From positions 558,001 to 622,000 of the forward strand of contig NZ_CP127174.1 of NCBI RefSeq assembly GCF_030273315.1: a DNA stretch of 64,000 nucleotides. The letters are read 5' to 3'. The position numbers and the translations under genes are program-made. Below are positions 1 through 64,000 of the stretch, piece after piece (the first letter of the stretch is position 1; each line of letters begins with the position of its first letter). The notes below the pieces were generated by a model. That model saw nothing but the letters and a program-made list of their open reading frames with translations. It made no database searches and was not told the DNA's origin. Source of the DNA: Natrialbaceae archaeon AArc-T1-2. Lineage in GTDB: Archaea; Halobacteriota; Halobacteria; Halobacteriales; Natrialbaceae.

Positions 1-65
1 CGTGAGTACGTATTATATACCGGTTCGATCTTCGTGTTATACTATCGGACGTAACTGTGTGACGG

Positions 66-90
66 TTCTCGCCACCCCGGGCGGCGAGAA
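66..90. promoter_or_regulatory. hairpin upstream of ppc
   Basis: TTCTCGCC at 66-73 and GGCGAGAA at 83-90 form a perfect 8-bp stem around a C/G-rich loop. It lies about 90 bp ahead of the ppc start. It could be an upstream terminator, a 5' untranslated structure or a protein-binding site; the upstream gene is outside the window, so this cannot be settled. A/T-rich TATA-like stretches occur near positions 10-20 and 38-45. Confidence 0.4.
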
Positions 91-177
91 TCGTTCACGA
101 CGTACGTCCGGCAGTATTACCCCCACTGGATTCCCCTACCGCAGGTGTTTTTGGGGTTACACACGTACGGCCGTGCC

Positions 178-2868
178 ATGACACTCCACAACAGAGACGT
201 CAGACAGGACGTCCGCGAGCTCGGTGCGTTACTCGGCGAGATTCTCGAGGCGCAGACCTCGAGACGGGCGTTCGAGACGGTCGAATCCTGCCGGACGACC
301 GCCATCGACTACCGGTCGGGTGAGATCGACTCCCGCGAGCCACTCGTCGCCGAACTCGAAGGGCTGTCGCCGAGTCGACAGCGCATCGTCGCGCGGGCGT
401 TTACGACGTACTTCGAGCTGATTAACCTCGCCGAAGAGCGCGAACGGGTCCGATCGATCAGGGAAGACTCACAGGCAGACGAACTCGAGGATAGCCTCGA
501 AGCGGCAGCTGTGGAACTGGCCGATGCTGATCCGGAGACTGTACGGGAGGTCCTCGATGACGTCCTGATCGAGCCGACGTTTACGGCCCACCCGACGGAG
601 GCCAGACGCAAGACGGTCAAAGCGAAACTCTGGGAGATCGCGACCCACCTCGAGACGCTCGACGAGCGGCTGTTGACAGAGAAGGAGTCCGGGCAGGTCT
701 GGCGCGACGTCGATGCCGAGGTGACGAGTCTCTGGCAGACTCCACAGGTCCGCAAGCGCCAGCCAGAACCCGAAGACGAGGCCCGTAACGTCCAGTGGTA
801 CCTAGAGAACACGCTGTTCGACGTCGTCGGCGAAGTGTACGACGAACTGGCAGACGCGTTGGACGACGAGATAACCACTCCCCCCGCGATCCCGAAGCTG
901 TTCGAGTTTCGCTCGTGGGCCGGCAGCGACCGCGACGGCAACCCCTACGTCACGCCCGACGTGACTGCGAACACTCTCGAGCGACAACGCGGCGTCGTCC
1001 TCGAGCGCTACCGCGAGGAACTCAAACGACTCTCGGGAGTGTTGAGCCAGGACGGAGACCGAATCGACGTCGGCCCCCAGTTCAAAGCCTCCCTCGAGAA
1101 CGACTGCGAGGACTTACCCGGTAGCGCCCGAACTGCGAGCGAGCGCTACCCCGGAGAGCCCTACCGTCAGAAACTCAAACTCATGCGTTCTCGACTCGAA
1201 CGCGTCGGCGACGTCAGACCCGGCGGCTACGACGATGCCGAAGCGTTGCTCGCGGATCTCGAGATCATCGCCGACAGCCTGCGGGACAACGGCGCAGAGA
1301 CGGTCGCCGAGGCCCACGTCGATCCGCTTCGGCGACAGGTCGAGACGTTCGGCTTCTCGCTTGCGAGTCTCGACCTGCGCGATCACCAGCAGAAACACAC
1401 CACCGCCATCGCGGAGGCGCTCGAGCGCGAGGGTATCGAGTACCGCTCACTCGGCGAGGACGAGCGCGTCGACCTCCTGACCGATGCGATCTTGCAAGAC
1501 GAGCGGGTGATCGACCTCGAAGACACCGACGACCTCTCGGAGGAGACCGCACGCGTCCTCGAACTGTTCTCCAGACTCGCCGACTGGCAAGCCGAGTACG
1601 GCGTCGACGCCATCGACACCTACTGTATCTCGATGACCGAAGAGCCGAGTCACGTCCTCGAAGCGCTCTTTCTCGCCGACCAGGCCGACGTCGTCTCCCT
1701 ACCCGAACACAGCGGACTCGACATCGTCCCCCTGCTCGAGACCGAGTACGCTCTCTCCGGCGCCCGCCGGATCATGGGCACGCTGTTCGAGAACGAGGCC
1801 TACGAGCAGGCTCTGGAGGCGCGCGGACGCACCCAGGAGATCATGCTCGGCTACTCCGACTCGAACAAGGAGAACGGCTTCCTGGCGGCGAACTGGTCGC
1901 TGTACAAAAACCAGCGCCGGCTCGCGGCGATCTGTGACGACCACGACGTGACCGTCCGGCTGTTTCACGGCCGCGGTGGCTCGATCTCTCGAGGTGGCGG
2001 GCCGATGAACGAGGCGATGCTCGCCCTGCCAAACAGCACGGTGACGGGACAGATCAAGTTCACCGAACAGGGCGAGGCCATCGCCGAGAAGTACGGCAAC
2101 CTCCGCATCGCCGAGCGCAACATCGAACAGATGCTCAACGCCCAGCTGCGTGCCCGCATGCAGGCACTTTCCCAGCCCCACGAAGACGTCCCCGAGGCGT
2201 GGCTCGAGGCCATGGAACTGATGGCCGACGCCGCTCGTACCGAGTATCGGGATCTACTCGAGAGCGATGGATTCGTCCGATACTTCGAAGAGGCGACCCC
2301 GATCAGGGTCATCGAAGATCTCGATCTCGGCTCTCGGCCCGCCTCGCGGACGGGCGAGCGAACCGTCGAGGACCTACGGGCGATCCCGTGGGTGTTCTCC
2401 TGGACCCAGTCTCGGTGTATCCTGCCGGGCTGGTACGCGCTCGCGACGGGACTCGACGCCTTCCTTGCGGATGGTGGATCGATGGAGACCTTACAGGAGA
2501 TGTACGACGAGTGGCCGTTCTTCCGGACCACGCTGGACAACGCCGCGCTCTCGCTTGCCCGTACCGAACTCGAGATCGCCGCCGAGTACGCCGCCCTCGC
2601 CGACGACGACCTCCGCGAGCGGTTCTTCCCCCGGCTGTCGACGGAGTACGAGCGTGGGGTCGAGCTGGTGACGACGATCAGCCAGCGGGACAGCCTCCAC
2701 ACCCGCGACTGGTTCGCCGAACACCTCGAGCGACGCAACCCGTACGTCGACCCGCTGAATCTGCTGCAGGTGTACCTGCTCGGACGGACCCACCGGACCG
2801 ACGTCGAGGAGCGGACGCTCCGACTGACCGTCAAGGGGATCGCGGCCGGGATGAAAAACACCGGGTGA
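178..2868 (+). CDS. ppc: phosphoenolpyruvate carboxylase
   Basis: Carboxylates phosphoenolpyruvate with bicarbonate to oxaloacetate in the cytosol, refilling the TCA cycle. The 896-residue product has the family landmarks: FTAHPTEARRKT with the catalytic histidine (His138 in this numbering), the GSDRDGNPYVT segment, GYSDSNKENG, the glycine-rich loop FHGRGGSISRGGGP (Arg near 599), and the C-terminal IPWVFSWTQSR. Length fits the bacterial-type enzyme. An in-frame GTG lies 33 bp upstream, but the ATG at 178 gives the expected N-terminus. It stands alone, followed by a tRNA gene. Identity is secure. Confidence 0.97.
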   Translation: MTLHNRDVRQDVRELGALLGEILEAQTSRRAFETVESCRTTAIDYRSGEIDSREPLVAELEGLSPSRQRIVARAFTTYFELINLAEERERVRSIREDSQADELEDSLEAAAVELADADPETVREVLDDVLIEPTFTAHPTEARRKTVKAKLWEIATHLETLDERLLTEKESGQVWRDVDAEVTSLWQTPQVRKRQPEPEDEARNVQWYLENTLFDVVGEVYDELADALDDEITTPPAIPKLFEFRSWAGSDRDGNPYVTPDVTANTLERQRGVVLERYREELKRLSGVLSQDGDRIDVGPQFKASLENDCEDLPGSARTASERYPGEPYRQKLKLMRSRLERVGDVRPGGYDDAEALLADLEIIADSLRDNGAETVAEAHVDPLRRQVETFGFSLASLDLRDHQQKHTTAIAEALEREGIEYRSLGEDERVDLLTDAILQDERVIDLEDTDDLSEETARVLELFSRLADWQAEYGVDAIDTYCISMTEEPSHVLEALFLADQADVVSLPEHSGLDIVPLLETEYALSGARRIMGTLFENEAYEQALEARGRTQEIMLGYSDSNKENGFLAANWSLYKNQRRLAAICDDHDVTVRLFHGRGGSISRGGGPMNEAMLALPNSTVTGQIKFTEQGEAIAEKYGNLRIAERNIEQMLNAQLRARMQALSQPHEDVPEAWLEAMELMADAARTEYRDLLESDGFVRYFEEATPIRVIEDLDLGSRPASRTGERTVEDLRAIPWVFSWTQSRCILPGWYALATGLDAFLADGGSMETLQEMYDEWPFFRTTLDNAALSLARTELEIAAEYAALADDDLRERFFPRLSTEYERGVELVTTISQRDSLHTRDWFAEHLERRNPYVDPLNLLQVYLLGRTHRTDVEERTLRLTVKGIAAGMKNTG

Positions 2869-2976
2869 CCGACTCGAGAGGCCGACGTGGTCGTCCCCCG
2901 TCCCGGACGGTGATCGTTCTCACACGGGGCGACGAACCGAAACGGATAAAATCGTTACCCGGGTAGTAGTCGATGA

Positions 2977-3061
2977 GCCGAGATAGCCTAGCCCGGCCAA
3001 GGCGGCAGATTCGAAATCTGCTGTCCTCACGGACACGGGAGTTCAAATCTCCCTCTCGGCG
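2977..3061 (+). tRNA. tRNA-Ser (CGA)
   Basis: A class II tRNA folds from this sequence. The acceptor stem GCCGAGA pairs with TCTCGGC at 3054-3060, with G3061 as discriminator. The anticodon stem CAGAT/ATCTG presents CGA. A long variable arm (TGTCC...GGACA) and the T-arm GGGAG-TTCAAAT-CTCCC follow. No CCA is encoded. A T5 run follows at once (3062-3066). Its last 21 nt plus the T run are duplicated 181 bp downstream. Confidence 0.95.
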
Positions 3062-3240
3062 TTTTTACAGCGACAACGACTGTGAGCGGTGCGTGGCGCT
3101 ACGTGCCACGGAAGTGCGAACGGCGAAGCCGTGAGCAACGCGAGCAGTCCAGTCGCTGTAAAACCCGGAGAGATTTGAAGTAGACGAGACGCGCGCAACG
3201 AAGTGAGGACGTCTCGACGTGGTTCAAATCTCTCTCTCGG
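3062..3240 (+). other. gene-free, hairpin-rich unit between tRNA-Ser 3' end and its copy
   Basis: No reading frame here looks coding. Two nested structures are visible. TTTTACAGCGAC (3063-3074) pairs perfectly with GTCGCTGTAAAA (3152-3163), extended by GACTG/CAGTC, and encloses a smaller CGTGGC/GCCACG hairpin near 3092-3110. GAGAGATTTGAA (3168-3179) pairs with TTCAAATCTCTC (3223-3234) and encloses CGAGACG/CGTCTCG. The unit could be a decayed integrated element, a miniature element or a structured RNA. From 3248 to the TATA box near 3427 I see nothing. Confidence 0.55.
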
Positions 3241-3247
3241 CGTTTTT
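3222..3247 (+). repeat. partial copy of tRNA-Ser 3' end (att-like)
   Basis: This 26-bp stretch repeats positions 3041-3066 (T-arm, 3' acceptor strand, discriminator and T run) with a single C-to-T difference. It is in direct orientation at a distance of 181 bp. Duplicated tRNA 3' ends are the classic footprint of integrases that target tRNA genes, so 3041-3066 and 3222-3247 could be attL/attR-like remnants. No integrase gene lies between them. Confidence 0.75.
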
Positions 3248-3426
3248 CCGCGACTAATACGGCGAGACCGTTTCGCGTGTGCTCGTCAGCCTGTGTCGTG
3301 ACAGCGGCCACACGCGAGCCACGAGAAGTGGTCAGTGTTGCGTATCCTGTCAGCAGTACCGACCGAGAAAACCACTCGCCACCTGTCGGAAACCAATGGC
3401 AATATCGTAAAGCTAATTAGGTCTAC

Positions 3427-3437
3427 GTTATATATAT
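3427..3437 (+). promoter_or_regulatory. TATA box for the DUF4399 lipoprotein gene
   Basis: GTTATATATAT is centred about 25 bp upstream of the ATG at 3456. That spacing places transcription initiation at or next to the start codon, as in a haloarchaeal leaderless mRNA. It favours ATG 3456 over the in-frame GTG at 3450. Confidence 0.6.
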
Positions 3438-3455
3438 GTCACGGAGTCTGTGAAC

Positions 3456-4370
3456 ATGGAGCATACACGAAGGAAGTTCGGGGCTTTCGTCGCCCTCGGT
3501 GCCGCAGGGGTAAGCGGTTGTCTCGGCGGCGGTGACGATCCAGCGACAGACGACGAATCGGAGGAAGACGACAGTGACGATACGGCGGCCGACGACACCA
3601 GCGAAAACGCAGAAGACGACGATGGAGTCGGCGTCGAAGATCAGCCCGACGACGCAGCCATCGCATTCGACACGCCCGCAGACGGCGCTACCGTCACGTC
3701 GCCAGTCGAGGTAAAAGCCGACGTCGAAGCTGTCGATATCGTCCCGCCCGACGATCCAGTCCCGGGTGAAGGTCACGTGCACGTACTCGTCGACAACGAC
3801 TGCTTCGAAGACGGTGAGAGCATCCCCGGTCCGAGCGAGGAGGCCGAGGAAGAGGGCATCTATCACTGGCCCGAGACCGAAGGCGAGATCGAACTCGAGC
3901 CCGGCGAGTACGATCTGTGTCTGCAACTCGGCGACGGCGATCACAACGCGTTCGGCGAGACCGACGAAATTACCATTACGGTCGAAGAGGACGACGATGA
4001 CGTCGGCGTCGAAGACCAGCCCGACGACGCAGCTATCTCGTTCGTGACACCTAAAGACGGCGCCACCGTCACGTCCCCCGTCGAGATCAAAGCCGACGTC
4101 GAAGCCGTCGACATCGTCCCGCCCGACGATCCCGCCCCGGGTGAAGCTCACGTACACGTGCTCGTCGACAACGACTGCTTCGAAGACGGCGAGACCATCC
4201 CCGGCCCGAGCGAGGAGGCCGAGGAAGAGGGCATCTTCCACTGGCCCGAGACCGAAGGCGAGATCGAACTCGAGCCCGGCGAGTACGATCTGTGTCTGCA
4301 ACTCGGCGACGGCGATCACAACGCGTTCGGCGAGACCGACGAGATTACCGTTACGGTCGAAAAAGGGTAG
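3456..4370 (+). CDS. lipoprotein with two tandem DUF4399-like domains
   Basis: The 304-residue product starts with a twin-arginine-type signal (TRRKFGAFVALGAAG) running into a lipobox-like VSGC, so it is probably exported by Tat and anchored to the membrane by a lipid. A stretch of about 45 Asp/Glu-rich residues follows. Then come two copies, about 120 residues each, of a module containing HVHVLVDNDCFEDGE, GPSEEAEEEGI and GDGDHNAFGETDEIT. The copies are nearly identical, which indicates recent internal duplication. The module resembles DUF4399, whose function is unknown. A role in metal or ligand binding is only suggested by its acidic and His-containing motifs. Confidence 0.85.
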   Translation: MEHTRRKFGAFVALGAAGVSGCLGGGDDPATDDESEEDDSDDTAADDTSENAEDDDGVGVEDQPDDAAIAFDTPADGATVTSPVEVKADVEAVDIVPPDDPVPGEGHVHVLVDNDCFEDGESIPGPSEEAEEEGIYHWPETEGEIELEPGEYDLCLQLGDGDHNAFGETDEITITVEEDDDDVGVEDQPDDAAISFVTPKDGATVTSPVEIKADVEAVDIVPPDDPAPGEAHVHVLVDNDCFEDGETIPGPSEEAEEEGIFHWPETEGEIELEPGEYDLCLQLGDGDHNAFGETDEITVTVEKG

Positions 4371-4587
4371 CGAGTATACTGCTGGAGAACAGTTAGCGAA
4401 CACCCGATCGCGCCGCGACGTCTGTCGCTGCTGGCGACAGCGTCTCGATTGCGATCGGCATGTGAACCGTTTTCTCCGGCGGCGTATTCGAACGAAACCC
4501 GGACGGACACCGGAGCCACACCCCTCTCCCTGCTGGATCGTACTACTGTCGGGCCGTTTTTACCCGTCGGGACGCTATCCCGGTGCA

Positions 4588-5331
4588 GTGACCGCGAGCG
4601 AACAGGACCGTCCCGGCGTGACCCGCGAGTCGCCCACGCTCGAGACGGCCCGAGACGCGATCGCCGAGGGAATCGCTCGAGGAACGCTCGTCACCGTCGT
4701 CGGCCGCTGTACCGTCGAGTACGACGGCCGAGCGGCGAGTACGCTCGAGGCCGGCGACCGCCACGTGATGTGCAAACCCGACGGAACGGTGCTCGTTCAC
4801 ACCGACGAGGGCCAACAGCCGATCAACTGGCAGCCACCCGGCTGCGACCAGGAGACGTTTCTCGAGGACCGGCGACTCCACCTCGAGAGCCTGCGGTCGA
4901 GCCCGGCAGAACGACTGCTCGTGAGCTTCGATCGCGTCTATCAGGTCTCGTCGTTTCGGATGACCGACCCGGAAGAGCTCGCCGTCGTCGGCACCGAACG
5001 GGACCTCAAGGAACGGATCCTCGAGGATCCCGACCTGCTCGAGGCCGGCTTCCGACCGCTTGCCACCGAACGGGAGACGCCCGCAGGCGCGGTCGACATC
5101 TACGGCGAGGACGAGACGGGACGGACCGTCGTCGTAGAGCTCAAGCGACGGCGAGTCGGTCCCGACGCCGTGGGACAGCTCCGCCGGTACGTCGACGCCG
5201 TAGAGCGCGATCTACACACCGAGGCCGAGCTTCGCGGGATCCTCGTCGCGCCGTCGGTGACAGACCGGGCCCGGCGACTGCTCGCGGAACACGGTCTGGA
5301 GTTCGTCTCGCTCGAGCCGACGGCCGACTAG
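4588..5331 (+). CDS. nucS: endonuclease NucS
   Basis: RecB-like nuclease of archaeal DNA repair, acting on branched or mismatched DNA; partnership with the sliding clamp is known for the family. The 247-residue product has the N-terminal DNA-binding domain and a C-terminal nuclease core with GAVDIYGEDETG followed by VVVELKRRR, supplying the D...ExK catalytic set, then the QLRRYV motif. The GTG at 4588 is the best start: reading further upstream gives non-coding composition. Its stop TAG shares the tetranucleotide CTAG (5328-5331) with the stop of the convergent ATPase gene. Confidence 0.93.
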   Translation: MTASEQDRPGVTRESPTLETARDAIAEGIARGTLVTVVGRCTVEYDGRAASTLEAGDRHVMCKPDGTVLVHTDEGQQPINWQPPGCDQETFLEDRRLHLESLRSSPAERLLVSFDRVYQVSSFRMTDPEELAVVGTERDLKERILEDPDLLEAGFRPLATERETPAGAVDIYGEDETGRTVVVELKRRRVGPDAVGQLRRYVDAVERDLHTEAELRGILVAPSVTDRARRLLAEHGLEFVSLEPTAD

Positions 5332-7811
5332 ACGAGCTCGCCGGAGACGTTGATCCCGACGAGGAGGGTACTCACGACCGCCGCGGCGATGGCCCCAAGC
5401 GGCGTCAGGGCGCCAGCGACGGCGAGCGGGATGGCGATCGCGTTGAACACGAGTGCCAGTCCGACGCTTCGCTCGAGGCGTTTCCGGGCCGCCGTCGCGA
5501 GGTCGAACGCCGTCTCGACGGCCCCGAGGTCGTCTTCGACGATCGCGAGGTCGGCGGCGTCGGAGGCGAGTGCCGTGCCGCTTCCGAGCGAGATTCCGAG
5601 ATCCGCCGCGGCGAGTGCCGGCGCGTCGTTGGTTCCGTCGCCGACCATCGCGACGCGTCCGTCGGTCTGGAGGCGACGAATCGCTTCGGTCTTGCCGGCG
5701 GGCGGGACGTCTGCGAACACGTGGTCGACGTCGAGATGGCGGTCGAAGAACGCGGTCGCGGCCTCGTCGTCGCCGGTGAGGACGACCGTCTCGATGTCAC
5801 GCTCCGCGAGTGCGGTGACGGTCTCGTCCCAGCCGGCGCGTGGCTCGTCACCGACGACGACGATTCCCTCGGCGACTCCGTCCCGGCCGACGACGACCGG
5901 GAGCCGGCCGAACCCGCGGGCGTCCGCCGCTCGCGTCGCGAGCTCGTCGGCGAGCTCCCAGCCCCGTTCCACGAAGAGGTCTGGATGCCCGACGAGGACG
6001 TCGGTCCCGTCGACGGTGCCTTCGATGCCCGTCTCGTGGCTCCGAACGTCCGCGACCCGGTCGTCGTGTACGCCGCCGTCGGCTCGCGTCGCGTCCTCGT
6101 CGCGCGTGTCGAACGCGGCCACGATCGCGTCCGCCGCGGGGTGGGTCGCCCGTCTCTCGAGTACGGCCGCGGCCTCGAGCAGATCCGGCGGGGCGTCGGT
6201 CTCGAGGACGTCCATCTCGCCGGTCGTGAGCGTCCCCGTCTTGTCGAAGACGACGACGTCGATCCCCCGGAGTCGCTCGAAGATACTCTCGTCGAAGACG
6301 ACGATCCCCCGGTCGGTCGCCTCCCGGATGCTGGTGGCGACCGAAAGTGGCGTCGCGAGTCCGAGCACCCACGGCGAGACGACCACGAGTGCGAGCAAGA
6401 CGGCGAGTACCGAACCGGTCGTTCCCGTCCCGAACGCGAGCGAGCCGAAACCGACGAGGACTGCCGTCGCCGCGACGGCCGGGACGAGACGGGAGGCGAG
6501 TTCGTCGGCGCGTTGCTGGACGCCGTGGTCTGCGCTCTGGAGGTTCCAGACGACGGTCGTGAGCCGGTCGATACTGCTCTCGGCGGTCGGGCCGACGGTG
6601 ACGACGGCGGCCCCGTTCGTGACGACCGATCCGCCGACGAGGTCGTCGCCGGCTTGCTTTGCGACCGGGAGGTTCTCGCCGGTTATCACCGCTTCGTCGA
6701 CCGTGCACTGTCCCTCGGCCAAGACGCCGTCGACGGGGATCCGTTCGCCTTCGCGCACGAGCAGCCGGTCGCCGGGCGAGACGTCCGCGACGTCGACGTC
6801 GGTCGTCCCGTCGGCCTCGAGCAGGCGGGCCGTCCCGACCTGTGAGATCGTCAACTCGGTGAGCCGGTCCATCGCGCGTCGTTTGACCGACGCCTCGTAG
6901 TAGAGTCCCGCCATCACGACGACGACGATCGCGATCGTCAGATCGTAGTAGACGTCGACCCGTCTAAGCGCAGTCGCCGCCACGCTGTAGCCGAAGGCAG
7001 CGACCGCGGCGACGGCCACGAGTAGATCCGTGGTCGGCCGACGCAGTTTCAGGCTGACGTACGCGCCACGCAACAGGGGCATCCCCGTGACGTAGAGGAC
7101 GAAGCCCGTCAGCGTAAAGAGCATGAGATAGAACATCACGCCGACCGGGCTCGCGAGGGCCCGTTCGAAAACACCGACGAGCGCCTCGTCGTAGACGTAC
7201 GGAACCGACATCGGGTAGAAGATCACCAGGTACTGCAACAGCACGAACATGCCGAAGACGATGCCGGCGATGTACCGTCCCTCGAGCATGTCCCAGGTCC
7301 GTCGACTGCGAAGGCCGGTCATCTCACGGGATCGGCGGGTCGTCCCCGTCTCGTCGTCGGTCCCGGTCGCATCGTCCCGGAGATAGGCCGTGTAGCCGGT
7401 TCGACTCAACGCGTCGCGAAGCGTCGTCGCCGAGACGCGGTCGGGATCGTGATCGATTCGAATCGTCTCCGTGACGTAGCTCGCCTCGGCGTCGTAGACG
7501 CCGTCGCAGTCGATCGAGAGCGACTCGAGGTAGGTTTCGCAGGTCACCCGGTGCATCCCGTCGACGCGGAGATACGTCCGGACGTACTCCCCGTCTCCGT
7601 CCAGGCCGGCCCGATCGCTCACCGCGTTTCGATCGGGTTCGGCTTCCGTCGTCCGATCGCCGTCCCGTCGCCTCGGCTCGTCGGCGACCAGTTCCGTGTA
7701 GACAGCCCGACACCCCCCACAACAGAACTCCTCGTCGCCGCCGCCGCGTCCCTCGGATCGAGGCCTGGCACACAGCAGACAGCCCTCGCGGTCACGACGG
7801 TCGGGAGTCAC
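5328..7811 (-). CDS. P1B-type heavy-metal ATPase with altered metal-site motifs
   Basis: Membrane cation pump of 827 residues. In order: an N-terminal Cys-rich metal-binding region (CLLC at 11-14, CCGGC at 30-34), an HMA-like domain (about 77-145), eight predicted membrane segments, the actuator TGE (about 378), phosphorylation motif DKTGTLT (Asp near 523), the HP motif and GDGTNDAP. Two metal-site features are unusual. The HMA motif reads GMHRVTC, with one Cys lost, and the membrane CPC motif is SPW (about 479-481). The catalytic machinery is intact, so the pump should be active, but its ion cannot be assigned as copper or zinc by motif. The FixI/CcoI-like layout suggests, without proving, a copper-handling ancestry. 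Confidence 0.88.
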   Translation of the reverse strand: MTPDRRDREGCLLCARPRSEGRGGGDEEFCCGGCRAVYTELVADEPRRRDGDRTTEAEPDRNAVSDRAGLDGDGEYVRTYLRVDGMHRVTCETYLESLSIDCDGVYDAEASYVTETIRIDHDPDRVSATTLRDALSRTGYTAYLRDDATGTDDETGTTRRSREMTGLRSRRTWDMLEGRYIAGIVFGMFVLLQYLVIFYPMSVPYVYDEALVGVFERALASPVGVMFYLMLFTLTGFVLYVTGMPLLRGAYVSLKLRRPTTDLLVAVAAVAAFGYSVAATALRRVDVYYDLTIAIVVVVMAGLYYEASVKRRAMDRLTELTISQVGTARLLEADGTTDVDVADVSPGDRLLVREGERIPVDGVLAEGQCTVDEAVITGENLPVAKQAGDDLVGGSVVTNGAAVVTVGPTAESSIDRLTTVVWNLQSADHGVQQRADELASRLVPAVAATAVLVGFGSLAFGTGTTGSVLAVLLALVVVSPWVLGLATPLSVATSIREATDRGIVVFDESIFERLRGIDVVVFDKTGTLTTGEMDVLETDAPPDLLEAAAVLERRATHPAADAIVAAFDTRDEDATRADGGVHDDRVADVRSHETGIEGTVDGTDVLVGHPDLFVERGWELADELATRAADARGFGRLPVVVGRDGVAEGIVVVGDEPRAGWDETVTALAERDIETVVLTGDDEAATAFFDRHLDVDHVFADVPPAGKTEAIRRLQTDGRVAMVGDGTNDAPALAAADLGISLGSGTALASDAADLAIVEDDLGAVETAFDLATAARKRLERSVGLALVFNAIAIPLAVAGALTPLGAIAAAVVSTLLVGINVSGELV

Positions 7812-8073
7812 GACCCGTCACACCTCGACACATGGTCGCCACTACGGGTCCGACGACCAAAAACGACCCCGTCGTCCGGCCGCGGTTGCGGATCCGCGAG
7901 AGCGTCACGCGTCTCGTTCGTCAGCCTGCTCGAGATCGGCGCCAGCCCGCTCGCGGTGGTCGACCTCGAGACGGTCGACTGTATCGTGTTCGTCGATCAC
8001 CACCCGGACGACGAAGACGACGGCGGAAAACGGCTCGAGCGGAAATTTTTCGACACGCTCGAGCCGGCTCCGC

Positions 8074-8535
8074 TCACTCGATGTCGATCGTGTGACTGTC
8101 CGCGGTCGGATCCGCCTTCGGCAGCGTAACCGTCAGTACGCCGTTGTCGACGGTGGCGTCGACGTCGTCGACGTCGACCGGCTCGGGGATCCGAACGCGA
8201 CGGTCGAACGACTGGACGTGTCGTTCGCGACGGACGTACGCTTCTTCGCGTTCGTCTCGCGTTTCTCGGTGTTCTCCGCTGACGCGGAGGGTCTCGCCGG
8301 CAAGCCGGACCTCGAGGTCGTCGGTCTCGTAGCCGGGGACGTCGATCGTCACGACGAATTCGTCGCCACGATCGAGGAGGTCCATCGCGTTCGAGCCGCC
8401 GTCACCGGTCTCCGGGCGCTCGAGACCGCCTTCTTCCTCGCGATCCCAGGAACGGGCCGCGTTCTCGAACTGTCGGCTCATCTGTTCGAACAGTTCCTCG
8501 AGTCCCTGAAACGGGTTCGGTCGTCTGTCTGTCAT
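8074..8535 (-). CDS. Hsp20/alpha-crystallin small heat-shock protein
   Basis: ATP-independent cytosolic chaperone of 153 residues. A variable N-terminal arm (GLEELFEQMSRQFE) precedes an alpha-crystallin domain (about 55-145) with FVVTIDVPGYE, LRVSGEH and the end motif NGVLTVTLPK. The ATG at 8535 is preferred to the in-frame GTG six bases upstream. It is divergent from the DJ-1 family gene, so the two may share a stress-responsive intergenic promoter region. The 262 bp on its 3' side contains no gene I can support. Confidence 0.93.
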   Translation of the reverse strand: MTDRRPNPFQGLEELFEQMSRQFENAARSWDREEEGGLERPETGDGGSNAMDLLDRGDEFVVTIDVPGYETDDLEVRLAGETLRVSGEHRETRDEREEAYVRRERHVQSFDRRVRIPEPVDVDDVDATVDNGVLTVTLPKADPTADSHTIDIE

Positions 8536-8668
8536 ATGCACGTGGGTTCGACGGCAGTCGTGTTAAACCTTCGACGGGGGAGAGGGGATACGGAACCGTC
8601 GACGGCGTCGACGACAGGATACCGACGGCCACAGGCTTTACTCTCTCCGTGTGATAGGGCGTGTCACT

Positions 8669-9349
8669 ATGACGTCCGTACTGTTCGTCGTCAGCGAGCA
8701 CGGCTACTGGGGAGAGGAGTGCATCGAACCCCTCGAGACGCTCTCCGAGGCCGGCCTCGAAATAACGGTAGCGACGCCGACCGGATCGCCGCCGGCGATC
8801 GACGAGCGCTCGGTCGATCCCGAGACCGTCGGCGAGGAAACGGCAGCTCACGTCCAGGACGTACACGAGAGCGACGAACGACTGAACGATCCGATCCCAG
8901 TCGCCGAGGCGCGTGCGGACGCCTACGACGCTCTCGTGTTGCCCGGCGGTCACGGCACGGAGTGGGACGTCACCCAGGACTCACACGTTCGAACGCTCTT
9001 GCGGGAAATGGTCGAAGGCGACGACGGGACGGCGCTCGTCGTCTGTCACGCCGTCGGCGCCCTCGCGTTCACGCGTGATAGCCACGATGCCTTTCTGGTC
9101 ACCGGCCGCGAGGTCACCGGCTTCCCCAACGAGTGGGAAGAAGACATCGTCGACGAGAACGATCTGCTGCCCGACGGGCGCAAGCTGCCGTACTGGGTCG
9201 AAGACGAGGTGAAAACCGCTGGCGGCGAGTGGGATGCAGCGCTCGAGTCGGACACGAGCGTCACCGTCGACGGCGACTTGATCACTGCACGCGGCCCCGG
9301 GTCCTCGCGTGTGGCTGCCGAAACGCTGCTCGAGGAACTGGATGTGTAG
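8669..9349 (+). CDS. DJ-1/PfpI family protein (Hsp31-like)
   Basis: Type 1 glutamine-amidotransferase-like fold of 226 residues. The nucleophile elbow VCHAVGAL carries the conserved Cys, and LVLPGGHGTEWD and VTGFPNEWEE match the Hsp31/ThiJ branch. Family members act as glyoxalase III, deglycase or protease/chaperone; which of these applies cannot be read from sequence. The ATG at 8669 is chosen over an in-frame GTG 18 bp upstream. It is divergent from hsp20, consistent with a stress role. Confidence 0.88.
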   Translation: MTSVLFVVSEHGYWGEECIEPLETLSEAGLEITVATPTGSPPAIDERSVDPETVGEETAAHVQDVHESDERLNDPIPVAEARADAYDALVLPGGHGTEWDVTQDSHVRTLLREMVEGDDGTALVVCHAVGALAFTRDSHDAFLVTGREVTGFPNEWEEDIVDENDLLPDGRKLPYWVEDEVKTAGGEWDAALESDTSVTVDGDLITARGPGSSRVAAETLLEELDV

Positions 9350-9394
9350 TCGATACCGACTCGTCGTCGAGTCGTCCGTGTCGAATGCGTCCGG

Positions 9395-9538
9395 TTAATC
9401 GCCCGCGTGAAAGAGCGTGTACTCACTCGCCTCGTAAATGTTGATCAGCTCGGTTATCAGCTCGTCGTAGGACTCGTCCTCGACGCGCAACGCGTCCAGT
9501 CGTTCGATCGTCTCCTCGTCGAGTTCGACGGTAGGCAT
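9395..9538 (-). CDS. small acidic protein, antitoxin-like helical fold
   Basis: A 47-residue protein starting MPTVELDEETIERLDAL and continuing with ESYDELITELINIYE. A short beta strand followed by two helices, and this wording, are typical of haloarchaeal ribbon-helix-helix/VapB-like small proteins that bind DNA. No toxin gene lies next to it. Function is unknown; a regulator or orphan antitoxin is an inference. Confidence 0.7.
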   Translation of the reverse strand: MPTVELDEETIERLDALRVEDESYDELITELINIYEASEYTLFHAGD

Positions 9539-9652
9539 AGACGAACGTTGGGTATCGAACACCATAAAAGCCGACGTGGAACCCACACCGACGGCTCGCC
9601 CGCTGGTGGACAAAGCCACACATCTTTACGTCCGCCGGGAGTCGGTGGAGGT

Positions 9653-9952
9653 ATGACCGACAACATCGAGACGGTCACGTTCACCATTCGACCAGACGAC
9701 GGCACCGACGACGACGAAGACGAGGTCACACTCCCCGTCGGGCTGCTCGATCTCGTCGCGGAAGGCGACCAGACGCCCGCCGAGACGGTCGGCGACGTCA
9801 CGTTGCTTTCACTCGCCAGCCGTGCCCACCACGTCGTCCACCACGGCGATGGAGCCGACGAGGAGATGGAGGCACAGGAAGAACGCGTGATGGAACTGTT
9901 CGAGGACCGCTTCGGCGTGACGTTCGCCGAGGCGACCGGTCACCAGCACTAA
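9653..9952 (+). CDS. conserved haloarchaeal hypothetical protein (DUF7545-like)
   Basis: A 99-residue soluble acidic protein (VTLPVGLLDLVAEGDQTPAE...). The segment SLASRAHHVVHHGDGADEEM contains a cluster of histidines. A GGTGGAGGT stretch just before ATG 9653 could serve as a ribosome binding site. No catalytic motif is recognised. I match it to a haloarchaea-only family from memory and would not assign a function. The 250 bp after it up to 10203 shows nothing. Confidence 0.75.
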   Translation: MTDNIETVTFTIRPDDGTDDDEDEVTLPVGLLDLVAEGDQTPAETVGDVTLLSLASRAHHVVHHGDGADEEMEAQEERVMELFEDRFGVTFAEATGHQH

Positions 9953-10202
9953 GACCACGACGCCGAACGCGCTCATCCGATCGCTCGAGGCGTCCGCGAG
10001 CCTCCCAACCGACCGCTCGGTTTCGAGTGGGCTGTACCGGCAGGTTGATGCGGACGAACCAGCCGAGTAACGAGAACGTCGATCGCGCCGAATCCGTGCG
10101 ACACCCCTGATACCCCCGCACCCGTCGACTCGCGGATCGTGTTCTCGTTGGCGCGTCGCTTTTACCACGTAGTAACAGCCCCGCCGTCAAACGAGGGTCG
10201 GA

Positions 10203-13200
10203 CTACGCCGCCGAGTCGGCTTCCTCGAGTGAGTCGCCGTCAGGCCCCGGTTCGGCGGAGGGCTCATCATCGTCAGCGGAACCCGTCTCTTCGGGCGAAT
10301 CGTCTTCTTCGGCCCCCTCGGGTGAGTCGTCCTGATCTGCTGTCGGCGGTTCGCCGGCTGGCCCGGGATCGTCCGGTTGCTCGCCGTCAGGTTCTCCTGG
10401 GGGTCCTGGATCGTCCGGCTCGGCTTCCTCGGGTGGTCCAGGCTCCTCTGGCGGTCCTGGGTCGTCCGGTTCAGCTTCTTCCGGCGGTTCGTCCGGCTCT
10501 GCCTCCTCGGGTGGCACTGTCACCGGCTCGACGGTGATCGTCGTCCCGTCGGCGTCGTCCTCGCTTGCCACCTCGAGGTCGTACTCGCCGGGTTCCTCGA
10601 TCACGGTCGAGAGCGTCACCGCACCCGGCTCCCCGGCCGCGAGCGAGATGGCGTCCTCGTCGACGACCTCGCCGTCGACGGCCAGCGTGACGTCCTGGGT
10701 TCCCGTTTCCCCGCCGACGTTCTCGACTGCCGTCTCGACTTGAAGGGTCTGGCCGGCCTCGATCGGGGCGTTCGTCCCCGTGATCACGACGTCGAATGCG
10801 GCGGGCTCGGTCGGTGCGATATCGCCGGCGGGCGGCGTCGAGACGGTGATTGGCTCGTCGTAGCCGTGATCGGTCACGTCGAACGACCAGGTGAGCACCT
10901 CGTCGTCGGCTTCGGGCGTCCACGTGACCGTGAACGTCGTCTCGCCGGGCTCGAGATCGACTGGCGGCTCGTCGTCGGTCGTTCCCTCGACGAACTCACT
11001 GGCGGCAGTGACTCTCGCGTCGTTAGGGTTCTCGGCCGCGAAGGTGACCGCGATGCCGTCGTCGGTCGGCTCCGTCTCCGCGACGGTCAGTTCGGGCAGG
11101 TCGGGCCGGACCGCCTCGAGACAGGCGTCGCCGTCGGGGTTCGTCTGCTCGGGACCGAGTTCGCCATCCTCGGAGAGCTCGACCGATCGGAGGATCGAAG
11201 ACGTACCCGCCTCGGTGCCGACGAAGACGCCGTCGTCTCCGATCTGGACGACGCGCGTGCCGTCGTCGTCGGTCCAGGCCTCGGCCTCGGGGCCGATCTG
11301 GACGATCGTCGTCTCGCCTTCCTCGGCGAGTTCGTCCCAGGGGAACTGCGGTGAGGCGATCTGATTGCCGAACCCTTCGCTCATGTAGAACTCCTGTGTG
11401 TACCGGACGGTCTCGACGGGGCCGGTGATCGCCACTGCGGTGCAGTTCAGGAACTCGACTTCGGGCTCGGGTACGGGCTCGGGCTCCTCGACGGTCACGA
11501 CCGCGTCGTCGGCGACGACCACGCCGTCGTCGAGATAGGGTCCGTCGTCCTCGCCGTCTGTCTCGGCGAACGCGAACGTCTCCGTCCCATCAGTGTCCTC
11601 GTGGGCGACTGCGACCAGACTGTGCTCGCCTGCCTCGAGCGTATCCTCCTCGAACGCGAGGCCAGGGACGTCGAAGAGGTCGATCTCGACGTCCTCGTGT
11701 TCGCCCGGCTCGAGGTAGTCGGAGACGCCGACGGCGGCGTCCGGCTCGAGATCGTCGGGCTCGAGTTCGCCGGGGTCTGCCTCCTCGAGGTCGTCCGCGT
11801 CGTAGATCGCGACGAAGCCACCGCCGGGAACGTCGACGCTCTCGACGTCGACCGACGTCCCGTCGCTTTCCTGGTCTGCGAACGCAACGGTCGCGACGGG
11901 TTCCTCCTCGAGCGTGTACTCGATCGTCTCGCTCGCGAGGACCTCGTCCTCGAGGGTTCGAACCTCGACGTCGAGCGTCGCGTCGGCCTCGAGGGGTGGC
12001 TCGAGATCGATCTCGAGGTCCGAAACCGGCTCGCCAGCCTCGAAGGGATCGGTCTCGCCGATTCGGTCGTCCTCGTCGGTGGCAGTCAGGACGTACTCCT
12101 CGGGCGCGTTCGCCTCGTCGACGACGAGCGTCTCGCCGTCACCGTCCTGATCAGCGACCGACAACGTCGCCTCGGGGAGTTCCGCCTCGATCGCTTCTTC
12201 GAGGACGATCTCGCCAGCGGCGTCGCGGACGACGACGACGTCGCCGGTTTCGTTCCAGACCTGGCGATCGACGTCCCAGTAGAGCGTGTCGTCAGTGTCC
12301 TCGCCGTCTCCGGTGACCAGTGTCACATCCTCGTCGGGCTCGAGTGTGAACTCGGGGAACTCGTAGGGTGTGAGCGCGTCGGCGGCGACGAGGCCGTCGT
12401 CCTCGCGATCCTCGACGGTCCAGCCCGTCATCTCGAGGGGGACGTCCTCGACGTTGCGGAACGTGACGAACTCCTCGTCGGGATCGTCGCCGACGATCTC
12501 GTAGTCGACGACCGCGAGTGCGCCCACGGCCTCGGGGGCGGCGTCGATCACGTCGGGTTCGGGTTCAGGTTCAGGTTCAGGTTCAGGTTCGTCGACGCTC
12601 ACGAGTGCCTCGTCGTAGACGGGCGCACCGTCCTGATCGACGTAGGGAACGTCCTCCTCGCCGTCGGTGTCGACGTAGTCGAACGTCTCGTCGTCGGTGG
12701 TATCGAGGTGGGGTACCGCGATCAGCGTCCGGTTCTCTTCGATCGGCTCCTCGAGGTCGATCTCGACGTCCTCGTGCTCGCCGGGTTCGAGGTACGCCGA
12801 GACACCACGGACGCTTTCGACCGGCTCGCCCTCGAGGAATGCCCCGTCGTGGATGGCGACGAAGCCACCCTCCGAGAGGTCGAGGCTGTCGACGACGACC
12901 GTCTCGCCGTCGCTCTCCTGGTCGGCAAACGAGATCGTCGCTTCGCCCTCGAGTTCGTCGATCTCGTCGACTCGCTGCTCGGCATCCTCGAGTGCGGCCG
13001 CAAGGATCTCTTCGAGGCCGTCGGTGTCGACGTCGACCGCGTAGTCGGTCGCGTCGGCGGCCGTCGACTCGACGAGAATCTGGAGCTGGGTCACGCTGAC
13101 GCGCTGGTACTGGATCGCCCGGGCCGTCGATTCGCCGGCACTCCTCGCTGCAACCTGGAGCTGTTCGACCGTCGCGACCTGAGCCTGTGCGAGCGCACCC

Positions 13201-14528
13201 GAGGATGCGCCCTCGGCGAGCACCTGAACCTGCGTGACGTCGACGATCTGTTTCTGGATCACCGCACCCTCGCCGGCACCGAAGGCGGCCGCCTGTATCT
13301 GTTCGACCTCGACGACCTGGTGCTGGACCGCCGAGGCGACGGCTCCTTTCGCGGAGCCGAACGCGGCCGTTTGGGTCTGGGCGACGTGGACCTCCTGGTG
13401 CTGGAGCACGCCGCCGGCCGCACCCGTCGCCGCGGCCTGGATCTGTTCGACGGTGGCCTCCTGGCTCTGGTAGATCGCGCCCTTCGCGGCCCCGAAGGAC
13501 GCCTCCTGGATCTGCGTGATCGTGACGCGCTGGACCTGTTCGATCCGGACGTCACCGACTCGCTCGAGTGCGCCCTTGCCGGCTCCGCGTGCGGCGACCT
13601 GGGTCTGTTCGATCGTCACCTCCTGTTTCTGGACTAACGCGCCCTTTCCTGCGCCTTTGGCTGCCTTCTGGATCTGCTTGATCGTCACCTCCTGGTATTG
13701 TTCGACGTCGATATGTACTGCGCCCTCGAGTGCGCCCGCCGACGCGCCCGCCGCCGCGTGCTGGACGTGTTCGAGAGTGACCTGCTGGCGCTGTTCGGCG
13801 GTTATCTTCTGGTACTGCGTGACGACGCCGTAGGCCGCCCCCTGGGCAGCCTCCTGGATCTTCCCAGGTGCGTCGACATCGCGTTCGCCGGCTTCGCTCG
13901 CGGCGCCCGAAGCCGCACCGTGGGTCGCCACCTGGAGCTGTTCGACGGTCACCACCTGTTTCTGGGCGATTGCACCGTGGGTCGCTCCCCACGTCGCGCT
14001 CTGTAGCTGAGTCGCGTTCGCCACCTGGTGCTGGGCGAGTGCGCCGTCGGTCGCGCCGCCGACGGCGGCCTGGACCTGTTCGACCTCGACGTCCTGATCT
14101 TGTACCAGCGTACCGTGGACGGCACCCGCCGTCGCTGCCTGGACCTGTTCGACGTCAGCCGCCTGATGCTGGGCGACAGAGGCGAGTGCGCCCTCGGTCG
14201 CCGCCGCCTGCTGTTCCTGGCTCACCTCGACGCCCTGTGACTGGGCGAGTTCGATACCGTCCTCGACGCCGGCCTCGACGGCGTCTTGCTGTTCCTGGAC
14301 GAGTACATCGATCGCCGCGTCGGCCGTCGCGTCTGCGGGCGCTTCCAGTTCAATCGCAGCTCCGTCCTGGTGTGTGTTCGCTCCGGGCGATTCGTCGCCG
14401 ACGTCGGCTGCACCGTCGGCTTCTGCCGTCACGGCCGCTCCGGCACCGCCGAGAACGGGGAGTGCAACGCCGCTTGTAACCATCCCTGCCGCGGCGAGGA
14501 TCACCACGGCGACCTCGAGACGGCTCAT
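10203..14528 (-). CDS. giant secreted multidomain repeat protein (DUF7282, lamin-tail, CARDB)
   Basis: A 1441-residue exported protein. Residues 1-36 form a signal peptide-like segment. From about 102 to 490 there are about 16 copies of a 23-residue repeat (V-E/T-Q-x-Q-x-A-A-x-G-A-x-x-G-A, then QxQ). A short helix follows, then DUF7282-like domains beginning ISFADQESDGETVVV (about 525) and VAFADQESDGTSVDV (about 880), and a related unit, LSVADQDGDGETLVV, at about 788. A lamin-tail-like domain (about 665-780), a unique region with Cys pairs, a CARDB-like domain (about 1247-1340) and a Pro/Glu/Asp-rich tail of about 100 residues complete it. No transmembrane anchor or PGF motif ends the protein. 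It is likely a cell-surface or extracellular adhesive protein; this is inferred from architecture. ATG 14528 is preferred over a GTG 18 bp upstream. Confidence 0.85.
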   Translation of the reverse strand: MSRLEVAVVILAAAGMVTSGVALPVLGGAGAAVTAEADGAADVGDESPGANTHQDGAAIELEAPADATADAAIDVLVQEQQDAVEAGVEDGIELAQSQGVEVSQEQQAAATEGALASVAQHQAADVEQVQAATAGAVHGTLVQDQDVEVEQVQAAVGGATDGALAQHQVANATQLQSATWGATHGAIAQKQVVTVEQLQVATHGAASGAASEAGERDVDAPGKIQEAAQGAAYGVVTQYQKITAEQRQQVTLEHVQHAAAGASAGALEGAVHIDVEQYQEVTIKQIQKAAKGAGKGALVQKQEVTIEQTQVAARGAGKGALERVGDVRIEQVQRVTITQIQEASFGAAKGAIYQSQEATVEQIQAAATGAAGGVLQHQEVHVAQTQTAAFGSAKGAVASAVQHQVVEVEQIQAAAFGAGEGAVIQKQIVDVTQVQVLAEGASSGALAQAQVATVEQLQVAARSAGESTARAIQYQRVSVTQLQILVESTAADATDYAVDVDTDGLEEILAAALEDAEQRVDEIDELEGEATISFADQESDGETVVVDSLDLSEGGFVAIHDGAFLEGEPVESVRGVSAYLEPGEHEDVEIDLEEPIEENRTLIAVPHLDTTDDETFDYVDTDGEEDVPYVDQDGAPVYDEALVSVDEPEPEPEPEPEPDVIDAAPEAVGALAVVDYEIVGDDPDEEFVTFRNVEDVPLEMTGWTVEDREDDGLVAADALTPYEFPEFTLEPDEDVTLVTGDGEDTDDTLYWDVDRQVWNETGDVVVVRDAAGEIVLEEAIEAELPEATLSVADQDGDGETLVVDEANAPEEYVLTATDEDDRIGETDPFEAGEPVSDLEIDLEPPLEADATLDVEVRTLEDEVLASETIEYTLEEEPVATVAFADQESDGTSVDVESVDVPGGGFVAIYDADDLEEADPGELEPDDLEPDAAVGVSDYLEPGEHEDVEIDLFDVPGLAFEEDTLEAGEHSLVAVAHEDTDGTETFAFAETDGEDDGPYLDDGVVVADDAVVTVEEPEPVPEPEVEFLNCTAVAITGPVETVRYTQEFYMSEGFGNQIASPQFPWDELAEEGETTIVQIGPEAEAWTDDDGTRVVQIGDDGVFVGTEAGTSSILRSVELSEDGELGPEQTNPDGDACLEAVRPDLPELTVAETEPTDDGIAVTFAAENPNDARVTAASEFVEGTTDDEPPVDLEPGETTFTVTWTPEADDEVLTWSFDVTDHGYDEPITVSTPPAGDIAPTEPAAFDVVITGTNAPIEAGQTLQVETAVENVGGETGTQDVTLAVDGEVVDEDAISLAAGEPGAVTLSTVIEEPGEYDLEVASEDDADGTTITVEPVTVPPEEAEPDEPPEEAEPDDPGPPEEPGPPEEAEPDDPGPPGEPDGEQPDDPGPAGEPPTADQDDSPEGAEEDDSPEETGSADDDEPSAEPGPDGDSLEEADSAA
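13040..14225 (-). repeat. about 16 tandem 23-residue coding repeats
   Basis: Within the giant protein gene, a unit of about 69 bp recurs in frame. The consensus of the product is V-[ET]-Q-[VIL]-Q-x-A-A-x-G-A-x-x-G-A-[LIV]-x-Q-x-Q-x-V. Units have diverged at DNA level and a few carry 5-6-residue insertions, so this is an old protein repeat and not a recent DNA satellite. Alternation of a GAxxGA patch with QxQ strands suggests a solenoid or glycine-zipper assembly. Confidence 0.85.
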
Positions 14529-14770
14529 GGGATCCCTCGGTTCCACCCTAAATATTGGCTATCTGATGACGCGGACTGCATAGTTCTCGGGGGCGGCGAC
14601 GATTCGAGTCATAAGCCCCCCGGTCGTTTCAGTTGAGGTGTCGACACAATATCCCGTTACGCGGCGTTCCGTCCGCCCGACCGCGCCTTGAGGTCGAACC
14701 CGCTCGACGACATCGTCTGGTGATAGGAATGAGCCCGTTGAAGCAGCGGCGCTCGGTCCTCGCGGCGGCT

Positions 14771-14798
14771 GTAAACCGAAGTTTTGATTTGGGTTTAC
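14771..14798 (+). promoter_or_regulatory. BirA-type biotin operator
   Basis: GTAAACC (14771-14777), 14 bp, then GGTTTAC (14792-14798). This matches the core of the known BirA operator TTGTAAACC-N14-16-GGTTTACAA described for bacteria and archaea. It lies 15 bp ahead of bioY, where binding of a biotinylating repressor would block transcription. Confidence 0.8.
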
Positions 14799-14812
14799 GG
14801 GACAGTCGAGGT

Positions 14813-15394
14813 ATGGCAACTGGAACCGATTCGGTCGATCTCGTCGACGCATCCGTCGTCAGACCGTTCGCCCGCGCGGCGTTGCTGGCGGCGCTTACGG
14901 CCGCGCTCGCGTACGTCGCGTTCCCGAACCCGTGGGCGACGGCACCGGTGACGCTGCAGGTACTCGGCGTCTTCCTGGTCGGGCTCTATCTCACCCCCCA
15001 GTGGGCGGCCGTCTCGATGATCCTCTATCTGGCAGCCGGGGCGGTCGGCGCGCCCGTCTTCGCGGGCGGATCCGCCGGAATCGGCGTACTGCAGGGACCG
15101 AACGCGGGCTTTCTCTGGTCGTTTCCCGTCGCCGCGGCGCTGATCGGGACGCTCGTCCATCGGAACAGGACGCCCACGAACCCCGCCGACCGATCGCTAC
15201 CGGTGCTCGCGGGCGCGCTCGTCGCCGCGACCGTCGTGATCTACGCCGCCGCCGTTCTCTGGCTCATGTGGCTGCTCGAGCTCGGCCCCGTCGAAGCGGC
15301 GCTGGTCGGGGCTTTCCCGTTCATCCCGTTCGAACTGCTCAAGGCGGTCGTCGCCATCGCCATCGTCCGAAGCGACGTGATCGATCCGACGTGA
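14813..15394 (+). CDS. bioY: biotin ECF transporter S component BioY
   Basis: Membrane substrate-binding subunit for biotin uptake, 193 residues with about six hydrophobic segments. Family landmarks include VTLQVLGVFLVGL, LYLAAGAVGAPVFAGG and the GPNAGFLWSFP loop. It heads a tight operon with the ATPase (7-bp gap) and the T component. The BirA-type palindrome directly upstream supports biotin and not another vitamin. Confidence 0.94.
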   Translation: MATGTDSVDLVDASVVRPFARAALLAALTAALAYVAFPNPWATAPVTLQVLGVFLVGLYLTPQWAAVSMILYLAAGAVGAPVFAGGSAGIGVLQGPNAGFLWSFPVAAALIGTLVHRNRTPTNPADRSLPVLAGALVAATVVIYAAAVLWLMWLLELGPVEAALVGAFPFIPFELLKAVVAIAIVRSDVIDPT

Positions 15395-15401
15395 CTCGGC
15401 G

Positions 15402-16109
15402 ATGATCGAGTTCCGATCCGTCACCTTCCGTTTCGAGGACGTCGCGGTCCTCGAAGACGTCACGCTGTCGATCGACGACGGCGAATTCGTCGTCCTTGCG
15501 GGGGCAAACGGCAGCGGCAAGACGACGCTGTTGCGCCACTGTAACGGCCTGTTGACTCCCGACGAGGGCGAAGTACTGGTCGACGGCACCGACGTCGCCG
15601 ACGATCCCGTCGGCGCGCGCACGAGCGTCGGGATGGTCTTTCAGCATCCACGCGATGGCTTCGTCGCCGCGACCGTCGGCGCGGACGTCGCCTTCGGCCC
15701 CGAGAACCTCGGGCTCTCCCGCGAGGAGATCGATCGCCGCGTCGGGGCCGCACTCGAGGCAGTGAACATGGCCGGCCGCGAGGACGACCGGATCGACCAG
15801 CTGTCGGGTGGCGAACAGTCCCGCGTCGCCATCGCCGGTGCGCTCGCGATGGAGCCGACCCACCTCGTGCTCGACGAGCCGTTTACGGGTCTCGACGAGC
15901 CCGCACGCCGCTCCGTGCTGGGTCGACTCGAGGAGCTCTCGGCGGCCGGCACCGGAATCGTCGTCGCGACCCACGACCTCCGGGACGTGCTCGCGCTTTC
16001 CGACCGGGCCATCGCGATGGCAGACGGCGAGGTCGTCGTCGACGCACCGCCGCGGCGCGCTTGCGACCGCCTCGAGGGCGTCGACGTCCGCGTTCCACGC
16101 CGATGCTGA
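15402..16109 (+). CDS. bioM: biotin ECF transporter ATPase
   Basis: ABC-type ATPase of 235 residues powering the transporter from the cytosolic face. It has Walker A GANGSGKTT, the Q-loop region FQHPRDGF, signature LSGGEQSR, Walker B LVLDEPFTGLD and the switch His in VATHD. The last codons overlap the start of the next gene (ATG 16103), suggesting translational coupling. A single ATPase gene is present, as in dedicated BioMNY systems. Confidence 0.93.
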   Translation: MIEFRSVTFRFEDVAVLEDVTLSIDDGEFVVLAGANGSGKTTLLRHCNGLLTPDEGEVLVDGTDVADDPVGARTSVGMVFQHPRDGFVAATVGADVAFGPENLGLSREEIDRRVGAALEAVNMAGREDDRIDQLSGGEQSRVAIAGALAMEPTHLVLDEPFTGLDEPARRSVLGRLEELSAAGTGIVVATHDLRDVLALSDRAIAMADGEVVVDAPPRRACDRLEGVDVRVPRRC

Positions 16110-16807
16110 GCTACGAGCCCGACGAGACGCTCGCCCACCGGCTCGACCCGCGGTCGAAACTCGCCCTCCAGATGGGGTTTGCCGTCGCCGCGGTCGGCCA
16201 CGCTGATCCCCTGGCCCTCGCCGCGTTGACGGTACTTGCGGCCCTCGCACTCGCGGCTGCCCGGCTGTCGCCGCTCCGGGCGCTGTACGCCTACCGGTTC
16301 GCGCTGATCGTCCTCGCGGCCGCGCCGCTTGTCTCTGCGCTGACGCTTGGCTCGCCGTGGCTCGAGCCCGCCGACGCCGTTGCCCCCGCGCTGGCGAGCT
16401 ACGGCGTCGCGTTGATCCTGCTGGTCAGCGCCGCCTACGTCCGCTCGACGCCGGTCCGGGAGTCCCGGGCGGCCATCCAGCGGACGATCCCCGGCAAACC
16501 CGGGCAACTGCTCGGCGTCGGCATCGCGCTCGTCTTCCGGTTCCTGCCGGTCCTGCTCGCGGATCTGCGGACGATCCGGGAGGCGGTCGCGGCCCGGCTG
16601 GGCGATCAGCGCGGGCCCCTCGAGCGCGCCAGCCGGATCGGCGTCCTGGCGCTGTCACGAGCGTTCGAACGGGCCGACCGCCTCGCCGTCGCTTTACAGG
16701 CTCGGTGTTTCGCCTGGAATCCGACGCTGCCGGCGCTGTCGTTCTCGCGGATCGATGTCCCCGTCCTCGCACTCGCTGCGATACTCGTACTGTCGCCGCT
16801 TCTGTGA
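16103..16807 (+). CDS. bioN: biotin ECF transporter T component
   Basis: Membrane coupling subunit of 234 residues linking BioY to the ATPase. It begins YEPDETLAHRLDPRSKL, typical of EcfT/CbiQ proteins, and carries an ARS-like coupling stretch (RIGVLALSRAFERADRLAVA) in its C-terminal part. Four or more hydrophobic segments are visible. It overlaps bioM by 7 bp and ends the operon. Confidence 0.9.
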   Translation: MLSYEPDETLAHRLDPRSKLALQMGFAVAAVGHADPLALAALTVLAALALAAARLSPLRALYAYRFALIVLAAAPLVSALTLGSPWLEPADAVAPALASYGVALILLVSAAYVRSTPVRESRAAIQRTIPGKPGQLLGVGIALVFRFLPVLLADLRTIREAVAARLGDQRGPLERASRIGVLALSRAFERADRLAVALQARCFAWNPTLPALSFSRIDVPVLALAAILVLSPLL

Positions 16808-16848
16808 ACGGTCACCGGGACTTTTAGGCCAGGCCACCGGTCGTTCGG

Positions 16849-17508
16849 ATGATGAGTCTCATCGCGGAGTACGAACTGTCCAACCCGATCCTCCGGGGTA
16901 CCAGGCGAGCGCTTCCCGACCTGCAGTTTCAGGTCGAGGACGAACAGCTCTCGCGGTCGGAGTTGCCGAAGCTGGTGTTTTGGACGACCGGCGATGAGCG
17001 CGACCTCGAGCGCCTCGAGGACCTGCTCGCCGACGATCCGACAGTCGACGACGTCGAACGACTCGCTGCCCTCGGCGGACGGCGGCTGTATCGCGTCGCA
17101 CTCACCGAAGTAGGAGTCGTCGGTATGACCTACCAGGACGCGGTAGAACTCGGCATCACGTTCCTCGACATCAGGGTAACGGGCGAGCCGATGCAGTACC
17201 GGGCACAGGTCCCCACGCGAGAGGCGTTGTTCGCCTACCGGGAACGCTGTCGCGATCGGGGGCTGTCGTTTCGACTCGTCGGACTCTACGAGGGGAAGGC
17301 GGAGCCGACGAATCGGTACGGCGTCACGGATCGACAGCGCGAGGTTCTGCTTGCAGCCCTCGAGCACGGCTACTTCGACGTACCTCGGGGAACGACGCTC
17401 GAGGAACTCGCTGCCGAGTTAGACGCCTCCGGACAGGCGCTCTCGGCGCTTTTGCGCCGTGGACAGGCGAACCTTCTCCGGCACACCCTCGCAGCAGACG
17501 GCACTTAA
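16849..17508 (+). CDS. HTH-10 (bacterio-opsin activator-like) regulator
   Basis: A 219-residue probable transcription regulator. An N-terminal sensory or dimerisation region of about 150 residues precedes the C-terminal HTH-10 domain, marked by GVTDRQREVLLAALEHGYFD and TTLEELAAELD. The first two codons are both ATG, so the start may be 16849 or 16852. The family regulates varied operons in haloarchaea; the target here is not evident. It lies 41 bp after bioN but looks functionally unrelated. Confidence 0.87.
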   Translation: MMSLIAEYELSNPILRGTRRALPDLQFQVEDEQLSRSELPKLVFWTTGDERDLERLEDLLADDPTVDDVERLAALGGRRLYRVALTEVGVVGMTYQDAVELGITFLDIRVTGEPMQYRAQVPTREALFAYRERCRDRGLSFRLVGLYEGKAEPTNRYGVTDRQREVLLAALEHGYFDVPRGTTLEELAAELDASGQALSALLRRGQANLLRHTLAADGT

Positions 17509-17572
17509 AACGTTGGATGACAAATGGACGGGTATTCCACCGCTCGCCCACTATTCACTCGTAGATCAAGCA

Positions 17573-17866
17573 ATGTCTACTACCCAGCCCCAGCCCTCCG
17601 CCCACGACGAAACCGTCACGTACGCACTCGACGGAACCGAGACGCCGAGCACGGCGATCGTCGAAGCCGTCGCGGCCGCGTCGGGACGAGACGCCGCCCC
17701 GTCGCCGGAAAGCTCCGACCCCCTCCCGCCACTTTTCAACACGGTCGATCCCGACGCGCTCGACTCGCTGTTCGCGTCTGCCGGCGAGGACGTCTCCCTC
17801 TCGTTCACCTACGCTGGCTACGAGGTCGTCCTCGAGAACGGGACGGTTTCAGTCACACCCGCGTAA
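17573..17866 (+). CDS. HalOD1 output-domain protein
   Basis: A 97-residue soluble protein. After a Ser/Pro-rich N-terminus it has the HalOD1 pattern STAIVEAVAAASG, PPLFNTVDPDALDSLF and VSLSFTYAGYEVVLENG. HalOD1 is a haloarchaeal domain also found at the ends of signalling proteins; its molecular role is unknown. ATG 17573 gives the expected N-terminus. Confidence 0.85.
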   Translation: MSTTQPQPSAHDETVTYALDGTETPSTAIVEAVAAASGRDAAPSPESSDPLPPLFNTVDPDALDSLFASAGEDVSLSFTYAGYEVVLENGTVSVTPA

Positions 17867-17971
17867 ACTCTCACTTTCGTCCCCGCTGGATTCGCTTCGG
17901 CAGACTTCGGACTACACCGCCGGACAGAACGGTTGATACGTTCATCGGAGGACGTTCCCGGTGACAGTGTA

Positions 17972-18376
17972 TCAGCGCCGGTGCCGACGGTAAATGATCG
18001 CACCGAATAGCCCGACGGCAACGACGCCGAACAACGGTCGAAGCGGATCGAAGTACGTCATCAACGCCGAGGAGCTAAACAGCGCGAGCAACACGGCGTT
18101 GCAGGTCGGACACGCCACGGCGAGAAAGCCACCCGCCGTGCCGGCGTAGGCACACCTGTCACCCGAACACTCCTCGGAGTCGAGTGACGATCGCTGGATT
18201 ACGTACACGGCCGCGAGCACCGACGTCAGCGCGAGAAAGGCGTAGTCAAGCGGCGTCCGCGGAACCATCCGCACGTACAGCGGGTTCGGGACGAGCCCGG
18301 AGACGATCCCGAACAGCAAGAAGACGCCGGCACCGACGGCGATGCCCTTCGCCAGCGTCCCACGCGTAGGTTTCAT
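17972..18376 (-). CDS. four-helix membrane protein with ACPTCN motif
   Basis: A 134-residue integral membrane protein with about four hydrophobic helices. A short Cys pair (SEECSGDRC) in a loop and ACPTCNAVLLALF at the start of a helix are its most distinctive features. The Cys pairs could bind a metal or form a redox centre, but I do not recognise the family. It is divergent from the MATE gene and has an Arg-rich cytosolic tail (YRRHRR). Confidence 0.75.
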   Translation of the reverse strand: MKPTRGTLAKGIAVGAGVFLLFGIVSGLVPNPLYVRMVPRTPLDYAFLALTSVLAAVYVIQRSSLDSEECSGDRCAYAGTAGGFLAVACPTCNAVLLALFSSSALMTYFDPLRPLFGVVAVGLFGAIIYRRHRR

Positions 18377-18550
18377 CGACAGTGTGTTTTCTCTGCAAGA
18401 CTATATGAGCTGTGGTCGTTCGAGTCGCCGATCGCCAGACCGGATGGTTCGACAGGATCATCGCGCCAGACGGTATCGAACCGAAATCGGCCGGGACTGC
18501 CGACTCGAGAAGGGCTTTTTGACGCGGCCGACTAGGCCGACTCGGTTCTC

Positions 18551-20029
18551 GTGGCCCGACGATTTCCGAACCCGATCCGGCTGACGATCCTCTGGATCGG
18601 GCTCGCGCTCGCCCGACTCGGCCTGATCGAACGCGAGCGAGCGCGTCGTACGACGGACCTCGCCTGGCCCCGCATCGTGACGGGACTGGCACGGATGTCG
18701 AAAAACGCCGTCGACGTCGCGATGGTTGGGATCGCCGTCGGCTCGGCAGCGATCGCCGGCGTCGGCTTCGCCTCGCCGTTTTGGGGACTCGCGTTCTCGG
18801 TCGGCGGCGGGCTCGCCGGCGGCACGATCGCGCTCGTCTCCCAGCGCTACGGTGCCGAGGCCTACGACGGGCTCGGGCAGGCGGTTCGCTCGAGCATCGT
18901 CCTCGTGCTCGTCGCGACGATTCCGCTGACGGCGGCGTTCTGGCTGTACGCCACGGAGCTGATCGGCCTGCTTACCGACAACCCGGAGGCGCTCGAGCTC
19001 GGGGCGACCTACCTCGCGATCGTCGGCGTCGGCATCCCCTTCGCGGGGCTGAACCTCGTCGGGAGCCGGACGTTCGTCGGGATGGACGACGCCTGGACAC
19101 CGATGGTCGTCCGGGCGGGCGGGGCCGTCGCGAACGTCGTACTCAACGCCGTCCTCATCTTCGGGTTCGGACTCGGCGTCGCCGGCGCAGCTCTGGGGAC
19201 GGTGCTGGCGAACGCCGTGGTGACGGCGACGTTCGCGGTCGCGTTCGCCACGGGTCAACTTCCCGGGATCGGCCGCGTTCCGGTGACGGTCGATCCCACC
19301 GGTACCTACCTCGCGCCGGGAACGATGCGGGATCTGGTCACGATCGGCGTGCCCGTGATGGGCCGGAACCTCGTCTGGCGCGTCGCGGAGTTTCCGCTGC
19401 TCGCGATCGTCGACGTCTTCGGCCAGGACACCGTCGCGGCCTACGTCATCGCCCGCCGGATCTGGGACTTGATGGGCACCCCCGGCTGGGGCTTCGGCCT
19501 CGCCTCCTCGAGTCTGGTCGGCCAGGAACTCGGTGCGGGCGACGAACGGACCGCAGAGCAGTACGGCCGGGAGATCATCCGATTCGCCGTCGCCGTCTAC
19601 GCCGTCTCGGCGGCGATCGTCTTCGCCTTCGCCGAGCCGATCACGCTCGTCTTCACCGACGACCCGACCGACCTCGCCGTGCCGACGGCAGTCTCGCTCG
19701 TCCACGCGGCCTGTATCGCCGTCGTCTTGCAGGCGATCTCCCGTGGCTCGTCCGGCCCGCTCAACGCGAGTGGTGACACCCGCTGGCCGTTCTACAGCCA
19801 AGTACTCGGCATGTTCGGGGCCGCGATCCCGCTTGTCTACCTCGGTGCATACGGCCTCACCGTCCCCGGGATCGTGACGATCCCGCCGCTTGGCCTGTGG
19901 GGGCTGTACCTCGCCTTCTTCGCCGAGACGGCCGTCCCCGCGGCGGTCAACTACTACCGCTTTACGACCGGCAAATGGAAGGCGATCAGCCGTTCGTACC
20001 GGCCCGACGTCGCTACCGGAGACGACTGA
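18551..20029 (+). CDS. MATE family efflux transporter
   Basis: A 492-residue cation-coupled multidrug exporter with about 12 hydrophobic segments in two pseudo-symmetric halves. Landmarks are the AGVGFASPFW region, PFAGLNLVGSRTFVGMDD, GVPVMGRNLVWRVAEFP and the C-terminal ISRGSSGPLNASGDTRWPFY. The start is GTG 18551. Substrate cannot be deduced. Confidence 0.92.
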   Translation: MARRFPNPIRLTILWIGLALARLGLIERERARRTTDLAWPRIVTGLARMSKNAVDVAMVGIAVGSAAIAGVGFASPFWGLAFSVGGGLAGGTIALVSQRYGAEAYDGLGQAVRSSIVLVLVATIPLTAAFWLYATELIGLLTDNPEALELGATYLAIVGVGIPFAGLNLVGSRTFVGMDDAWTPMVVRAGGAVANVVLNAVLIFGFGLGVAGAALGTVLANAVVTATFAVAFATGQLPGIGRVPVTVDPTGTYLAPGTMRDLVTIGVPVMGRNLVWRVAEFPLLAIVDVFGQDTVAAYVIARRIWDLMGTPGWGFGLASSSLVGQELGAGDERTAEQYGREIIRFAVAVYAVSAAIVFAFAEPITLVFTDDPTDLAVPTAVSLVHAACIAVVLQAISRGSSGPLNASGDTRWPFYSQVLGMFGAAIPLVYLGAYGLTVPGIVTIPPLGLWGLYLAFFAETAVPAAVNYYRFTTGKWKAISRSYRPDVATGDD

Positions 20030-20040
20030 CCGCTGGCACA

Positions 20041-20874
20041 CTACTGACTACTTCGAGCCGCCTCGAGCAATGCGTCGTAGGCCGGCCCGTAGGCGTCGGC
20101 GATCCGGTCGGGATCGGTTCGGTCGTCGCCGGACAACGGTGGCACGGAGAGTCGCTCGAGCGGGTCGAGGTAGTCGATCACGTCCGGCACGCGCTTTTCG
20201 AGTTGGCCCTCGCGCGGGCTCGAGCGGGCGACCTCGCAGGCCCGACAGAAGCGATGTCCAGGATAGATCCGGACGCGGCCGGGTTCGACGGCGGCGACGG
20301 CGGCGACGGCAGAGTGCTCGAGCGACTGCAACGGCATCGCGACGTCGCCGTAGGACTCGACGACGGCGAGCGGTTCGGCCTCGATCCGGACCGCGAGGTC
20401 CTCGAACGCCGGTACGTACCGTCGCTCGATGGCCGCGTTCAGTTCCTCGACCGTCTCGACGGGGACGGCGTCCGCGAGTGGAAGCGTCCGCGCCACGCGG
20501 TCGGGAACGGCCGCGGTCGCGTTGACGACGAACGTATCGTCGCCGTCGGGGGTCCTCACCCGGTCGACGACGAACTCGCGGTCCTGGCGGCCGAGCAGGC
20601 CGGTGCCCCCGTCCGGTGACGGACGCCAGAGCCGGTGGACCGGGTTGAGCAGTTCGGGCTCGCGGCCGTCGCCTTCCGCACTCGCCAGCCGGGCGGCGTC
20701 CTTGCCGTAGAGCCGGCCGTCGGCGAGTGCGTTCAGGCAGTCGTCGTGGTCGAACCAGTAGTCGTTGCCCGCACGGGGCTTGTAGCCCGCGCCGCCGGTC
20801 CGGGAAAGCAGACCGGCCGAGAACGTCGTCTTGCCGGCGTCGACACGGTCCGCGCCGACGACCAGCAGGATCAT
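20041..20874 (-). CDS. predicted P-loop ATPase
   Basis: A 277-residue protein beginning MILLVVGADRVDAGKTTFSA, a Walker A variant of the SIMIBI/dethiobiotin-synthetase-like type, then GAGYKPRAGNDYW. A Cys pair (RFCRACE) near residue 217 may bind metal. The substrate is unknown. ATG 20874 overlaps the TGA of the upstream small gene (ATGA), implying translational coupling and a shared transcript with the small gene and the FAD/FeS dehydrogenase. Confidence 0.75.
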   Translation of the reverse strand: MILLVVGADRVDAGKTTFSAGLLSRTGGAGYKPRAGNDYWFDHDDCLNALADGRLYGKDAARLASAEGDGREPELLNPVHRLWRPSPDGGTGLLGRQDREFVVDRVRTPDGDDTFVVNATAAVPDRVARTLPLADAVPVETVEELNAAIERRYVPAFEDLAVRIEAEPLAVVESYGDVAMPLQSLEHSAVAAVAAVEPGRVRIYPGHRFCRACEVARSSPREGQLEKRVPDVIDYLDPLERLSVPPLSGDDRTDPDRIADAYGPAYDALLEAARSSQ

Positions 20875-21137
20875 TCGTTCAGGCCGTAGTACCCCGGCTC
20901 GTCCTCGCCGCGGGGTTCGGCGACGACGAGGTCGTCGGCGTTGGTCATGATCCACGGGATCGCCCAGTCGAGCAAGACGTCCTCGGTCTCGGGCTCGAGT
21001 TCGGCGTCGGGCTCGAGCTCCTGGAGCATGCGGGCAATCTCGTAGACGGTGTACATCTGGCCGGACTCGAGCAGCTCCTCGGCCGTGTAGAAGTCACACG
21101 GGTAGAGCTGCTCGAACTCGTCTTTCGGGAGTGGCAT
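20871..21137 (-). CDS. small conserved acidic protein
   Basis: An 88-residue protein (MPLPKDEFEQLYPCDFYTAE...) with one predicted helix-rich core and a single Cys. Its stop overlaps the start of the P-loop ATPase by four bases, and it lies 40 bp after the dehydrogenase gene. Function is unknown; the gene order suggests it is co-transcribed with both. Confidence 0.75.
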   Translation of the reverse strand: MPLPKDEFEQLYPCDFYTAEELLESGQMYTVYEIARMLQELEPDAELEPETEDVLLDWAIPWIMTNADDLVVAEPRGEDEPGYYGLNE

Positions 21138-21177
21138 ACCCGTCGGTACGGCGGTGTCGTGGGTAAACGGTGTGGTT

Positions 21178-24141
21178 TCACCCGCCGTGCGCGAGGGCGT
21201 CCGCGAGCGCCTCGATCGGGTGACGGGGCCGCTCGTAGCTCTCGAAGTCGCCGATCTGGGTGCGACAGGAGACGCCGGGTGCGACGACGGTCTCGGCGTC
21301 GCTGTCGTCGACGTGTTCGAGCAGCAAGCGACCGATCGCCCGCGAGAGGTCGTAGTGTTCGCGTTCGTATCCGAAGCTGCCGGCCATGCCACAGCAGCCG
21401 GTGTCGAGCGGGTCGACCGTATAGCCGGCCCGTCGCAAGACGGCGACGGCGTGGTGGTCCCGGCCGAGCGCCTTCTGGTGGCAGTGGCCGTGGACGGCGA
21501 GGGCCGCGTCGGGGGCGTCGAACGCGAGGTCCGAATCGAGGCGGTGGCGATCGAGGTACTCGCAGACGCCGTAGACGTTCGCCGACAGCGTCTCGACGCG
21601 TGGATCGGACAGCAACGAGCCGTACTCGTCGACGACCATCGAGGCGTCCGAGGGCTCGAGGAAGACGACCGACCAGCCCGCCTCGAGGGAGGACTCGAGA
21701 TCGTCGAGCAACGCCTGTCCCCGCTCGGCCGCCCGGTCGAGCAGCCCCTGGGAGTAGGCGGCCCGGCCGGTCGGCCCCAGGTCCGGAATCGCGACGTGAA
21801 CGTCGGCGGCCTCGAGCACCTCGACCGCGGCCCTGCCGGGGCCGAGGTTGCTGTAGTTCGTGTACGTGTCCGGATAGAGGACGACTCGATCGGTCGCCGC
21901 CGACTCGCTCACTCCCGATCCGCGATCTGCGAACCAGGAGACGAGCGACTCTGCACGAAACGTCGGGAGCGTCCGGTCGGGTGCGATCCCGACGGTTCGC
22001 TCGAGTGCCGTTCGCGCGCCCGGCGCGGACGCGGCGTAGTTCGTAAGCGGCGCGAACGCGGCCCCGACGGCGGCGAGTCGGTCGACGTTCGCGAACAGCC
22101 GCTCGCGCAGCGAGACGCCCTCGCGCTCGTGATAGCCGTGTTTGACCTCGGCTTTGAGCTTCGCCAGGTCGACTCCGGTGGGACAGTCACTCGCACAGCC
22201 CTTACAGCCGATACAGAGATCGAGCACCCGCTGCTGGAACTCGTCGGCGTACAGCTCCTCGGGATCGAGGTCGCCGCTGATCGCCGCCCGGAGCAGGTTC
22301 GCCCGGCCCCTGGTGGTGGCGAGTTCCTCCTTGCTCGCGCGGTAGGTCGGACACATCACGTCGGTGCCGGTTTGCCTGCAGGTACCACAGCCGTTACAGA
22401 GTTCGACGAGGTGGGAGAAGCCGCCCTCGGCCTCGAACTCGAGCGTCGTCGTCGGCTCGAGCGAGTAGTAGTCGGGGCCGTACCGGAGGTGATCGCGCAT
22501 GTCGGTCGGCCCGTCCGACGAGCCGGCCGCCGAGTCGTCGTCACGGTAGACGACCTTGCCGGGATTCATGCGCCAGTTGGGATCGAACGCCGATTTCACC
22601 GCTTTGAAAGCGTCCCAGAGATCGGGGCCGTAGAGCTTCGGGTTGAACTCGGTTCGAGCGAGGCCGTCGCCGTGTTCGCCCGAGAACGAACCGCCGTGTT
22701 CGAGTGCAAGGTCGGTGACGTCGTCGGCGATCGACCGCATCGTCTCCACTCCGTCCTCGTCTTTGAGGTTCAACACGGGCCGAATGTGCAGCGTGCCGAC
22801 GCCGGCGTGAGCGAAGTAGGCGGCCGTCGTGTCGTGAGCCTCGAGGATCTCCTGAAAGCCCTCGACGTACGTCGCTAGCTCGTCGGGCGGAACCGAGGCG
22901 TCCTCGACGAACGGGTACGGCTTCGGATCGCCGTCCATGCTCATCAGAAGCGGGATGGCGGCCTTCCGGAGCTTCCAGAGGCGATCCTGTGTCTCTGGCT
23001 CGAACGCTGGAACCGCCTCGAACGCGTCTCCCTCGACGAGCAACGCCTCGGTCGCGATCTCGAGCGCGTCCGAGAGATCGTCGTGCAGTTCGGAGTCGAA
23101 CTCGAGCATCAGCGCCGCCGCCGTTCCGTCGGGGATCGCCTCGGCGTACTCGGCGTACTCCTGGGAGTCGTCGGCCAGCCGGAACACCTCCCGATCCATC
23201 AACTCGACGGCGCTGGCCTCGAGTTCGAGCGCGGCAGGAACCGCAGCGAGGGCTTCGATGAGGTCGTCGTAACAGTAGACGGCGAGGGCCGTCTCCGCGG
23301 GGCGGGTCACGAGCGACAGCGTCGCGCAGACGACGACGCCTAACGTGCCTTCCGCCCCGACGAGCAGCTTCGAGAGGTTGATCACGCACTCGCCGTCCTC
23401 GCGCTCTCTGATTACCTTCTGGAGATTGTAGCCGCTGACACAGCGTTTTAACTCGGGATACCGATCCTCGATCTCTGCCTCGTTGTCCTCGACGACGGCC
23501 CGGACGGTCCGGTAGAGCGCGGCTTCGCGGTCGTCTTTCGCGACGATTCGCTCGAACTCCTCGCCGTCGAGGACGACCTCGCGGGTGTGGATCAGCGAGC
23601 CGTCCGCGAGGACGACCCGACACTCCTCGACGTAGGCGTCGGTGATCCCGTACCGGACCGAGTGTGCGCCCGTCGAGTTGTTGCCGATGCCGCCGCCGAT
23701 CGTCGCCCGGTTCGACGAGGCGGGATCGGGCGCGAACTGCAGTCCCCACTCGGCGAGGTGGTCGTCGAGGTCGTCCTGGACGACGCCCGGCTGGACCCGT
23801 GCGAGCCGGGCGTCGGGGTCGACCTCGAGGATTTCGTCCATGTGTCGCGACAGGTCGAGCACGACACAGCCGGGGCCGACCGCCTGGCCCGCGAGCGAGG
23901 AGCCGGCCCCCCGCGGGAGGACGGGCGCGTCGTGGTTGGCGGCGACTGCCACCGCAGCCCGGACGTCGTCGACGTCTCTCGGAAAGACGACGCCTGCGGG
24001 CTCGGCGCTGTAGATGCTCCCGTCGGTCGCGTACCCGATCCGGGTGTATCGATCGAACCTGACGTCGCCCACGCAGGCCGCCCGGAGATCGGCCGCGAGT
24101 CTATCGACCTCGGCTGATTCCAGCCGGTCCTCGACAGCCAT
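21178..24141 (-). CDS. FAD-linked oxidase with Fe-S and CCG domains (D-lactate dehydrogenase-like)
   Basis: A 987-residue fusion: an FAD-binding PCMH domain (about 45-225, with APVLPRGAGSSLAGQAVGPG), a FAD-oxidase C-terminal domain, two 4Fe-4S motifs (CNGCGTCRQTG near 583 and CIGCKGCASDCP near 643), and CCG redox domains (HGHCHQKAL, GCCGMAGSFGYE near 914). This layout equals GlcD+GlcF or Dld-type enzymes that oxidise D-2-hydroxy acids and pass electrons to the respiratory chain. D-lactate is the most likely substrate, but glycolate or other hydroxy acids are possible. Confidence 0.9.
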   Translation of the reverse strand: MAVEDRLESAEVDRLAADLRAACVGDVRFDRYTRIGYATDGSIYSAEPAGVVFPRDVDDVRAAVAVAANHDAPVLPRGAGSSLAGQAVGPGCVVLDLSRHMDEILEVDPDARLARVQPGVVQDDLDDHLAEWGLQFAPDPASSNRATIGGGIGNNSTGAHSVRYGITDAYVEECRVVLADGSLIHTREVVLDGEEFERIVAKDDREAALYRTVRAVVEDNEAEIEDRYPELKRCVSGYNLQKVIREREDGECVINLSKLLVGAEGTLGVVVCATLSLVTRPAETALAVYCYDDLIEALAAVPAALELEASAVELMDREVFRLADDSQEYAEYAEAIPDGTAAALMLEFDSELHDDLSDALEIATEALLVEGDAFEAVPAFEPETQDRLWKLRKAAIPLLMSMDGDPKPYPFVEDASVPPDELATYVEGFQEILEAHDTTAAYFAHAGVGTLHIRPVLNLKDEDGVETMRSIADDVTDLALEHGGSFSGEHGDGLARTEFNPKLYGPDLWDAFKAVKSAFDPNWRMNPGKVVYRDDDSAAGSSDGPTDMRDHLRYGPDYYSLEPTTTLEFEAEGGFSHLVELCNGCGTCRQTGTDVMCPTYRASKEELATTRGRANLLRAAISGDLDPEELYADEFQQRVLDLCIGCKGCASDCPTGVDLAKLKAEVKHGYHEREGVSLRERLFANVDRLAAVGAAFAPLTNYAASAPGARTALERTVGIAPDRTLPTFRAESLVSWFADRGSGVSESAATDRVVLYPDTYTNYSNLGPGRAAVEVLEAADVHVAIPDLGPTGRAAYSQGLLDRAAERGQALLDDLESSLEAGWSVVFLEPSDASMVVDEYGSLLSDPRVETLSANVYGVCEYLDRHRLDSDLAFDAPDAALAVHGHCHQKALGRDHHAVAVLRRAGYTVDPLDTGCCGMAGSFGYEREHYDLSRAIGRLLLEHVDDSDAETVVAPGVSCRTQIGDFESYERPRHPIEALADALAHGG

Positions 24142-24164
24142 ACCCCGACAGAACGCCTCGAGCA

Positions 24165-24174
24165 GGATAAATGT
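24165..24174 (-). promoter_or_regulatory. TATA box for the FAD/FeS dehydrogenase gene
   Basis: Read on the minus strand this is ACATTTATCC, centred about 28 bp before ATG 24141. It fits a leaderless haloarchaeal transcript and supports that start codon over the much longer open frame upstream. Confidence 0.5.
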
Positions 24175-24236
24175 GGTAGCTGGTATCAGGGGTTGCCGTC
24201 TACGACGTTCGCAAGGAGTCGGAGTCGTCAGTGCAG

Positions 24237-24258
24237 GGGGCGCACGTTCGTGCGCCCC
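24237..24258 (-). terminator. strong hairpin downstream of sod
   Basis: GGGGCGCAC, a GTTC loop, then GTGCGCCCC: a perfect 9-bp G/C-rich stem. It lies about 60 bp beyond the sod stop and upstream of the next gene on the same strand. No T run follows, so a role as mRNA 3'-end stabiliser is as likely as termination. Confidence 0.45.
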
Positions 24259-24316
24259 GGACGAATCGGGGTTCGGCCCGTTCAAACGGCGAGCGAATCG
24301 CCAGCGTCGCGAGCCG

Positions 24317-24919
24317 TTATTCGAAGTGGCCGAGGCACTTCTGGTACTCTTCGGCGGCTTTGTCCCAGTCGACGACGTCGAAGAAGGCGTCGATGAAGCT
24401 CCCACGGTCCGGACCGTAGTCGTAGTAGTACGAGTGTTCCCAGACGTCGAGTGCGAGAATGGGGTGACTTCCCCACAGCGCGTGGAGGTCGTGGCGGTCG
24501 ACCTTGAGGTTGCGAAGCTGTTTGGCGACGGGATCGTACACGAGCAACGCCCAGCCACCCGCGGCTCCAGCGGCGGCTTCGAACTCGCCTTTCCAGGCCT
24601 CGTAGGAGCCGAAGTCCTCTTCGATGCGATCCGCAAGATCGCCCTCGGGTTCGCCGCCGCCGTCGGGGGACATGTTCTCCCAGAACAGCGTATGGAGATA
24701 GTGTCCACAGCCGTTGTGAGTTACGTTCTCCATCGCGCCCGGCGTCGAATCGTACTCACCGGACTCGCGGTTCTCCGCGAGCGTCTCTTCGGCGCTGTTG
24801 AGGCCGTCAACGTAACCCTGGTGGTGCGTGTCGTGGTGCCAGGTGACGACCTGTTCGGAGATCGCCGGCTCGAGTGCGTCGTAATCGTACGGAAGCGGTG
24901 GGAGTTCGTGGTCGGTCAT
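24317..24919 (-). CDS. sod: superoxide dismutase (Fe/Mn family)
   Basis: Dismutates superoxide in the cytosol. The 200-residue enzyme has all four metal ligands in context: His in HHDTHHQGYV, His in HNGCGHYLHTLFW, and Asp and His in DVWEHSYYYDYG. GGWALLVYDP is also conserved. The metal is most likely Mn by comparison with haloarchaeal enzymes, though motif reading does not prove it. ATG 24919 gives the normal N-terminus; a TATA-like TGTTTAACAT lies about 33 bp upstream. Confidence 0.96.
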   Translation of the reverse strand: MTDHELPPLPYDYDALEPAISEQVVTWHHDTHHQGYVDGLNSAEETLAENRESGEYDSTPGAMENVTHNGCGHYLHTLFWENMSPDGGGEPEGDLADRIEEDFGSYEAWKGEFEAAAGAAGGWALLVYDPVAKQLRNLKVDRHDLHALWGSHPILALDVWEHSYYYDYGPDRGSFIDAFFDVVDWDKAAEEYQKCLGHFE

Positions 24920-25059
24920 GGAATCACCGTTCCCTACGATGACCGCGAACATGTTAAACATTGAGGACGCGAATGTGACTCACCCACACGAAGACCGAAA
25001 TCACCGGAGAGCGTCCCGCCGGTATCGAGCGACAGCGGTGCCGATCGGACGATCACCGC

Positions 25060-25422
25060 CTAGGACAGTTCCTTGTGACGTGCGTGTTCGAGCCACTCCT
25101 CGAGTGACGGCTGTTGCCGGTACCGAACCGTCTCGCTTCGACGATCGTACTCGAGAACAGCCGCGTCCTCGAGCCGCGGTAGATGCACGTGCTCGAGCGA
25201 CATGACGATTTCCTGCCGGTGCTCCTGTGGGCTCGTCTTCGATTCCTCCTGTGAGGCAACGTACGCCGTAATCTCGTCGACCGTCGCCGTGTCGTCCGCG
25301 CAATCGTGCAGGTGATAGAGGACGAGCCGTCGCCGTCGATCCGAGAGCAGGTCGAAGACCCGGTCGAGCGATAGCGCGCCGGCAGCTGCTGCCCTCGCCG
25401 CCGTTCGCTCGGGTTTACGCAT
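25060..25422 (-). CDS. small winged-helix regulator (DUF7344-type)
   Basis: A 120-residue protein with SLDRVFDLLSDRRRRLVLYH, a helix-turn-helix core, VHLPRLEDAAVLEYDRRS forming the wing, and a short helical tail. This is the haloarchaeal ArsR-like DUF7344 pattern, probably DNA-binding. A paralogue lies at 57713. The target is unknown. The 215 bp upstream is A/T-richer and probably holds its promoter. Confidence 0.8.
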   Translation of the reverse strand: MRKPERTAARAAAAGALSLDRVFDLLSDRRRRLVLYHLHDCADDTATVDEITAYVASQEESKTSPQEHRQEIVMSLEHVHLPRLEDAAVLEYDRRSETVRYRQQPSLEEWLEHARHKELS

Positions 25423-25637
25423 CGACGGACCACCTACCGTGTATTACCATTCGAAACCACCGACTCGAGTTACTCCATCCGGCACATTAGGTGTTACGTT
25501 TACCTAACTGCAAATACGTAATGATAGATAACGTGCGTATCGGTCCGGCGGGCTCGCCCGTCGCGGGGCTACAACGGTCACACCGACTGCTCGAGATCAC
25601 TCGAACCAGGTGGAAAACGGGACACTGCGTCCTCGCG

Positions 25638-26102
25638 TTACTCGTAGAGCCACTCCGCGTCGTGTTGCTCGTAGTCGATCAGCTCGTCTTCCTCGAAGTG
25701 GATCGCGATTTCGCGTTCGTTCGCACCCTCGTCCTCGTGGTCCGCTGCGTGGACGACGTTCCGACCGAGGTCGAGCGCGTAGTCACCGCGAATCGTGCCA
25801 GGGTCGGCCTCGAGGGGATCCGTCTCGCCGATCATCTGACGGACCTGCCGGGTCGCGTCCTGGCCCTCCCAGACCATCGGCACCACGGGTCCAGAGGTGA
25901 TGAAGCCGACGAGGTCGTCGTAGAACGGCTTGTCCTCGTGTTCACTGTAGTGTTCTTCGGCCCGATCGCGGGGCATGGTCTCGACTTTGATGCCGACGAG
26001 CTTGAGCCCGCGATCCTCGAGTCGCGAGATAACCTCGCCGACGAGCCCGCGCGCGAACGCGTCGGGCTTTACCATCACGAACGTACGCTCGCGTTCGCTC
26101 AT
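25638..26102 (-). CDS. ndk: nucleoside diphosphate kinase
   Basis: Transfers phosphate from ATP to NDPs, balancing nucleotide pools. The 154-residue enzyme shows [20 protein letters not shown] and the active-site [18 protein letters not shown] with the phospho-accepting His. It is the last gene of the L7Ae-S28e-L24e-Ndk cluster; its ATG overlaps the TGA of rpl24e. Confidence 0.97.
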
Positions 26103-26488
26103 TGCTGGTCGGCCTCCTCGACGTCGGCCTCGGCGTCAGCATCAGCTTCCTCGCCGTGGACCTCGTCTTTGGGTTCTGTCTCGGCTCGAACCCGATCGGT
26201 CGTGGCGGGTTTCTCATCGTCGTCGACGACGTCGGTCTCCTCGACGAAGTCGTCGTCTTCGGCGGCTTCGACCTGTTCGGCCGCTTCGACGGCTTCGCCG
26301 GCGGGGCCTTTGCCACGACGGCCTTCTTCGGTCCACTCCAGATCTCGTGGTTCGCGCCCGAGCTTGTAGTTTTTCTCCGCCTTCGAGTCGACGAAGTGGA
26401 GCACGGTGCCGTCGTTTTTGACGTACATGATGCCCGTGCCGGGCTCGATCTCTTCGCCCGTGTAGTCGCAGGTTCGTTTCTCGACCAT
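26099..26488 (-). CDS. rpl24e: 50S ribosomal protein L24e, extended acidic tail
   Basis: The first 60 residues are a normal L24e zinc-ribbon-type protein ([19 protein letters not shown]...[20 protein letters not shown]). Another 70 Glu/Asp/Ala-rich residues follow, so the 129-residue product is about twice the usual archaeal length. The tail looks disordered. Only the first Cys of the ribbon pairs is evident, which is common in haloarchaeal versions. It is translationally coupled to ndk. Confidence 0.94.
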
Positions 26489-26489
26489 C

Positions 26490-26714
26490 TTACTGTCCTC
26501 CGATGGAGTCCGCCTCGCGGGCGGTCTCGCGAAGTTGGAGGATGTCCCCCTCGCGGACCGGCCCGAGGCAGTTTCGGGTGATGATGCGACCCTGGTTCTC
26601 GCCCTCTTTGATCCGGCACTTGACCTGCATGGCCTCGCCGTGCATGCCGGTCTTGCCGACGATCTCGATGACCTCGGCGGGCGTGGAGCCGCTTTCTCCC
26701 TCTTCAGCACTCAT
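26490..26714 (-). CDS. rps28e: 30S ribosomal protein S28e
   Basis: A 74-residue protein with an OB-fold pattern: [37 protein letters not shown], then the conserved RETAREAD end. It sits 1 bp ahead of rpl24e and 11 bp after rpl7ae, in the standard archaeal order. Confidence 0.96.
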
Positions 26715-26725
26715 CTCTGATCACC

Positions 26726-27088
26726 TCAGCGGAGGTCCTCTACCTTACCAGCGATGTCCTCGACGTCGCCGGATGCCTCGCCGGCGTCGACGATTGCGGC
26801 GGCGGCCGAGCCGACCTCGAGGCCGGCGGCGTGACCGACGTCGTCCTGAGTCTCGACGAAGACGTACGGGATTCCCTTCTCGTCTGCGAGTTCGGGCAGA
26901 TGCATCACGATCTCTTCGGGAGAGACGTCTTCGGCGACGTAGACGAGGTCGGCGTTGCCACGCTCGATCGCTTTGGTCGTTTCGTTGGTTCCTTTCTTTA
27001 CGCTACCTGTGTCTCGTGCGACCTCGAGCGCCTCGAGGGCGTCCTCTTGAAGGTCGGCTGGGACTTCGAAGTTGACGTATACTGACAT
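26726..27088 (-). CDS. rpl7ae: 50S ribosomal protein L7Ae
   Basis: A 120-residue kink-turn-binding protein of the large subunit, also part of box C/D, H/ACA and RNase P particles in archaea. [21 protein letters not shown] and [20 protein letters not shown] are diagnostic. First gene of its operon; the 236-bp region shared with divergent tmcA carries both promoters. Confidence 0.97.
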
Positions 27089-27324
27089 CGGTTGTTCACC
27101 TCTCCTACGCGCAGGCTCTCGCTCCCCTGCCCGACCGGGGGTCGCCCGGGCCGGCAATCCGGCAGAGGTCCTGTAGGGCTAGGAGCATCATCAACCCCGC
27201 GTAGGGTGTACCGTTTCGTAGCGTTCCACCCCTTAAAAGCGTGTCCAAATGATCGAGAGAGTGCGAACGGTCCGCATCGTCTACGAACGAACAGCCTTAC
27301 CCGGGAACCGGCCGAACGTCGGCT

Positions 27325-29598
27325 ATGGACACCGTCGACGTCGCGGCCGACCTCCGTCGGGAAGCGATCCAAGTCGACGAACGCAGACTGCTGGTGCTTG
27401 CGGGCGATCGCGACCGTGGCTACGACCACCTCGAGGCGATCCTCGAGGCACTTTCCGTTCCGATCACCGGGACGACGCTCGTCGGTCCCGACGACCGCCT
27501 CCGCTGTGAACAGCTCCCACAGTCGAACGTGGATTCCCTCCTCGGGACGACGCGGGACGTGATCGCTCTCGACGCCCACGACGGCCTCCGGCCGAACGCG
27601 CTCGGGAAAGTGGTCGGCGCGGTCGACGGCGGCGGATTGCTCGTCCTGTTGACGCCGTCGTTCGAGACGTGGCCGGATCAGCGCGGCGGATTCGCCGCGT
27701 CGCTCGCCGTTCCTCCCTTCGACGCCGACGACGTCACCGGCCGGTTCGTACGCCGACTCGTCGAGACGCTCCGTGCCCACCGGGGGATCGCGATCGTCGA
27801 CCTCGAGCGCGACCGCGTCGTCGACGATGGGCTGACCGACCCCGCACCACGTCTGGCGACGACGGTCGACACGCCGTCGCCGCCGCCGGACCATCGCTTT
27901 CCGACCGCGACGTACGAGGCCTGCCGGACGGCCGACCAGATCGAGGCCGTCGCCGCCGTCGAGTCCCTGTTCGACCGAGAGCGGGCAGCCGTCCTCGAGG
28001 CCGATCGCGGCCGGGGCAAATCCAGTGCGGCGGGACTCGCCGCGGGCGCGTTCGCCGCCGCTGGCGAGGACGTGCTCGTGACAGCACCGGCCAGACGAAA
28101 CGCACGAGAGCTGTTCGAGCGCGCCAGAGAGCTGTGTGAGACGCTCGCCGAGGGACGGTCCGTCGAAGCATATTGCATCGAAACGGAAGCGGGAGGGAGC
28201 GTCGAATTTCGCGAGCCGACCGCGGCCGTCGACGAATGCGAGTCGGCGGACGTCGTCGTCGTCGACGAGGCCGCCGCCCTCCCGGTCGCGACGCTCGAGT
28301 CGTTGCTCGCCGCTTCCCGAATCACGTTCGCGACGACGATCCACGGCTACGAGGGCGCTGGACGGGGCTTTTCGGTCCGGTTCCGGGATCGTCTCGCCGA
28401 GAGCGACCACGAGGTCGCCGACTGCACGCTCGTCGAACCGATCCGGTACGCGGCCGGCGACCCCGTCGAGGTGTGGGCGTTCCGCGCGCTCGCGCTGGAC
28501 GCCCGTCCGCCCGTCGACCCGCTCGTGGCCGACGCGACGCCCGCGAGCGTCACGTACCGCCAGCTCGAACCAGAGGCCCTGCTCGCGGACGAACGGCTCC
28601 TGCGGGAGGCGTTTGGACTGCTCGTGCTCGCTCACTATCGCACCGAGCCGAACGACCTCGCCCGGCTGTTCGACGCGCCGAATCTCACGGCACGGGCGCT
28701 CCTCGTCGACGGCCACGTCGTCAGCGTCGCCTTGCTGGCCCGCGAGGGCGGGCTCTCGGCAACGACCCGGGCGCGGATGTACGAGGGTGGTCGCATCCGG
28801 GGCAACATGTTGCCCGACGTCCTGACGAGCCAGCTGCGAGACGAGCGGGCGGGCGAGCCGACCGGCATCCGCGTCGTCCGCATCGCGACCCACCACGCCG
28901 CCCGCTCGCGGGGACTCGGCTCGCACCTGCTCGAGCAGGTCCGTGCGGAGGTTACCGGCGAGACGTCCGCAGACGCTGACCGGGAGCCGGTCGACTGGCT
29001 CGGCACCGGCTTCGGCGCGACGCCCGGCCTGGTCGCGTTCTGGCGTGCGAACGGCTACGCGACGGTCCACGTCTCGACGACCCGCAACGAGGCAAGCGGC
29101 GAGTACTCCGCGCTCATGCTTACCCCCACGAGCGACGCCGGCCGGGCGCTGCACGATCGCCACGCCGAGTGGTTCTGCCGGCGGTTCCCCGCCGTCGTCG
29201 GCGACGCTCTCGACGACCTCGAGCCCGACGTGGCCCGTGCGCTCTTGCGAAGCGTGGACGCGTCCCCGACGCTGTCGCTGTCCGATCACGAGTGGCGCGT
29301 CGTCGCCGGGGCCGCCTACGGGCCGGGGCTGTTCGACGTCGATCCCGGCCCGTTCCGTCGGCTCGTCGTTCGGTACTTCGTCGACGACCCCGACGGGATC
29401 GAGCTGACGGCCCGGGAGGAGCGACTGTTCGTCCTGCGAGCCCTGCAAGGCCGGGACTGGGAACCCGTCGCGGACCGACTCGCGTACCACTCCACCGGCC
29501 AGTGTATGCGTGCACTCGGGGACGCGCTGTGTCCGCTGGTCGATCGGTACGGGACCGAGACGGCACGCGCGGTTCGCGATCGATTCGTCGACGGCTAG
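27325..29598 (+). CDS. tmcA: tRNA(Met) cytidine acetyltransferase TmcA
   Basis: Makes N4-acetylcytidine in RNA at the cost of ATP or GTP. The 757-residue product has an N-terminal domain, an RNA-helicase-like P-loop module (ADRGRGKSSAAGLAAG near 228; VVVVDEAAALPVATLES), and a GNAT acetyltransferase domain (RGNMLPDVLTSQL, RIATHHAARSRGLGSHLL). It ends in a tRNA-binding region. In haloarchaea and other archaea the enzyme modifies many RNAs. Confidence 0.95.
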   Translation: MDTVDVAADLRREAIQVDERRLLVLAGDRDRGYDHLEAILEALSVPITGTTLVGPDDRLRCEQLPQSNVDSLLGTTRDVIALDAHDGLRPNALGKVVGAVDGGGLLVLLTPSFETWPDQRGGFAASLAVPPFDADDVTGRFVRRLVETLRAHRGIAIVDLERDRVVDDGLTDPAPRLATTVDTPSPPPDHRFPTATYEACRTADQIEAVAAVESLFDRERAAVLEADRGRGKSSAAGLAAGAFAAAGEDVLVTAPARRNARELFERARELCETLAEGRSVEAYCIETEAGGSVEFREPTAAVDECESADVVVVDEAAALPVATLESLLAASRITFATTIHGYEGAGRGFSVRFRDRLAESDHEVADCTLVEPIRYAAGDPVEVWAFRALALDARPPVDPLVADATPASVTYRQLEPEALLADERLLREAFGLLVLAHYRTEPNDLARLFDAPNLTARALLVDGHVVSVALLAREGGLSATTRARMYEGGRIRGNMLPDVLTSQLRDERAGEPTGIRVVRIATHHAARSRGLGSHLLEQVRAEVTGETSADADREPVDWLGTGFGATPGLVAFWRANGYATVHVSTTRNEASGEYSALMLTPTSDAGRALHDRHAEWFCRRFPAVVGDALDDLEPDVARALLRSVDASPTLSLSDHEWRVVAGAAYGPGLFDVDPGPFRRLVVRYFVDDPDGIELTAREERLFVLRALQGRDWEPVADRLAYHSTGQCMRALGDALCPLVDRYGTETARAVRDRFVDG

Positions 29599-29676
29599 TA
29601 CGTTGAGATCGTCTCGGAGCCGACGACGAATAGGCGAAAACGCCAGGGCTTTGCCGTCAACGATCGTTCGGGTGGC

Positions 29677-30162
29677 ATGGTCGATGCGGTCGTCGTGGTT
29701 ACGCTCGCTCTCCTGGTCGGCGGCGTCCTCGGGACGCTCGTGCCGCTCGTTCCCGGCGGTCTATTGTCGCTTTCGGGTATCGTCTTCTACTGGTGGCAGT
29801 CGGGATTCGCCGAGCCAGGACCCCTCGCGATGGTCATCTTCGGCACACTCTGTGTGCTGACGCTGTTCGCGGAGTTTTTCGGTGGCGCTATCTCGGCACG
29901 CGTCGGCGGAGCCTCCTGGCGAACGACCGCCGTCGCCGCTGCCGTCGGCGTCGCCTTGCTCGTTGTGACCGGTCCGCTTGGGCTGCTCGTCGGCCTGTTC
30001 GGAACGGTCTTCGTCCTCGAGCTCGCTCGCGACGGCGACGTCGACGGCAGCGTCCGGTCGGCCGTCTACGCGACGGCCGGGATACTCGTCTCGACGGCCG
30101 TTCAGGTGACCTTGACGACGACCGTTCTCGTCGGCTTCCTGCTCGTCGTCTTGCTGTTGTGA
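29677..30162 (+). CDS. DUF456 membrane protein
   Basis: A 161-residue protein of about five hydrophobic segments. LVGGVLGTLVPLVPGGLLSL and EFFGGAISARVGGAS fit the DUF456 family, which contains glycine-zipper-rich membrane proteins of unknown function. It lies 78 bp after tmcA on the same strand; a functional link is not implied. Confidence 0.85.
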   Translation: MVDAVVVVTLALLVGGVLGTLVPLVPGGLLSLSGIVFYWWQSGFAEPGPLAMVIFGTLCVLTLFAEFFGGAISARVGGASWRTTAVAAAVGVALLVVTGPLGLLVGLFGTVFVLELARDGDVDGSVRSAVYATAGILVSTAVQVTLTTTVLVGFLLVVLLL

Positions 30163-30226
30163 CGACCGTACGTACACCAGGCCAGGAAAGTAAAGTTTAG
30201 ACGACTCTGGGAGGTCGGTTACGGTA

Positions 30227-31012
30227 ATGGTGTCCAACCGGCTCGTCGCCTCGGTCTGTGTGCTCGCGTTCGTCGCGGTTCTCGGCGGCTGTGTCGCCCT
30301 CGAGCCGCCGACGAGCGACGAGCCCGATCACAAGGCGCTGTTCGAGCAGGCATTCGTCCACGGCGACGACCTCGAGGCCGTCTACGGCGAACGCGTCACC
30401 GAGGCAACCGACGGCGAGGAAACGGCCACAACCGTCCACGCCGTCGCCGAGCGGCCGTACGTCGAGTACCGCAGCGAGGTTCTCGAATCGGACGACCCCG
30501 ACAGGGTCGGCGACGTCTACGTCTCGAACGCGACGACGACGTGGTGGTACGACCCTGACACGAACGTCACAGAGCGGTTCGTGACCGAAGAGCCGTTCGA
30601 GAACGAGGACGTCCGAACGGCCCGCGCCGACGAGGCCGACCGCCAGCTCGAGCTGGTCGACCTCGAGTACCGCGGCACCGACGTCGTCGCCGGCCGGGAG
30701 GCACACGTCCTCGAGATAGAGGCGAAAGCCGAGGCAGTCGAACGCGGCGTGTCGGTGCTCGTCGGGGACACCGAGTTCGTCTACGCACTCGAGACCGCAG
30801 ACCCTGCCGACGAGCTGGTCGTCACCGAGCAGACGGTCTGGATCGACGCGGAGTACGGCTACCCGTTACAGGAACGGCTCGTCGTCGACGGCGACGAGGA
30901 GTACGTGTTGACCGAACGGTTCGAGACGGTGACGTTCACTGACGACCTCGCAGACGATACGTTCGTGTTCGAGCCGCCCGAGGACGCCGAGGTCGTGACG
31001 CTGTCGGAGTGA
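30227..31012 (+). CDS. lipoprotein with LolA-like fold
   Basis: A 261-residue protein with a Sec-type signal ending in the lipobox LGGC (Cys near 24), so it is likely lipid-anchored on the outside of the membrane. The remainder is beta-rich, with VSNATTTWWYDPDTNVTERF, GREAHVLEIEAKAE and VWIDAEYGYPLQERLV resembling LolA/DUF2092 carriers. These bind hydrophobic ligands in a half-barrel. A specific ligand cannot be given. Confidence 0.8.
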   Translation: MVSNRLVASVCVLAFVAVLGGCVALEPPTSDEPDHKALFEQAFVHGDDLEAVYGERVTEATDGEETATTVHAVAERPYVEYRSEVLESDDPDRVGDVYVSNATTTWWYDPDTNVTERFVTEEPFENEDVRTARADEADRQLELVDLEYRGTDVVAGREAHVLEIEAKAEAVERGVSVLVGDTEFVYALETADPADELVVTEQTVWIDAEYGYPLQERLVVDGDEEYVLTERFETVTFTDDLADDTFVFEPPEDAEVVTLSE

Positions 31013-31076
31013 CGACGAGGTTGAGACCGACAGCGGCGACGAGTTGCTCGAATGAACGACTGCCAGAACAGGCGTC

Positions 31077-32798
31077 CTACGGGTGGGTGTAGTACGCCAC
31101 CGTCTCGTCGTCCTCGGGTACGCTGTCGATCCGGGCGAAGCCGACGCGTTCGAACTGGACCAGATCGTCGGCTGTGAGGAAAGCGACGCCGGGTTCGGCC
31201 CGTCCCGTGACGTCGCCGTCTATCGTCCGCATCCGAACGGGGACGCTCTCGTCTGTGGGAACCCAGTGGACGACGTCGACCTCGCCCTCGCGGACGACCT
31301 CGATGTCGTCGTCGGTGTACTCGAGGGCGTCGCCGGTGTAGCGAACACAGCCCAGTCCCTTGAGCCAGACGCGCTCGTCGGAATCGGGGAGGTCTGCGGG
31401 CTCTATGGAGACGGCGTCGCCGACGGGGATCTCCCGGACGCCGCGCTCGGCGTGATCGGGATGAAGCGGCGGGTTCGCCTCGTCGGGGACGTTGCCGGCG
31501 AGCGGGAGGTCGGTACCCTCCCGGACAAAAAAGCGCCGGTCGGTCTCGTCGTCGACTAACTCGCGGTTGGTAGCGTAGATCGAACTCATCGCGAGGTCGA
31601 CGTCGCTGGTCGAGGTGCCGAGTTCGACCATCGCGTCGACGATGGCCTCGCCGCGGATCCCCCGACGCCGGAGGCTCGAAAGCGTCGGCGCGCGCGGGTC
31701 GTCCCAGCCGTCGAGAACGCCGTCCTCGATCAGCTCTTTGATCGTCGAGGTGCTCATCTTCACGTCGTAGGCGTCGACGTTGACGTGGCCCCAGTGGACG
31801 ACTTCGGGGTACTCCCAGTCGAAGTAGTCGTAGACGAACCGCTGGCGCTTTGCAGAGTCTTGCAGGTCGATGCCCCGGATGATGTGGGTAATCCCGATCA
31901 GGTGGTCGTCGATGCCCGACTGGAAATCGAGCATCGGCCAGCACCGATACTCGCTGGCGTCCTCGCGGGGGTGGGGCGTGTCGATCATCCGGAACGCGAC
32001 CCAGTCCCGGAGCGCGGGATTTTTGTGCTCGATGTCGGTTTTCACCCGCAAGACCAGCTCGCCGCTTTCGTACTCGCCTGCGATCATCGCCTCGAACTCC
32101 TCGAGGACGGTCTCTGTGTCCTTCTCGCGGTGTGGACAGGGCTCACCGGCGTTTTTCAGGTCCGAGAACTCCTCGCCCGGACAGGAACAGGTGTAGGCCC
32201 CGCCCAGTTCGATCAGCTCCCTGGCGTGGTCGTAGTAGGTCTCGAGGCGGTCGCTGGCCCGGTAGACGGCGTCGGGCTCGAAGCCGAGGTACTCGAGGTC
32301 CTCGAGGATGTCGTCGTAGGCCTCCAGATCGGGCCGTTTCGTCTCGGGATCGGTGTCGTCGAAGCGCACGCAGAACCAGCCGTCGTATCGCTCGCGGTAG
32401 GTGCCGATCACCGCGGGCATGCGGGCGTGACCGACGTGCCATGGGCCGTTGGGGTTCGGCGCACACCGCATCCGGACCTCGTCGTACTCGTCGGCGTTGG
32501 ACAGGTCCGGAAGCGGGTGCTCCTCGCCCTCGTCCTCGGCCTCGAGCGCTTCGAGTTCCTCGGGGGCGAGTTCCTCGAGGCGGTCGCGTTTTTCCTCGGC
32601 GGAGAGGTCGTTGACCCGACCGACGACGCCGCCGATGACGCCTGGAATCTCGTCGCCGTGTTCGCGAAAGTCGGGGTTGTCGCCCATCAGCGGTCCCATG
32701 ATCGCGCCGACGTCGGCGTCGCTGTCGTGTTTGACGGCGTTCAACAGCGCGTGTTTCTCGGCTTCGCGCTCGACGCGCTCGCGTAACTCGTCGTTCAT
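31077..32798 (-). CDS. gltX: glutamate--tRNA ligase (archaeal type)
   Basis: Class I synthetase of 573 residues charging tRNA-Glu and, in archaea, probably also tRNA-Gln before amidation. The HIGH signature is PNGPWHVGHARM, the KMSKS signature VKMSTSTI, and the C-terminal half has the beta-barrel anticodon-binding domain of the GlnRS-like archaeal branch. It is downstream of idsA on the same strand. Confidence 0.96.
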   Translation of the reverse strand: MNDELRERVEREAEKHALLNAVKHDSDADVGAIMGPLMGDNPDFREHGDEIPGVIGGVVGRVNDLSAEEKRDRLEELAPEELEALEAEDEGEEHPLPDLSNADEYDEVRMRCAPNPNGPWHVGHARMPAVIGTYRERYDGWFCVRFDDTDPETKRPDLEAYDDILEDLEYLGFEPDAVYRASDRLETYYDHARELIELGGAYTCSCPGEEFSDLKNAGEPCPHREKDTETVLEEFEAMIAGEYESGELVLRVKTDIEHKNPALRDWVAFRMIDTPHPREDASEYRCWPMLDFQSGIDDHLIGITHIIRGIDLQDSAKRQRFVYDYFDWEYPEVVHWGHVNVDAYDVKMSTSTIKELIEDGVLDGWDDPRAPTLSSLRRRGIRGEAIVDAMVELGTSTSDVDLAMSSIYATNRELVDDETDRRFFVREGTDLPLAGNVPDEANPPLHPDHAERGVREIPVGDAVSIEPADLPDSDERVWLKGLGCVRYTGDALEYTDDDIEVVREGEVDVVHWVPTDESVPVRMRTIDGDVTGRAEPGVAFLTADDLVQFERVGFARIDSVPEDDETVAYYTHP

Positions 32799-32836
32799 TG
32801 GGGTGACGTTTTCGCCCCCTCGTCAAAACCCTCGCG

Positions 32837-32929
32837 GTGTCGGGTCGAGACGTTCGCAAGCGCGGCGACGAGAAGCGGATCGCACAACTCGAACGACGGG
32901 TCGAAAAGCTGGCGAACGAGCGCCAGTGA
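32837..32929 (+). CDS. possible 30-residue coiled-coil microprotein
   Basis: A GTG-started frame gives a 30-residue product, VSGRDVRKRGDEKRIAQLER followed by RVEKLANERQ and TGA. It is strongly charged and has a heptad-like pattern. It lies antisense in the short gap between idsA and gltX, where the gltX promoter should also lie, and upstream in-frame stops limit it to this start. G/C third-position use is only moderate, so it may be chance. Confidence 0.3.
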   Translation: MSGRDVRKRGDEKRIAQLERRVEKLANERQ

Positions 32930-32939
32930 GGGCGTCGCC

Positions 32940-33995
32940 CTAGTACCCTCGTTCGATAAGGAAGTTCGCGAGCTCGAGCAACAGGTCGTGGGCCTCGTTC
33001 TCCGGCAACACGTCGAGGCGACCCTTCCCGCGATCGACGAGCTCTCGAGCCGTCTCCCGTGCGTATGCGACCGAGCCGGCCGCTTCGAGGGCGGCGACGG
33101 CGTCGTCGACCTCGGCTTCGGTGACGTCGTCGACGTCGTCCGTCTCGACGAGGCCGTCGATGTCGACGCCCTGTTCGCGAGCGTGGACGGTGATCAGCGT
33201 CTGTTTGTTCTCGACTAAGTCGCTGCCACGCTGTTTGCCGAGTTTCTCGCTTGGCACCGTGAGGTCGAGCACGTCGTCGTGGATCTGGAACGCACGGCCG
33301 ACGTCGAGGCCGTAGCCGTACAGCGCGTCGACCGTCTCGTCGTCTGCGCCCAGCAAGATCGCAGGAAGACACGCCGACGCGGCGTACAACACCGCGGTCT
33401 TCTGTTCGACCATCTCGAGGTACTCTTCGGGCGTGACGTCCTCGCGGTCTTCGAAGTCGACGTCGAGGCTCTGGCCCTCACAGATTTGCGTGCAGGTGTT
33501 TGCGAGCACGTCGAGCGCCTCGACCGTTCGTTCGGGTGCTGCGCCCGTCTCGAGCATGATCTCGAAGGCCTTCGAGTAGAGCGTATCGCCCGCGAGAATC
33601 GCAGTCTCGAGGTCGTACTCCTTGTGGACGGCCGGCACCCCGCGTCTGAGGTCGTCGTCGTCCATGATGTCGTCGTGGATCAGCGTGAACGACTGGATGA
33701 CCTCGACGCTGACGGCGGCGTCCATCACGTCGACGGTGTCGGGGTCGGTACACAGCGTCGGGAACTGACGGTAGTCGCCCGACAGCGGATCGACGTCGGC
33801 GAGTGCCTCCGCGACGGTGAGCAAGACGGTCGGGCGCAGTCGCTTTCCCCCGGCGTCGAGCAGGTATCGTGAGGCCTCATAGAGACGTTCCGGACACTGA
33901 ACCGGCAGCTCTTCGGGAATTGCGTCGTTGACCAGTTCGCGACGTTCCCGGACCGCCTCGAGCACCGCCTGCTCCCGTCTCTCGAAACTGGTCAT
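32940..33995 (-). CDS. idsA: geranylgeranyl/farnesyl diphosphate synthase
   Basis: Trans-prenyltransferase of 351 residues building C20 (and possibly C15/C25) chains for archaeal ether lipids. First Asp-rich motif IHDDIMDDDDLRRG, second FQIHDDVLDL, plus GGKRLRP and QKTAVLY. It follows RNase J with a 1-bp gap and probably shares its transcript. Confidence 0.95.
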   Translation of the reverse strand: MTSFERREQAVLEAVRERRELVNDAIPEELPVQCPERLYEASRYLLDAGGKRLRPTVLLTVAEALADVDPLSGDYRQFPTLCTDPDTVDVMDAAVSVEVIQSFTLIHDDIMDDDDLRRGVPAVHKEYDLETAILAGDTLYSKAFEIMLETGAAPERTVEALDVLANTCTQICEGQSLDVDFEDREDVTPEEYLEMVEQKTAVLYAASACLPAILLGADDETVDALYGYGLDVGRAFQIHDDVLDLTVPSEKLGKQRGSDLVENKQTLITVHAREQGVDIDGLVETDDVDDVTEAEVDDAVAALEAAGSVAYARETARELVDRGKGRLDVLPENEAHDLLLELANFLIERGY

Positions 33996-33996
33996 A

Positions 33997-35349
33997 TCAA
34001 TCGACGAGCTGGATGAGGTTTCCGTTGCGCGAGACGTGGAGGTCGCGGCCCATCCTGTATCCCTCGTCTTCACAGAGGTTCACGTAGCCCGACAGCCCCT
34101 TCAGGTCCTGGTGGGCGGGAATGATGTGCTGGGGCTTGAGGGCGTCGAGCATCGTGTAGTGACCTTCCTGGTTGAGGTGGCCCGAGACGTGGATGTCGTC
34201 GTAGATGCGAGCGCCCTGCATGCCCAGCAGTTTCTCGGCCTGGTAGCGCTGGCCCTCGTTGGTCGGCTCCGGAATGACCCGTGCGGAGAAGACGACCTTG
34301 TCGCCGTCGTCGAGTTCGTACGGCGTCTCGCCGCGAGCCATGCGGGTCAACATCGCACGGGGCTCGCCCTGGTGGCCCGTGACCACAGGTAAGAAATTCT
34401 CCTTGCCCTCGTTCATGATCCGTTTGAACGTGCGGTCGACGGACTTGCGGTGACCGAACATCCCGAGATCAGAGGGGAAGTCGACGAAGTCCAGTCGTTC
34501 GGCGGTTCCCGAATACTTCTCCATCGACCGGCCCAGCAGGACGGGCTGGCGGCCGATGTCCTTCGCGAACTCGACCAGCGAGGTCACCCGGGCGATGTGT
34601 GAGGAGAACGTCGTCGCGACGATCCCGCCGTCGTAATCTTCCATGCTGTAGAGGACGTCCCGCAGGTGCTCGCGGGCGACGTTCTCGCTTGGCGTGCGCC
34701 CTTTCTTGTTCGCGTTGGTACAGTCCTCGATGTAACAGAGCACGCCGTTGCCCTCGCGACCGATCTCGCGGAACCGCTTCATGTCGATCGGGTCGCCGAT
34801 GACCGGCGAGTGGTCCATCCGTTTGTCAAGCCCGTAGACGATCGCGCCCTCGGGCGTGTGGAGGACGGGGTTGATCGCGTCGATGATCGAGTGAGTGACG
34901 TTGACGAACTCGAGGTCGACCTGGCCCGAATCGCCGATCGACATCGTCTCGCCGGCGTCCATCTTGATCAGGTCGTTCTCGACGCCGAATTTCTGTTCAC
35001 CCTCGATCTGCTGTTTGACCAGCTCGATCGTAAACGGCGTCGCCACGATGGGCGCGTTGTACCGGTGGGCGAGTTTGCTGATCGCCCCGATGTGATCCAG
35101 GTGACCGTGAGTTGGGACGATCGCTTGGACGTCGCCCTCTAAGTCGGACATGACCCGGTCGTCGGGGATCGCGCCCATGTCGATCAGATCTAAGCTGTGC
35201 ATCCGTTCGGTTTCGACGTTGTCGTGGATCAGTACCTGCGAGAGGTTCAGACCCATGTCGAAGATGACGACGTCGTCTCCGGCGCGGACGGCAGTCATCT
35301 GCCGCCCGACTTCTTCGTAGCCGCCGATTGTCGCGATTTCGATTTCCAT
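33997..35349 (-). CDS. rnj: ribonuclease J (beta-CASP metallo-beta-lactamase)
   Basis: A 450-residue zinc-dependent 5'-3' exoribonuclease (endonuclease activity possible) of RNA decay. Motif 2 is [10 protein letters not shown], followed by conserved VTHSI, the beta-CASP segment with [20 protein letters not shown], and motif [12 protein letters not shown]. Directly upstream of idsA. The long intergenic region ahead of it probably holds the operon promoter. Confidence 0.95.
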
Positions 35350-35726
35350 GGTTGTAGCACTGAAAGCCGCGTGTCGACTCTCATCGAAACGGTCCGCGGA
35401 CTCCCGGTTGTGCGGCCCCGGCGTCTTACAGCACGTCGGCCATCCCGCTATGCGCTCGCCGTGGCAGTTCTATGGACGAACGCACTTGCCCGCGGGTCTC
35501 GGTACGCGTACCTACGCAGCCAGGTGTTAAAAACACCGTGGGTTGCTCCTCGCCGACGCCGAGATCCGACGATTGGGTCGACACGCCCCGTCCCGACGCC
35601 AACAACCCTTCCAAACGTGTGTTGTAACACTCTCCAAAATCCCAAACAATTGTTTCTATAACGATTTAACCCCATCATCCTGGACCATATACACACAGAT
35701 CTGGACTCTCGTCCAAAGCACGACCG
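35350..35726. other. 377-bp region with no gene, partly A/T-rich
   Basis: I see no coding frame. Notable signals: GGTGTT-AAA-AACACC (35523-35537), and the perfect 12-bp palindrome AAACAATTGTTT (35644-35655) in an A/T-rich stretch just before the permease remnant. These may be the promoters of divergent rnj and of the former permease gene, the palindrome being a possible regulator site left from the intact gene. Confidence 0.45.
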
Positions 35727-36176
35727 ATGGCGACCGATCTCGAGCGGGACCTCGGGCTGTCGGCGGTGATCGCGATCAGCATGGGTGCGATGATCGGCAG
35801 CGGCATCTTCATCCTGCCCGGGCTGGCGATGGCGGACGCGGGACCGGCCGTGATCCTCGCGTTCGTCCTCACGGCCGTGCTCGTCGTCCCCGCCGCGTTG
35901 AGCATCGCCGAACTCGACGAACTCTGTACCGTCCCGGTCGACTCGCGGATCGTCCGGACGAACGACGCGGTCGACGGTCTCACCGGCGACCTCGAGGACG
36001 CGGACGTGGTCCTGTTGAGTACGGTCACCCACCGACGGATCCCACATCTGCTCGTCGAACACCAGTCCGACCGCCTCGCCGCCCGAATCGACGGACCGGT
36101 GTTACTCGTCCACTCCAGGGAAACGAAACGCGGCTCGATACTGCGATCTGCCCTCGAGCGGACGCTGTTCGGGTAG
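35727..36176 (+). pseudogene. amino-acid permease-UspA gene with large in-frame internal deletion
   Basis: The 149-codon frame begins as an APC-family permease: LERDLGLSAVIAISMGAMIG, then SGIFILPGLAMADAGPAV and VVPAALSIAEL, the first two membrane segments. At about residue 67 it changes abruptly to the end of a UspA-like domain: RIVRTNDAVDGL, ADVVLLSTVTHRR and GPVLLVHSRETKRG. Intact haloarchaeal relatives are permease-UspA fusions of roughly 700-750 residues, so most of the transporter and UspA parts are missing. The frame is kept, but a working transporter is impossible. I treat it as a decaying gene; expression of the short chimera is not excluded. Confidence 0.8.
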
Positions 36177-36288
36177 TGGGGTGCGTTTCGACGCCGAACT
36201 GTCGGTTCGGATCGCGTCGGACGCCGGCTCGAACGAGTCGTCGACGCGTTTGCCAACGCTTAACCGACTCCTCGCCAGTGCATCCCAC

Positions 36289-36813
36289 ATGATTCGATCG
36301 TTCGACGGACACGTCCCCGAGATCGCCGCGTCGGCGTACGTCGACGAGAGCGCGACCGTCGTCGGTGACGTCACGATAGGCGACGACGTGAGCGTTTGGC
36401 CCGGTGCCGTGCTCCGGGGCGACCGCGGAAGGATCGTCCTCGAGGAGGGTGCCAACGTCCAGGACAACGCCACGGTCCACGAGGGTGCCGAGATCGGCCC
36501 GTACTCGACCGTCGGGCACAACGCCATCGTCCACGCCGCAACCGTCGGGAAGCGGTGTATGGTCGGGATGGGCGCGATCGTGCTGGACGACTCGACGATC
36601 GGCGACGAGAGTCTCGTCGGCGCAAACAGCGTCGTCACCGAGGGAACGGAGATTCCCGACTCGTCACTCGCCGTCGGCACGCCGGCGGAGGTCATCAAGG
36701 AGGTCGAAGACTCCTACTGGCACGACGCCGCCGATCGGTACATCGAGCTCTCGGCGACACACGAGGCGACGGGTGACGTACTCGACCGGGAGAAGACGTT
36801 GCCCGAGCGCTGA
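36289..36813 (+). CDS. gamma-class carbonic anhydrase family protein
   Basis: A 174-residue left-handed beta-helix hexapeptide protein. VWPGAVLRGDRGRIVLEEGA, NVQDNATVHEG and TVGHNAIVHAATVGKRCMVG show the repeated motif and the three zinc-binding histidines. The family includes carbonic anhydrases and relatives without proven activity. ATG 36289 follows a TTAA-containing promoter-like stretch; upstream in-frame codons look non-coding. Confidence 0.88.
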   Translation: MIRSFDGHVPEIAASAYVDESATVVGDVTIGDDVSVWPGAVLRGDRGRIVLEEGANVQDNATVHEGAEIGPYSTVGHNAIVHAATVGKRCMVGMGAIVLDDSTIGDESLVGANSVVTEGTEIPDSSLAVGTPAEVIKEVEDSYWHDAADRYIELSATHEATGDVLDREKTLPER

Positions 36814-36838
36814 CGACGACACGCTCGAGGTTGATCCG

Positions 36839-37345
36839 TCACTCGAGTACCGTCTCCGGGCGTTTGAGGTACGGATCCTGTTCGACCACCCGCTCGTAGA
36901 CCCGATAGAGGACCTCGACGGCGTCTTCGTCGGGGTCGAACCGGACGTGCGGTGTCGCGTAGTATCCCCTGCTCGTGGTCAGAAAGGCATACAGCGTCCG
37001 GTGGTGAGCCGGCGTCGCGTCGACGACGCCGATCTCGCGGCCGGCGAGGTCGTCCGAGAAGTCGTTGAGTAACGCCGCGATGTCGTCGTGGAGGCGCTCG
37101 TCGGGCCGCTCGAGCGGCATCGCGAACGTCCGCTGGAGGAACTCGCTGGTCGCGTTCAGAAACGGGTTCGACTCGATGCCGGTCGGATCGACGGCGGCGA
37201 ACGTCTCGTACAACTCGAGCAACGTCGACAGCTCGTCGCGAGTGATCGCGATCGGCATCACCGGCTCGCCCTTCGGGATCGAGTAGTCGGGAACGCTGTA
37301 GGCGCCCGGATCGGGAACGTCGTCGAACAGGTCCTCGAGTGCCAT
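36839..37345 (-). CDS. conserved haloarchaeal hypothetical protein
   Basis: A 168-residue acidic soluble protein without membrane segments or a motif I know. Recognisable parts are GEPVMPIAITRDELSTLLEL, ERLHDDIAALLNDFSDDLAG and RGYYATPHVRFDPDEDAVEV. It is 66 bp after ipk on the same strand and may be co-transcribed with mvk-ipk. Coding is supported by codon use and length; function is unknown. Confidence 0.75.
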   Translation of the reverse strand: MALEDLFDDVPDPGAYSVPDYSIPKGEPVMPIAITRDELSTLLELYETFAAVDPTGIESNPFLNATSEFLQRTFAMPLERPDERLHDDIAALLNDFSDDLAGREIGVVDATPAHHRTLYAFLTTSRGYYATPHVRFDPDEDAVEVLYRVYERVVEQDPYLKRPETVLE

Positions 37346-37411
37346 ACTCGTCCTCCCACGCCGGCTCCCGTAACGCTTTGTGGGCGTCTCGGACGGTCCG
37401 AGAGCGTCCCC

Positions 37412-38155
37412 TCACTCGAGCGTCGTCCCCGGCTCTTCGCCCTCGAGAAACGCCTCGAGCGCGTCGAGTCCGAAGATCGAGGCTCGCCCCTCGAGTTCGA
37501 GCAACGTCCGCACTTTGCCTGCCATGCCGCCGGTGACGTCGGTCGCGTCGCTCGCGCCGAGGGCCGACGCGACGTCCTCGAAGGCGTCGATGCGCTCGAT
37601 CACGCGGTCGTCGGCGTCGAGCACGCCGGGAACGGTCGAACAGAGCCCGATCCGGTCGGCCTCGAGACCGGCCGCCAGCTCGGCGATCAGTTCGTCGCCG
37701 CTGACGACAGTTGCACCCGCGCCCGCGTGAGCGATCAGATCGCCGTGTAAGACCGGGACGAACCCCTCGCCGAGCATGGTCGCGATCTGGTCCGTCGGCA
37801 GGCAGAATGTGCCGTCGGCGTCGCGGTGGGCCACGGAGAACGGGTGGACCGGTACGGCGGGAACGTCGCGTTCGTGCAGGCGGTCGAGGACGAATCGGTT
37901 CAGGGTCGTCATCGCGCCGTGGATCGCGAGGACGTCGTCGGCGTCGTCGGTGCCGTCGGTCGTGCTCACGCCGCGTTCGCTCGCGTGGTGGTGCCCGAAG
38001 CTGCCCCCGCCGTGGACGACGACGAGCCCGTCGGCGTTCCCGTCCGCGAGTGCCGCCGCGACGGCGTCTGCGGCTCGCTCGAGTGCCGCCCCGTCGAGCG
38101 TTTCGGGACGATCCTTCTCCGTGACGACGCTGCCGCCGAGTTTGAGGACGATCAT
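37412..38155 (-). CDS. ipk: isopentenyl phosphate kinase
   Basis: Phosphorylates isopentenyl phosphate to isopentenyl diphosphate, the last step of the archaeal alternative mevalonate pathway. Amino-acid-kinase fold of 247 residues: IVLKLGGSVVTEKD, VVHGGGSFGHHHA with the catalytic His, VLHGDLI, and DVTGGMAGKV. Its ATG overlaps the TGA of mevalonate kinase (ATGA), so the pair is translationally coupled. Confidence 0.94.
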   Translation of the reverse strand: MIVLKLGGSVVTEKDRPETLDGAALERAADAVAAALADGNADGLVVVHGGGSFGHHHASERGVSTTDGTDDADDVLAIHGAMTTLNRFVLDRLHERDVPAVPVHPFSVAHRDADGTFCLPTDQIATMLGEGFVPVLHGDLIAHAGAGATVVSGDELIAELAAGLEADRIGLCSTVPGVLDADDRVIERIDAFEDVASALGASDATDVTGGMAGKVRTLLELEGRASIFGLDALEAFLEGEEPGTTLE

Positions 38156-39138
38156 TCGAGCCGTTTCACCCCGTCTTCGGCGAGCGCGGCGCGGAACGCG
38201 TCCTCACAGCCGGGCGTGAACTTCAGGGCCGTCTCCGTCGCCTCGGTCGGATCGAGTGCGACGATACAGCCGCCACCGCCCGCGCCGGTCAGCTTCGCGC
38301 CGTAGGCACCCGCGTCCCGTGCCGCCCAGACCATCGTATCGAGCGTCCGCGCGGAGACGTCGAGTGCCGACAACAGCCCGTGGTTGAAGTCCATCAGCCG
38401 GCCGAGTTCCTCGAGGTCGCCTGCGGCCAGCGCCTTCTCGCCGTTTCGGACCACGTCGCCGATCGCTTCGACAGTGTCGGCGGCGAAGTCGTACTCCTCG
38501 CGCAGGGCCCGAACGCCCGCGACGAGCGCGCCCGTATCACCGGCTCCGCCGTCGAAGCCGACGACGATGGGGAGATCGGGCGCTTCGATCGCCCGACAGT
38601 CCTCGCCCTCGACGCGGACGGCACCACCCACCGCCGAACAGAACGTATCGGCACGGGAAGCCTGTCCGTCCTGGACGTCGTACTCGGTCCGAAACGCCCG
38701 GTCGGCGATCTCTTCGCGCTCGAGGGTGACGCCGAGTTCACGCGTCGCGGCGTCGATAGCGGCGACGACAACCGCGGCCGAGGAGCCGAGGCCGGCACCG
38801 AGCGGGATGTCGCTTTCGATCGTGACGTCGAAGCCGACCTCGGGCTCGCCGGTCGCGTCCCGGACCTGTTCGATCGCCCCGTCGACGTAGCCCATCGCCG
38901 CGTCGACTAAGTTCTCGGCGACGTCGACGTCGGGACGGTCGTTCGTGTCGCCGCCGTACTCGACCGTGAATCCGTCGAGACTGAGGTCCTCGGCGTGGAC
39001 GCGTAACTTCCCGTCGCTGCGTTGCTCGACGCCCACGCGGGCCCGTCGCTCGATGGCACACGGCACCGCCGGCTCGCCGTAGACCACCGCGTGCTCCCCG
39101 AACAGGTACACCTTGCCGGGGGCGCTCGAGAGAGTCAT
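38152..39138 (-). CDS. mvk: mevalonate kinase
   Basis: GHMP kinase of 328 residues making 5-phosphomevalonate for isoprenoid lipids. SAPGKVYLFGEHAVVYGEPA (motif 1), PLGAGLGSSAAVVVA (motif 2, ATP-binding) and AYGAKLTGAGGGGCIV (motif 3) are all intact. First gene of the mvk-ipk pair. Confidence 0.96.
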   Translation of the reverse strand: MTLSSAPGKVYLFGEHAVVYGEPAVPCAIERRARVGVEQRSDGKLRVHAEDLSLDGFTVEYGGDTNDRPDVDVAENLVDAAMGYVDGAIEQVRDATGEPEVGFDVTIESDIPLGAGLGSSAAVVVAAIDAATRELGVTLEREEIADRAFRTEYDVQDGQASRADTFCSAVGGAVRVEGEDCRAIEAPDLPIVVGFDGGAGDTGALVAGVRALREEYDFAADTVEAIGDVVRNGEKALAAGDLEELGRLMDFNHGLLSALDVSARTLDTMVWAARDAGAYGAKLTGAGGGGCIVALDPTEATETALKFTPGCEDAFRAALAEDGVKRLE

Positions 39139-39230
39139 ATCTCCTCGTTCGGGTGAGGCCGACTAAATAGCTGATCGTTCACGATCTGGTGTTCGAACGA
39201 CACTAGCGACGGGTGACAGACGGGTACTGG

Positions 39231-39989
39231 TTAGGGCGTCGTCAACAGTTCGCCGTCGGTTCCGGCGTGGTGTGAGACGGTCTCACCTGCGTTGCGATCG
39301 TGCAATGTGGCGAACGCGCCGACGACGATCGCCCACAGTCCCGCCTGGCTCAGAAACGTACTTCCCTGGAACGCGTAGACGAGACTGTCGGCTACGTCCG
39401 GGTGGGTGATGATCGTCGGCGAGACGGTCGACAGCACCGTCACGGTCAGGACGGCCGGAACGCACGCGACGACGACTGCTCGAGCACGTCCCGTCGGTGC
39501 GAGCCGTCGATAGCTGGCGATCGACGCGGCCGAGACGACGGCGCCGACGCCGATCAGTCCGACGTAGATCGCAAGTCGTGTGTCGATCCCGAGCGCCTCC
39601 TCGGCACCGGGTGCTGCCGGCGGTACCACGGTCCAGGGCACGACGGACACCGAAAAGAATCCGGCCGCGCCGAGGACCGCCGCCTTCACGCCGGTTCGGC
39701 CGGGCAGTGCCGGCTCGAGGAAGTAGTACGCGATGGCGAAGACGCCGGCCAGGAGAACGGCCCAGAGCACGCCGCTTCCGACGCTGACGATCGCGTTCGT
39801 CGTCTCGGAGACGGCGTGGGAGTGGTCGTGTCCGTGGCCGTGGTCGTGGCCGTGGCCATGATCGTGGTCGTGACCGGCGTCGTGGATGTAACTCAGGAGC
39901 GGGTTCGCGACGACCGCGATGTACAGTCCGTACGCGAGGCCAGCGAGCACCCCCGCAGCGACCCCGCGTTTGAGATAGTCGTAGATCAT
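39231..39989 (-). CDS. cbtA: CbtA family metal transporter subunit
   Basis: Predicted cobalt transporter subunit of 252 residues with six or so hydrophobic segments. A His/Asp/Gly loop (GHDHDHGHGHDHGHGHDHSH) after the first segment is the likely metal-collecting site. ATG 39989 overlaps the TGA of cbtB (TGATG). The assignment to cobalt is from the family; other divalent ions remain possible. Confidence 0.9.
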   Translation of the reverse strand: MIYDYLKRGVAAGVLAGLAYGLYIAVVANPLLSYIHDAGHDHDHGHGHDHGHGHDHSHAVSETTNAIVSVGSGVLWAVLLAGVFAIAYYFLEPALPGRTGVKAAVLGAAGFFSVSVVPWTVVPPAAPGAEEALGIDTRLAIYVGLIGVGAVVSAASIASYRRLAPTGRARAVVVACVPAVLTVTVLSTVSPTIITHPDVADSLVYAFQGSTFLSQAGLWAIVVGAFATLHDRNAGETVSHHAGTDGELLTTP

Positions 39990-40180
39990 CAGTGACACGT
40001 GATCCCGGCCGCGTGCCGGAAGTTGTGCATCGAGTCGTGAACGAGTGGCTCCTGGACGAAGATCAGTGCGAACGCGATAGCCGCAGCGAACGCAAGCGTC
40101 GCAGCCATCTGTCCCGGCGTCATCGCCTCTCGTGCAGTCACAACGCGGTCTCGAACGGTGTCGGATTCCGTCGTACTCAT
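39989..40180 (-). CDS. cbtB: CbtB family metal transporter subunit
   Basis: A 63-residue single-span protein with the family's His-rich C-terminus, VHDSMHNFRHAAGITCH, which probably binds the metal at the outer membrane face. It precedes cbtA with overlapping codons. A 9-6-9 inverted repeat begins 5 bp upstream of its ATG. Confidence 0.9.
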   Translation of the reverse strand: MSTTESDTVRDRVVTAREAMTPGQMAATLAFAAAIAFALIFVQEPLVHDSMHNFRHAAGITCH

Positions 40181-40185
40181 GAATG

Positions 40186-40209
40186 CTGACTTTCTCTACT
40201 GAAAGTCAG
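40186..40209 (-). promoter_or_regulatory. inverted-repeat operator ahead of cbtBA
   Basis: CTGACTTTC-tctact-GAAAGTCAG is a perfect 9-bp inverted repeat just upstream of the cbtB start, downstream of TATA-like ACTTTTACA on the minus strand. Its place over the probable transcription start fits a repressor operator, presumably metal-responsive. A short RNA hairpin is the alternative. The regulator is not identified. Confidence 0.6.
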
Positions 40210-40309
40210 GTTGTAAAAGTTTCGGTTGGCGCGATATACCATCCCACGGAAGTGAGCAGGGACCGTCGTGACGCAACGCAAAAATACCGGATGATCGTAC
40301 CGACAGACG

Positions 40310-40813
40310 ATGACGCTCTCCGAGGAGACACGCGACCGGTTGGCAGACGTCGTGGAGTTACAGCCGACGAAAAACGCCGAACTCCAGGAACGGTGGGGCC
40401 TAGAAAGTGGTAGCGAGGTTCATCAGTACCTCGAGGACGAACTCGGGGAGTACTACTTCCGGGACGACAACAGTCTGATCCGTGCGACCGCGGAGGCGGC
40501 AGAACTCGTCGACGTCGAACCCGGCGTCGAGGGCGAGGAAGGCGGCCCGCCGTCCCGGATTCGCGTTCCCGAGTTGCAGGCACGGATCGTCGACGTGCTC
40601 GCAGAGCCGGACGAAGAGTCAGAAAGCGTCGTCTCGGTCCTCCACGGGCTCCGTGAGGCTTCCGACTACGACGTCGACCCCTCGAGCGACGACGTCCGCG
40701 CTGGGCTCCAGAGTCTCCGTCGGAAAGGCGTCGTCGACGTCGAGTACCGGACGGTTCCCACGTTCAGACTTGCCGTTTCGAGCGACGAACTCGAGGTCTC
40801 GGTCTCCGAGTGA
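40310..40813 (+). CDS. DUF5797-type haloarchaeal protein
   Basis: A 167-residue soluble acidic protein. The first 65 residues (RLADVVELQPTKNAELQERW, GSEVHQYLEDELGEYYFRDD) look like a winged-helix domain, and the C-terminal half a second one (VPELQARIVDVLAEPDE; GLQSLRRKGVVDVEYR). A DNA-binding role is likely but unproven. Its TGA stop (40811-40813) is also the left flank of the miniature element. Confidence 0.8.
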   Translation: MTLSEETRDRLADVVELQPTKNAELQERWGLESGSEVHQYLEDELGEYYFRDDNSLIRATAEAAELVDVEPGVEGEEGGPPSRIRVPELQARIVDVLAEPDEESESVVSVLHGLREASDYDVDPSSDDVRAGLQSLRRKGVVDVEYRTVPTFRLAVSSDELEVSVSE

Positions 40814-40920
40814 TACTGTCGGTCATACCGACGTGCACACGGCTGGTGACAGCACGGCCAGACACACGTTCAACGGCCGGATCACCCGGACACCAGTTCA
40901 CCGGTCCATGACCGACAGTA
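40814..40920 (+). mobile_element. 107-bp miniature inverted-repeat element, copy A
   Basis: The element begins TACTGTCGGTCAT and ends ATGACCGACAGTA, 13-bp perfect terminal inverted repeats. It is flanked on both sides by TGA (40811-40813 and 40921-40923), which fits a 3-bp target duplication. It has no coding capacity. It is identical over all 107 positions to the reverse complement of copy B at 42383-42489. The parental transposase is not in the window. Confidence 0.85.
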
Positions 40921-40947
40921 TGAGTTCCCCGATCGAACCGGACGGTC

Positions 40948-42291
40948 CTAGACGAGACTCGCCCCGTCGAACTCGCCGCGGCTGAACTCGACGTCCATCA
41001 ACTCGAGAATCGTCGGCGCGATGTCGAGCAAGTCGGCGTCGCCGATCGAGGCGTCGGGGTCGTCGATGAACAAGGCGGTGTCGTCGAAGCTGTGCATCCC
41101 GTTTCGTGGACCCTGCTGGAAGACGTCGCCGTCTCCCTTGAAGCCAGCTTTGAAGTCAAAGCCGTTCGTCGGGATCGCGACGAGGTCGGGTGCGATCTCG
41201 TCGTGGTCGCCGCGGAAGGCGTCTTCGCGTTCGACGATGCGGTCGACGACCTGGCGACCGTCCGGCCCCTCGAGTTCGAGGAGCTCGGAGGCGAGCTGTT
41301 CACGAACCGCGTCGTACTCGTCTTCGGAGACGGAGCCACGCGGCTCGCGACCCTCGAGGTTGAGGTAGAACCGGCCGGGAATAAACGAGTACGCACGGGT
41401 GTCGTCGGTGATGTCGTTCAGCTCTTCGGGATCGTCGGTCTCGAACGAGAGCCACCCTTCCTCGCGGAGCCACTGGTTGAAGTGGACCTCGTAGTCCAGA
41501 CTGGTAAAGCCGTGATCGGAGGCGACGACCAGAGTGACGTCTTCGGGTAAGGCCTCGCGCAGGCGACCGACGTAGTCGTCGAGTTTGCGGTAGAACTCGA
41601 GAAACTCTTCACGGTAGGCGCCGTCGTGTTCGTAGTCTCTGAACAGGAAGTGGTTGACCCGGTCGGTGGTCATGAAGACGCCGAAAAAGAGATCCCAGTC
41701 GTCCTGTTCGAAATAATGCAGGAACGCCTCGAAGCGAGCGTCGATCGTCTCGTGGGCGTCCTCGATGAACTCGGCTTTGTCCTCGCTGTGACCGAGTTTC
41801 GGGTCGACGTCGATCCGGTAGTCGATCGACTCGAGGTAGTCGCGGACGTCGTCGGGATAGGCGGCCTTGTCCAGCTCTGGCGAGAGAAAGCCCGAGACCA
41901 TTCGCTGGACGTTTCGCTGTGGCGGGAACGTGACGGGGACGTTCATCACGGTCGCACGACGGTCTGCCTCCGTTACCCGGTCCCAGACCCGATCGGCCTG
42001 CACTTCCCGGCCCATCGGGACGTACGTGTCGTAGGTGTCGATCTCGCGGTCCTGGAAGCCGTAGACGCCCGTCTCGCCAGGGTTCATTCCCGTCGTCAGG
42101 GCAGGCCAGCAGGCACTGGATTCGGGCGGTACGATACTCGAGATCTCGCCGGCGGCTCCGTCATCGGCGAGCGCAGCGAAGTTGGGAAACTCCTCGGGAT
42201 GCTCCGTGAGGAGACTGTACGGTACACCGTCGATCCCGATGAACGCGACACGAGGATCGTCGTCGCCCCGAAGTCGGTCGAACAGACCCAT
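40948..42291 (-). CDS. alkaline-phosphatase-superfamily phosphodiesterase
   Basis: A 447-residue type I phosphodiesterase/nucleotide pyrophosphatase-like enzyme. VAFIGIDGVPYSLL starts the metal-binding core; the nucleophile Thr/Ser lies in ACWPALTTGMNPGETGVYGF; VVASDHGFTS and the late GMHSFDDTALFI give further metal ligands. Such proteins hydrolyse phosphodiesters or phosphonates, or act on glycans; the substrate is unknown. It is the only gene between two identical inverted miniature elements. ATG 42291 is set by a TATA box 25 bp upstream; the longer frame upstream is non-coding. Confidence 0.88.
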   Translation of the reverse strand: MGLFDRLRGDDDPRVAFIGIDGVPYSLLTEHPEEFPNFAALADDGAAGEISSIVPPESSACWPALTTGMNPGETGVYGFQDREIDTYDTYVPMGREVQADRVWDRVTEADRRATVMNVPVTFPPQRNVQRMVSGFLSPELDKAAYPDDVRDYLESIDYRIDVDPKLGHSEDKAEFIEDAHETIDARFEAFLHYFEQDDWDLFFGVFMTTDRVNHFLFRDYEHDGAYREEFLEFYRKLDDYVGRLREALPEDVTLVVASDHGFTSLDYEVHFNQWLREEGWLSFETDDPEELNDITDDTRAYSFIPGRFYLNLEGREPRGSVSEDEYDAVREQLASELLELEGPDGRQVVDRIVEREDAFRGDHDEIAPDLVAIPTNGFDFKAGFKGDGDVFQQGPRNGMHSFDDTALFIDDPDASIGDADLLDIAPTILELMDVEFSRGEFDGASLV

Positions 42292-42310
42292 GGGCGGGGG
42301 TAGTTCGACC

Positions 42311-42320
42311 GGATATAAGA
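42311..42320 (-). promoter_or_regulatory. TATA box for the phosphodiesterase gene
   Basis: Minus-strand TCTTATATCC is centred about 25 bp before ATG 42291, the leaderless spacing. It lies inside the segment bounded by the two miniature elements, so the gene would keep its own promoter if that segment moved or inverted. Confidence 0.6.
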
Positions 42321-42382
42321 AGGTTCGTCTCGAGACACTGTTTTCGAGAATCGGCAGCGATTCCAAGGAGCGTCGGGGTTCA

Positions 42383-42489
42383 TACTGTCGGTCATGGACC
42401 GGTGAACTGGTGTCCGGGTGATCCGGCCGTTGAACGTGTGTCTGGCCGTGCTGTCACCAGCCGTGTGCACGTCGGTATGACCGACAGTA
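42383..42489 (-). mobile_element. 107-bp miniature inverted-repeat element, copy B
   Basis: Exact reverse complement of copy A at 40814-40920, with the same 13-bp terminal repeats. On the minus strand it is also flanked by TGA on both sides (plus-strand TCA at 42380-42382 and 42490-42492). The outer TGA is the stop codon of the small minus-strand gene that follows. Confidence 0.85.
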
Positions 42490-42624
42490 TCAGTCTCGAC
42501 GACCGTTCGGCTCGTCGGGATCGAAGTTGACCGGGACAACAGTGAGGTGGGCGATGCCGACGTCGGTATCGGGCGCGCTCGAGGTCGGCTCCGAGCGGGG
42601 AGTGGCGGTGTGGTCGGCTGCCAT
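42490..42624 (-). CDS. small hypothetical protein
   Basis: A 44-residue product, MAADHTATPRSEPTSSAPDT... ending VVPVNFDPDEPNGRRD. Codon use is haloarchaeal and AATCTTATCC, about 30 bp upstream on the minus strand, could be its TATA box; a longer frame from an ATG 48 bp upstream is possible. Its TGA stop coincides with the target duplication of miniature element copy B, so insertion left the stop intact. Function is unknown. Confidence 0.55.
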   Translation of the reverse strand: MAADHTATPRSEPTSSAPDTDVGIAHLTVVPVNFDPDEPNGRRD

Positions 42625-42788
42625 AGCAACCACGCCTACCGTCCCCACGCGGATAAGATTACCCATGCTCATAACGAATCGGGGGACGAAGCGAGATAAC
42701 TCCCGCGAATCGGACTCGTCGCGGTCGTCTCTCGGAACCTGGCGTAACGCTCGAGTGGACGGTGTCGGGAGATGAACGACGGCTGCGG

Positions 42789-43070
42789 TCAGTCGTCCTC
42801 GTCGACGATGACCTCGACGGGTTCGTCGTCGCCGGGCTCGTCGGCTTCGCTCTCGCCTTTCTCCTGGTGCCACAGCAAAGTGCCCGCCACGAGGATGACG
42901 ACCCACGAGCGCCAGTTCGCAAGGTTCAGCGTGTAGCCGATGCCGAAGGGCTTCTCGACGAGCATCCCCTCACCGGGTTTCCAGTACGACGAGAGCATCC
43001 GTCCGACGCTGGGTCGTTCGAAGTTGTACGGGATTCCGAGAATCTCACCGGAAGTCGGTTTGTCTGCCAT
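42789..43070 (-). CDS. small membrane protein (DUF5808-like)
   Basis: A 93-residue protein. ILGIPYNFERPSVGRMLSSY and FGIGYTLNLANWRS precede one hydrophobic segment (WVVILVAGTLLW), and the tail is acidic. The N-terminal half matches the DUF5808 pattern as I remember it. Function is unknown. It is 59 bp beyond kae1-bud32 on the same strand. Confidence 0.75.
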   Translation of the reverse strand: MADKPTSGEILGIPYNFERPSVGRMLSSYWKPGEGMLVEKPFGIGYTLNLANWRSWVVILVAGTLLWHQEKGESEADEPGDDEPVEVIVDEDD

Positions 43071-43129
43071 ACTCGAGGGTACAATCCCCTGTAATAAGAG
43101 CGTTGTGTGCGCGTTCTCGATCCGGCCCG

Positions 43130-44752
43130 TCACTCGTCGACGTACCGCCCCCGGGTCTCGACGTCCGCGAGTCGCTCGAGGACGCGTTCGTCGCCGACCT
43201 CGCGGTAGCCCTCGCGTGCGGCCTCGCACAACGGTTCGGGGTCGTCGGCGGTGCCGACGAGGCTGCCGTCGAAGACGTGGACGTCCATCGCGTAGTCCTC
43301 GACGTGGTCGGTGTGATAGCCCAGTCCGAAGTCGACGAGGTAGGCCCGCTCGTCGTCGACGCGAACGTTTCGGGTCGTCGGATCGCCGTGGACGAACCCC
43401 GCGCCGTGGATCGTCGCGAGGTGGCGACCGACCGCCCGAACGTGCTCGCGGGTGAGGCGCTCGCGTAGCTCCGTCTCGCCGACGAACTCGAACTCGAGTG
43501 TCGACTCGGCGAGGTCGACGTCGAAGACGACCGGCGTCGGGACGCCCTCGCGGCGGGCGAGACTCGTCAGGCGAGCCTCGAGCGTCGTTCGCTCGCGTCG
43601 CAACCGGTCGTCGAGGTCGGGGTGGCGGTAGGACTTGGACAGCCGACGCTTGGAGACCCGCCCGCGTTCGGGCTCGAGGTCGACGACGGCTTCGGCACCC
43701 CTGATCCGTGTGCTCCCATCGTGGCCGACGACGACGTCCTCACCCTCGCGCCAGCTCACGGGGACTTCGTCCGGTCGAAAGTTCGGATCGACGCGGGAGG
43801 CGTCGATCTCGAGGGTATCACCCGCCTCGTACATCGTCGCACCGAGGACGGCGATCATGCCGGCGTTGTCCCGGAGAAAACGCGCCTCGGGAGCGTAAAA
43901 GCGCGCGCCGCGCTGGTCGCACATCGCCGCGAGCATCTCCCGGAGACGGTCGTTCTGGCCGACGCCACCGCCGAGTACGAATTCGTCGCTACCGGTCAGC
44001 GACAGCGCCCGTTCGGCGACCTCGGTCAGCATTGCGAATATATTCTCCTGAAGCGAATAACAGACGTCCTCGACCGGAACCCCCTCGTCGTAGGCGGCCT
44101 TCGCCGCCGACATGATCCCCGAAAACGAGAAGTCCATCCCCTTGACGACGTAGGGCAAGTCGACGTACTCGCCGTCCTCGGCAGCGGCCTCGACTTTCGG
44201 CCCGCCGGGGTGAGACCAGCCGACGTGGCGGGTGAACTTGTCGATCGCGTTGCCGACGCCGGTGTCCATCGTCTCGCCGAGCATCCGGTAGCGTCCGTTG
44301 CGGTAGGCGAGCAAGTGGGCGTTTGCGCCGCTTGCGTTCAGACAAACCGGCGATGCGAATCCGGAGAAGTGCCGACCGATCTCGAGGTGAGCGACCATGT
44401 GGTTGACCCCGACCAGGGGCACCTCGAGCGACCCGCTCAGCGCCCGCGCGGCCGTCCCGACGATCCGCAGACAGGGGCCCAGACCGGGGCCACGGGAGAA
44501 GGCGACGGCGTCGACCGGCGGTTCGGAGTCGTCGCGGTCGGCCGTCTCGCGGGCGTGTGCCAGTGCCGTCTCGACGACCTTAGGAATCGCCTCGTGCATG
44601 TGTTCGGCGGCCTCGCGCGGGTGAATGCCGCCGCTTTCGGGTTGGTAGGCGTCGGTCTCGATGAAGACGGCCTCGGTTCCGGAATCGTAGACGGCCGCGC
44701 TGGCCGCCCAGGCGGTGCCCTCGATTCCGAGTACTCGCGTGTCGGTGCTCAC
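43130..44752 (-). CDS. kae1-bud32: Kae1-Bud32 fusion (tRNA t6A modification, KEOPS)
   Basis: A 540-residue bifunctional protein. Residues 1 to about 325 are Kae1, the threonylcarbamoyl transferase, with metal-binding HMVAHLEIGRH and VLGGGVGQNDR. Residues from about 340 are the kinase-like Bud32 ATPase, with IHGAGFVHGDPTTRNVRVDD and YLVDFGLGYHT. Together they form the catalytic core of KEOPS making t6A37 in ANN-decoding tRNAs. Fusion of the two is common in euryarchaea. It is downstream of S27ae and S24e. Confidence 0.96.
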   Translation of the reverse strand: MSTDTRVLGIEGTAWAASAAVYDSGTEAVFIETDAYQPESGGIHPREAAEHMHEAIPKVVETALAHARETADRDDSEPPVDAVAFSRGPGLGPCLRIVGTAARALSGSLEVPLVGVNHMVAHLEIGRHFSGFASPVCLNASGANAHLLAYRNGRYRMLGETMDTGVGNAIDKFTRHVGWSHPGGPKVEAAAEDGEYVDLPYVVKGMDFSFSGIMSAAKAAYDEGVPVEDVCYSLQENIFAMLTEVAERALSLTGSDEFVLGGGVGQNDRLREMLAAMCDQRGARFYAPEARFLRDNAGMIAVLGATMYEAGDTLEIDASRVDPNFRPDEVPVSWREGEDVVVGHDGSTRIRGAEAVVDLEPERGRVSKRRLSKSYRHPDLDDRLRRERTTLEARLTSLARREGVPTPVVFDVDLAESTLEFEFVGETELRERLTREHVRAVGRHLATIHGAGFVHGDPTTRNVRVDDERAYLVDFGLGYHTDHVEDYAMDVHVFDGSLVGTADDPEPLCEAAREGYREVGDERVLERLADVETRGRYVDE

Positions 44753-44770
44753 TGCTTTCGGGGGGCCAGC

Positions 44771-44905
44771 CTACTCCCACTCGGTGTAGCCACACTTCCC
44801 ACAGTGTACGCGGTCGCCGTGGTCCGCGAGAAAGCTGTCACCACAGCGGGGACACTGCTCGCGGTCGGTCGTCCCGTCGTCGTTGTAGAGTTCGTGTCGG
44901 CTCAT
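44771..44905 (-). CDS. rps27ae: 30S ribosomal protein S27ae
   Basis: A 44-residue zinc-ribbon protein: [20 protein letters not shown], then [20 protein letters not shown] and TEWE. The two CxxC pairs bind zinc. Its ATG directly follows the TAG of rps24e (TAGATG), and kae1-bud32 follows 18 bp later, the usual archaeal order. Confidence 0.95.
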
Positions 44906-45226
44906 CTATGCCTCCTCCGCGTCGGCGTCGGCGTCGGCCTCTGTCTCCTCGGCGATCTTGTTTCGCTCGAGCATGTGGTCCTGTTCGACCTCGGTGGCGT
45001 GGTCAGCGGACTCGTAGACTTTCGCGTAGCCGACGGTCTTTCGCATCCCGAATTTGGTGTCGAGCGTGCGGACGACGACCTCGTCGGCCTCCTTGTTCAG
45101 TTTCGCCGCGAGGCTGTCACGGACCTGCAGACGCGACGGCGTCGCTTCCTCGTGGGTCAGTTCGAACGTGACGTCCGTCCGGTGCAACATGGGGTTTTCC
45201 TCCTCGGAGATGATGTCGACGTCCAT
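44906..45226 (-). CDS. rps24e: 30S ribosomal protein S24e
   Basis: A 106-residue small-subunit protein. MDVDIISEEENPMLHRTDV, VVVRTLDTKFGMRKTVGYAK and a Glu/Ala/Asp tail fit archaeal S24e. First gene of the S24e-S27ae-Kae1/Bud32 cluster; CTTTTAGGCGC about 40 bp upstream on the minus strand may be part of the promoter. Confidence 0.96.
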   Translation of the reverse strand: MDVDIISEEENPMLHRTDVTFELTHEEATPSRLQVRDSLAAKLNKEADEVVVRTLDTKFGMRKTVGYAKVYESADHATEVEQDHMLERNKIAEETEADADADAEEA

Positions 45227-45423
45227 GATTTCACTCAGTTACCCTACTATCCCCTCGTAGCGCCTAAAAGGATTTCGAACGGCTACCAGCCTCCGATCGA
45301 CGTGCGAGGAGGCGATATCGAGGCCGAAAGCCGATCTTCGTCCGGCCTGCGCCGTACGATTGCACGCGACCTCGCGCCGAACACAACATAAAACGTATGC
45401 CAGTCGCCTGTCTCGGTCACCGT

Positions 45424-46635
45424 ATGCCCTCCAGACGGTGGCTGCTGGCGGGAGCCGGGAGCGTACTCACCGCCCTCGTCGGCGGCCACGCAGTCGCCGG
45501 TCGGACCCGAAGCGACGGCGACTCCGTTCACTGGCCCATGGCTCGCTACGACGCCGCCGGGACCGGTCACAGCCCCGACGCGTCGGGACCGAAAGACGCC
45601 GTCCGGGTCGCCTGGGAGCGAGAGCTGGATACGTCGTTCAGCGGCGCGGTTTCGCCGATCCTCTTCGAGGGTACCCTCTACGCTGTCGGCGGTCCGGTCG
45701 TCGCCCTCGAGGCCGAGACGGGCGAGCTCGAGTTCACTCACGACGGCCCGTATCGCTCGAGTCCCGCACCGGCCGCGACTGACGTCTATCGGACCGACAC
45801 GCTCGCGATCAGTTCGCCGGCGGGCGTCGTCGGGCTGAACGCCGGCGGCGGCTACAGGATTCCGCTGCTTGGCGGCCGGGTCGGCGTCGACCGCTGGCAC
45901 GGCCCCGGCGAGGACCCCGACCGGAGCCCGCTCGGGCCGCCGGATGCGCCGCCACCGGTCGCCGTCGACGACGCGATCTACGCGGCGGTCCCTGGAACCA
46001 ACGACCTCGTCGCGCTCGAGGCCACCGACGGGACCGAACGCTTTCGCGTCTCCCACGGAGCCGGAAGCGGCAACTGGCGGCCGGCCGTCAGAAACGACAC
46101 CGTCTACGCCGTCGGCTACGCACGCGAACTCGGGGCCTACGACGCCGAGACGGGCGAGAACCACTGGACGGTGGAGATCGACGACCTGACGCCTCACGCA
46201 CCGACCGTGACCGACGAGGTCGTCGTCGTGCCGGGCCGGGAGTCGGTGACGGCCGTCGAGGTCGACGACGGGAGCGTCCGCTGGGAGTACGACCACGACG
46301 GCAACGTTTCCCCTCCCGACCGCTCGGACGCCGCCGTCGCCGACGGCCGGGTCTTCGTCGCCGACGGGACCGGCTCGCTGCACGCGATCGACCTCGAATC
46401 CGGCGAGGAGCGCTGGACCGCGTCCGTCGGCGGGCAGGCGTCGCCGGTCGTCGCCGACGGCGTCGTCTACCTCACGCGGCGTACCGTCAGCGTGTACGCG
46501 TTCGACGCCGAAACCGGCGAGGAGCGCTGGGAGTACGATCTGGAACGGCCCACGTCGGCCCCGGCCGTCGGCGACGGGCGCCTCTACCTCGTCGGGAGTC
46601 GCCGAATCGTCGCGCTCGAGGAGGGAGACAGATGA
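45424..46635 (+). CDS. exported PQQ-like beta-propeller protein
   Basis: A 403-residue protein with a Tat-type signal (SRRWLLAGAGSVLTALVGG) and about seven beta-propeller blades in which motifs such as VALEAETGELEF, AIDLESGEERW and AFDAETGEERWEYD recur. Such BamB/PQQ-like proteins act outside the membrane as binding scaffolds or enzymes; the ligand is unknown. Its last codons overlap the start of the membrane protein gene (ATGA), suggesting a functional pair. ATG 45424 is chosen over an ATG 27 bp upstream because it places the RR motif correctly. Confidence 0.85.
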   Translation: MPSRRWLLAGAGSVLTALVGGHAVAGRTRSDGDSVHWPMARYDAAGTGHSPDASGPKDAVRVAWERELDTSFSGAVSPILFEGTLYAVGGPVVALEAETGELEFTHDGPYRSSPAPAATDVYRTDTLAISSPAGVVGLNAGGGYRIPLLGGRVGVDRWHGPGEDPDRSPLGPPDAPPPVAVDDAIYAAVPGTNDLVALEATDGTERFRVSHGAGSGNWRPAVRNDTVYAVGYARELGAYDAETGENHWTVEIDDLTPHAPTVTDEVVVVPGRESVTAVEVDDGSVRWEYDHDGNVSPPDRSDAAVADGRVFVADGTGSLHAIDLESGEERWTASVGGQASPVVADGVVYLTRRTVSVYAFDAETGEERWEYDLERPTSAPAVGDGRLYLVGSRRIVALEEGDR

Positions 46636-47453
46636 CCGGCGAACCGTTCGCGCCGCGGGAGGCGAACGAGAACGATCGACGCCCGGAGGGAACCGAAAGC
46701 GACCGGAAACTCTCCTGGGCCGGCGAGCTCGGGCGGGCGGTTGCACACGTCCGAGCCGATCCGTTCCTGTTCGTTCCGTTCGCTCTCGCCGGGCTCGTCC
46801 TCTCGGTGCTCGACCGGCTCCGGCTACGGGATCCGGTGCCGGTACTGGTCGAACGAGGGCTCCAGGGATCGACGATCGTCGAGTACTCGATCTACCCGAC
46901 CGGAACGCCGGAGAGTGCCCGCCGGATCGGCGCGCTGGTCGACCTCGAGACGCCGTATCTGATCTGGGCGGTCGGCCTCGAGGTCGTCGCCGTGCTTTCG
47001 ATCGCGATCGCCGGCTGGTACACCATCGCTCGAGCCGCCGGCGAGTCGACGACGGCGGGACTGGGCTCGTACGTCGGGTTCGTCGTCCTGGTCGCGGGGG
47101 TGACTCGGCTACTGGGTTCGATCGGTGAAATCACGCTCCAGGGAATCCTCGGGCTGGCCGTCTTCCTGGTCGTGTTTTTCGCCGTACTGATCCTGTTCGC
47201 ACGGCTGTTCGTCGCGCCTGCACTCGCCGCTCTCGGGACGTCGCCGTGGACCGCGGTCAGACGGAGTGTGGCGCTTACAGGCGGTCACGAGCGTGCGCTC
47301 GTGCTGTTGGTGCTCGGCTACGGCATCCTGGTGTGGCTGCTCGGGAGCGTCCCGTACGTCGGCGCGCTGGTGAGTAGCGTCGTCGTCGCCGTCGTCCACG
47401 CCGTTTCGACGGTGACGGTCCTCGAATCGGTGACCGACGGCTCGCTCGAGTAA
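46632..47453 (+). CDS. polytopic membrane protein (DUF7847-like)
   Basis: A 273-residue protein with a charged cytosolic N-terminus and about six hydrophobic helices. The pattern PWTAVRRSVALTGGHERALV followed by two helices resembles haloarchaeal DUF7847 proteins and YckC/glycerophosphoryl-transferase membrane domains. Translationally coupled to the upstream propeller gene. Function is unknown. Confidence 0.75.
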   Translation: MTGEPFAPREANENDRRPEGTESDRKLSWAGELGRAVAHVRADPFLFVPFALAGLVLSVLDRLRLRDPVPVLVERGLQGSTIVEYSIYPTGTPESARRIGALVDLETPYLIWAVGLEVVAVLSIAIAGWYTIARAAGESTTAGLGSYVGFVVLVAGVTRLLGSIGEITLQGILGLAVFLVVFFAVLILFARLFVAPALAALGTSPWTAVRRSVALTGGHERALVLLVLGYGILVWLLGSVPYVGALVSSVVVAVVHAVSTVTVLESVTDGSLE

Positions 47454-47501
47454 CGTCCGGCTCGCTTGTGGTTGTTCCAGTAGATGGCTACACGAGCCGT
47501 A

Positions 47502-48260
47502 TCACTCGATCGGAATCGTCGTCACCTCCCGCGTGGGACGTCGAATCGGGACGTCGACGTCGAGTTCGGCGTTCGTCGCCTCGAGTTCCGCGAGCGTGCG
47601 TTCGATGCCGTTGTGATGGCCCGCCCCGACGACCGCGACCACGTCGTGTCCCGCGTTCTGGAGCCGGTGGAGTCGCTCGGCCATAGCCCGATCGCGCCGA
47701 TCGATCAGGACCGACGTGACCTCAGGGAGCAGCGTCCGCATCGCGTCGATCAGCGGCTCGACGTCGTCGCCGTGTTCGATCTCCCGGAACGGGGTCGTCA
47801 TCACCTCGAGCTGGGCGAGGCGTTCGTGCGGACTCAAAAGCTGTGAGCGCACCATCAGCTTCGGGATCGTGTCGACGCCGACGGCTCTCGACAGCGCCGT
47901 CATGGTCTCGGTGATCGGCTCGTCGACGAGTGCGACGTCGGTTTCGGTTTCGGCGGCGGTCTCGATGGCGGTTTCCATCTCGGTCTCGCCGGGATCGAGT
48001 CCGTAGAGTCGCACGATCGTTCGCTGGATCGCCTGCAAGGTGGCGTAAACGAGCGCCGTCGGCGGCGGAAGCTCCTCGTAGACGTTCGCGAAACCGTCCC
48101 CACCGCGTCGCTCGAGGCGTTGGTACCGCCGCTCGTCGAGTTCGACGGCGACGACGTCAGGCTCTCGCTCGAGGATCATCTCGCGGACCCGCCGACGGTG
48201 AGTCGGCGAGAAGTGGACGCTCGGGACGACGGTGACGGTTCCGGTTTCGGTCGCGGTCAT
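47502..48260 (-). CDS. TraB domain protein
   Basis: A 252-residue protein with the TraB/GumN-type signatures: VTVVPSVHFSPTHRRRV at the start, EPDVVAVELDERRYQRL, and VVAVVGAGHHNGI near the end. The family is related to erythromycin-esterase-like and Tiki hydrolases; archaeal members may be metalloproteases, which is unproven. No C-terminal membrane domain is present, unlike longer TraB proteins. Confidence 0.85.
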   Translation of the reverse strand: MTATETGTVTVVPSVHFSPTHRRRVREMILEREPDVVAVELDERRYQRLERRGGDGFANVYEELPPPTALVYATLQAIQRTIVRLYGLDPGETEMETAIETAAETETDVALVDEPITETMTALSRAVGVDTIPKLMVRSQLLSPHERLAQLEVMTTPFREIEHGDDVEPLIDAMRTLLPEVTSVLIDRRDRAMAERLHRLQNAGHDVVAVVGAGHHNGIERTLAELEATNAELDVDVPIRRPTREVTTIPIE

Positions 48261-48310
48261 GCGATTCGTCTACACCGGACGTGCTCTTGAATCCCCTCCC
48301 GGTCGCTCGC

Positions 48311-48616
48311 TCACCCCTGTGGAGGTCGTCCGAGCGCTTCTTCGACGGCGGCGACCCGTTCGGCGGTGTGTTGTTCCCTGTTGGGCTGGTCGTCGACCTC
48401 GAGGGAGGTGATGATACGGTCTTCTTCGATCTCGTCGTGTGCTGCCTGTGCGGCGGCGAAGATCTCGCCGACGTCGTCGGCGGCGATGATCGTATCCATC
48501 GGCGTCAGCTCGTAGGTGACCTCGAACTCCTCGAGCGCCTCGATAGCCGAGGCGATTTCGTCTGACATGTGCTCTTCACGGATCGGAACGATCTCGAGTC
48601 TGGCGATTGCGGTCAT
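48311..48616 (-). CDS. MTH1187 family thiamine-binding protein
   Basis: A 101-residue ferredoxin-like fold: MTAIARLEIVPIREEHMSDE and EVTYELTPMDTIIAADDVGE. The family (MTH1187/YkoF) binds thiamine or related molecules. ATG 48616 gives the usual N-terminus, starting directly with the first strand. Confidence 0.88.
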   Translation of the reverse strand: MTAIARLEIVPIREEHMSDEIASAIEALEEFEVTYELTPMDTIIAADDVGEIFAAAQAAHDEIEEDRIITSLEVDDQPNREQHTAERVAAVEEALGRPPQG

Positions 48617-48804
48617 GATACTCGTGAACGGCTCTCGGTGCCGCCCCGAGTCGTACCACGTCATCGCTCAAGTACCTTGGTCGGCCGTCACGCGCGACGC
48701 GTTCGGAAACGGGCTGGGTTCGACCCGACTTTCGAAACCACTTGTAGTTACGTCTCTTTGCATTCTCCAATGTACTTAACTAGTTTCATCCACAAGGGAG
48801 GCAC

Positions 48805-49782
48805 ATGCTCGCCGACGAGTTCGGGCGCGAGGTGACGGGAGTCCGCATCTCGCTCACCGACCGGTGTAACTTCGATTGCGTCTACTGTCACAACGAGGGG
48901 CTCGGAGATACACGTGGCCCGATGGAGCCTCAGGACGACGAGATGAGTACCGACGACGTCGTGCGCTTTCTCGAGGTCGCCGCCGAGTTCGACGTCGACG
49001 CCGTGAAGTTCACCGGCGGCGAACCGATGTTGCGACAGGATCTGGAGGAGATCATCGAGCGGACCCCCGACCCGATGGAAGTATCGCTGACGACCAACGG
49101 TACGTTCCTCCCCGGGCGCGCTCCCGACCTCGTCGAGGCCGGCCTCGAGCGGGTCAACGTCTCCCAGGACGCGCTCGATCCGGAGGCGTTCGCCGAGGTG
49201 ACCCAGAGCGGGGCCTACGAGAAGGTGATCGAGGGCGTCGACGCCGCGCTCGAGGCCGGGCTCGATCCCGTCAAGCTCAACATGGTCGTCTTCGAGCACA
49301 CGGCGGGCTACGTTCCGGAGATGGTCGATCACGTCGCCGAAAACGACGGGCTCCAGCTCCAGCTCATCGAGTACATGCCCGAACTCACCGGCAAGCCGGA
49401 GTGGGCGATCGACATCGATCGCGTCCACGGCTGGCTCGAGGAACAGGCCGAGTGGGTCGAACATCGCGAGATGCACGACCGCAAACGGTACTGGGTCGGT
49501 GGCGAGAACCAGTCCGAGGCCGGGATGGTCGAGATCGTCGACCCCGTCGAGAATCCCACCTTCTGTGCGAACTGCCACCGCGTCCGGGTCACCCACGACG
49601 GCCACCTGAAGGGCTGTCTCAATCGCAACGACGACCTCCGTCCGATGGGTGAGATGACCAAACCCGAGATACGCGACGCGTTTCGTGAAACGGTCGCGAA
49701 CCGGGTCCCCTACTACGGCGAGTACATGGTCCGCAACGACGAAGGCGAGTGGGAGTTCAACGAGGAGTACATCGGCGTCTAG
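48805..49782 (+). CDS. moaA: GTP 3',8-cyclase MoaA
   Basis: Radical-SAM enzyme of 325 residues performing the first step of molybdenum cofactor synthesis. The SAM cluster motif is RCNFDCVYC, the SAM-binding motif [10 protein letters not shown], and the C-terminal cluster is [31 protein letters not shown] stretch about 28 bp upstream is probably its TATA element. Its TAG shares CTAG (49779-49782) with a convergent small frame. Confidence 0.95.
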
Positions 49783-49961
49783 CTGGATTTTGTTCCGTCG
49801 GTCGAGTTGCCGAGTCGATCGATGACGTTCCGTGCAATCGACCGATCGCCTTCGGGTGTGTTCTCGTTTTCGAAGTATCGTTGTACCTCGCTACGGACGC
49901 ACTCGAGTTCGCGAGCGGAGAACGAACACGGAGGCGGTGGAAGCGACGTGTAGATCACCAC
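49779..49961 (-). CDS. possible small protein convergent to moaA
   Basis: A frame of 60 codons from a GTG-GTG start: [20 protein letters not shown], then [20 protein letters not shown] and [16 protein letters not shown]. Third positions favour G/C and the C-terminal half looks like a helical, charged protein. The frame remains open further upstream without an ATG, so the start is uncertain. No family is recognised. It may be genuine or a fragment. Confidence 0.45.
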
Positions 49962-50106
49962 ACTGACCGGGAACGCCGTCGTCGAGTTGACACGCCGGCG
50001 TCCGGGCGGACATTCGTTGCCCTTAAGTGTCCTACCCGGATACGTTCTGGTGCGATACGCTGTAGGGGTCCGGCCCCGAGTCCGAGAGGGCGACGATAGA
50101 CTGCGA

Positions 50107-50190
50107 GTCGTGGTAGCCAAGCAGGCCCAAGGCGCATGGTTGCTAACCATGTGGCGTCAAGCCTCCGGGGTTCGAATCCCCGCCACGACG
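50107..50190 (+). tRNA. tRNA-Ser (GCT)
   Basis: Class II tRNA. The acceptor GTCGTGG pairs with CCACGAC (50183-50189), G50190 being the discriminator. The anticodon stem CATGG/CCATG presents GCT, and an extended variable arm and the T-arm CGGGG-TTCGAAT-CCCCG follow. It precedes the S13 gene and is probably processed from the same transcript; TTAAG at about 50021 may be part of the promoter. Confidence 0.95.
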
Positions 50191-50270
50191 TCGAACACGA
50201 ACTCCACCGGCCAGTGCCAGTGTCGGCCGGGGCTCGTATCGCGCACACAAGAGACACAGATACACGACAC

Positions 50271-50783
50271 ATGAGCGAGGAAGAACAACAACAGGAGGAC
50301 GACGACCTCCAATACTTCGTCCGGATCGGACAGACCGACCTGGACGGGACGAAGTCCGTCGAGCGCTCGCTCTCGGAGATGAACGGGATCGGCCGCCGAA
50401 CCGCCCGGATCATCGCCGACGAGGCGGGCGTCGACCGAACAGCGACGTTCGGTGCTCTCGAGGACGACGTCATCGACGAGGTCGTCGAGGTCGTAGAGAA
50501 CTACGCCGAGGAAGTCCCCGACTGGCTCAACAACCGCCAGAAGGACTTCTACACCGGCGAAACGACCCACGAGATCGGGAACGATCTCCAGTTGACCCGA
50601 CAGCACGACATCAACCGGATGAAGATGATCGACTCCTACCGGGGTATCCGCCACAAGCGCGGCCAGAAGGTTCGCGGCCAGCGGACGAAGTCTACGGGTC
50701 GTACCGAAGGAACCATCGGCGTCAACGTCGAGGAGATCCGCGAAGAGGAAGCCGCCGAAGGCGAAGAGGGTGGTGAAGAGTAA
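50271..50783 (+). CDS. rps13: 30S ribosomal protein S13
   Basis: A 170-residue protein of the small-subunit head. IGQTDLDGTKSVERSLSEMN, GIGRRTARIIADEAGVD and YRGIRHKRGQKVRGQRTKST are diagnostic, with acidic extensions at both ends. First protein gene of the superoperon. Its TAA overlaps the ATG of rps4 by one base. Confidence 0.97.
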   Translation: MSEEEQQQEDDDLQYFVRIGQTDLDGTKSVERSLSEMNGIGRRTARIIADEAGVDRTATFGALEDDVIDEVVEVVENYAEEVPDWLNNRQKDFYTGETTHEIGNDLQLTRQHDINRMKMIDSYRGIRHKRGQKVRGQRTKSTGRTEGTIGVNVEEIREEEAAEGEEGGEE

Positions 50784-51304
50784 TGCCGCTTGGAACCGAC
50801 ACCAAACAGTACGAGACGCCGAATCACCCCTTCCAGGGTGAACGAATCGCAACCGAGCACTCGCTGATCGACCGCTACGGGCTCGCGAACAAAGAAGAGC
50901 TCTGGCGGGCCCAGTCTCAGCTTCGGTCCTACCGACGCGAGGCTCGTGAGCTGCTCGCCCAGCCACAGGACGAAGAGACCGTCATGCGCCGACGCGAGGA
51001 GTTTCTCGGCCGGCTCAAGCGCATCGGCGTCCTAGACGAGTCGGGCGATCTCGGTGCCGTCCTCGGCCTCGAGATCGAAGACGTCCTCGAGCGCCGACTG
51101 CAGACGGTCGTCTACCGTAAGGGGCTCGCAAACACGACCCGGCAGGCTCGACAGTTCATCATCCACGGACACGTCGTGGTCGGTGACCGACGTCACCAGA
51201 TCCCGTCGTACGTCGTCGACGTCGACGAGGAAGGACTCGTCGCGTTCGACGAGAACAGTCCGCTCGCCGACGAACTCCACCCCGAACGCGCGGAGGGACA
51301 ATAA
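50783..51304 (+). CDS. rps4: 30S ribosomal protein S4
   Basis: A 173-residue rRNA-binding assembly protein. TKQYETPNHPFQGERIATEH is the archaeal N-terminus; the S4 RNA-binding domain lies around ERRLQTVVYRKGLANTTRQA and RQFIIHGHVVVGDRR. Directly coupled to rps13 and followed without a gap by rps11. Confidence 0.97.
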   Translation: MPLGTDTKQYETPNHPFQGERIATEHSLIDRYGLANKEELWRAQSQLRSYRREARELLAQPQDEETVMRRREEFLGRLKRIGVLDESGDLGAVLGLEIEDVLERRLQTVVYRKGLANTTRQARQFIIHGHVVVGDRRHQIPSYVVDVDEEGLVAFDENSPLADELHPERAEGQ

Positions 51305-51691
51305 ATGGCAGACGACGAGAAATGGGGCATCGCCCACGTGCACGCATCGTTCAACAACACCATCATGACCGTGACTGATCTCACGGGCGCGGAGACGATC
51401 GCCAAATCCTCTGGCGGAACGGCGGTCAAACAAAACCGCGACGAGGCCTCGCCGTACGCTGCGATGCAGATGGCAGAGGAGGTCGCCGAAGAGATCAAAA
51501 GCGCCGGCATCACCGGCCTGCACGTTCACGTCCGTGGTCCCGGCGGGAACCTCCAGAAGTCCCCCGGTCCCGGCGCGCAGGCGACGATCCGCGCGCTCGC
51601 CCGGTCGGGCATCGAGATCGGCCGCATCGAGGACGTGACCCCGATCCCACACGACGGGTCGCGTGCACCAAAGGGTAAAGGCGGCTACTAG
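51305..51691 (+). CDS. rps11: 30S ribosomal protein S11
   Basis: A 128-residue platform protein: [42 protein letters not shown] and the conserved end [18 protein letters not shown]. It starts on the base after the rps4 stop. Confidence 0.98.
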
Positions 51692-51694
51692 ACA

Positions 51695-52444
51695 ATGACC
51701 GAAGAGTACGACGTCGAGTTCGTCGAACGCGAGGATCGGAAGGCGCGGTTTCTCGTCCGCGGAATCACGCCCGCGTTCGCAAACGGGATCCGCCGGGCGA
51801 TGATCGCGGACGTGCCGACGATGGCAATCGACACCGTCAGATTCGTCGAGAACTCGTCGGTCATGTTCGACGAGCAACTCGCCTTGCGTCTCGGGCTCGT
51901 TCCACTGACTACGCCGCCTGCGGGAGAGTTCGCCGAAGGCGAGTCCGTCACGCTCTCGATCGACGTCGAAGGACCGGGCACCGCCTACTCGGGCGATCTC
52001 TTCTCGAGCGACGAGCTCGTCCAGCCCGCAGACGAGAACGTCCCGATCATCGAACTCACGGACGGTCAACGCCTCGAGGCTGAGGCAGACGCCGTCTACG
52101 ACCGTGGCAAGAGCCACGCCAAACACCAGGGCGGAGTCGCCGTCGGCTATCGACACCTCCAGAAGGTGGTCGTCGAAGGCGATCTCCCCGAGTTCGAGGA
52201 CGACGAGGCACGGATCGTCCGCGGCGTGATAGAAGACGACGGCGAGCTCGTTCCGACGAGCGAGTTCGACCACGATCTCTCGAACCGGTATCCGGGCAAG
52301 GAAATTCGGGTCGAAGACGTGCCGAACGCCTTCGTCTTCCACGCCGAGACCGACGGCTCGTTCACCGTCGACGAACTGGTCGCGCGCGCGGCCGACTCGC
52401 TCGAGTCGCGTGCGGTCGAACTCGAGAACGCAGTACAGCTATAG
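51695..52444 (+). CDS. rpoD: DNA-directed RNA polymerase subunit D
   Basis: Alpha-like assembly subunit of archaeal RNA polymerase, 249 residues. [20 protein letters not shown] and [17 protein letters not shown] are the family core, and the C-terminal dimerisation part is present. The sequence has no cysteine, so the Fe-S cluster domain found in some archaeal D subunits cannot be formed here. 3 bp after rps11. Confidence 0.96.
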
Positions 52445-52567
52445 AATCGATGTTCCGACGCCTCTTCCCCCGATCGACGACGGTCGCCGGTGCCGCGAGC
52501 TACGAGGCCGGCGACGTCCCGAGAATCGAAAGGGGTTTGAAGGGGCGACGGGTAGACAGAAGTGCGA

Positions 52568-52652
52568 GCAGGGATAGCCAAGTCTGGCCAACGGCGCAGC
52601 GTTCAGGGCGCTGTCTCGTAGGAGTCCGCAGGTTCAAATCCTGCTCCCTGCA
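52568..52652 (+). tRNA. tRNA-Leu (CAG)
   Basis: Class II tRNA: acceptor GCAGGGA/TCCCTGC (52645-52651), discriminator A52652, anticodon loop TTCAGGG between GCAGC-type stems presenting CAG, a long variable arm, and T-arm CGCAGG-TTCAAAT-CCTGC. It lies between rpoD and rpl18e inside the superoperon, its usual haloarchaeal place. Confidence 0.94.
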
Positions 52653-52704
52653 TCCACTTCTTTCGGACCTGCAAACGGTCCACACCAGATATACGAGGAC
52701 ACCA

Positions 52705-53058
52705 ATGAGTAGCAAAACGAATCCGAGGCTCAACGATCTCATCGCCGATCTGAAGTCGGCGTCTCGCGAGACGGACGCCGATGTCTGGCGTGACGTCGCG
52801 AGTCGCCTCGAGAAGCCCCGATCGACCCACGCGGAGGTGAACCTGGGGCGGATCGAGCGATATGCACGCGAAGACGAGACAGTCGTCGTTCCCGGCAAGG
52901 TGCTGGGATCCGGCGCGCTCCAGAAGTCAGTTACCGTCGCCGCCGTCGACTTCTCCTCGTCGGCAGAGACGAAGATCGACCAGGTCGGCGAACCAGTACA
53001 GCTCGAGCAACTGCTCGAAGAGAACCCGGAAGGATCCGACGTGCGGGTGATCGCATGA
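52705..53058 (+). CDS. rpl18e: 50S ribosomal protein L18e
   Basis: A 117-residue large-subunit protein. [40 protein letters not shown] and [20 protein letters not shown] mark the family. Overlaps rpl13 by four bases (ATGA). Confidence 0.96.
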
Positions 53059-53507
53059 GCGTCAACACCGCAGAGTTCGACGCCGACGTCGTCGTCGACG
53101 CCCGCGACTGCATCCTGGGTCGGGTCGCGAGCCAGGTCGCCGAACGCGCACTCGAGGGCGACCGCGTCGCCGTCGTCAACGCGGAAGACGCCGTCATCAC
53201 GGGCGACAAAAACGACGTCTTCGAAACCTACCGCAAGCGCCTGCAACTCGGCTCGGACAGCGGTCCGTACTACCCCAAGCGGCCGGACACGATCTTCAAG
53301 CGGTCGGTCCGTGGCATGCTGCCGTACAAGAAAAAACGCGGCCGCAAGGCCTTCGAGAACGTCCGCGTCTACGTGGGCAACCCCTACGAGGACGGCGACA
53401 GCGAGGCCGAGATCCTCCCGGACACGTCGCTGGATCGGCTCTCGAACATCCGCTTCGTGCACTTACACGAAGTGTCCGAACAGTTAGGTGCTAACGTCAC
53501 ATGGTAA
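53055..53507 (+). CDS. rpl13: 50S ribosomal protein L13
   Basis: A 150-residue large-subunit protein: [32 protein letters not shown], and [20 protein letters not shown]. It overlaps rps9 by 7 bp. Confidence 0.97.
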
Positions 53508-53899
53508 CGAACACGAGTGGCAAGAAAAAGACCGCCGTCGCTCGCGCAACGGTTAGCGAGGGCGAGGGTCGCGTGCGTATCAACTCCCAGCCGGTCGAGC
53601 TGGTCGAACCGGAGATGTCCCGGCTGAAGATGCTCGAGCCGTTCCGTATCGCCGGCGAGGACCTCCGCAGCGAGGTCGACGTCGACGTTCGCGTCGACGG
53701 TGGTGGCATCAGCGGCCAGGCAGACGCCGTCCGCACGGCCATCGCCCGGGGCATCGTCCAGCACACGAACGACGCCGAACTCCGCGACGCGTACATGGAG
53801 TTCGACCGGTCGCTGCTGGTCAACGACGTCCGCCAGTCCGAACCCAAAAAGTGGGGCGGTCCGGGAGCACGGGCCCGCTACCAGAAGTCCTACCGCTGA
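53501..53899 (+). CDS. rps9: 30S ribosomal protein S9
   Basis: A 132-residue protein whose C-terminal tail reaches the P-site t[43 protein letters not shown] and the end [12 protein letters not shown] are diagnostic. Translational coupling with rpl13 is implied by the overlap. Confidence 0.97.
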
Positions 53900-53911
53900 G
53901 GTGATCAGGAT

Positions 53912-54106
53912 ATGATGGTACCGGTCCGGTGTTTCACCTGTGGCACCGTCGTAGGCGAACACTGGGAAGCGTTCGACGAGCGAGCGAACGAGGGCGAGGA
54001 AGACCCACAGGAGGTTCTCGACGACCTCGGCGTCGATCGGTACTGCTGTCGGCGAATGCTCGTCTCTCACACCGACCTCGTCGACGTCGTCGCACCATAC
54101 CAGTAA
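53912..54106 (+). CDS. rpoN: DNA-directed RNA polymerase subunit N
   Basis: A 64-residue zinc-binding Rpb10 homologue. [14 protein letters not shown] supplies the first Cys pair and [12 protein letters not shown] the adjacent pair. The first two codons are both ATG. Its TAA overlaps the rpoK start by one base. Confidence 0.97.
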
Positions 54107-54285
54107 TGCAGAGACAACGACACAACCGCTACGAGAAAGCGCGGATCCTCGGCGCGAGAGCGCTGCAGGTCTCACACGGCGCACCGGTGTTGATCGAAAC
54201 CGACCAGTCGGAGCCGATCCTCATCGCCGCCGAAGAGTACGACGCCGGCGTGTTGCCGTTTACGGTCGACCGAGGTGAGGCGTAG
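54106..54285 (+). CDS. rpoK: DNA-directed RNA polymerase subunit K
   Basis: A 59-residue Rpb6/omega homologue: [20 protein letters not shown] and [19 protein letters not shown]. Placed between rpoN and enolase as in most haloarchaea; the enolase ATG follows the stop directly. Confidence 0.97.
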
Positions 54286-55491
54286 ATGACGCTGATCACC
54301 GACGTTCGACTCCGGCGTGTGCTCGACTCCCGTGGCAACCCCACCGTCGAGGCCGACGTGCTCACCGAAAGCGGCGGCTTCGGCCGCGCGGCAGCGCCCT
54401 CGGGAGCGAGTACGGGCGAGTACGAGGCGATCGAACGGCCGCCGAATGAAGCGATCGCCGCCGCCAGAGAACACGCCGTACCCCGCCTCGTCGGCGAGGC
54501 CTACGCCGGCAACCAGCGCGAGGTCGACGGGATCTTGCGCGCGGCAGACGGTACGGACGACTTCTCGGAGATCGGCGCAAACAGCGCGGTCGCCATCTCG
54601 ATGGCCGCAGCGAAGGCCGGTGCCGACGTGCTCGGTGCGCCGCTGTACCAGCATCTCGGCGGCACGTTCCGTGGCGAGAACTTCCCTGTCCCGCTCGGAA
54701 ACGTCGTCGGCGGCGGCGAACACGCCGCAGACGCGACGGATATCCAGGAGTTTCTCGTCGCCCCCGTCGGCGCACCCAGCGTCGCCGATGCCGTCTTCGC
54801 CAACGCGGCCGTCCACGGCGAGGTCGCCGCGTTGCTCGAGGACCGGGGCGTTCCCTCCGGCAAGGGCGACGAGGGAGCCTGGGCACCCTCGATCGACGAC
54901 GCGGAGGCGTTCGAGATCGTCGACGAGGCGGTCGAAACGGTCGCCGAAGACGTCGGCTTCGAGATCGGTTTCGGGCTCGATATGGCGGCCGCCGAGATGT
55001 ACGACGCCGAGGAGGGTGTCTACGAGTACAGCGACCGGACTCGAGACACCGACGAACAGATCGAGTACGTCGCCGACCTCGTCTCCGAGTACGACCTCGT
55101 CTACGTCGAGGATCCCCTCGACGAGGACGACTACGAGGCGTTTGCCGAGCTCACGGAGGAAGTCGGCGACCGGACCCTGATCTGTGGCGACGACCTGTTC
55201 GTGACGAACACGGATCGTCTCGCGACTGGGATCGAGGAGGGCGCGGCAAACAGCATCCTGATCAAGCCGAACCAGATCGGGACGCTTTCTGACGCCTTCG
55301 ATGCGGTCGAACTCGCGACGAAAAACGGCTACGACGCCGTCATCTCCCATCGCTCTGGCGAGACCGAAGACGCGACGATCGCACACCTCGCCGTCGCGAC
55401 GGACGCGCCGTTTATCAAAACGGGTGCCGTCGGTGGCGAGCGAACCGCAAAGCTCAACGAGCTCATTCGAATCGCAGACGACGCGACATGA
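54286..55491 (+). CDS. eno: enolase
   Basis: Interconverts 2-phosphoglycerate and phosphoenolpyruvate in the cytosol. The 401-residue enzyme has [37 protein letters not shown] and GDDLFVTN with metal ligands, [19 protein letters not shown] with the catalytic Lys, and [19 protein letters not shown]. Four-base overlap with rps2. Confidence 0.97.
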
Positions 55492-56270
55492 CAGAAAACG
55501 ATACACCACAGGAGGGGCTCGACGCCGCCGAGGAGGAGATCGACGAGGAGCCGGCCGAAGGTGCCGGCCCCGCCGCCGAACCCGCCGAGGACGTCGAGCC
55601 CGCAGAGGAAGCGGACGCCGAGGCAGCCGCCGAGGCCGAACAAGACGACGAGGGACCGTCCCTCGACGACGACGTGATGAGCGACGAGGAAGCGGACCTG
55701 CTCATCCCCGTCGAGGACTACCTCGGAGCCGGCGTCCACATCGGTACCCAGCAAAAGACCGAGGACATGGAGCGGTTCATCCACCGCGTCCGGACCGACG
55801 GCCTCTACGTGCTCGACGTCTCGAAGACCGACGGCCGTATCCGCACGGCCGCGAACTTCCTCGCGAACTACGCTCCCGAACAGATCCTGGTTACCTCGAG
55901 TCGCCAGTACGGTCGCTTCCCGGCAGAGAAGTTCGCGGAAGCGGTCGGCGCTCGAGCACGCACCGGTCGATTCATCCCGGGAACGCTGACGAATCCGAAG
56001 TACGACGGCTACATCGAACCCGACGTCGTCGTCGTCACGGACCCGATCGGTGACGCTCAGGCCGTCAAGGAGGCGATCACCGTGGGTATTCCGGTCATCG
56101 CGATGTGTGACTCGAACAACCAGGTCAGTAACGTCGACCTCGTCGTCCCGACGAACAACAAGGGTCGCAAGGCGCTGTCGGTCGTCTACTGGCTGCTCGC
56201 AAACGAAGTCCTCGACCGCCGCGGTGCCGAGCCGGCGTACTCGCTCGAGGACTTCGAGAGCGGAATCTGA
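55488..56270 (+). CDS. rps2: 30S ribosomal protein S2
   Basis: A 260-residue protein; the first 60 or so residues are an acidic extension (Glu/Ala/Asp-rich), and the core starts near [40 protein letters not shown] and [20 protein letters not shown] are diagnostic. Last gene of the superoperon seen here; mevalonate kinase, which I remember as lying near S2 in other haloarchaea, is instead 17 kb away at 38.2 kb. Confidence 0.97.
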
Positions 56271-56371
56271 GTCCGTCGACGGTCGCCCGTTTTTCGTCCC
56301 GTCGTATCCTGCTCGAGGCCCCGAGCCCGCACACTGAAGAGTGTAGCGTCCTATGATAAAGTGTGTCATGT

Positions 56372-57016
56372 ATGGTGTCCGGAATACGAGCGACGGTAAC
56401 AGTCCGGAACCCGGCACACTGTCGGCTCGCACGCGTCGCCACAGCCACTGGGGAGACCGTCGGCCGGATCTCGAGAAGCACCGCGTTACCCGGACCGACG
56501 GGAACTGTAACCGAGTTTCTGGCCACTGAAGTACCGGACGACGTAGACGCGACGCCGGTGTGTCCGTACGGGACAGCGACGCTGTATCGGCTCTCTCACG
56601 ACGGCGACCCCGACTGTCCATGTGAGTGTCTCGGCCAGTTCGGCTGTCCGATCGACCGGTACGTCGCCGAAGACGGTGGCGTGACGCTCGTCTTTCACGT
56701 CGCGGACTTCGAGCAGCTCCAGACGGTGATGGGCGAGCTCCGGGACCGGTTTTCCGACGTCGACGTCACGCGATTGCTCCAGGCGCCGGCCGACGAGCGG
56801 TCGGATGCGGGCGTCTTCGTCGACCGGGACCAGCTCACCGACCGACAGCTCGAGGTGGTACGGACAGCCTACGAGCACGGCTACTTCGAGCGGCCCAGAC
56901 GGACGAACGCGACGGAACTCGCCGAGGAACTCGAGATCACCCGGTCGACGGTCACCGAGCACCTGCGGACGGCCCAGCGAAAGCTCCTCAAAGACGTGTT
57001 CGAGGACAGCCGGTAG
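56372..57016 (+). CDS. HTH-10 (bacterio-opsin activator-like) regulator, Cys-rich middle
   Basis: A 214-residue regulator. The N-terminal part is a beta-rich sensor region with a Cys cluster (DPDCPCECLGQFGCPIDRY) that could bind metal or sense redox. The C-terminal HTH-10 domain is clear: LTDRQLEVVRTAYEHGYFER and TRSTVTEHLRTAQRKLLKDV. Start at ATG 56372; GTG 56363 is an alternative. Another HTH-10 gene lies at 16849, with low similarity outside the HTH. Confidence 0.86.
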   Translation: MVSGIRATVTVRNPAHCRLARVATATGETVGRISRSTALPGPTGTVTEFLATEVPDDVDATPVCPYGTATLYRLSHDGDPDCPCECLGQFGCPIDRYVAEDGGVTLVFHVADFEQLQTVMGELRDRFSDVDVTRLLQAPADERSDAGVFVDRDQLTDRQLEVVRTAYEHGYFERPRRTNATELAEELEITRSTVTEHLRTAQRKLLKDVFEDSR

Positions 57017-57071
57017 CCCTCGGCCGGTCGCGGTGGCAGAGTTAAGTGTCGACGCGACGCATACGTGAACA

Positions 57072-57524
57072 ATGTCACATGCCGAGGAAACGGCGATGAC
57101 GGCGACCGAAATCGACAGCTGCCTCGGGCGTCACGAGACCGGTGTGTTGGGGCTTGCCCGGGACGACGAACCCTACGCCATCCCGATCTCCTACGGCTAC
57201 GACGCCGACGAGCGAACGGTGTATCTCCGGCTGGTGTCGACGCCGGACAGCGAGAAGCGTCGGTTCCTCGGCTCGAGGCCTCGAGCCCGTCTCGTCGTCT
57301 ACGACCGGGCCGAGACGGAACCGATCTACCGAAGCGCCGTCGCTGCCGGCCCGCTCGAGGAGCTGCCACCCGAGGAACTGACGGTCGATCACGTCGAACA
57401 GTACGGCGACGCGAAACGACCGCTGTTCGAGATCTGGGGCGAGCCGACGGCCGACCTCGACATTCGGCTGTACGAACTCGAGCCCGACGAATTGAGCGGT
57501 CGTCGGGTCGAGATCGACCGTTAA
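57072..57524 (+). CDS. pyridoxamine 5'-phosphate oxidase-like flavin-binding protein
   Basis: A 150-residue split-barrel protein. LGRHETGVLGLARDDEPYAI and GYDADERTVYLRLVSTPDSE resemble FMN- or F420-binding haloarchaeal PPOX-family proteins. Substrate is unknown. Its TAA lies within TTAA (57521-57524), which is also the stop of the convergent zinc-ribbon gene. Confidence 0.85.
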   Translation: MSHAEETAMTATEIDSCLGRHETGVLGLARDDEPYAIPISYGYDADERTVYLRLVSTPDSEKRRFLGSRPRARLVVYDRAETEPIYRSAVAAGPLEELPPEELTVDHVEQYGDAKRPLFEIWGEPTADLDIRLYELEPDELSGRRVEIDR

Positions 57525-57655
57525 CACGACGCGAAGTGGTCGGCCGTGACGGCCGCCCCACAGACGGGACACCCGTTCGACAGCGTCGCCTGGCGTAACG
57601 GATCGTCGAGTTCGATCTCCTGGCGACACTCCGGACAGCTGAATACGTATTCCAT
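57521..57655 (-). CDS. small zinc-ribbon protein
   Basis: A 44-residue protein, MEYVFSCPECRQEIELDDPL, then GCPVCGAAVTADHFASC. Two CxxC pairs spaced by about 20 residues form a zinc ribbon of the kind seen in haloarchaeal DUF7560-like small proteins. A role in nucleic-acid or protein binding is likely but unspecified. Confidence 0.8.
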   Translation of the reverse strand: MEYVFSCPECRQEIELDDPLRQATLSNGCPVCGAAVTADHFASC

Positions 57656-57712
57656 TGCCCCCCGCTGGTCGGAGCTGTCGGGACACAGCATCAAGGTGTT
57701 TGTGGTGTGGGC

Positions 57713-58072
57713 TCAAAGCGACAGCCGTCCCCGGAGCCCGCCGTCGACGAGCCGGCCGTCGTCGACGCCGTCTAGCATGGGCTCGAGGTCGTCGAACCTC
57801 GGTCCCCGGCCGATTTCGTTCGTCTCGGGATCCCACCGGACGAACCCGTGGTCCTCGAGCAAGGGGAGATGGACGTGGAACAGGCTGATGCATACGTCGC
57901 GGTCGTGGGTGTGCTCGGGTTCGTCGACGAGCGTCGACTGGAGCGTCGCGAACGCGACCGTCTCCGACGGGGAGTGGTCCGTGAGGATCGCTAACAGTCG
58001 CCGTCGCTCCGACGCTGCGAGCGCGCTGAACACGGCATCGGCGTCCTGGTCTGGCATCGGCAACACGTACAT
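57713..58072 (-). CDS. small winged-helix regulator (DUF7344-type)
   Basis: A DUF7344-like protein of about 119 residues: AVFSALAASERRRLLAILTD, helix-turn-helix, FHVHLPLLEDHGFVRWDPET as the wing. The start is uncertain. ATG 58072 lies about 40 bp from the minus-strand TTAAACTCC; GTG 58099 and ATG 58057 are in frame. It is the paralogue of the gene at 25060. Target unknown. Confidence 0.78.
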   Translation of the reverse strand: MYVLPMPDQDADAVFSALAASERRRLLAILTDHSPSETVAFATLQSTLVDEPEHTHDRDVCISLFHVHLPLLEDHGFVRWDPETNEIGRGPRFDDLEPMLDGVDDGRLVDGGLRGRLSL

Positions 58073-58181
58073 CCGGGACGTCCGTAGTTCGACACCCACG
58101 TTATGGTGGGAGTTTAAGAGGGGTCGCGATGGCGATCGGTCGACAGAAAGAGTTACCTGCCAGACGGTCTCCAGTTCCGGT

Positions 58182-58310
58182 ATGCGAAACTACCTCTTCG
58201 AGTTCGAGGAGAAGAAGCTCCCACCGGCCGTCGTTCTGGCGACGGGGGTTCTGATCGCGATTTTTACGCTCGGGACGCTCGTTCGCATGCTGACGCTGGC
58301 GCTGTTTTGA
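58182..58310 (+). CDS. small single-span membrane protein
   Basis: A 42-residue protein: MRNYLFEFEEKKLPPAVVLA, then one hydrophobic segment (TGVLIAIFTLGTLVRMLTLALF). A charged N-terminus and a single helix suggest a membrane-anchored microprotein. Codon use is normal and the ATG follows an RBS-like spacing. Function is unknown. Confidence 0.65.
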   Translation: MRNYLFEFEEKKLPPAVVLATGVLIAIFTLGTLVRMLTLALF

Positions 58311-58465
58311 TCCTCGAGCGTCGAGACGGGAATGGTGGCTACCGCCTTCGGGCTTGGCCATCAGAGACGGCCCACGAGACCGTCGGAGCCGTCTCGGTCC
58401 GGACCAGTGACCGAGTGTACAAACGCGTCTCTTAAGTTTCCGCGCCCACCTACTCCGGAGTACCG

Positions 58466-58774
58466 ATGGAGTTTTGCGACGAATGCGGTTCGATGATGAA
58501 AGCCGAGGACGGCATGTGGGTGTGTGGAAGCTGTGAGTTCACGAAACCGAAAGGAGACGCCGCCCAGTACACCGTCACCGAAGATCAGGAGGCAAGCGAG
58601 ATCATCGAATCCTCGGAGGAGACGTCGTTGCCCGAGACCGACGCCAGCTGTCCCGAGTGTGGCAACGACAGGGCCTACTGGTACATGCAACAGATCCGCG
58701 CCGCCGACGAGTCAGAGACGCGCTTTTTCATCTGTACCGAGTGTGAGCACAAGTGGCGCGAGGACGACCACTGA
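58466..58774 (+). CDS. tfs: transcription factor S (TFS)
   Basis: A 102-residue RPB9/TFIIS-like protein that stimulates RNA cleavage by stalled archaeal RNA polymerase. The N-terminal zinc ribbon is MEFCDECGSMMK...CGSCEF, and the C-terminal one SCPECGNDRAYW...FFICTECEHKW. The acidic tip RAADESETR carries the Asp-Glu pair that enters the polymerase active site. Confidence 0.95.
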   Translation: MEFCDECGSMMKAEDGMWVCGSCEFTKPKGDAAQYTVTEDQEASEIIESSEETSLPETDASCPECGNDRAYWYMQQIRAADESETRFFICTECEHKWREDDH

Positions 58775-58807
58775 CGGTCGGTCCGTCCCCGACTCGGAGA
58801 CACCCGC

Positions 58808-60106
58808 TTACTCCACGCCGAACACCCGAACCGTTCGATCGGACAAGTCGTCCGGACTCGCGACGGTCACCGGGAACTCGACGTCACGTCTAACGGTAGC
58901 AGTCTCGTAGCCGAGCGTGACCGTCGTCGTCTCGCCGAGTCCGAGCGTCACGGCGTCGGTATCGACGACCTCGCCGCCGACTGCGAGTTCGATCTCCTGG
59001 CTTCCCTCGCCGGCGAACGTACCCCCCTCGTTTCTCACCTCGGCCGTCACCTCGAGGACGTCGCCCGCGTCGACGGGATCGTTTGCATCGGCGATCTCGA
59101 CGGCGAACGGCGGCCTGACGTCGGGACCGGGGACCGAGTCGACGTCGCCGACGACGCCCGCGTCGGAGACGACCGCAGCCGTCGTTTCGTACCCGCGTTC
59201 GATCCAGTAGGCGTCCTCGATAGGTCGTGAGAGCGTGGCCGTATCCCGGTCGTCGCTCACGTCGGATTCGTCGACGACGATGGCGTTGCCGGGCTCGAAC
59301 CACAACACGCTGCCGAGCCCACCGTCGGGATGGGAGACCGTCGTAGTTACCTCGAGCGTGTCGCTCGACCCGGCGGTCTCGTCTTCGCCCGGTTCGCTCG
59401 AGAGGGTCTCGATCGATGGTGGGCCGGAGCCGTCGGGATCGACGTCGACGGTCCATCCGACCGCCGAGTCGTCGGCGACGACGCGTACCTCCCTCGTGCC
59501 GGTCGTCTCGAACGTCGGCGAGAGCGCCGCTCGATTCAGGTGCGTGGTAACCGAGCCGAAAAACAGCTCCTCGAGGTTCGACAGGGGGCCGTCGTCGTCG
59601 ACGTACCACTCCGCCTCGACGGGATCGGAAACGGCGGCCTCGAAGAGGACCGTCGAGCCGGGCTGGACGGCAATCTCGTCGGCGGGTCCGATCCGGGCGA
59701 TCGACGGGTCTTCGGTGCCGAACACGGTAACGACCCGTTCTGCCGTGTCGGTGCCCGCTGTGACGGTCACCGGGAACCTGGTTGTCCGTGCGACGGCCGC
59801 GGTTTCGTAGCCGAGCGTGGTCGTCGTCACCTCGCCGGCCGCGAGGGTCACGGTGTCGGTGTCGACGACCTCCTCGCCCACCTCGAGGCGGACGGTCTCG
59901 GCGACGTCCTCGTCACCGACGTTCTCGAGCCGGGCCGTCACCGAGAGCGCCTCGCCCGCGTCGACGGGGCCGCTCGCGTCGGAAACTATCACGTCAAGTG
60001 ACTGTCCACGCTCGGCACGTGTCAGACGCCCGGCTGGATAGCCGAGTGCAAGCGCCGCGCCTCCCGCGACGGCTCCCAGATACGACCGCCTGCCGTAGCT
60101 TGCCAT
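58808..60106 (-). CDS. exported CARDB-domain protein
   Basis: A 432-residue protein with a Tat-like N-terminus (SYGRRSYLGAVAGGAALALG) but no lipobox. Two similar beta-sandwich CARDB-type domains (about 32-115 and 345-430), both with PVDAGE/PVDAGD, ENVGD/RNEGG and VVDTD-VTL, flank a central beta-rich region. It is likely a cell-surface adhesion or scaffold protein. The start at ATG 60106 puts the RR motif near the N-terminus; the frame extends 30 bp further upstream. Confidence 0.8.
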   Translation of the reverse strand: MASYGRRSYLGAVAGGAALALGYPAGRLTRAERGQSLDVIVSDASGPVDAGEALSVTARLENVGDEDVAETVRLEVGEEVVDTDTVTLAAGEVTTTTLGYETAAVARTTRFPVTVTAGTDTAERVVTVFGTEDPSIARIGPADEIAVQPGSTVLFEAAVSDPVEAEWYVDDDGPLSNLEELFFGSVTTHLNRAALSPTFETTGTREVRVVADDSAVGWTVDVDPDGSGPPSIETLSSEPGEDETAGSSDTLEVTTTVSHPDGGLGSVLWFEPGNAIVVDESDVSDDRDTATLSRPIEDAYWIERGYETTAAVVSDAGVVGDVDSVPGPDVRPPFAVEIADANDPVDAGDVLEVTAEVRNEGGTFAGEGSQEIELAVGGEVVDTDAVTLGLGETTTVTLGYETATVRRDVEFPVTVASPDDLSDRTVRVFGVE

Positions 60107-60222
60107 GCTGTCGCGTTGTTGGACCGAATACATCAATCATTTTTCAGTGGGTGGCGACTGTCCTGGCGGCCGACGGATCGGGTGGTCGCTGATGCCGGCG
60201 CGTGTCGACGAGTGGGAGCGAA

Positions 60223-61041
60223 CTACGTTCTCTCGCGCTCCAGGTCGGTTTCGACCGCCGCGACGAGATCGGTGAGCTCTCTCGAGAGCATCCCGCGGTG
60301 GGCTGCGAGGTTGGCGACGCCGCTTTCCGGAAGCGTCTCGCGCAGCAGGCCGGAGTACTCGCGGCGGGTCTCGAACTCGCGGTCGAGTCCGTGCTGGATC
60401 GAGCGCAACGTCTCGACGTGGGAGTCGGCGTTTCGGTTCGCCCACGCCGTCAGGTTACCCATGATCGTGTCGTCGACGTCGCGGTGTACCCGGTCGTTGG
60501 CCAGCGAGTTGTGCCAGCGGGTGGCGTAGTTGAGTATCGCGAGCCGGTGGGGCCACGCGAGGTCGCCGACCCGGTCGGCGTCGACGCTCACGAACGAATC
60601 CATGACGTACGTGACGGTGATACCGTCGTCCGTCGTGGACACGTCGGCTCGAACGACGTCCTGTTCGACGATGGGGAGGGTCGTCCGGTCCGTTCGCCTG
60701 TAATAGTAGTAGCCGATCCCCGAGAGGACGAGCGAGAGAAAGATCGTGGGAAGCATAAAGAGAAAGCCAATGACGAGTGCCATCGCGCCGTAGGGTCCGT
60801 ACGGTCGGTACTCGATCGTCCCGTCGTCGACCCGCCGCTCGTCGGCGACGGCCACGATCCGATGGTCGACGGACTCCCCGCTTTCGCGATCGTCGGTCGT
60901 CGCGTCGTCGGTTCGACACTCCCCGACGTGACGCTCCATACCCCGACGGAGGTCCTCGATCGCCACCCCGTCGTACTCTCGTTTCGTGACCGCCGCCCCG
61001 TTCGGGCGGTCCCGTCGCGTCCGGCCGTCGTCGGTACCCAT
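60223..61041 (-). CDS. hypothetical membrane protein
   Basis: A 272-residue protein. The N-terminal 80 residues are charged and cytosolic; one hydrophobic hairpin (PYGAMALVIGFLFMLPTIFL and SLVLSGIGYYYY) follows, and the C-terminal 150 residues are soluble and helical. No known family is recognised. It lies between the CARDB gene and the antiporter gene on the same strand. Confidence 0.7.
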   Translation of the reverse strand: MGTDDGRTRRDRPNGAAVTKREYDGVAIEDLRRGMERHVGECRTDDATTDDRESGESVDHRIVAVADERRVDDGTIEYRPYGPYGAMALVIGFLFMLPTIFLSLVLSGIGYYYYRRTDRTTLPIVEQDVVRADVSTTDDGITVTYVMDSFVSVDADRVGDLAWPHRLAILNYATRWHNSLANDRVHRDVDDTIMGNLTAWANRNADSHVETLRSIQHGLDREFETRREYSGLLRETLPESGVANLAAHRGMLSRELTDLVAAVETDLERERT

Positions 61042-61107
61042 TCATCCGGTGTATTACGCTGGCGTTATAAAAGAAGTTCGTCACTGGATCGGGTCGGGTC
61101 GTGGCTA

Positions 61108-63150
61108 TCATCGAAGCTGAAGGTATCGGCGGTCGTCGTCGCGGTCGCGACGGGCGGGATACAGGACGACGAAATTTCCTGCCGAACGCGTCGCGATTCG
61201 ATTCGGCAGTGTCCGAAGCTCCGGATGCCAGCCGACCGTTCCCCGGCGGGCACTCACTGCAACGACCAGGTCGTCCGGACCGATCTCGTCGCGGAGGAAC
61301 GTCGAGACCTCCTCCCAACCGTCGACGCGATCGATCGTCGCGGTCGGTCCGGTGTCGACCGACGCGAGCGCGTGTTCGACCCGGTCGGCGTCACCGCCGA
61401 TCGTGACCGCGCGAACGTCGGCCCCGGCGTGATCGGCGAGCTGTCCGACGCGATGGGCCGCCTCGCCGAACCCCTGATTGTCGACGATTTCCGGTGGGCA
61501 CAACAGGACGAGACGCTCCGTGACGTTGAGCGGCCGTCGAATCCGGGCGACGAATACCTGGACGGTCGTTCGGACGAGAACCCGGTCGATGACGTCGCCG
61601 AAGACCCGCTGCCGACGCGAGCGCGCCCCGTCCCAGCCGACGACGAGCGTCGTGATCCGGTTCTCGACGGTCGCGCGGACGATCCCGGAAGCGACGTTGT
61701 GATCGATCCGCGTCCGGCGCTCGACCGGAACCTCGGCGCCAGCGCCGTACGCCTCGACGTCCTCGAGCAGCGCCTCGGCTTCGGCTACCGAGGGATCGGT
61801 CTCGGTCTCCGGACCGGGCTCGACGACGGTGAGCGTATAGATGGGGTCGGACGGACGGTGCAACGCCAGCGCGAGGTCGAACAGCCGCTCGTGGTACTGC
61901 GATTCGGGCGAAATCGGCATCATGATTCGCTGTGGGACGTCGTCGGGGTCGTACGTCGACCGCTCCGTCGCGCGGGCGATTGCTCGTCCGGAACGGTCGA
62001 CGACGATCGATCCGAGGACGCTGGCGACGACGACCAGAATCACGACGGCGTTTATCACGTGTTCGTCTAGCAGTCCGACGTCGAACCCAACGAGAACGAT
62101 CGCCAGTGCGGCTGCAGCCTGTCCGACCGAGAGACCGAACATCGTCGACAGCTGGTCGCTCGAGTAGTCGTAGTGATACGCGGTGAGCCACGCTGCGGCG
62201 TATTTGGTGATGATCGTGAGGACGATGAACGCGCCGGCGATGGCGAGCGTTTCCCCACCGGCGACGAGCACGCGGACGTCGACGAGCATCCCGACCGACA
62301 GCAAGAAAAACGGGATGAAGAGGGCGTTGCCGACGAACTCGATGCGGTTGAGCAACGGTCCGCGACGGGGGATCAGTCGATTGAGGACGAGCCCCGCGAG
62401 GAAGGCTCCGACGATCGGTTCGACGCCAGCCACCTCCGCGAGGACGGCACAGGCAAACAGCACCGCCATCACGAACAGGAACTCGTAGTAGCTCTCCTGG
62501 TCGACGGTTCGAAAGAACCACCGACCGAGTCGCGGGACGAGTACCCACACGCCGGCGAAAAAAAGTGCCAGCCCGACAGTCAACTCGAGCCAGAATCCGA
62601 CGCCGATCCCCTCCTCGACCGAGGCGACGGCGACCGCGAGAACGAGCAACGCGAGCGTGTCGGTGAGGATCGTCCCGCCGACCGTCGTGGCGACGCTCTC
62701 GTCGGTCGCGATCCCGAGTCGGCTCACGATCGGATAGGCGAGCAACGTGTGTGAAGAGAATACGGCGGCAAACAGCGCTGCTGCGGCGATCGAGAACCCG
62801 AAGACGACGTAGCCGACGACCGTTCCCACTACCTGGGGGACGAGAAAGGAGAGCAGACCGAACACGACGCTCCGGTCGGCGGACTCGAGAAAGCGATCGA
62901 AGTCGATCTCGAGTCCCGCGACGAAAAGCAGGTAGATCAGCCCGACCTCGCCGAGTAACACGATGGTGTCGTCGCGTGCCAGCAGGCCGAGCCCGTTCGG
63001 GCCGACGACGGCCCCGGCGACGATGATTCCGACGATACCCGGCAGCCGATATCGCTGCAACACGAGCGGCGCGGTCAGAAAGACCACCATCGCGAGTCCG
63101 AAGACGAGCACCGGGTCCTCGACCGGAAGCGAAACGCTCGGGGGAACCAT
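61108..63150 (-). CDS. CPA2-type cation:proton antiporter with UspA-like C-terminus
   Basis: A 680-residue protein. Residues 1 to about 395 are a KefB/NapA-like antiporter of about 12-13 helices (RLPGIVGIIVAGAVVGPNGL, SSHTLLAYPIVSRLG, EPIVGAFLAGLVLNRLIP). The last 280 residues form two cytosolic UspA-like nucleotide-binding domains (RIMMPISPESQYHERLFDLA). It probably exchanges Na+ or K+ for protons under control of the UspA part. ATG 63150 is chosen because it matches the start of the divergent paralogue. Confidence 0.9.
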   Translation of the reverse strand: MVPPSVSLPVEDPVLVFGLAMVVFLTAPLVLQRYRLPGIVGIIVAGAVVGPNGLGLLARDDTIVLLGEVGLIYLLFVAGLEIDFDRFLESADRSVVFGLLSFLVPQVVGTVVGYVVFGFSIAAAALFAAVFSSHTLLAYPIVSRLGIATDESVATTVGGTILTDTLALLVLAVAVASVEEGIGVGFWLELTVGLALFFAGVWVLVPRLGRWFFRTVDQESYYEFLFVMAVLFACAVLAEVAGVEPIVGAFLAGLVLNRLIPRRGPLLNRIEFVGNALFIPFFLLSVGMLVDVRVLVAGGETLAIAGAFIVLTIITKYAAAWLTAYHYDYSSDQLSTMFGLSVGQAAAALAIVLVGFDVGLLDEHVINAVVILVVVASVLGSIVVDRSGRAIARATERSTYDPDDVPQRIMMPISPESQYHERLFDLALALHRPSDPIYTLTVVEPGPETETDPSVAEAEALLEDVEAYGAGAEVPVERRTRIDHNVASGIVRATVENRITTLVVGWDGARSRRQRVFGDVIDRVLVRTTVQVFVARIRRPLNVTERLVLLCPPEIVDNQGFGEAAHRVGQLADHAGADVRAVTIGGDADRVEHALASVDTGPTATIDRVDGWEEVSTFLRDEIGPDDLVVAVSARRGTVGWHPELRTLPNRIATRSAGNFVVLYPARRDRDDDRRYLQLR

Positions 63151-63376
63151 TCGTACTGATCGACGGCTGCGTGATCCGTACCACGCCACGATACATCAGT
63201 TTCGCCCCGGATCGAAACTGGCGCACGACGGTCGGATGCCGCGGCCGTTTTGAATGGGTTTATGTTTCCGTGTGAATTCACCATCGAATACGACTCGTAA
63301 CTCCGAGCATGGTTGAATATATCACGAACAGGTGTGGGGCTCCGTAGCGAATGTACACGACGAAACCGAACGCGTC
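63151..63376. promoter_or_regulatory. divergent promoter region between two antiporter genes
   Basis: 226 bp without a coding frame. A/T-rich stretches such as GAATATATCA (about 63315) and the TTTATG/TTTCC area near 63258 are candidate TATA elements for the plus- and minus-strand genes. No clear operator palindrome is visible. Confidence 0.45.
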
Positions 63377-64000
63377 ATGAGAGCCGAACCCGCTGTGCTC
63401 GTCCTCGGGGGACCGCTGTCGCTCCCGCTCGAGGAACCGGTGCTCGTCTTTGCGCTCGCACTCGCGGTGTTTCTCGTCGCGCCGCTTCTGATCAAGCGAC
63501 TCGGACAGCCCGGTATTGTCGGGATCGTCCTGTTCGGGGTGGCGATCGGCCCCGGCGCACTCGGGCTGTTAGACGAGAGCGAGGCGATCGTCCTCTTAGG
63601 CGAGGTCGGACTCGTCTACCTGCTGTTTACCGTCGGCCTCGAGATCGATCTGCGGGGCTTTCTCAAGGCACCAGAAAACGCCGCGTTGTTCGGACTGACG
63701 AGTTTCTTCGTGCCGCTCGTCGTCGGGGTCGGAGCCGGCTACTACGTGCTCGGGCTCTCGGAGTGGGCAGCGCTTTTGCTTGCGGCCGTCTTCGCTTCCC
63801 ACACGCTGCTCGCGTATCCGATCGCCAACCGGCTCGACATCACCGACAACCGTGCCGTGACCGCCGTCTTCGGTGGTATTCTCTTTACCGATACGCTCGC
63901 ACTCGTCGTGCTCGCGATCGTGATTGGAGCGATCGACGGCGGCCTCACGCTGGCATTGTTCGTCGACATCGCCGTCTCGCTCGCGATTCTCTTCGCCAGT
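63377..64000 (+). CDS. CPA2-type cation:proton antiporter, partial (runs off window)
   Basis: The frame from ATG 63377 stays open to the last base, giving 208 residues of the N-terminal half. QPGIVGIVLFGVAIGPGALG, LLGEVGLVYLLFTVGLEIDL and VFASHTLLAYPIANRLD align closely with the divergent antiporter at 61108-63150, so the two are paralogues. Whether it also ends in UspA domains cannot be seen. Confidence 0.92.
   Translation, partial: MRAEPAVLVLGGPLSLPLEEPVLVFALALAVFLVAPLLIKRLGQPGIVGIVLFGVAIGPGALGLLDESEAIVLLGEVGLVYLLFTVGLEIDLRGFLKAPENAALFGLTSFFVPLVVGVGAGYYVLGLSEWAALLLAAVFASHTLLAYPIANRLDITDNRAVTAVFGGILFTDTLALVVLAIVIGAIDGGLTLALFVDIAVSLAILFAS

Follow-up and report, generated by a model that had tools for sequence, protein, structure and literature searches.

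Two identical inverted 107-bp repeats around a haloarchaeal phosphodiesterase gene, interpreted as insertions of a MITE with ends shared across much of Halobacteriales

Among published elements, MITEs and SMRs of Haloquadratum walsbyi come closest to those described here (PMC3119063). The ITRs of the Haloquadratum HqIRS MITE families were matched to known transposons, and mobile Haloquadratum MITEs are also described for which the genome lacks a functional partner transposase (PMC3119063). SMR-A of H. walsbyi measures about 110 bp, has prominent ITRs, reaches up to 54 copies per genome and is not known to have a related transposase (PMC3119063). SMRs are described there as making no target duplication and as preferring the near-terminal palindromes of IS605-type elements and PATEs (PMC3119063).

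We analyzed a pair of inverted repeats in Natrialbaceae archaeon AArc-T1-2, located within a stretch of 64,000 nucleotides (contig NZ_CP127174.1, positions 558,001 to 622,000), hereafter the window. The features at the pair, in window positions, are as follows.

40310..40813, + strand: DUF5797 gene (167 aa; profile match 1-162 of 163), whose stop codon is the site of copy 1
40811..40813: TGA stop codon native to the DUF5797 gene, serving also as the left target-site duplication of copy 1
40814..40920, + strand: MITE copy 1 (107 bp), its terminal inverted repeats (TIRs) 13 bp long: TACTGTCGGTCAT / ATGACCGACAGTA
40921..40923: TGA, right target-site duplication of copy 1
40948..42291, − strand: type I phosphodiesterase / nucleotide pyrophosphatase (Pfam Phosphodiest), a core gene
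about 42313..42321, − strand: TATA-like box of the phosphodiesterase gene, with neighboring sequence conserved in relatives
42380..42382: TCA on the + strand (TGA on the − strand), inner target-site duplication of copy 2
42383..42489, − strand: MITE copy 2, 107 bp, same sequence as copy 1 in the opposite orientation
42490..42492, − strand: native stop codon of the small gene (TGA on −, TCA on +), which also forms the outer target-site duplication of copy 2
42490..42624, − strand: conserved small gene, ~44 aa (...VVPxNFDP...RRD), whose stop codon is the site of copy 2

The original prediction had described a perfect inverted identity over 107 bp, 13-bp terminal inverted repeats, TGA at both flanks and a single complete gene with its own TATA box between the copies, and all of this was borne out. 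All 107 positions of 40814-40920 agree with the reverse complement of 42383-42489, and chance alone is far too weak to account for such a pair. The 13-bp ends of both units are exact, the TGA flanks hold in the orientation of the element and are target-site duplications coinciding with stop codons, and the phosphodiesterase gene is the one complete gene in the 1.46 kb that separates the copies. Since the Pfam DUF5797 match reaches 162 of 163 profile positions, the triplet at 40811-40813 is the native end of that gene.

The HqIRS MITEs are like the 107-bp element in being short and non-coding, with TIRs, target duplications, many copies and a need for a transposase in trans (PMC3119063). Unlike the HqIRS families with their ITRs tied to known transposons, the 107-bp MITE had no same-ended transposon among our findings. 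SMR-A resembles it in size, ITRs, high copy number and the lack of a known related transposase (PMC3119063). Membership of the 107-bp unit in SMR-A was nevertheless rejected, because SMRs, in that description, make no target duplication, whereas clear 3-bp TNA duplications accompany the unit, which lies between ordinary genes and often on stop codons. Targeting of IS605 or PATE palindromes was not seen at the two window copies either, which occupy the stop codons of the DUF5797 gene and the small gene; by gene prediction, 35 of the 36 copies in the genome are intergenic.

Querying the genome (G000, 3.36 Mb in 3 contigs) with the 107-bp unit returned 38 matches, every one on the chromosome contig. 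Complete copies with both ends amount to 36 distinct elements (37 listed, one of them twice). Seventeen copies, those of the window included, form a young group with 92% or more identity to the window pair, and most of the others show 72-85% identity across most of their length. The sister species (G001) and other haloarchaea carry more diverged copies, about 70% identical in G001. A pattern scan of public genomes for exact-ended units of ~98-107 bp recovered two MAGs and Halobacteriales archaeon YIM A00010, the latter with such units in most of 48 stretches. The plasmid collection contained no match to the 107-bp unit or to the 167-bp unit introduced below, Haloquadratum plasmid PL47 was without such an element, and viral contigs were without units of the 107-bp type, matches to the bipartite end pattern there giving no TNA-flanked pairs. 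A search for further copies had been suggested with the original prediction, and the copies found here and elsewhere among haloarchaea support its proposal of a miniature, non-coding, recently inserted element that needs a transposase in trans.

The preference for intergenic positions, together with a folding far better than that of shuffled sequences owing to the TIRs (z of −4.1 as RNA and −4.8 as DNA), would also suit non-mobile regulatory or structural elements (e.g. REP/BIME-like) whose identity is kept by selection. We consider such a role very unlikely, as the copies occupy every gene-orientation context, divergent included, and the ends of the family are invariant across species while the interiors vary. 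Moreover, the 107-bp unit matched no Rfam family, terminator and promoter scans of it were empty, with no terminator-like site, and the TNA duplications are a mark of transposition.

These duplications were assessed across the family. Among the 31 TNA-flanked elements of this genome, 27 have identical flanking triplets, where the base frequencies of N predict 35% (nominal p 3e-9); a few copies have mismatched flanks. For TNA-flanked elements of other genomes, a few of which lie in duplicated surroundings and are thus not independent, the figure is 50 of 54 against 45% expected (nominal p 1e-13). Outside the 107-bp family, identical triplets flank 54 of 82 short elements, and all 54 are TNA. 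The 107-bp unit moves by transposition with a 3-bp TNA duplication. A 3-bp TNA target duplication and short TIRs are features of IS5 (IS1031 group) and PIF-Harbinger Tourist-like MITEs, and the 107-bp MITE shares both. TNA duplications are typical of IS5/PIF-Harbinger-like enzymes, and this general knowledge suggests, by analogy, an enzyme of that class for the 107-bp MITE. At the DDE_Tnp_1 loci of three genomes (G000, G061 and G150), no IS5-type transposase with the same ends was seen.

An empty site was available for comparison at the right (copy 2) position. A ~44-aa protein (MA...AHPTVVPTNFDP...RRD) is encoded directly upstream of the phosphodiesterase gene in 21 relatives; it had no match in Pfam or NCBIfam when queried as a 58-aa version with a longer start. 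In relatives the site is unoccupied: the small gene of the sister species, for example, ends in ...CGGGACTGA and is followed directly by spacer without a MITE, so that ...CGTCGGGACTGA continues into the spacer where the window has ...CGTCGAGACTGA and then the MITE. Insertion into TGA or TAA duplicates the stop codon, and therefore the neighboring gene survives. At both window insertions the second TGA rebuilds the stop. The conserved promoter region of the phosphodiesterase gene lies between copy 2 and the gene; the insertion thus leaves the promoter intact and, copy 2 being upstream of it, the phosphodiesterase gene survives too.

More generally, landing on a TGA or TAA stop codon would allow the duplication to rebuild the stop and spare the neighboring gene. 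Using a simple gene caller, which overlooks small genes, the one at copy 2 among them, we found 12 of 36 insertions in this genome and 15 of 63 in others on a predicted stop codon (27 of 99 together), compared with 14% of the intergenic TNA triplets of the window (45 of 315). The excess over this window background has a nominal p of 0.003 for this genome, 0.03 for the others and 0.0006 for the pooled set. TNA targeting combined with selection against gene damage may be enough as an explanation, because every one of the four TNA triplets reads as a stop codon on one of the two strands (TGA and TAA directly, TCA and TTA as their complements).

The same outer ends recur well beyond the 107-bp family. 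The outer end TNATACTGTCGGWC is present in 152 of 392 genomes sampled from the order Halobacteriales and in 59 of 95 genera, counts in which, for genomes with only one or two matches, some are chance occurrences in coding sequence; read in reverse as a control, the pattern was nearly absent. The consensus of 65 clusters of distinct ends consists of TACTGTCGG, a part fixed by the search itself, then W-C-R-K-A, then GTGAA at positions 20-24. Many unrelated short elements terminate in TACTGTCGG plus GTGAA near position 20. In the AArc-T1-2 genome, two further MITE families with these outer ends and TNA flanks comprise six 167-bp elements and at least three of ~79 bp (L139-L143; L145-L147), and in another genome (G306) there are 112 half-sites, mainly from a 79-bp element. 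Bipartite ends on unrelated interiors are the trace expected when a single transposase serves many MITEs in trans.

Several further observations were made on these elements. One 167-bp MITE spans both ends of the chromosome contig (G000:C1 3080683-3080812 and 1-37; L155/L156), and the contig is therefore circular. YIM A00010 (G061/G415) carries an unusually heavy MITE load, with about 350-460 half-sites in a 6-Mb genome, and at one of its loci (L082:3978-4024) shows tandem 23-bp repeats of duplication plus end. Nested MITEs, one within another, were seen at L209, L210 and L275, the last of which also holds a second family with inverted ends resembling GTAGCGTTTGCAA.

The 107-bp units thus are short and non-coding, have TIRs, are present in 36 complete copies and show a 3-bp TNA duplication as well as one empty site in relatives. 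In our assessment, both are very likely copies of a MITE, a non-autonomous DNA transposon mobilized by a trans-acting transposase of the DDE type, which reads the bipartite ends and cuts with a 3-bp stagger at TNA. Such an enzyme would recognize TACTGTCGG plus GTGAA around positions 20-24.

Within this MITE reading, the identity of the two window copies has its own history. The pair has a private base: at alignment column 22 both carry C, against A in the other 15 young copies. One copy therefore probably derives from the other, or conversion equalized both. Under the first course one copy would have seeded the other by a short-range hop. Gene conversion, rather than such recent copying, would fit the absence of the column-22 C from the other 15 young copies and the proximity of the two, 1.46 kb apart. 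The shared base, however, is equally predicted by a short-range hop, another identical young pair sits 2.25 Mb apart, and similarity among young copies does not drop with distance. We regard conversion as quite possible, if somewhat improbable.

The original prediction had further proposed that the gene segment between the copies might flip by recombination or be mobilized by a transposase in trans. The phosphodiesterase gene was found in 40 of the 41 relatives searched and is single-copy in this genome and in nearly all relatives; in 21 of 21 relatives with both genes, it has the same strand and order relative to the upstream small gene as in the window. This core gene has kept its ancestral orientation. 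Identical, inverted copies at this distance could in principle act as an invertible switch, recombination between them flipping the 1.46-kb phosphodiesterase segment, and a past inversion would leave the flank bases unchanged, since both duplications read TGA in element orientation and a swap would be invisible. The constant orientation relative to the small gene nevertheless marks the present state as ancestral, the segment contains the promoter, so that it is not obvious how a flip would switch the gene, and some 36 dispersed family copies account for the pair without a switch. Nothing pointed to a flip: inversion of the segment is not supported, and we assign a switch a very low probability.

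Identical ends read by one transposase might likewise be used jointly, making the pair a composite transposon able to carry the phosphodiesterase gene. However, the two copies carry separate duplications, and their outer flanks differ (TGA versus TCA); therefore the pair and the gene were not inserted as one composite, which refutes the idea for the present arrangement. With the gene itself a conserved single-copy core gene, we regard mobilization as a unit as exceedingly improbable. The bracketing of the phosphodiesterase gene by the two copies is incidental, and the window pair represents ordinary insertions from a well-defined MITE family.

A full-length parent IS with the same ends, another expectation raised at the outset, was sought and not found. 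No autonomous element with exactly these ends was present among the listed half-sites or loci of ten genomes, or at 30 DDE_Tnp_1 loci; at the DDE_Tnp_1 loci of G000, G061 and G150, no such ends flanked a transposase. Exact-end scans of the AArc-T1-2 genome, the YIM A00010 loci and single ends in G000 and other genomes revealed no transposase enclosed by these ends, and these end sequences were not found in an archaeal context in the literature. A repeated IS5-like element of the AArc-T1-2 genome was rejected as the parent for its different ends and 8-bp duplications. A 1034-bp unit (L207:1601-2634, G187:C29) was rejected as well: it is really a 71-bp MITE split by an inserted stretch that carries a type IV pilin-like gene. 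A single TGA duplication flanks this whole unit, and its pilin stretch matches Haloarcula plasmids.

More speculatively, and with considerable doubt, we suggest that a Halobacteriales-wide set of orphan MITEs of about 70-210 bp, with unrelated interiors and common bipartite ends, might be served by one transposase, possibly host-encoded or with divergent ends, and might persist since TNA targeting lets its members land on stop codons and rebuild them. The points of some interest are the ends shared across the order and the missing transposase. The tempting reading of an invertible or mobile phosphodiesterase cassette is replaced by a testable one, in which MITEs across much of Halobacteriales have their ends in common. 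Here the TNA duplication turns stop codons into tolerant landing sites, and the bipartite end consensus offers a direct handle on the transposase. The main use of these findings lies in annotation and in the understanding of haloarchaeal genome plasticity.
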